Positions 1 through 20,902 of a stretch of DNA of 20,902 nt are shown piece by piece. The stretch is from a virus: positions 1 to 20,902 of the IMG/VR virus record IMGVR_UViG_3300006810_000512; one strand, written 5' to 3'. The translations under genes were made by a program, and so were the position numbers. The first letter of the stretch is position 1, and each line of letters begins with the position of its first letter. Below the pieces are notes generated by a model. The model did no database searches, had not been told where the DNA came from, and saw only the letters and a program-made list of their open reading frames with translations.

Positions 1-227
1 ACATTGCCTCCATGTAATCTTGAGAATGGGAGAATCTTTGATCCAATATTTGCACCAACATCGAGAATGACTGTGTTTGGTTTGCTATACTGTTCTGCCC
101 ACTTATCAATCCACGGTTGATACTCACCAAGATTCTCTAGGGCTTTGATGATGTCTTTATCAGAAGACCTATCGTAAATCTCTTGGGGAACAACGTATAG
201 ACCTGATGGTGTTGAAATCTGTTTCAT
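1..227 (-). CDS. FkbM-like SAM methyltransferase, N-terminal part (gene runs off the window)
   Basis: This is the first 75 or so residues of a protein cut by the window edge. It starts at the ATG at 227, which overlaps the stop of the preceding gene as ATGA. It begins MKQISTPSGLYVVPQE, and near residues 53-68 it reads VILDVGANIGSKILPFS. That matches motif I of class I SAM-dependent methyltransferases, specifically the DVGANIG form typical of the FkbM family, which often methylates sugars. It closes a run of glycosyltransferase-like genes, so a role in finishing a glycan is a reasonable inference. The catalytic half is not in the window, so the substrate cannot be judged. Another class I methyltransferase family is the main alternative. 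Confidence 0.72.
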   Translation of the reverse strand, partial: MKQISTPSGLYVVPQEIYDRSSDKDIIKALENLGEYQPWIDKWAEQYSKPNTVILDVGANIGSKILPFSRLHGGN

Positions 228-1033
228 AGTAAATCTCTCAGCTTGTTTGTTATTTCATCTCTAGTTAGTGTCTCTTTACTTATCCATCTTAACCAATCTC
301 TTTTTTCATCAATGGATGGGTATTTTGGATTTTCTATGTTTGAGAGTTGAGAATCGCATACAGGTGATGCCGCACACGGTTTTAAAGCTATTGTTGGTAT
401 TCCATAACAAATTGATTCGACTGATGCAACACTCCCCCAAGATATAGTGCAATGTATGTCACCAGATTGTAAACATTTCCAAAAGGGTCTCTTTATGAAT
501 CTATCATACGTCTTTGCCTTAATTCCATCAGGGTCTTTCTCTCTAAATATAATCTTTCTGTCAGTGTATTTTCGTATCTCCTTGGTAATGTCTTCCTTTA
601 CAGTATCTAATTTTATATCATGATATAGTGCAGCTATTGGTCCCGGCAAAACAACAAGAACTTTACCCCCTCGTTTAAAAGATATAGGTTCAAACCCAAT
701 TAGTCGTAATCGGTCATCAGATGGGTAGTGTGTCATTTGCGTGTGTTGTAGACCGTTTTTTACTAAACGAAGCCACTTCTTTCTTCCCGCTTCAAGCTTC
801 TGGGCTGGACCCACAACATTACCTATGTAACCACTATCTGTAGAATAAAAGTCTCTACTGCACCGAATACATTCATCCATTATTGGCTTGAGAATAGGTG
901 AAGCCCCGAATACAAATAATGGCTCATTGCTATTTTTTACATCAGATAGCGGAAAATCCTCTTCTGCTATTATGCTCTGATTTAGAACCTCTGCATAGTA
1001 TTTGGTGTTTCTAGTATAACCTAATATGATCAT
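224..1033 (-). CDS. GT-B-like glycan protein, paralogue A of a tandem pair
   Basis: A 269-residue protein starting MIILGYTRNT and linked by ATGA overlaps to both neighbours. I cannot name a family with certainty. Near the C-terminus it has GDIHCTISWGSVASVES (about 191-207) followed by GIPTI (211-215). This pattern, a small-residue/Ser turn, then Glu-Ser, then G-x-P, is like the donor-binding half of GT-B-fold glycosyltransferases and capsule-polysaccharide enzymes. A hydrophobic strand KVLVVLPG (about 124-131) could open a second Rossmann-like domain. It is clearly homologous to the next gene upstream (1030-1833) over its whole length, with the same block order and near-identical C-terminal motifs, so the two arose by tandem duplication. 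The neighbouring glycosyltransferases support a role in glycan assembly. Substrate and activity are unknown. Confidence 0.6.
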   Translation of the reverse strand: MIILGYTRNTKYYAEVLNQSIIAEEDFPLSDVKNSNEPLFVFGASPILKPIMDECIRCSRDFYSTDSGYIGNVVGPAQKLEAGRKKWLRLVKNGLQHTQMTHYPSDDRLRLIGFEPISFKRGGKVLVVLPGPIAALYHDIKLDTVKEDITKEIRKYTDRKIIFREKDPDGIKAKTYDRFIKRPFWKCLQSGDIHCTISWGSVASVESICYGIPTIALKPCAASPVCDSQLSNIENPKYPSIDEKRDWLRWISKETLTRDEITNKLRDLL

Positions 1034-1833
1034 GCAAGATTTCTGATTTGGGCATAAAGTTCGTCAATTGATATACAGACTTTACTTATACCTCTCAACC
1101 AGTCTCGCATCAAATCTTCCTTCGGCATCTTGACATTTTCAATATCAGAAATTGTAGACGAACAAACAGGAGAAGCAACGCAAGAACGCAAAGTGATTGT
1201 TGGAATACCACAAAGTATTGATTCAAGAGCTGCCACGCTTCCCCAACTGACAGTGCAATGTATATCGCCTACCTCTAGTCTTTTCCAAAATTGATTCTTA
1301 ATGAATCGCTCTCTTGCTCCTTTTGTGGGAAATCCTCGAAACTCAATTTCCCGATCTGTATATTTCCGTATCTCCTGAGTTATCTCTTCTGAGAGCACAT
1401 TGATATCAATATTGTGATAGGTGCAAGCGACATGACCCGGTAGAGCAACAAGTATCTTATCGCCCCTTTTGAATTTAACTGGAGAAACACCTAGATTTCT
1501 AAGACGGTCATCACTGTTGTATCGTATGAATTCGCAATGTTGAATGTCATTGGGAACAAGGCGAAACCACTTCTTGTATTTTGCATAACCAGATGTTTGA
1601 AATGGTGCATTGACATTGCCGAGATATGCTGAGTCTAATGTGTAGAACGGTCTTCCGACTCTCCAGCACTCTTTGATTACTTCCATTTTTTGAGGGCAAG
1701 CACCAAACATCACGATAGGATCATTTGATTCATGCACACGTTCTGGTGGGAAGTCATCCTGTTTCGTTAAAGGATGACTCAGATGAGTGGCAATCTTGTG
1801 TATCCGAGAACCTTTGTTGCCAAGTAATATCAT
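1030..1833 (-). CDS. GT-B-like glycan protein, paralogue B of a tandem pair
   Basis: A 267-residue protein if translation begins at the ATG at 1833 (MILLGNKGSR). The open frame extends 12 codons further upstream, but 1833 is preferred because it makes an ATGA overlap with the stop of the preceding gene and aligns with the start of paralogue A (MIILGYTRNT). It shares with paralogue A the blocks PFYTLDSAYLGNV, RFIKNQFWKRL, SWGSVAALES (about 196-205), GIPTI (209-213) and CVASPVC. The C-terminal blocks resemble the nucleotide-sugar-binding half of GT-B glycosyltransferases. The conserved A-S-P-V-C cysteine occurs in both copies and may be structural. Two related copies side by side suggest two similar transfer steps or a recent duplication. 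Confidence 0.6.
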   Translation of the reverse strand: MILLGNKGSRIHKIATHLSHPLTKQDDFPPERVHESNDPIVMFGACPQKMEVIKECWRVGRPFYTLDSAYLGNVNAPFQTSGYAKYKKWFRLVPNDIQHCEFIRYNSDDRLRNLGVSPVKFKRGDKILVALPGHVACTYHNIDINVLSEEITQEIRKYTDREIEFRGFPTKGARERFIKNQFWKRLEVGDIHCTVSWGSVAALESILCGIPTITLRSCVASPVCSSTISDIENVKMPKEDLMRDWLRGISKVCISIDELYAQIRNLA

Positions 1834-2825
1834 AGATAATTCTTCACTCCCTCTTTTATGTAGTCCCAATATGTCCCATTATTAACTTCATCAACAGTGA
1901 AGTGTGTCTTTCTATACTTTTTGAGAAGACCATCAATATCTTTACCACCTTGTAATTTATATCTAGATGTGACTTTGTGTGGTGCAAAATTGTAAGCAAA
2001 TGCTGCTTTGTGACTTATAACAGTGGAGCAACCAGAAATCATACATTCGCATGATGCGGAAGATGTGTTAAATATATGAATAGAATGTCTGTCTAGGGTA
2101 TCAAGGTAACTGTATCTCCTTTTATCAGGAACTATGATTTTTACTTCAGGAAAAGTGTTGAGGATGCGCTCATAATACATTACATCGTTTTGAAATTCAA
2201 AATGCTTTAGCTTTACACTACCTCGCCGAGCAGTATTATCACGAACATTACCGGGGTGAACTCTAATTTCAATGTTGGTAGTCTGGAATCTCTTTTTTAA
2301 ACTCTTTACAAGATTGTATGCCCATTGAAATTGATAGACTCCACATCTCCCATATCCAGATAGTCTATTCAAGCATATAATGTATTTGGACTTTTTTATT
2401 GTAGGAGGTGGTGTTGCTGTTATGTGTTTGAAGGAATCCTTTCTGAGATCATCAGGAATCTGTTCAAGAAAATACTCAGCCTCATGGTCATAGACTGACC
2501 TAAAAGGAAAGCGCATTATGAGTTCATTATTAAACCCCTTCAATACATCATTTTCAAAGAAAAAGATATTCTTATTGCTTTCTTCATATATGTTTTTACG
2601 TGCTTGCATATATGGCAAAAGCGATATTTCACTCTGGTGTATATCTGCAAACGAAAACATTAATCCAAAATCGGATGAGGGGTAATAGTGCGGCTGATTT
2701 ATCTCTATGACCTTTACCCCATGACGTTTTACGCCATTAATAAATGAGTTTATGCCGAGTTTCTTATTGGCAGAGCCTCTTAGCATTTTATCTGAAATGC
2801 TTCTGTTATATAGAGCCAGTTTCAC
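1830..2825 (-). CDS. GT-B-like glycan protein, diverged
   Basis: A 331-residue protein that starts with GTG at 2825 and overlaps the preceding stop as GTGA. It is not obviously alignable along its length with the two paralogues downstream, but it has a comparable C-terminal signature: SSASCECMISGCSTVIS (about 255-271), a Ser/Ala turn followed by Glu and G-x-S-x-V-I. Before it lie RVHPGN (188-193), as in capsule and LPS glycosyltransferase-like enzymes where H-P precedes the acceptor loop, and the strand VKIIVPDK (about 228-235). I read it as a GT-B-fold enzyme or a degenerate relative acting in the same pathway as its neighbours. No signal peptide or membrane segment is visible. The exact family is unrecognised. 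Confidence 0.55.
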   Translation of the reverse strand: MKLALYNRSISDKMLRGSANKKLGINSFINGVKRHGVKVIEINQPHYYPSSDFGLMFSFADIHQSEISLLPYMQARKNIYEESNKNIFFFENDVLKGFNNELIMRFPFRSVYDHEAEYFLEQIPDDLRKDSFKHITATPPPTIKKSKYIICLNRLSGYGRCGVYQFQWAYNLVKSLKKRFQTTNIEIRVHPGNVRDNTARRGSVKLKHFEFQNDVMYYERILNTFPEVKIIVPDKRRYSYLDTLDRHSIHIFNTSSASCECMISGCSTVISHKAAFAYNFAPHKVTSRYKLQGGKDIDGLLKKYRKTHFTVDEVNNGTYWDYIKEGVKNYL

Positions 2826-3487
2826 TCAGGCAACATCTCCTTATAGTATTCATACCACTCTTCTGAGTAGTCAGTATCGCGAAACTCCTTAAACCAAGGT
2901 CCACCCTCAGTGTAGTGGATGTTATGAACATCAGATTTGGTTTCATACTCACCAGCAAGCCAGTTCCATTCCAGAGGAATATCCCCAATTAGTTTCTCTG
3001 ATTCCAACCATTTGAATTGATGAAGCTGAAGACCGGAAGCCATGTTCACATACTCAGGAGTCAGATTAAAACACTTCTCGCAGTTCATGAGCATGAAGGA
3101 TGACCAGTTCTTCTTCTCATACTTGGTCTGAATCTGTCCAAGAAACTTCTTCTCTGACTTGGGAGTATAATCATGCTTACAGACTTGAATTGCATACTTG
3201 TCATCACGCAAGTCCCAGAGTTTTGAAATGTCTGAAACCGTGAGCATATCGCAATCCATAAACAGTGCCCACCCCTTGTAGTTCATCAGGTGGGGGATCA
3301 TGAATCGACTGAACGAAAACTCAGTAGATGAGAGTGCATTGCGCTCCCGTGTGAAGATGCCAGAAAGGTTGTTCAGTGCAATGGGAGTTATCGCAAGAGG
3401 CTTGGTGCTGTTCTTAATCAGACTCCATGAAAGAGTGTTGTAAGCCGCACGTTCCTTGCTATCAAATCCAATGAATATGTTGATCAT
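2822..3487 (-). CDS. GT-A glycosyltransferase, GT8-like
   Basis: A 221-residue protein with ATGA overlaps at both ends. The N-terminus MINIFIGFDSKERAAY is the usual first strand and loop of GT-A-fold transferases of the GT8 (glycogenin/LgtC-like) type, where it contacts the nucleotide sugar. The strand WALFMDCDML carries a D-x-D motif (D78-C-D80) expected to bind the metal and UDP-sugar. W-N-W-L and the late NIHYTEGGPWF (about 193-203) resemble the C-terminal His-x-x-Gly-x-x-x-W region that closes the GT8 active site. It probably transfers a sugar in the cytoplasm of the infected cell, onto either a phage structural protein or a host glycan; the sequence does not say which. Confidence 0.8.
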   Translation of the reverse strand: MINIFIGFDSKERAAYNTLSWSLIKNSTKPLAITPIALNNLSGIFTRERNALSSTEFSFSRFMIPHLMNYKGWALFMDCDMLTVSDISKLWDLRDDKYAIQVCKHDYTPKSEKKFLGQIQTKYEKKNWSSFMLMNCEKCFNLTPEYVNMASGLQLHQFKWLESEKLIGDIPLEWNWLAGEYETKSDVHNIHYTEGGPWFKEFRDTDYSEEWYEYYKEMLPE

Positions 3488-4260
3488 ATCTTTTTATTTT
3501 CTGGGCTTTTTAGAGCATCTTTCCTCGCACCTTTACAGTGGTCATAGACATCTCCAAGTATACTCCATGCTTGAACGTGCCCTTTCATTTTTCTCTGTTC
3601 TCTAAACTGAGACTTATCTCTAAATCCAATATTGTAATTTTTTACTCCGTGCTTTTTTTCAAATTCAATTCTCACATGGTCAACGACAAAGCTATCATGC
3701 CATTCATCAATTGTATATATCTCATCTGTTGAGTAGACATCATAAAGCCTTTTTGACCACTCCTTGGTTTTGGGGTGGTTCAGATTGAAATATAGAAAAC
3801 CACATTCAGAGTATGCTCCAATTCTACCAAGATATGTCATCATGCAATCCTTACGGTGTAAATGCCGGTTAACCCAAGATGAATCTATGGATTTATGAAA
3901 CACACTATCGGCATCTACAAAGATTACACCGTCATACCCACCCCCTCGGTTCATTACCAAATCAGTATGGGCATAGACCTTGTAACAGAATCTAACAGCA
4001 TCAAATTTGAATGGCTTCATCCTACGTCCTTTGCGGTCAAACCTAACAACACTGGACGGGTCTTTACTACCATTCCTCTCGACAAATTTTTTGCATTCAG
4101 GAACATCAGATAGAAGATTTATAGTCGTGCCTCTAGGTGCAACCCAATCGTCTTCTGTGTATGTGAACAGATCAAAATCCCAATTGTATGTCTCATAGAA
4201 CTTATGACCATAGTAGTCATAGAGTTTTTTATTCAGTGATGTTACAACTGCAATTTTCAT
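3484..4260 (-). CDS. GT-A-like glycosyltransferase with DxD motif
   Basis: A 258-residue protein starting MKIAVVTSLNKKLYDYYG, with ATGA overlaps on both sides. The first strand and its following loop, plus FVDADSVF (D116-A-D118), give the layout of a GT-A nucleotide-sugar transferase. Between them, KPFKFDAVRFCYKVYAH resembles the helix that precedes the DxD strand in galactosyltransferase-like enzymes. After the DxD strand come GFLYFNL (about 153-159) and DEWHDSFVVDHV, a position where such enzymes carry an acceptor-binding Asp/Glu. It differs from the neighbouring GT8-like protein in motif spacing, so it is a distinct transferase and not a duplicate. Substrate unknown. Confidence 0.7.
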   Translation of the reverse strand: MKIAVVTSLNKKLYDYYGHKFYETYNWDFDLFTYTEDDWVAPRGTTINLLSDVPECKKFVERNGSKDPSSVVRFDRKGRRMKPFKFDAVRFCYKVYAHTDLVMNRGGGYDGVIFVDADSVFHKSIDSSWVNRHLHRKDCMMTYLGRIGAYSECGFLYFNLNHPKTKEWSKRLYDVYSTDEIYTIDEWHDSFVVDHVRIEFEKKHGVKNYNIGFRDKSQFREQRKMKGHVQAWSILGDVYDHCKGARKDALKSPENKKI

Positions 4261-4682
4261 CTTCGCTTTGGTATCTTGTCGTGTGGTATGTGAGTGTATC
4301 TCTTAATCATCTGACGTTCTGCCGTTGAGGTTATCATGTATCCCTCAATTGCTTCGTAGCCGTTCTCCAATGCCCACTTGACTCTTTTGTGACCAACATG
4401 AACATATAGACCGGGAATAATCTTACCATCCTTATCTACGTTGGTTCTCTCTGGGTTATTTGGTTCTATTTCAATTCTTCTTTTAACCCACTTATGATCG
4501 TGTGTAGATACCGCAATTGGATACATCATACCTGCCTTCTGAAAGCTTTCATTGTATCCAAATTTCTCCATACGAGCATTGAGCCAAGCATCAGAGGGGA
4601 GAAAGCGAATGTCCTTTACATCAAACAGTCGAACGCAAAGTTTGATTTCTTTTGGATGGAAGTTTGCCTGTAGTATTCTCAC
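4257..4682 (-). CDS. ParB/sulfiredoxin-fold-like small protein
   Basis: A 141-residue protein beginning at GTG (4682) that overlaps the preceding stop as GTGA; its own stop overlaps the next start as ATGA. The centre reads KAGMMYPIAVS and later GLYVHVGHKRVKWALENGY followed by EAIEGYMI. This resembles the ParB nuclease/Srx fold, where a 'set parameter, then G-x-x-R, then helix ending in lGy, then strand' pattern is typical. The ParB GERR box is replaced here by GHKR. In classical families the fold binds CTP or nucleic acid, but variants occur as kinases or regulators, so no activity is claimed. Its place inside a coupled glycan cassette is unusual for a ParB-like protein. Unrelated conserved hypothetical is the alternative. 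Confidence 0.5.
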   Translation of the reverse strand: MRILQANFHPKEIKLCVRLFDVKDIRFLPSDAWLNARMEKFGYNESFQKAGMMYPIAVSTHDHKWVKRRIEIEPNNPERTNVDKDGKIIPGLYVHVGHKRVKWALENGYEAIEGYMITSTAERQMIKRYTHIPHDKIPKRR

Positions 4683-5020
4683 TTAGTCGCACCACCACTA
4701 TTGAGTCTCTCAATGTCATCATGAGAAAACTCTGCCCAATACAACTCAAAAGCAATACCATCTTCAAGCCCAATGAATTGATGAAAGACTCCCGGCTTCA
4801 CCTTTGTGAAATCACCGGCACCAAGAATTGTTTCATCAATAAGGTCACCGTTCCAGCAACGGACCATCATCTTACCAGACTCAACAAAGAAACCATTGCT
4901 CTTTGTCTGATGTCGATGTTCGCTACATTGATATCCTGCCTTGAATTCAATTCTATGAAATTCAAGACAATGATTCTTGAAGACTTCTTCTGTCTTACCC
5001 CATACCTTTCCAGCAATCAT
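4679..5020 (-). CDS. Single-domain cupin protein
   Basis: A 113-residue protein with both cupin motifs. Motif 1 has H35-R-H37 and E47 within GYQCSEHRHQTKSNGFFVES; motif 2 is GDFTKVKPGVFHQF, with H80 as the fourth metal ligand. The length fits a one-domain cupin. Small cupins of this form in polysaccharide clusters are commonly sugar-phosphate isomerases or epimerase-like proteins, or related metal-binding proteins; that is a family-level expectation, not something seen directly. It is linked by GTGA and ATGA overlaps to the ParB-like and zinc-ribbon genes. All four predicted metal ligands are present, so it is probably active. Confidence 0.75.
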   Translation of the reverse strand: MIAGKVWGKTEEVFKNHCLEFHRIEFKAGYQCSEHRHQTKSNGFFVESGKMMVRCWNGDLIDETILGAGDFTKVKPGVFHQFIGLEDGIAFELYWAEFSHDDIERLNSGGATK

Positions 5021-5208
5021 AGTTCGTAATCTTCATCTTCGTCATGCCCATCTATTCTTTCCATACAAAATGGACATATTGTAGGTTCATTTTCTTCGTA
5101 TTCGTCATCCTCTAAATCATTCTCTACATCATAGGTCGAGTGGTTGAAATCGTGCCACTCAATAGAATATGTAGTCCGGCAGGACGGGCATGTAGTTTGA
5201 AAAAACAT
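5017..5208 (-). CDS. Small acidic zinc-ribbon protein
   Basis: A 63-residue protein with two CxxC knuckles, C7-P-S-C10 and C45-P-F-C48, separated by a very acidic stretch of about 33 residues. This is the layout of a zinc ribbon. The open frame extends to a TTG at 5223, but the ATG at 5208 is preferred: it gives a TAATG junction with the RNR stop, in keeping with the tight coupling seen throughout this block. The tail (GHDEDEDYEL) is also strongly acidic. Position directly after RNR and before the sugar genes gives no firm function. Proteins like this may bind nucleic acid or another protein. Confidence 0.6.
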   Translation of the reverse strand: MFFQTTCPSCRTTYSIEWHDFNHSTYDVENDLEDDEYEENEPTICPFCMERIDGHDEDEDYEL

Positions 5209-7169
5209 TATCTTATGGGGCAAACCCCGCCCTCACATTCAATACCCTCAATCATTTCATTTGAGGTCTGAATCGGCGATATGGGTTTAACTTTCTTTAC
5301 CATCTTCTCATATTGATCTGCATCAATTTCTTCGTATGGTGCTTGGGTGAATCCATGATCAGAGTGAAGAAGGAACGAGACACTCTTGATATGATTTTTG
5401 AAATTCTTTGCCAACCAATCTTGAATCTCTGGAAGCTCTTCCTTGCGATAGTAGACAGTGCAGGATACCGCATTATCTGCCCACTGAGATTGAAGAGTCT
5501 TGATGAGTTCAAGTTGGTCAATGGCACTCATGTCCTTGGCGACAGTTGCATTCTCATCGAACTGACAGGGAAACTCAACAACCACGGTATCGTGATTCTC
5601 TGTTCCATCGAAGTTCTTGGCAAACTCGGTATGATAACCAAGGTCACGACAAACATCGATAAGTGAATCGGTTGCTGCCATGCGAATACGACGAATGAAG
5701 TAATGAGAGAATGCCGGATGGACACCGGGAGTAGAACCAGCAAGGATGCTTAATGTGCCACTAGGTTTAACGGTAGTCAACTTAATGGAGGGATTATGAC
5801 CATTCTTCTCGGAGTATTTCTGGTCAAACTCACGAAGTTTCTGATAGGTATAATCCAACCAATCCATCTTATGTTGACTCTGACAGATACCAGTCACACC
5901 AAGACCAATACGCATGTTCTTGTGAACGATCTTATTGGTATCTTCATGGATGAATGGTAGCGCACATATTGCCTTCTGAGTCTTATACAGAAGCTTCGCA
6001 CATTCATACATCTCTTCCTTGGATTCGATATTGTTGAGATACAGTTCACTTAGGTTACAACACTCATAGTTGCCCAGAGAGATTTCACCGCATGGATTGG
6101 TCCCCACGACGTTATCCTTATTGGTGGGATACAGTTCAGAACTGCGAAGGTTTCCGTCAGAAATACGACCATACTTTTCTGACAAGGGAAGGTTGAAAAG
6201 ACCGTAAGGTTCACCATTGCCAGCATAACCTTCCCAGAGAGCATCAGATGTATGGTCATAAGAGTCACAGTAAATCGTGTTATTGGACATGGCACGGTAG
6301 TTTGGAATACCGCCCAAGTCCCAACGCTTTGCCCGAAGAAAGAGAAAGTCATCAGGATCACCAATTGCAATCTCTGCACTTCTACGAACATTACCAGCAA
6401 CAACAATGGAACCAATGATGTTATTGATATCCAGAACATCCAGTGAGCGAAGTTTCTTACCCTCTCGACTCTTGAATACCTCACAGATTTTTGTGATACC
6501 ATCAATCAGAATAGAGGGACCAGAGGCAGTGCCACCGAAACCACGAATCTTTTCACCAGCACCACGAATCAGAATGGTTGAATAGGTAAATCCTTTACCA
6601 GTCTCAAAGAATGAATCCAAGACCTTGCGAAGAAGATATACCCAACCCTCACGGGAATCAGGAACAATGAAGTCGGCATCATTGGTTGCCTTTCCATCAA
6701 GTTCATCATGAGTAATCTCAACATCAGGTTTGATTCGAGGGAGTTCATGGACATCCTCACGGCGAACAGAAAACCCAACACCACCACCAAGCATGAGGTT
6801 CTCGAAAAGGAATGTGAATGCCTTTGGTTCATTCATCTGAGTGAACCAGCAGTTCAGGAGAGAGTTGGCACCAAACCGTTCGACGGTAGGGGTGCCAAGT
6901 TGCCAGAGCATACGTCCAGCGAAGTTACATTTCAGATTGAAGACATGATCAAAGAGCTTCTCTGCTTCCTTTTGTGCGTAATTGGCACCAAGGCTTTGCG
7001 CTCCATTGATGCATCTCTGAACGGTCTCATGCCATTCTTCTGTTGTGCCATCGTCCTTTAAGCGAGCATAGGTGCGCTTGTAAACGATGTAACCAAGACC
7101 ATTGAATCCCCATTTCGGGGTTTTGTTTGCGTATGTTGATGCGAATTCGTCAGAGATGATATTTTCCAT
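5208..7169 (-). CDS. nrdJ: Monomeric adenosylcobalamin-dependent (class II) ribonucleoside-triphosphate reductase
   Basis: A 653-residue enzyme that reduces ribonucleoside triphosphates to deoxy forms for phage DNA synthesis, using coenzyme B12 to make a thiyl radical. By position against the known Lactobacillus leichmannii RTPR, the key residues are all visible: the radical-bearing Cys in NPCGEI (C360) with E362 beside it; the reducible disulfide pair C107 (LLNCWF) and C371 (ECCNL), the latter 11 residues after C360 as in RTPR; and the C-terminal shuttle pair C645 and C650 in ECEGGVCPIR. VKPSGTLSILAGSTPG (about 467-482) is the conserved phosphate-binding stretch. No sign of intein or frameshift. 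T4 itself uses a class I two-subunit enzyme, so this is the alternative class seen in some marine phages. It leads the block that includes the glycan genes. Confidence 0.95.
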   Translation of the reverse strand: MENIISDEFASTYANKTPKWGFNGLGYIVYKRTYARLKDDGTTEEWHETVQRCINGAQSLGANYAQKEAEKLFDHVFNLKCNFAGRMLWQLGTPTVERFGANSLLNCWFTQMNEPKAFTFLFENLMLGGGVGFSVRREDVHELPRIKPDVEITHDELDGKATNDADFIVPDSREGWVYLLRKVLDSFFETGKGFTYSTILIRGAGEKIRGFGGTASGPSILIDGITKICEVFKSREGKKLRSLDVLDINNIIGSIVVAGNVRRSAEIAIGDPDDFLFLRAKRWDLGGIPNYRAMSNNTIYCDSYDHTSDALWEGYAGNGEPYGLFNLPLSEKYGRISDGNLRSSELYPTNKDNVVGTNPCGEISLGNYECCNLSELYLNNIESKEEMYECAKLLYKTQKAICALPFIHEDTNKIVHKNMRIGLGVTGICQSQHKMDWLDYTYQKLREFDQKYSEKNGHNPSIKLTTVKPSGTLSILAGSTPGVHPAFSHYFIRRIRMAATDSLIDVCRDLGYHTEFAKNFDGTENHDTVVVEFPCQFDENATVAKDMSAIDQLELIKTLQSQWADNAVSCTVYYRKEELPEIQDWLAKNFKNHIKSVSFLLHSDHGFTQAPYEEIDADQYEKMVKKVKPISPIQTSNEMIEGIECEGGVCPIR

Positions 7170-7178
7170 AATTGTTCT

Positions 7179-7199
7179 ATTTCACGTTCACTGTGAAAT
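7179..7199. promoter_or_regulatory. Inverted repeat in the RNR leader, possible operator or 5' hairpin
   Basis: A 7-bp perfect inverted repeat ATTTCAC / GTGAAAT with a 7-base loop lies between the candidate -10 box and the RNR start codon. It would either be an operator over the transcription start or a short mRNA hairpin about 10-30 bases before the ATG. There is no run of T after it on the minus strand, so it is not a good terminator. Confidence 0.4.
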
Positions 7200-7226
7200 T
7201 ATATAGTATCACAAAACTCAGTTGAA
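7198..7226 (-). promoter_or_regulatory. Candidate sigma70-type promoter for RNR and the glycan block
   Basis: On the minus strand there is a perfect TATAAT at 7203-7198. A weak -35 (TTCAAC, 7226-7221, only 3 of 6 matches) lies upstream with a 17-base spacer. It sits in the 58-base gap before RNR, one of the two longest gaps in the window. The predicted start of transcription would fall at about 7191, inside the inverted repeat described separately. Weak -35 leaves this tentative. Confidence 0.38.
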
Positions 7227-7227
7227 A

Positions 7228-7611
7228 TCAATCAAGTTCTTGGCTATCACTTAATTTCATTTTCCAATTTGATATTTCAAGTTTTCCTAGTGGCTTTTCG
7301 ATGTCCATGTCGGCAAGTCTTTCATTCTGGATAACCAATTTTGTGCCGCCGTATATAACGCCATCTCTTATCTCATACAGAAAGAAAGTGCTCTTTGTGA
7401 TACCAACACGGACAAGCCTTCCGGGTCTTCCATTGACGATCACAATGTCGTCTTCGTTGTAATCGTTTCCCAGAAAGACGAATATCCCAGCAACAAGTTT
7501 CTCAAGAGTTGACTTGAAAATAAGTGTTAATAGACCAGCAAAAAGTAACCAAGAATTATCCTTTATGAAATGCTCAACCGCGTTCTTCAGAACCGTTGTT
7601 TCGTTTTCCAT
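7228..7611 (-). CDS. Miniature MscS-like protein (one membrane segment plus beta domain)
   Basis: A 127-residue protein. Residues about 20-47 form one hydrophobic segment ending KLVAGIFVFL, like the end of TM3 in MscS. It is followed by a domain (about 48-107) that follows the MscS beta-domain pattern: a D-D-I-V-I strand (DDIVIVNG), GRLVRVGITKST in place of the usual 'G-x-V-x-x-I-x-x-x-x-T', then IQNERL in place of 'I-P-N-S-x-L'. Full MscS channels have about 280 residues, three membrane helices and a C-terminal domain; here only the last helix and the beta ring remain. A good Shine-Dalgarno (AAGGA) lies 6 bases before the ATG. It could form a small membrane ring or pore, or interact with host MscS; both are inferences. 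Its start overlaps the preceding gene by 38 bases. Confidence 0.62.
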   Translation of the reverse strand: MENETTVLKNAVEHFIKDNSWLLFAGLLTLIFKSTLEKLVAGIFVFLGNDYNEDDIVIVNGRPGRLVRVGITKSTFFLYEIRDGVIYGGTKLVIQNERLADMDIEKPLGKLEISNWKMKLSDSQELD

Positions 7612-8290
7612 TTGTTTCCTTTTGGATCATAGTTGACTCTTCATCACTATCCATATCCAATTCAGAACGGAATGGCATTGGCTTGGTTGCAATGGAACCC
7701 GCCACAGTAGTTTCCTCCACATCACTTTCAGTCACGTAGATTTTTTGTAAAGTGTTACGATGCTCGACTTCAAAAACCGAGACATCAAAAATGGTCCCCA
7801 CGGGTTGTGGTCTGTGAACCTCAACAAGTGTTCCCTTGAAGGCAAGCAACTCACCAGTCATTGGCAGTGCAATATCATGCTTCAATTGATACATACCTTC
7901 GGGGAGGTAACCACCATCATCGACCAAGAGCCAACTCTCGCTCAGGTCCAGTTTCGTGGGGTCGATACCATAGGCTTCTTGTAGAATTCCCTTGATATCA
8001 TCGTCCTCCAAATCTGTATTTTCCTTGATCAACCAGAAGGCAGCAAGGTAACGGGCAATGGTCGATTTGCCCAATGGGATTTTTGCAAGCAGACGACGAA
8101 TATTGAATACCAGACGATGAAAGATTGTGTATGCTTCCTTCTCTTCCTTTGTCTCTGGTTTCTTGAGACGTTCTCCGTTCATGTCCACAACACCAGCCTT
8201 GTATGCTGCTGTCTTTTCCCAAGGCATTGTCAGGAGTCGAAGAAACCTCAATGCATAAACCGTATCTGCGCCTCTAAGTAGTAGTCCCAT
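7574..8290 (-). CDS. Conserved T4-like marine phage protein, function unknown
   Basis: A 238-residue protein starting MGLLLRGADTVYALRFLRLL. I recognise the style of its N-terminus (arginine/leucine-rich opening, then a TPWEKT/PWEKTAAYK-type segment, then FHRLVFNIRRLLAKIPLGKS) as one that recurs in T4-like marine phages, but I know no function. The middle has a long helical part; residues about 125-205 look beta-rich; the last 35 residues are charged and low in complexity (SDEESTMIQKETNGKRNNG) and overlap the start of the MscS-like gene. AGGA lies 8 bases before the ATG. It is separated from the preceding gene by one base. Confidence 0.7.
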   Translation of the reverse strand: MGLLLRGADTVYALRFLRLLTMPWEKTAAYKAGVVDMNGERLKKPETKEEKEAYTIFHRLVFNIRRLLAKIPLGKSTIARYLAAFWLIKENTDLEDDDIKGILQEAYGIDPTKLDLSESWLLVDDGGYLPEGMYQLKHDIALPMTGELLAFKGTLVEVHRPQPVGTIFDVSVFEVEHRNTLQKIYVTESDVEETTVAGSIATKPMPFRSELDMDSDEESTMIQKETNGKRNNGSEERG

Positions 8291-8291
8291 T

Positions 8292-8660
8292 TTAAATTTC
8301 CTGTAGTTCTTTTGCGATTTGTAAATCGACCTTTGTGTTTCCCTGTTGGCTCTCTGGCAGATAGTTCAGGAAGATTAAGAATGTCTTGAGCACTGAGTGC
8401 AAGTCATCATCAATCTTAAAGAACATCATTTTGTTTGCAGCAGAGATGTCATACACATTGTAGATGGTGATGATATGATTCAGCACCAGCCTTGTATTTA
8501 TCTCATTCGTATCTTTGTATTTTCTTAGCAATCGAAGGACATAACTAAACCGACTCATGTCCTCATAAAAGTCTTTTATGTCTAGACACTGATTATTTCG
8601 ATAGTGCCTTGCAGCATATAGTTCAAAGTTTTTAGATGTAAGCTCATCAAATAATCTCAC
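8292..8660 (-). CDS. Conserved small phage protein, function unknown
   Basis: A 122-residue protein starting with GTG at 8660 (MRLFDELTSKNFELYAARHY). The start is chosen because the following residues match a recurring small-protein opening (M-x-x-F-D-E-L-T) in T4-like marine phages and no ATG lies nearby. The protein is mainly helical with the segments SRFSYVLRLLRKYK, VLNHIITIYNVYD and LKTFLIFLNYLPE. No catalytic motif, membrane segment or signal peptide is obvious. It lies between a membrane protein and another conserved unknown, in a row of small co-oriented genes. Function unassigned. Confidence 0.65.
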   Translation of the reverse strand: MRLFDELTSKNFELYAARHYRNNQCLDIKDFYEDMSRFSYVLRLLRKYKDTNEINTRLVLNHIITIYNVYDISAANKMMFFKIDDDLHSVLKTFLIFLNYLPESQQGNTKVDLQIAKELQEI

Positions 8661-8664
8661 GAAT

Positions 8665-8937
8665 CTATTTATGAAACAAATTAAACCATGCAGTCACAAA
8701 TGCCCCGGCAATCGCGACAAAGAAAGCAACCACGGTATTAAAGAATCCCTTTTGAAACCTGAGATTCTCTTTCTGCTCAACCTCAAGTTTATTGATTCGA
8801 TACTCATTGGTCTGGTTCTTCTCGATCATTCTTCTGGTATGTTTCTCAAGGTTGCTGACCTTCTCTTCGGTCCTCACACTTGTAACCAGTAACGATTCAA
8901 TCTTCTCTTCCAGTTTGTTAAAACGATCTTCAGTCAT
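8665..8937 (-). CDS. XhlA-like small membrane protein: coiled coil plus C-terminal transmembrane helix
   Basis: A 90-residue protein. Residues about 5-60 are charged with heptad-spaced Leu/Val/Ile (FNKLEEKIESLL, KVSNLEKH, RINKLEVEQ), as in a coiled coil. Residues about 65-85 (FFNTVVAFFVAIAGAFVTAW) form one transmembrane helix, followed by a short positively charged tail. This order and length match the XhlA (hemolysin) group of phage membrane proteins that assist holin-dependent lysis. No endolysin lies beside it in the window, so a lysis role is only a suggestion; a membrane anchor for another phage protein is equally possible. The start overlaps the preceding stop by 8 bases. Confidence 0.6.
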   Translation of the reverse strand: MTEDRFNKLEEKIESLLVTSVRTEEKVSNLEKHTRRMIEKNQTNEYRINKLEVEQKENLRFQKGFFNTVVAFFVAIAGAFVTAWFNLFHK

Positions 8938-9205
8938 TATTTTCAGTGATTTGTATTTTCAGTTCCGTTGCATTTTCACCCTTCATCAATCGATGATATA
9001 AGTCCCTCTCAATGCTATAGGTTTTTCCGACAACCAACTCAATCGGCATTTGATTGTCGAACTGAAGAAACCAATCAGTCCCATTCAGTATCGTGACCTC
9101 TCTGTTCCTTCTGTCTCTATGCCATACCAGTTCATCACTATTTACATCAGCACAAAAGCATCTTTCAATGCTCTGGTCTTCACGAATCGTATCAGTATAG
9201 GGCAT
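8930..9205 (-). CDS. Small conserved protein, function unknown
   Basis: A 91-residue protein (MPYTDTIREDQSIERCFC...). It appears to be mostly beta-structure: ELVWHRDRRNREVTIL, DWFLQFD, and IELVVGKTYSIERDLYHRL, ending in KIQITEND-like strands. The central W-H-x-D-x-x-x-R and W-F-L-Q-F-D pattern with a following P-I-E-L is reminiscent of cupin-like small phage proteins, but metal ligands cannot be confirmed. Two cysteines lie at residues 16 and 18. It is separated by two bases from the gene upstream and overlaps the XhlA-like gene downstream. No function is proposed. Confidence 0.6.
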   Translation of the reverse strand: MPYTDTIREDQSIERCFCADVNSDELVWHRDRRNREVTILNGTDWFLQFDNQMPIELVVGKTYSIERDLYHRLMKGENATELKIQITENND

Positions 9206-9207
9206 TA

Positions 9208-9732
9208 TTACCAGAAGAACTTACCGCCGCCCTCAAGACCCAATGCCTTGGCGAACCACGGCAAACGACAAGACCAATAACTTGGTTTTGTCTTATCATT
9301 TCTTGTCTCACACTTATGTCTTGCTGCGAAATTCTTACGTGCCTCTGGATCGTTAATCTTTGCTTGCAAACCAGAGGTATCACCAAACTCTACTTTGATG
9401 ACATTGCCTTTGTCATTCTTGACATAGACATAAAACTTCTTGTTACCTCCACGTTTGGGTTTCTCTAACTCAGGTTCTTTTTGTTCCTCAATCATAGGAA
9501 CATCAAGAGGCACATCCTTACCCTCATAGACCCCCATAAGACCAATATCTGAATCTAGTAGGGTTTTGTCTTGTGAGTCTAGGAGGGCAGGATCAAGATT
9601 ACGTGCCTCCTGAAAGAACAGAAGGTATGCTTCAGAACCAATGCGAAAAATGTTGTCAGAGAAAGGTATCGAGTTCTCTAGGTGATAGTCGATACCCTCT
9701 CTGACAACTTCATATTGGTCGAAATCAATCAT
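9208..9732 (-). CDS. Two-module late phage protein with a C-terminal ARHxC/WSC domain
   Basis: A 174-residue protein whose start overlaps the preceding stop as ATGA. The N-terminal part (about 10-45) reads REGIDYHLENSIPFSDNIFR then IGSEAYLLFF. After it come a short GVYEGKDVPLDVPM segment (67-80) and a charged linker with repeated Glu, Pro and Lys. The C-terminal module (about 97-160) has KKFYVYVKNDKGNVIKVEFG, then ARHKC (C141) and YWSCR (C155). I have seen this C-terminal pattern recur in T4-like marine phages without a known function; the two cysteines suggest a small metal site or a disulfide. It lacks the internal-protein leader seen upstream in the operon. It may be a virion component by association only. 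Confidence 0.62.
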   Translation of the reverse strand: MIDFDQYEVVREGIDYHLENSIPFSDNIFRIGSEAYLLFFQEARNLDPALLDSQDKTLLDSDIGLMGVYEGKDVPLDVPMIEEQKEPELEKPKRGGNKKFYVYVKNDKGNVIKVEFGDTSGLQAKINDPEARKNFAARHKCETRNDKTKPSYWSCRLPWFAKALGLEGGGKFFW

Positions 9733-9974
9733 CTTTGACGAATCTCTCTGAAGGACTTCTTCTTAGACTCAACCTGTTGTCTCTTCTTGGAAACCATGTA
9801 GTCACGGGCTGAATCAAGATAGTCAGTAGCCTTGGTGATTTTGGACTGAACCCACTCAGGGAGATTCTCATCATCACTCAGTAGCGCATGGAGTTGCTTG
9901 GCAGCATCTTCAATAGTTCTGAGTTGAGTCTTTGCCATCTCACCCTCATAGTCGTATTCGTTAGGATCTTTCAT
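9729..9974 (-). CDS. Small helical protein, recurring phage module
   Basis: An 81-residue, nearly all-helical protein: YEGEMAKTQLRTIEDAAKQL, a short acidic turn, then LPEWVQSKITKATDYLDSAR and a basic tail. The Y-E-G-E-M-A-K-x-Q-L and L-P-x-W-V-Q-S-K-I signatures are ones I recognise as a small module repeated, alone or fused, in T4-like marine phages; its role is not known to me. It ends with an ATGA overlap to the next gene, and 11 bases separate it from the large modular protein upstream. Its gene position in the late block makes a structural or chaperone role possible. Confidence 0.65.
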   Translation of the reverse strand: MKDPNEYDYEGEMAKTQLRTIEDAAKQLHALLSDDENLPEWVQSKITKATDYLDSARDYMVSKKRQQVESKKKSFREIRQR

Positions 9975-9985
9975 TGTTTATTTGC

Positions 9986-12304
9986 TTACGAAATGTAGGC
10001 ATTCAACTCATAGCGTCCAGATTCCAGACCATAGACCTGAAACGAAACAACCTTGCGAGTTGGCTTACCACCCTTTTCAAGTTCAAGAGTGAAGCTGTTT
10101 GTCTTGCCAGCAGAAGGCTTGCGAGGACCACTTGAAACATTGGTGAACCAGAGGTCTTCGTCAACCTTGTATCCATTTCGAGCAACAAGGTCCAGAACTT
10201 CACTCAAGGCAGAAGTGTATGAGTCATGGTAGATCTCGTAGTCACTCTTGGACTTGCGCTTTTCTTCCAACTCCTCAGTGGACTCTTCAATCTCTTCCTT
10301 GACATGACTCACAGAAACAGCACCGATTGCCTCGTATTTTTGAACTTCAAGGGGCTTGTCAACACCTTCGACCTTTTCCTCTTCATCATCCGCATCGCTA
10401 ATGCCCTTGATCATCTTCTTTGCCTTCTCATAGGCAAGTTTGCGAATCTTCTCACGAAATTCACGACGACGAGCATCGAGTCTTTCAGTCTCTTCAGGAA
10501 GGTTATCAACTACTTTGTATCCAGTGGTTGTATCCAATGTAGCGAGCATATCATCTTCATCGGGATGATTGTCGTCATCAGCAGCAGCTTCGGCATCAGG
10601 GATGGTATCCAAGATGCTGGCAACGATTTCCTCTTCTTCCTCTTCAGTAAGATCAAGTTCAGTCTCCTCGCTAATACCCATTCCCTTCAGCGTATCAGTG
10701 AGATTCTGCATCCAGAAACCCAGAGTATTCTTGGCGAACTTCTTCTTGCTCTTCTCAACTTCTTGGTCGGTCTTGGCTTGATCGGCAACAGCAAAGGAGT
10801 GGAAGTAATCAAAGGCAGCATCACTGGTATTGAACTTCTTGTTCAGGTCAATCTTTGCCTCTTCCAACTCCTCAGTGGATTCCCTGCGAGCCTTTCGGAT
10901 ATCTTTTTTAGCGGTCTTGATATCCTTTTTCAATTGTTTAGAACGTCTGATTTCGCTTGATTTACTTTTCAGTTTCTTGAGTTTCTTGGCGCGAGCATCA
11001 TTTCTACCTTTACGAGTCAAGAATCTCTTAGCACCCTTTTTAATCAGGTTACCAATAAGCCCTTCTTCAACATCACCCTCATCATCTTCCAACTCATCAG
11101 TGGATTCTGAAATGTCTTGCACATCCAACACATAGATTTTCGAGTATTTTTTGTGACCCGAATCGACGGCAATATAGAAGTCATCATCATAATCACCTTT
11201 TCTGAGATCAGCAACTGCCTTCTCAACTCCATCATGAGAAATCGTTAAGACCACATTTGCATCAGGGTGGTTTATGATCTGCTTATCAGTCAACTTGGGC
11301 TTCTTCTTACCTTCTCCCAAATCTTCAGTAGATTCTTCCAACTCCTCAACTGATTCAAGTTTCTCTGATTCATCGATGCTATACTTCGACATGAAAAAGT
11401 AGCCGCCAGTGTCATTCTTGTCAATAGCAGCCACATGACGGTCTCCATCGAATGGGTGAATCCAGAGGGCATCCCCAGACTTCACCTTGGTCTTAACTGA
11501 ATGCATCTTACCTCTAATGATGTGCTCCCCGCGACTTTTGGCTTTCGTCCACTTCTTGCTATCAGGTTTGATGTCAAAGATCGATTTCGCTGACTCTTTG
11601 ACCGGCTTGCCGTCTTTAGAGATGATGCCACGATAACCTTCAGCTTCACGGTCACTCAGGAACTTCTTCGCCTTGTCTAAAGTCATGAACTTGGTCACCT
11701 GAATTGGACCGCGCTTACTCTTGGCATATTTAACATGAAAGTCTGGTGTTTGCTCTTCCAACTCCTCAACTGATTCTTCAACAGAGGCATATCCTTTAGC
11801 AGCAGGAACCAAAACTTTATCATAGAAGTTCCTTGCTCCACCGATCCAACCCCACCCATCAGTTGACTTCTTGCCACCATGCTTCTTAGCCAAATTGATG
11901 AACGCATCAAGACCGGGACCAGAACCCCTATACGATTTCACGGCATCATCAAAAGAGGGGGGATTGGTAAAGTCTTCATCATCAAAGACTTTGTTTGAAG
12001 TCAACCACTTATAGGCATCTTTACCCGAAATCTTTGCTGCCTCTTCCAATTCAACGGATTCATTCTTCTCAGGCTTCTCATCATCACCCTTCCAACCAGC
12101 ATCAATCTCATCAAAGAACTTCTTCTTGTCATCACCCTTAAGTTCAGATGGTGATTTCACACCATACTTTTTCAGAGTGTCATTGAAGAACTTCTGATAG
12201 GCTTCCTTGTCGCCGGTGGCTTCTTCAATCGCTTCTACAGACTCCCCAGCCATGATTCGCTTGGCAGTCTCTGCTAGTTTTTTTGTAAGTTCGTCGTTAT
12301 ACAT
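9986..12304 (-). CDS. Large modular late protein with repeated ES(T/V)EELEE linkers (predicted processed polyprotein)
   Basis: A 772-residue protein made of about eight short modules separated by near-identical acidic linkers. Linkers are at about 82-88 (ESVELEE), 177-184 (ESVEELEE), 317-324 (ESVEELEE), 400-407 (ESTDELED), 475-482 (ESTEELEE) and 674-681 (ESTEELEE), with a further acidic run at 545-559. Modules include an N-terminal helical one (1-72, with FFNDTLKKYGVKSPSEL), 90-172, 185-236, 240-312, 334-398, a very basic one (413-474, ARAKKLKKLK...KKDIRKARR), 484-543, 560-635, and a C-terminal domain (688-772, GPRKPSAGKTNSF and YELNAYI). Each main linker holds L-x-E, the cleavage motif of T4-type prohead protease, so I infer a precursor cut into small capsid-internal proteins. 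It has no Shine-Dalgarno and no internal-protein leader. The alternative is an uncut scaffold or a chain of independently acting domains. Confidence 0.8.
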   Translation of the reverse strand: MYNDELTKKLAETAKRIMAGESVEAIEEATGDKEAYQKFFNDTLKKYGVKSPSELKGDDKKKFFDEIDAGWKGDDEKPEKNESVELEEAAKISGKDAYKWLTSNKVFDDEDFTNPPSFDDAVKSYRGSGPGLDAFINLAKKHGGKKSTDGWGWIGGARNFYDKVLVPAAKGYASVEESVEELEEQTPDFHVKYAKSKRGPIQVTKFMTLDKAKKFLSDREAEGYRGIISKDGKPVKESAKSIFDIKPDSKKWTKAKSRGEHIIRGKMHSVKTKVKSGDALWIHPFDGDRHVAAIDKNDTGGYFFMSKYSIDESEKLESVEELEESTEDLGEGKKKPKLTDKQIINHPDANVVLTISHDGVEKAVADLRKGDYDDDFYIAVDSGHKKYSKIYVLDVQDISESTDELEDDEGDVEEGLIGNLIKKGAKRFLTRKGRNDARAKKLKKLKSKSSEIRRSKQLKKDIKTAKKDIRKARRESTEELEEAKIDLNKKFNTSDAAFDYFHSFAVADQAKTDQEVEKSKKKFAKNTLGFWMQNLTDTLKGMGISEETELDLTEEEEEEIVASILDTIPDAEAAADDDNHPDEDDMLATLDTTTGYKVVDNLPEETERLDARRREFREKIRKLAYEKAKKMIKGISDADDEEEKVEGVDKPLEVQKYEAIGAVSVSHVKEEIEESTEELEEKRKSKSDYEIYHDSYTSALSEVLDLVARNGYKVDEDLWFTNVSSGPRKPSAGKTNSFTLELEKGGKPTRKVVSFQVYGLESGRYELNAYIS
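10265..12059 (-). repeat. Dispersed 18-base linker repeats in the modular protein gene
   Basis: Copies (plus-strand reading TTCCAACTCCTCAGTGGA or close variants) lie at 10265-10282, 10862-10879, 11087-11104, 11336-11353, 11756-11773, with a shorter, more diverged one at 12044-12059. Another copy lies in a different gene at 15782-15799. Two sub-forms exist, one ending CAGTGGA (encoding EST) and one ending CAACTGA (encoding ESV). Each marks a module boundary. Bases are conserved even at synonymous positions (the Glu-Glu-Leu codons are GAG GAG TTG in nearly every copy), which points to copying or recombination and not only protein-level selection. Confidence 0.85.
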
Positions 12305-12316
12305 GCTACTATTTAG

Positions 12317-12991
12317 TTATTTGAGTTTTGAGAGTTGGATAGTCTTCTTTACAGCATCCTTTGGAATATGTGAGACTGCATAGTTACCGGGATCTCTTGG
12401 TTCTAGATTGGGGAGCTTCTTGCGATCCAGAACAAGAAGATATCCTTCTCCAGTGTCACGATATGCCACCAGAGCAAAGCGTCCAGCAAGGTGAACATTG
12501 TCAGCAACATATGAACCATCAATGTCACTGGTGTTCCCCTTGCCTTTAGATTTTACTGCACCCTTACGAGTCAGCACATTGTATTCAGCACCAGAGATTC
12601 CACGATAAACCTCTGACTTGCTGCTCTTGAGTTTATTGAGTTTCTCTGTGATAGTGCGAAGGTCACCTTCTGGTTCCCAGATCAGGAAGTCTTCTACCTT
12701 GGATTCGTTAAGGTCAAATCCTTTATATCCAAGTCTTTTATTCATCAACTTGACCGCATCCTTATAGCTCAAGTCTTTTTTTACGTATGCCCATGATGAG
12801 CGAATCCCACCACGAACCTTGCCATCATAATTCTGTTTCAGAACCCAGACATAATAACCACCCTCTTCTTTTGGTCTGCCATCAAGTCTACTGTCTCTAC
12901 CGAATGCATATGTTTTTCCACTTTTTGCTTTTGTGGCAGTCTTCTGATAGACAGAGGCTCCTTCAGAAATATATTCAATGAATGTTTTCAT
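12317..12991 (-). CDS. Internal-head-protein-like precursor with ADP-ribosyltransferase-like domain
   Basis: A 224-residue protein. The open frame extends 7 codons further up, but ATG at 12991 is chosen because it makes an ATGA overlap with the preceding stop and gives a leader MKTFIEYISE, matching the capsid-targeting leader of T4 IPIII (MKTYQEFIAE) including (I/L)-x-E at residues 8-10. A first domain (about 25-90) has KTYAFGRDSRLDGR and GGYYVWVLKQNYDG. The second (about 126-222) reads EVYRGISGAEYNVL, NTSDIDGSYVADNVHLAGRF, AY, and GYLLVLDRKKLP. This order (Y-R-G strand, Ser-rich loop, helix 'HLAGRFA', strand) resembles ADP-ribosyltransferases, but the catalytic Glu cannot be assigned with confidence. 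T4 packages the ADP-ribosyltransferase Alt in its head, so such cargo would have precedent. Function is an inference. Confidence 0.7.
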   Translation of the reverse strand: MKTFIEYISEGASVYQKTATKAKSGKTYAFGRDSRLDGRPKEEGGYYVWVLKQNYDGKVRGGIRSSWAYVKKDLSYKDAVKLMNKRLGYKGFDLNESKVEDFLIWEPEGDLRTITEKLNKLKSSKSEVYRGISGAEYNVLTRKGAVKSKGKGNTSDIDGSYVADNVHLAGRFALVAYRDTGEGYLLVLDRKKLPNLEPRDPGNYAVSHIPKDAVKKTIQLSKLK

Positions 12992-13647
12992 GCTCCCTTG
13001 TGTTTCTTCCATAGGTCAGCATCAGTTGTCTTCTGAGTCTTTCCACCAGTGACAAATGAATTCACCCTAGCTAAACCCCACTGTTCAGGAGTAGTGCCGG
13101 GTCGATGACCAGTTCTCCATGCACCTACACCCCTCTTATAGACATCCCAGAGAATATCAAAGGCAATTCCACTACCATCTGCCTTATTCTGGACTGCCTT
13201 CTTGGGATTTGATTCCGCGAGTTCTGATTCTTCTTTCTTAGTCATCGAACGGTCTTGCCAATCATATGAAACCTTGTCATCAGTGATCGGTCCACCTTTT
13301 GCCCATGTGGTGCAAGTGCGAGCAGAGTGACACTTGAAGTGATGCATCCAGCAGTATCCAAGTTCACCATCATCATCAGATGTTTCACCGGGCATACAGT
13401 CTTTCATACGAGCACTGATATCAAATGCAACACAATTGGCGCACACTGATTTCTTTGCTGCTTCAACAGAGGTATCCCACTTCTTTGCAATCTTCTCCCA
13501 ATAGTCACCCGGTTCATCTACATTCAAGGGACCATAGGCAAACTGCTTGGTTGTGGCATCACGATTCTTTGTGTTGAGTTTTACATCCTGTGTCGCTGGT
13601 GGACAAGGGTGTTCTTTTTCGGTAAGATATTCAGTGAACGATTTCAT
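12988..13647 (-). CDS. Internal-head-protein-like precursor with cysteine cluster and C-terminal AWRTGHRPG domain
   Basis: A 219-residue protein with ATGA overlaps on both sides. The leader MKSFTEYLTE has L-x-E at residues 8-10. The centre has six spaced cysteines (C69, C72, C84, C99, C106, C112) within CANC, a C-x-PG turn, and GYCWMHHFKC. The first four have spacings C-x2-C-x11-C-x14-C, and PG plus the G-Y-C pattern resembles high-potential iron-sulfur proteins; a zinc site is the alternative. A Glu/Ser-rich linker with LAE (139-146) separates the C-terminal domain (about 148-219): AFDILWDVYKRGVGAWRTGH, RPGTTPEQWG, FVTGGKTQKTTDADLW. I have seen that C-terminal pattern recur in large-virus and phage proteins (similar to domain family DUF5872, from memory). 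No enzyme activity is assigned. Confidence 0.68.
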   Translation of the reverse strand: MKSFTEYLTEKEHPCPPATQDVKLNTKNRDATTKQFAYGPLNVDEPGDYWEKIAKKWDTSVEAAKKSVCANCVAFDISARMKDCMPGETSDDDGELGYCWMHHFKCHSARTCTTWAKGGPITDDKVSYDWQDRSMTKKEESELAESNPKKAVQNKADGSGIAFDILWDVYKRGVGAWRTGHRPGTTPEQWGLARVNSFVTGGKTQKTTDADLWKKHKGA

Positions 13648-15458
13648 TTCTTTTTCCCATAGAGTTGCTGATACTTCTTTGTGTATCTGGAAGGCTTGGT
13701 CTTGGCAGACGCATCACCGGGAGCGGGTTTGTAAGCAGATGGGTCATCTGTTGCTTTCTTTGTCTGCTTCTTGAAGTGAGATGAGCGACTCTTCTTGGTG
13801 CTCTTTGCCATCTCATCGCCCTCTGCATCCTTGGCATAGTAACGGTCTGGTCCTTGAAGGTCATCTTCTTCTTTTTCTTCTTCCAATCCAGCTTCACGAG
13901 GGTTTCGTGTCCTTCGCTCAAGGTATCTGGTGAGGTCAGGAGTAGGAACGATCTTCGGGCGAACCCCAAACGAGGGGTTCGCCTTGTTTGTTGCCTTGTC
14001 CCTCTTGCCGCTAGAAAGATACTCGAAATGTCTGGGATAAGCCTTTGCCAGACCTCTGAGTCCCGCTAGTGTAGTGTTCAGGGCAAGTGCAATATCATCG
14101 GCATCCACGGTGTTCTCTCGCTGCCAGAGCTTGATCAACTCCCTTGCCATCTGCTGCTTCGGGTTTGGAGCAGACTCATTCACCGCAAGATTTGCCAGCT
14201 TGTCCTTGAGCCGCATCATCATCCGCCTTTTGGTTCCTGAGACTTCCAGCCCATACCGACTCCCATAGTCATCCTCCAGCTTCTTGATCAGACTCCGTGC
14301 CTGTTCCTTACTCAAGACCAGCTTGCCCCTTTCCAAAGAAAACCAACCATCCTCCAGACCCAGAACTTCATGTCCCCATGTGGAGGCAGTGGCATCCAGT
14401 TCAGATATCTGGGCGTTGCTCAATTTGACTGTGATGGTTCCTCCTGCCTTGGGATCAAGTTTTTCTTCAATGGGTTGAAGGTCATCTTCTTTTTCTTCTT
14501 CCAATCCAGCTTCACGACGAGCAGAATAGTATGCAGCAAGTGCCATATCGATTCTCTTCTTCTTGTCCTTACCCTTGAACTGAGGGGCATCAGACTTCAC
14601 GAAGTCATCAATCCATGTATCAACATCTGCCTTGGGATCAAGTTTCTCTTCGATGGGTTGAAGGTCTTCCAACCAACATTTGAAGGTCACCTTTTCATTA
14701 TTCTCACAAACCACAAAATTAGGTTTGCGTTCGACCACTCTGAGTTCTACACCCGCCTTTGTGACACGATCACCGACATTGAAGAGTTTACCCTCAGTGT
14801 ATTGTTCACGGATATCACTTACCTTTGGAAGTGCGATGTGTTTTCGAAAGATAAAGGACTCTTTGAGACCCATACCCTTACGAATGGCATTCAAGAGTTC
14901 TTGGACTTCTCCAAAGTTCTTGGGAAGACCAGTGGCGAATAGTTCCAGATCGTTATCCGCTGCTGCGGCACGCATCTTGGATGCTGACATTCCAGAAACA
15001 CCCTCTGCATCAGGATCTCTTTCACCAGCAGAGATAACCTGAATACCATCCTTGAAGTTGTAGAATCCATCCTTTCTTTCCTTGCCGTTGTATTTGTTCA
15101 ACAAGAGCTTGAACTCATTCACACGGTCAGAACCAGCAACATAGACGAATTCTGTATACCCTTCCTTGTATGCACGATCAGCAATATGAAGTGCAATCTT
15201 GACATTCTTGTCCATGTAGATGTTACGAGCATGTTTTGGAAACATCTTACGCATGAACTTCACCTTGTCATTATAACTCAGTGGATTCTTCTTTGCGTCC
15301 TGTGACTGAGAAGGATAAATCTGGTAATCATTCTTACCAGCAACCTTGGCAACCTTATCAATGAGCTTCTGATGCCCAATGGTAGGTGGATTGAAGCGAC
15401 CGAAGGCAGTCACCAAGGTCTTCTTCTTTTCTTCTGTAAACTGACTGAACGATTTCAT
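13644..15458 (-). CDS. Internal-head-protein-like precursor with cytidylyltransferase-fold domain and duplicated C-terminal modules
   Basis: A 604-residue multidomain protein with ATGA overlaps at both ends. The leader is MKSFSQFTEE; unlike its neighbours it lacks Ile/Leu three residues before the Glu. Residues about 14-195 form a nucleotidyltransferase of the cytidylyltransferase/NMNAT type: AFGRFNPPTIGH carries the G-x-F-x-P-x-x-x-G-H box (H29), FVYVAGSDR the base-binding strand, and SGMSASKMR the late S-x-S-x-x-R box. A short SH3-like stretch follows (about 228-265, VGDRVTKAGVELRVVER). Then a module (278-315, WIDDFVKSDAPQFKGK) and a 182-residue module (339-520) each sit between copies of the same flanks (DLQPIEEKLDPKA and REAGLEEEKE). 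The C-terminus (535-604) is basic. All nucleotidyltransferase motifs are intact, so an enzyme making or using NMN/CDP-type nucleotides is plausible; the substrate is unknown. Confidence 0.82.
   Translation of the reverse strand: MKSFSQFTEEKKKTLVTAFGRFNPPTIGHQKLIDKVAKVAGKNDYQIYPSQSQDAKKNPLSYNDKVKFMRKMFPKHARNIYMDKNVKIALHIADRAYKEGYTEFVYVAGSDRVNEFKLLLNKYNGKERKDGFYNFKDGIQVISAGERDPDAEGVSGMSASKMRAAAADNDLELFATGLPKNFGEVQELLNAIRKGMGLKESFIFRKHIALPKVSDIREQYTEGKLFNVGDRVTKAGVELRVVERKPNFVVCENNEKVTFKCWLEDLQPIEEKLDPKADVDTWIDDFVKSDAPQFKGKDKKKRIDMALAAYYSARREAGLEEEKEDDLQPIEEKLDPKAGGTITVKLSNAQISELDATASTWGHEVLGLEDGWFSLERGKLVLSKEQARSLIKKLEDDYGSRYGLEVSGTKRRMMMRLKDKLANLAVNESAPNPKQQMARELIKLWQRENTVDADDIALALNTTLAGLRGLAKAYPRHFEYLSSGKRDKATNKANPSFGVRPKIVPTPDLTRYLERRTRNPREAGLEEEKEEDDLQGPDRYYAKDAEGDEMAKSTKKSRSSHFKKQTKKATDDPSAYKPAPGDASAKTKPSRYTKKYQQLYGKKK
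13854..13899 (-). repeat. Direct repeat A, second copy (first copy 14475-14517)
   Basis: This 46-base block recurs at 14475-14517 (43 bases), identical except for a 3-base indel. It encodes REAGLEEEKE(E)DDLQ. Together with repeat B it brackets the 182-residue module at 13900-14444. Confidence 0.88.
13958..13983. repeat. 10-bp perfect inverted repeat inside coding sequence
   Basis: GGCGAACCCC and its exact complement GGGGTTCGCC flank a 6-base loop. It lies within the extra module of the nucleotidyltransferase-like gene and codes for ANPSFGVR. No T run follows on either strand, so it is not a standard terminator. It may be a strong mRNA hairpin, a leftover recombination site, or chance. Confidence 0.6.
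14445..14483 (-). repeat. Direct repeat B (second copy 14628-14666)
   Basis: A 39-base block encoding DLQPIEEKLDPKA, present twice with only two base differences. It overlaps repeat A at 14475-14483. The order in the gene is B, small module, A/B, large module, A, as expected from tandem duplication or recombination between related genes with different modules. Confidence 0.88.
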
Positions 15459-16210
15459 TCTTCACTCTTTTTCTTGCCCTTCTCCTGTTCGGCTTTCTTC
15501 AACTGAGGAAGGAGCTTCTTGGCAATACGATTAATGCCACCCTGCATCTTATCTAGTTTCTTTTCGATGCGTTCTTGTTCACCAGCAGAAACATCAGCAC
15601 GGTTTCTACCCTTCAACAGCTTGGTGTATAGAAGGTCTCTTGCTTTCTTCTTGGCACGTTTCTGAAGTGTTTCGGTTGAAGCTTTCTTATTCTTACCCCT
15701 CTTGAGAGCACGTTGAATCTTTGCCTTGTTACGCTTGGCAATCTGCGAACGCTTGATACGTTGTGCGCGAGTCAGTGCTTCATCCAACTCCTCAGTGGAT
15801 TCTGAAATTCCGAGCTTCTTCAATTCTTTGGAAATCTTCCCTTTGAGATCAGTCGCCTTCTTGAAAGCGTGTTTAGGCATCATCCCTTTGTTCTTATAGA
15901 GGTTGAAAAAGTCATTGAGGAATGCAGAAGCCGAAGAAAGGTAATCCTTTTCCTTGTTGACCTTAAACCAACCCCAATATTGTTCTGCTTTATTCAAAAA
16001 GGACTCACCTTTGAAAGCCTCCTCTTCTAACTCAGTCTCTTCCTTCATCAACCTATCAATCTTGCTCTGAATCATCTTCTTGTATCCCTCGATGCCACCA
16101 TAGTTCTTGGCAATCTTGGGATCAGGATTCTTGAGAAGTGCTTTCAGATCTGCAATGTCTTCTTGCTTGGATTCGTTAATTTCGTTTCTGATCTCTTTGA
16201 TTGATTTCAT
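15455..16210 (-). CDS. Basic modular late protein with ES(T)EELDE linker
   Basis: A 251-residue protein with an ATGA overlap to the next gene and one base after the preceding stop. Its start MKSIKEIRNEINES is a diverged form of the leader (I-N-E at residues 11-13). Three modules follow: about 15-56 (helical), 65-135 (ESFLNKAEQYWGWFKVNK..., helical) and 146-251, a very basic helical domain (RAQRIKRSQIAKRNKAKIQ, TLQKRAKKKARDLL, IAKKLLPQLKKAE). They are separated by ETELEEE (58-64) and ESTEELDE (137-144), the same linker found repeatedly in the 772-residue protein. I have seen the C-terminal pattern in T4-like marine phages. The basic nature suits DNA binding inside the head. Function is otherwise unknown. 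Confidence 0.7.
   Translation of the reverse strand: MKSIKEIRNEINESKQEDIADLKALLKNPDPKIAKNYGGIEGYKKMIQSKIDRLMKEETELEEEAFKGESFLNKAEQYWGWFKVNKEKDYLSSASAFLNDFFNLYKNKGMMPKHAFKKATDLKGKISKELKKLGISESTEELDEALTRAQRIKRSQIAKRNKAKIQRALKRGKNKKASTETLQKRAKKKARDLLYTKLLKGRNRADVSAGEQERIEKKLDKMQGGINRIAKKLLPQLKKAEQEKGKKKSEE
15782..15799 (-). repeat. Linker repeat copy in the basic modular protein gene
   Basis: This plus-strand 18-base block (ATCCAACTCCTCAGTGGA) differs by one base, in its first position, from the copies at 10265-10282 and 10862-10879, some 5 kb away in another gene. It encodes the ESTEELDE linker at a module boundary, linking the two proteins at DNA level. Confidence 0.85.
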
Positions 16211-16211
16211 T

Positions 16212-17447
16212 CTAGTGTTCCCATCCTTTGATGATATCTGGTGAAAAATTGTTCATGGAGAATTCCAGTCTATCCACCAGTTTGACTGCTCCACCACCGA
16301 TCTTATCGATTGCCACAAATCCTTCCTGACCTGTGACACGAAATCCATTCTTTGTGCGAACGAAGGTATCCAGTTTTTTGAGGTCATCAAGTTTTGCAAT
16401 GATAAGTTTCTTTGCCACAACTACTGCATTCTGCAATTGAAAAACCAAGTCAAGGTTCTTCTGGTTTTCCGGTGAGAAGAACTTCAGGAATTCATCTCTT
16501 CTCTGTTCGACACCAGCCTTACCTTTCTCGGTCTTTCTCTTTTCTGCTTCTTTGGCATATTTATCATTGACCCAAGCAATCATGTTCTGGACATGCTTCT
16601 TGGTATTCGTTACCTCTTCACCCCTACGGACATAGGTGTTATTGAATGTCTCAATCGTCTTTGCAAGCTCAGGGTCACCTTCAATCTGACGAAGAGTAGA
16701 ACCAGAAATCTTCTGGAAGATCTTACCAGCAGTAGAGAGTGCTTTCTGAACCTTTGCAGTATCACTGGAATTCAGGAGTGCTTTACCAGAGATGTCACGA
16801 AGACCAGCATCTTGAAACCAGACACTTGGTGTTTGCTTGAGCTTCGATGCATCCACATCATAGGAAGCAGTCATGGACTCAAAGTCTTTACCTGCATATG
16901 CAGTATGAAAGACCACACCAAGATTGGCTTTGGAAATCTGTTTACCCAAGGCACTGCTTGCAGGAACCGCATACACAATGGTATTGGGTTGAAAGGTCAG
17001 GTAGGATTCACCATCAATGGTTTCTTTCTTCAGGTCACTCTTCGTGAACATGATGTCCCCTTGAATGACTCCCTTGATACCAAGCTTGGGAAGTTCAGCA
17101 AGGGCAACTTTCATCTTTGCTGCAAGGTCACCAGACATATCTGCATCAATCTCTGCATCTGTCTTGTAGACCTTTGGCTCCTTGTTAAAGATACCCTTCT
17201 TGGCAACAAAGAACTTACCATCTCTTGGATCTTGACCAGCAAAAACAGCAGGAGCACCATCCCACTTCACGGTAATGTCAACCTCCTTGGATGAGTTACC
17301 AGCAAGCATATCTCTCAGAGAACGAAGAGCAAGAATAGCTTGGCGAGCACCAGAGACACCACCATAGATTACCTGATCTTCAATATGAGTCATGTGGGTA
17401 TTCTTACCCACTGCTGCTTCGGAAATGAAGTCAAGGAAGGTGTTCAT
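16212..17447 (-). CDS. Internal-head-protein-like precursor with ligase-type nucleotidyltransferase domain
   Basis: A 411-residue protein. The frame extends 6 codons up to a GTG, but ATG at 17447 gives the leader MNTFLDFISE, like those of its neighbours, and leaves one base after the preceding stop. Residues 61-64 read KWDG in VKWDGAPAVF, the motif I of ATP-dependent DNA/RNA ligases and capping enzymes, where the Lys (K61) becomes AMP- or GMP-linked. Later motifs also fit: QGDIMF (129-134), VVFHTAY (about 178-184), EGFV (375-378, motif IV) and VKLVDRLEF (about 388-396, motif V). Between them is a long helical insert. From memory this matches a conserved phage family known only as a DUF (DUF6267). 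The motifs imply a covalent-nucleotidyl mechanism; the substrate, RNA, DNA or protein, is unknown. It could act after injection. Confidence 0.75.
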   Translation of the reverse strand: MNTFLDFISEAAVGKNTHMTHIEDQVIYGGVSGARQAILALRSLRDMLAGNSSKEVDITVKWDGAPAVFAGQDPRDGKFFVAKKGIFNKEPKVYKTDAEIDADMSGDLAAKMKVALAELPKLGIKGVIQGDIMFTKSDLKKETIDGESYLTFQPNTIVYAVPASSALGKQISKANLGVVFHTAYAGKDFESMTASYDVDASKLKQTPSVWFQDAGLRDISGKALLNSSDTAKVQKALSTAGKIFQKISGSTLRQIEGDPELAKTIETFNNTYVRRGEEVTNTKKHVQNMIAWVNDKYAKEAEKRKTEKGKAGVEQRRDEFLKFFSPENQKNLDLVFQLQNAVVVAKKLIIAKLDDLKKLDTFVRTKNGFRVTGQEGFVAIDKIGGGAVKLVDRLEFSMNNFSPDIIKGWEH

Positions 17448-17448
17448 A

Positions 17449-18387
17449 TCACCAAGGGTCTCCACTGAGTTTAAGAGACGATGCCATCTTTTCAGATTCG
17501 AATTTGAATCGAATCTTCATGATTTTCTTGGGACCAGCCTTTACTCCAATAGACTCATTTCCAATTGGCTCAAGTTCAATATCATTCTTAGAAAAAGCAG
17601 AAAGCTTATCGTTCTTGAGTGGGTCCATTGTTACTGCCTTATATGGTGCCTTTTTACCTTGTCCAGTAACTTTAACATATGGAGGATAAAGAACTTCAGC
17701 GTCCATCCAGTCATCTAAAAGATACTTTTTCAAAGAGGCTTGGTCAAACTGAAGAAGACGCTTTAGGAGGATATCGCGGAACTCTCGCATGGTTGTGACA
17801 CCAGCTTCGATTGTCTGCTTTTGGATATCCTTATTGGAGCGGATAAATTGTTTCCTCGCTTTGGTTGAGGGAGGAAGGTCAAGTCGTCGGATAGTATCTT
17901 CGGTGACATCCTTGAGAGTTGCGGCGAAGGAAGTGTTCAGGCTTCTGTCAATAGTTCCAATGCCGGGATTTTTGAAACCGATATCACCCTTGCTCTTCGT
18001 GGCTTTTGCAGATAGACCAAGAAACCCATTAGCAGGACCATCAGCAAATCGAATAAGAACATCAGTGGGATTCTTCTTCTGGTTGACTTCTTGACCAACT
18101 GCCTTGGTCATTGAGTTTGGTCTTGCGGTCCACCAGACTTGAGTGGGTTTACCTTTATAACCCGCTTTCTTTGCCCATTTAAGAAAATCAACTGCCATTG
18201 CCTCTGCCTTACCTTTGGCATCTTCAACAGCAGCAGGTGAAGCTTGTTTTATTCTTTCTTCAAACTGCCTTCTTGCATCAGCATCAAACCAGCGATTTCC
18301 AGCAAGGACGTATCCAACCCAAATTTCATTGATGTCTGCTAGAATTGTGTTGGCAGATTCCGTTAGGTATTCTTTAAAAGATAGCAT
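17449..18387 (-). CDS. Internal-head-protein-like precursor with PD-(D/E)XK-like features
   Basis: A 312-residue protein, first gene behind the late promoter. The frame also has an ATG three codons upstream (18396), but 18387 gives the leader MLSFKEYLTE with L-x-E at 8-10, as in the neighbours. Residues 14-30 form a helix with E21 in INEIWVGYVLAG. D109 in NPTDVLIRF is followed by FLGLSAKAT, whose S-x-K (K128) is about 17 residues after D109. A helix Glu, a strand Asp and a strand (D/E/S)-x-K is the layout of the PD-(D/E)XK nuclease superfamily, but here Ser replaces the second acid. The middle (about 168-215) is helical and rich in basic residues; the C-terminus is beta-rich. A nuclease role is only suggested. 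A host-DNA or restriction-related role after injection is possible. Confidence 0.65.
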   Translation of the reverse strand: MLSFKEYLTESANTILADINEIWVGYVLAGNRWFDADARRQFEERIKQASPAAVEDAKGKAEAMAVDFLKWAKKAGYKGKPTQVWWTARPNSMTKAVGQEVNQKKNPTDVLIRFADGPANGFLGLSAKATKSKGDIGFKNPGIGTIDRSLNTSFAATLKDVTEDTIRRLDLPPSTKARKQFIRSNKDIQKQTIEAGVTTMREFRDILLKRLLQFDQASLKKYLLDDWMDAEVLYPPYVKVTGQGKKAPYKAVTMDPLKNDKLSAFSKNDIELEPIGNESIGVKAGPKKIMKIRFKFESEKMASSLKLSGDPW

Positions 18388-18428
18388 AGTTCCCATAAAT
18401 TACAATTGAATTTTAGTGTTACTAGAAC

Positions 18429-18436
18429 TATTTATA
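18429..18436 (-). promoter_or_regulatory. T4-type late promoter (TATAAATA)
   Basis: On the minus strand TATAAATAG lies in the 57-base gap (or 66 to the preferred start) between the helicase gene and the first internal-protein-like gene. It is a perfect match to the T4 late -10 consensus TATAAATA, which is used by T4 gp55 with gp45 and host polymerase and needs no -35 box. It precedes the whole late block and fits its role as virion-protein operon. No other exact match was noticed upstream of a gene. Confidence 0.78.
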
Positions 18437-18453
18437 ATATTTAAAACCTCCAG

Positions 18454-19815
18454 TTAGTGCTTGAGATTCGCATAGTCAGCATCACCACTTGCCACTGGAG
18501 GAGAGTCACTGATGATTCCAGCAGTCGCATTTTCAAGATCAAAGAGTCTCATGTAGGAACGGTCCACACCAATACAGAACTTCTTGTTTCTCTCTGGGTC
18601 ATTGTAACGATTCTTCAACTGCTTGATCATCAGTTGATTCTTGTTGGCAAGGTCATCGTTACTGATTGCTGCAATCATGAAGTCAGCAGTTGCTGGAAGA
18701 CCAAAGGATTCGCTGGTATCTGTCAAGTCAACATCTGAACTTTTGAAACCCTCACGGGTAACCTGAGTAGCAGACCAGACAGGGACATTAAACTCCACGG
18801 CAAGACCACGTATCTCCTCTGCAATTGCCTTGACAAAGGAGTAGGTGTTGATGGAACCACCAAGACCACGAACACGACTGGAGGCACATATGTTCAGGTA
18901 GTCAATGAAGATGATATCAGGAGCAAAGTTCTTCTTCATCTTCAACTCATTCAGTAGTGCTCGAAAGTGTGCAACATGAGCAGACCCTGTAGGATACTCC
19001 TTGATGACTAGCTTACCCTGAGTCTTCTGGCGAATGGAATCAATCTTGGAATCAAAGATCGGTTTCGTGACATTCTCAAGGTCATCCAGAGATATGTCAA
19101 AGAGATTCGCATCAATGCGTTCAGCAATCTTTTCCTCTGCCATCTCCATTGTGATATAGAGAACATTCTTACCCTGCTGAAGAGCAGCACCAGCAAAGTG
19201 ACACATCATCAGACTCTTACCAACACCAGTGCCAGCAAGGATAATGTTCAGTGTCTTTCTTGGTAGACCACCCTTGGTGATGGTATTGAACATCTCAAGG
19301 TCAAAGGACTGCTTCTCCTCAACACGATGATATGCTTCATAACGCTCAGTGGCATTCTCAATGTAGTCATGACCAACATTGGTATCAAAGGTCACTGCAA
19401 GTGCCTTACTCAAGATATCTGGAATCGCTCCTTCTGCTTTGTCTTTGGTCTTACCATCAATGATTTGAATCGACTCCATGATTGCCAGATATACAGCACG
19501 GTCCTTGCACCACTTCTCAGTAGAGTCAAGCAGCCAGTCTTCATTGACATCATCTTCTTGCTTTGAGAGCGACTGTATAGCATCGACAACTTCCTCGACG
19601 TTTGCCTTACTGAAGTCTGACTGCTCATACTCGATCTGGATGGCAGATGAGTTTGGAAGCTTGTTGTATTTTGTAATGAAGCGAAGAATCAACTCATAGA
19701 CAGTGCGAGAAGACCCTTCAAAGTATTCTGGTTTGATATGGGGAATCGCCTTGCGACAGAACGATTCGTTTTGGATTAGGTTTCTAAGAATTAGGGGTGT
19801 TAGGTTGCTGCTCAT
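18454..19815 (-). CDS. gp41: Replicative DNA helicase, T4 gp41 / DnaB family
   Basis: A 453-residue protein. The N-terminal helical domain (about 1-150) is followed by a RecA-like helicase core. Walker A is AGTGVGKS (194-201), followed by the helix ITMEMAEE with E224 as the likely catalytic acid; Walker B is IIFIDY (301-306). A DnaB-like arginine-finger region (WSATQVTREG, about 350) and the late strand MIKQLKNRYND (about 398-408) also fit. The layout and length match T4 gp41, the ring helicase that unwinds ahead of the replisome, working with a primase. No primase or loader is in the window. The start overlaps the preceding small gene by 32 bases; the stop TAA is just before the late promoter. 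Confidence 0.93.
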   Translation of the reverse strand: MSSNLTPLILRNLIQNESFCRKAIPHIKPEYFEGSSRTVYELILRFITKYNKLPNSSAIQIEYEQSDFSKANVEEVVDAIQSLSKQEDDVNEDWLLDSTEKWCKDRAVYLAIMESIQIIDGKTKDKAEGAIPDILSKALAVTFDTNVGHDYIENATERYEAYHRVEEKQSFDLEMFNTITKGGLPRKTLNIILAGTGVGKSLMMCHFAGAALQQGKNVLYITMEMAEEKIAERIDANLFDISLDDLENVTKPIFDSKIDSIRQKTQGKLVIKEYPTGSAHVAHFRALLNELKMKKNFAPDIIFIDYLNICASSRVRGLGGSINTYSFVKAIAEEIRGLAVEFNVPVWSATQVTREGFKSSDVDLTDTSESFGLPATADFMIAAISNDDLANKNQLMIKQLKNRYNDPERNKKFCIGVDRSYMRLFDLENATAGIISDSPPVASGDADYANLKH

Positions 19816-20083
19816 TCTCTACTTGTTCTTCCAAGATGTTGATTAGAATCTTTCCAATTGTGTCCTGCAATTCTAACATATTCTCTGCCTCTTGACAAGC
19901 CTTTTCTTTGGGTGGCGTGGTAACTTCAAAGTCAAATGTGAGCTTACACTTGTCTTCCTCATCGTCTTCATTAAAGGTGATCTTTCCAAATGCAAATTCA
20001 ACATTCTTGAATTCACCTTCAGTGATTTGAATAATGGCAAGACCATTATCTGTGTTCTTTTCTGTGAGTTCGTAGTTTTTCAT
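19784..20083 (-). CDS. Small protein upstream of helicase, function unknown
   Basis: A 99-residue acidic protein: MKNYELTEKNTDNGLAIIQ, then a beta-rich segment (EFKNVEFAFGKITFNEDD, CKLTFDFEVTT), then a helix with EKACQEAENMLELQ and an acidic/Asn-rich tail. Its end overlaps the gp41-like gene by 32 bases in another frame. Such small genes next to gp41 occur in T4-like phages, but I know no function. Translation coupling with the helicase is likely. No Shine-Dalgarno was seen before the ATG; the leader is A-rich. Confidence 0.6.
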   Translation of the reverse strand: MKNYELTEKNTDNGLAIIQITEGEFKNVEFAFGKITFNEDDEEDKCKLTFDFEVTTPPKEKACQEAENMLELQDTIGKILINILEEQVENEQQPNTPNS

Positions 20084-20120
20084 TTTTTATTTTTTGTGGA
20101 GACTGTAATAAATGTCTGCT

Positions 20121-20717
20121 TTATTTGAGGAGTTCTGGTTCGATTTCATAGACTTCGTTTATATCTATTCCGCGATATTTTATGCCATTTAGCTCGCCTG
20201 TTATAGATTTATGATGATGCCCAGCTACTACAATTTTGGGCTTTCTTACTTCTATCATAACTTGTAAGAGGTTTCTGGTAGCAGAATTGTCGTATATTTT
20301 ATACACATATTCAGCAAAACTTTGAGGTATATCGTGCGCGACTAATATGTTTTTATCGCTTCTCTCCCAAGCTTCAAGGCATTGTTTCATTTGGTTACAG
20401 TTAAGTTCTTCATCTTCCCACCAATTGACTTCAGGAGTTCTCCAATCCTTGTCTATGCTATCTGCTCCGCTAACAAAAAATATATCGTCAAATTCTCCGA
20501 AATCTCCCATATACCCTTTAATCATGGGAGCTTCGCGCCTTTTGTCGTGGTTCCCGCAGAAAAAATATAGATTATCAGGGAAGTTTTCGTTTAACTCGTT
20601 AGAAGAAATGAATCCTACTCCGAAATCCCCCACTTGGATAACCTTATCTTTCGGGTAACGTGTGGCGATAGATTTGGCGAAATGGTGGTCGCCGTGTATG
20701 TCTCCTAAAAAAATCAT
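20121..20717 (-). CDS. Calcineurin-like metallophosphatase
   Basis: A 198-residue enzyme. The frame extends 13 codons further to 20756, overlapping the ThyX end, but ATG at 20717 begins directly at the first motif (MIFLGDIHGD) and lies 7 bases after the ThyX stop, so it is preferred. All metallophosphoesterase motifs are present in order: GDIHGD (about 5-10), VGDFG, GNHDKR, AHD, and GHHHK near the C-terminus. These bind the two metals and the phosphate. Substrate is not told by the motifs; small proteins of this kind act on phosphoproteins, nucleotides or nucleic acid ends. The gene sits among replication and nucleotide metabolism genes. No frame damage. Confidence 0.88.
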   Translation of the reverse strand: MIFLGDIHGDHHFAKSIATRYPKDKVIQVGDFGVGFISSNELNENFPDNLYFFCGNHDKRREAPMIKGYMGDFGEFDDIFFVSGADSIDKDWRTPEVNWWEDEELNCNQMKQCLEAWERSDKNILVAHDIPQSFAEYVYKIYDNSATRNLLQVMIEVRKPKIVVAGHHHKSITGELNGIKYRGIDINEVYEIEPELLK

Positions 20718-20724
20718 TCTTAAT

Positions 20725-20902
20725 TCATAGTCCAAAAGCAGCAATAGTATGTTCAAATGGATTGCCTTTTATATTTTCTACCAAGTCAAGCATCATCTGA
20801 GCAATCTCACGAATCTCTTTCTGAGCTTCCGGTTTGTTTCGCAATCCCTGAAAGTGATAGAATGATCTCCAGTTGAACATCACATCTGACGTAATCCTGC
20901 TA
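20725..20902 (-). CDS. thyX: Flavin-dependent thymidylate synthase, C-terminal part (gene runs off the window)
   Basis: The last 58 residues of a protein cut by the window edge. The reading SRITSDVMFNWRSFYHFQG, then LRNKPEAQKEIREIAQMM, matches the ThyX C-terminal region, in which the N-W-R-x-F/W helix and the R-L/G-L-R-x-x-x-x-A-Q-x-E-I-R stretch bind FAD and dUMP; the RHR-like box of the family lies upstream and out of view. ThyX methylates dUMP to dTMP using folate and FAD. It ends at a TGA 7 bases before the metallophosphatase start. Together with the class II RNR it supplies precursors for DNA synthesis. Confidence 0.88.
   Translation of the reverse strand, partial: SRITSDVMFNWRSFYHFQGLRNKPEAQKEIREIAQMMLDLVENIKGNPFEHTIAAFGL

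Follow-up and report, generated by a model that had tools for sequence, protein, structure and literature searches.

Predicted capsid-targeting leaders and modular head cargo in a probable late operon of a marine T4-like phage

Six consecutive genes on one strand of a 20.9-kb viral fragment (here, the window) begin with leaders of about 10 residues that resemble the capsid-targeting sequences (CTS) of phage T4, whereas the protein domains behind the leaders differ from gene to gene. This raises the question of whether the operon encodes proteins that are addressed to the phage head and, if so, in which form they would be carried there.

Leaders and head assembly genes

All six open reading frames and their leaders, as listed by a first-pass annotation of the sequence, are present, and the leadered genes are all on the minus strand. 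The leaders start at 18387 (MLSFKEYLTE, protein F), 17447 (MNTFLDFISE, E), 16210 (MKSIKEIRNEINE, D), 15458 (MKSFSQFTEE, C), 13647 (MKSFTEYLTE, B), and 12991 (MKTFIEYISE, A). Longer in-frame starts are available for three of the frames (18396, 17465, and 13012), in which the leader Met is nevertheless the likely start codon because orthologues align from it. Five of the six leaders end in (I/L)-x-E, at residues 8 to 10 in four of them and as INE at residues 11 to 13 in one, and MKSFSQFTEE, the leader of the cytidylyltransferase, is without it. An aromatic or large hydrophobic residue occupies positions 4 and 7 in all six (Ile at both in MKSIKEI).

Two contigs were used to represent the remainder of the genome because of their identity to the window: G002 (58.9 kb), with 99.93% identity over 20,390 bases, and G001 (119 kb), which covers most of the window in pieces of 94 to 99% identity (84% for one piece). 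When the N termini of about 150 G001 genes were ranked with the T4 IPII/IPIII leader alone as query, five of the six operon leaders took ranks 1 to 5 (scores of 28, 23, 23, 20, and 19), against 17 for the best other gene and 17 for the best of 768 internal Met decamers; the sixth (MKSIKELRNE in G001) scored 11 and does not stand out by this measure. A strict rule, M..[FY]..[FY][ILMVF].E, fits four of the six leaders of the window; it also fits 1 internal Met decamer among 1523 and none of the 142 other genes. Among distinct leaders of the family to which protein E belongs (DUF6267), 29 of 29 keep the two aromatics, F..[FY], and a hydrophobic-x-E; 25 fit F..[FY][ILVF].E, and in the other 4 the hydrophobic-x-E is shifted by up to 3 residues. 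In T4, residues 4 and 7 have been mapped to targeting and residues 8 and 10 to processing (PMC9026906), and these are the positions conserved in all 29. The resemblance of the six-gene leader set to T4 capsid-targeting leaders is real and beyond chance.

The cytidylyltransferase leader is a special case. Its relatives in the clade of the window retain the targeting aromatics (29 of 32) and have F-x-E, with the I/L of the processing site missing from nearly all of them, whereas cyanophage versions read FLTE, FLNE, or FLKE. Its processing is therefore uncertain, and the cytidylyltransferase of this clade may be targeted but left uncut.

Homologues of the head assembly proteins are found elsewhere in the genome, as judged from the 99.93%-identical contig. 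G002 encodes a gp21 prohead protease (PF03420, 7e-45) and a gp23 major capsid protein (1e-113), and on both contigs gp21 (PF03420) and gp23 (PF07068) adjoin a gp22-like acidic protein (scaffold), with the portal gene also adjoining this block on G001. Lack of a prohead protease, which would have refuted the initial packaging proposal, does not apply because gp21 is present on G002. The gp23 of G002 has SNFITE/E at the position of GSFLTE/A in T4 gp23. The phage is T4-like and marine; by DUF6267, its nearest cultured relatives are phage C48C1 and Methylophilales phage Melnitz, cyanophages being more distant.

A promoter had been placed ahead of the gene set, and a sequence scan locates the T4-type late promoter motif TATAAATA at 18429-18436 on the minus strand, its one occurrence in the window (0.48 expected). 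In G001 the motif has a strand bias of 12:2 and precedes not only the leadered operon but also genes for the tail tube, the portal, and the sheath. Judging from these positions before the operon and structural genes, the operon is probably expressed late.

Two regions outside the operon were recorded in passing. A gene block of G001 (about 37878-45744, L089-L090) resembles a bacterial chromosome inside the phage contig, since by eye its proteins look DUF1501-like and c-type cytochrome/DUF1549-like, as in planctomycetes; either a particle contained host DNA or the assembly is chimeric. In the window, the adjacent minus-strand genes at 224-1033 and 1030-1869 encode clearly related proteins, a tandem duplication within an apparent sugar or surface-modification cluster.

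Proteins of the operon

Protein C (13644..15458, minus strand) consists of the leader MKSFSQFTEE, a cytidylyltransferase/NMNAT-like domain, and further modules with IEE and LEE linkers. The cytidylyltransferase-type domain, named as such in the first-pass annotation, matches PF01467 (7e-7) and PHROG 395 (4.5e-70), and by these matches it is secure at the family level. In contig L112 (3313-5214), the cytidylyltransferase is followed by an SIEE/G junction and a zeta-toxin-like P-loop kinase module (PF06414, 4e-9) that replaces the module of the window.

Protein E (16212..17447, minus strand) carries DUF6267 (PF19782, 6e-107), with ligase-like KxDG motifs, behind the leader MNTFLDFISE. DUF6267 is present in 463 phage records, and the motifs KWDG, QGD, EGFV, and KL, which we take to be those of ligase-type nucleotidyltransferases, are invariant in 25 relatives. 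A PDB fold search with a DUF6267 model of moderate quality (pLDDT of 74) gave no solved-structure match, and the significant fold matches were viral predicted structures, mostly of the same family or of cytidyltransferase fusions. The ligase-type reading is thus suggested by the invariant motifs, and the fold search did not confirm it.

Two further enzyme labels found no support in the searches. Protein F (17449..18387, minus strand), the leader MLSFKEYLTE followed by 302 residues, is a putative nuclease; it has no Pfam, PDB, or cultured-phage match that would support its PD-(D/E)XK label, and a weak D...SxK pattern is common to it and a 22%-identical protein of phage Melnitz. Protein A (12317..12991, minus strand) is composed of the leader MKTFIEYISE, a PHROG 24586 domain, a DLNE/S junction, and a C-terminal domain that is a separate 151-residue protein in L112. 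The ADP-ribosyltransferase-like label of that C-terminal domain likewise finds no Pfam, PDB, or phage match in its favor, and a single-sequence structure model of protein A (pLDDT of 45) is too poor to use. A match of protein A in Sinorhizobium phage phiM12 was set aside, as it covers the N-terminal domain behind the leader only and has no comparable leader.

The remaining proteins are modular. Protein B (12988..13647, minus strand) does have the Cys-rich domain ascribed to it, between the leader MKSFTEYLTE and an ELAE/S junction, and it ends in DUF5824 (PF19141, 3e-15), which is a separate gene in G001 (leader MKTLRQIREA) and in phage C48C1 (with its own leader). The modules of protein D (15455..16210, minus strand) are basic, and LEE and LDE linkers lie within the protein; its module composition differs in G001 and in contig L012, the middle and end modules being those that differ between the window and G001. 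The next gene beyond the operon, that of protein G (9986..12304, minus strand), is modular like the operon proteins: it encodes 772 residues with repeated ES(V/T)EELEE linkers and an atypical N terminus, contains a 34-nucleotide repeat in 7 copies, and corresponds to 633 residues with different modules in G001. Apart from weak matches of NMNAT type, PADLOC and NCBIfam gave neither defence nor functional names, and by Pfam none of the seven proteins matched a hallmark domain of polyvalent proteins such as MPTase, ParB, or MuF. NAD-related chemistry for part of the cargo set is a reasonable guess, no more.

Modules and linkers

In protein G, and over part of the length of A, B, C, and D, small modules are strung together by linkers that end in L/I-x-E and are mostly acidic (ESVEELEE, ESTEELDE, AGLEE, DLNE, and ELAE). 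These protease-like linkers and the shuffling of the modules had been missed in the first-pass annotation. Between the window and G001, modules are gained or lost at L/I-x-E linkers, and contigs L112 and L107 have reshuffled modules with the linkers DLDE, EVELDE, and HLEE. Alignment breakpoints lie within 8 residues of L/I-x-E in 23 of 50 cases, against 12 expected (P = 4e-4, for points that are not independent).

The same module start may follow a leader or a linker. SKVEDFL stands after DLNE in protein A of the window and after HLEE in L112; in G001, NPKKAVQ stands after the leader MKTLRQIREA, and in protein B of the window it is preceded by SELAES; SK(Q/K)EDI stands after the leader end NEINE in protein D of the window and after NDITE in L012. 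A 47-residue module (GDKEAYQKFF...) occurs at 80 IMG/VR loci; among 50 distinct contexts, 24 have a strict [LI]xE no more than 12 residues upstream (background, 10%), and 30 have an E with A or G next to it within 6 residues (background, 12%), many contexts being x-E-A without I/L. In 11 contexts this module is directly behind a leader (for example, MIVNFKTFLSE/AS and MKSFKEMLE/AS). Because one module start follows a leader or a linker depending on the phage, we read these genes as encoding polyproteins; if gp21 cuts at both, the mature module would be identical whichever encoding is used.

It is possible, at somewhat less than even odds, that head targeting is real and that the L/I-x-E linkers are no more than acidic, flexible hinges and scars left by recombination, in which case the modular proteins stay whole. 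The seven-copy DNA repeat in the gene of protein G by itself favors module exchange, and L/I-x-E is a short motif in E-rich proteins. However, linkers as unlike as STEELEE, EVELDE, HLEES, DLNES, and NDITES have mainly [LI]xE in common, and the same module begins right behind a leader in one phage and behind a linker in another.

Matches of the GDKEAYQKFF module extend to Vibrio, Tenacibaculum, Erwinia, and Pseudomonas phages; in large phages of the first two genera it also lies in genes annotated as DNA ligase I. Modules are added outside the operon as well, because the L112 orthologue (11279-12394) of the minus-strand window gene at 7574-8290 has extra C-terminal modules behind a DDLEE linker.

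Virion detection in related phages and the proposed cargo system

Virion proteomics is available for the particles of relatives, namely, phages S-CREM2, S-SM1, and S-SCSM1. In S-CREM2, 52 of 219 proteins were detected by virion mass spectrometry (PMC10665884, Table 3). The four proteins that fit the strict leader rule were all among them (Fisher P = 0.003 at the base rate of 52/219), a value that is somewhat optimistic because the exact form of the rule was picked after the score ranking had been seen. They are the SAM hydrolase gp6 (MKDFDSFLEE), the kinase gp14 (MKRFDAFLTE), gp136 (MQTFSMFFSE), and the cytidylyltransferase gp154 (MKNFSSFLTE). By T4-leader score, five of the six best S-CREM2 proteins were detected, including the SAM hydrolase, the kinase, and the cytidylyltransferase, while the best-scoring leader (MSTYEEYQAK) belongs to a protein that was not. 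A rank test of leader score versus detection over all S-CREM2 genes gave no separation (P = 0.90), which is expected because the majority of the proteins in a virion belong to the tail or the shell. The cytidylyltransferase of S-SM1 is also a virion protein (PMC3037559) and begins with MKKFSAFLNEA. In S-SCSM1, NMNAT, gp89, gp90, gp92, and gp93 are annotated as virion proteins (PMC9602691); the NMNAT leader is MKSFLQFLKEA, and gp92 carries an EEVELDE linker. The S-SCSM1 NMNAT block lies between mazG and the primase/nrdA genes, a family neighborhood shared with S-SM1.

Some further proteins have leader-like stretches elsewhere. The Cas9 of S-CREM2 (L115; gp12, 7704-10313 on the minus strand of OR473000) was detected in the virion and has LRFASFMAEA at about residues 17 to 26, which suggests that it may be packaged and addressed by the same type of signal. 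Leader-like C-terminal stretches occur in S-SCSM1 gp93 (RTFKEFLEYIE; L203:16627-16836) and in a protein of L107 (115-1572; WSFKEFVDQIQEG), and these may be targeting signals at the C terminus, where T4 Alt, too, is cut.

Whether such proteins are cargo or parts of the head is a separate matter. That the operon proteins are prohead core or structural parts like T4 gp67, gp68, and IPIII, rather than enzymes delivered to the host, seems unlikely to us: several modules are indeed small, basic, and without a fold match, and T4 IPIII influences head assembly (PMC9026906), but the cytidylyltransferase and the conserved KxDG-motif protein are enzyme-like, and in S-CREM2 the same class of leader is found on a SAM hydrolase, a kinase, and a cytidylyltransferase. 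Very improbable is an N-terminal motif for another interaction partner, combined with carry-over of abundant late proteins into the virions of relatives; co-purification was raised by the authors of the S-CREM2 (PMC10665884) and S-SCSM1 (PMC9602691) studies themselves, yet the conserved positions are those mapped in T4 to capsid targeting and processing, and this phage carries the same motif at its own gp23 site. Because the targeting leader is shared, we favor packaging over co-purification as the reading of virion detection in these relatives.

We therefore consider it probable (about 0.8) that the operon encodes head cargo addressed by targeting leaders, partly in the form of polyproteins cut by gp21. 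The late operon would encode proteins addressed to the prohead interior, the leader of about 10 residues with its aromatics at positions 4 and 7 would bind the scaffold core during head assembly, and gp21 would cut after hydrophobic-x-E, so that the leader is removed and the proteins stay in the head. Cargo such as the NMNAT/cytidylyltransferase, the ligase-like DUF6267 protein, and others would then enter the host with the DNA. Because the linkers carry the same L/I-x-E motif, gp21 may also release the modules of linker-joined cargo individually. The basis in the sequence is the leaders, their conservation, the presence of gp21, gp22, and gp23 in the phage, and the linkers at module junctions; from it we infer that the leaders target the proteins, that both leaders and linkers are cut, and that the products are ejected into the host. 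The packaged multienzyme set first proposed thus holds up with respect to the leaders, the three assembly proteins, the late motif, and virion detection in relatives, and its ADP-ribosyltransferase and PD-(D/E)XK labels gained no support from the searches.

The mechanism appears to be that of T4, and the kind of system is to that extent already known; the modular, linker-joined cargo appears to be the part that is new. T4 IPI to IPIII and Alt, which have a CTS and are cut by gp21, share with the operon proteins the leader of about 10 residues, the aromatics at positions 4 and 7, I/L-x-E, the co-occurrence with gp21, gp22, and gp23, and the late promoter motif. In contrast, the mature domains of the window are unrelated to them, at least six leadered genes form one operon, and several of the proteins are multimodular with repeated internal I/L-x-E linkers. 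The cyanophage virion cytidylyltransferase/NMNAT (T4-GC190), detected in virions of S-SM1, S-SCSM1, and S-CREM2, has an orthologous catalytic domain (PHROG 395) and a similar genome neighborhood (in cyanophages, between gp41 and nrdA), but the leader in the clade of the window lacks the usual processing residue. A limited literature search found no link drawn between T4-GC190 and a targeting leader, none tying capsid-targeting sequences to cyanophage-type phages, and no description of such linkers. In the phiKZ-like phages SPN3US and 201phi2-1, a prohead protease processes many head proteins, ejection proteins among them, behind a short x-E motif; these phages form a different group, and in the accounts consulted their proteins are not described as strings of modules that can be exchanged. 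Polyvalent proteins (Iyer et al. 2017) are likewise multidomain and predicted to be packaged and injected, whereas the window proteins matched none of their hallmark domains and have small modules split by protease-like linkers.

With even odds, we propose that marine T4-like phages possess a plug-in cargo system of capsid-addressed polyproteins, in which exchangeable modules are joined at prohead protease sites, one leader loads many effector domains, gp21 releases them in the head, and effectors are swapped by recombination at the linkers. T4-like phages are abundant in the sea, and enzymes in their virion surveys have been ascribed to packaging or contamination. With a leader rule that can be read from sequence, packaging would become something to predict and test across hundreds of genomes, and the Cas9, SAM hydrolase, and kinase of S-CREM2 would be among the cases. 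If true, the linker hypothesis would extend the known roles of the prohead protease to a polyprotein strategy and would account for the differences in operon domains between near-identical phages.
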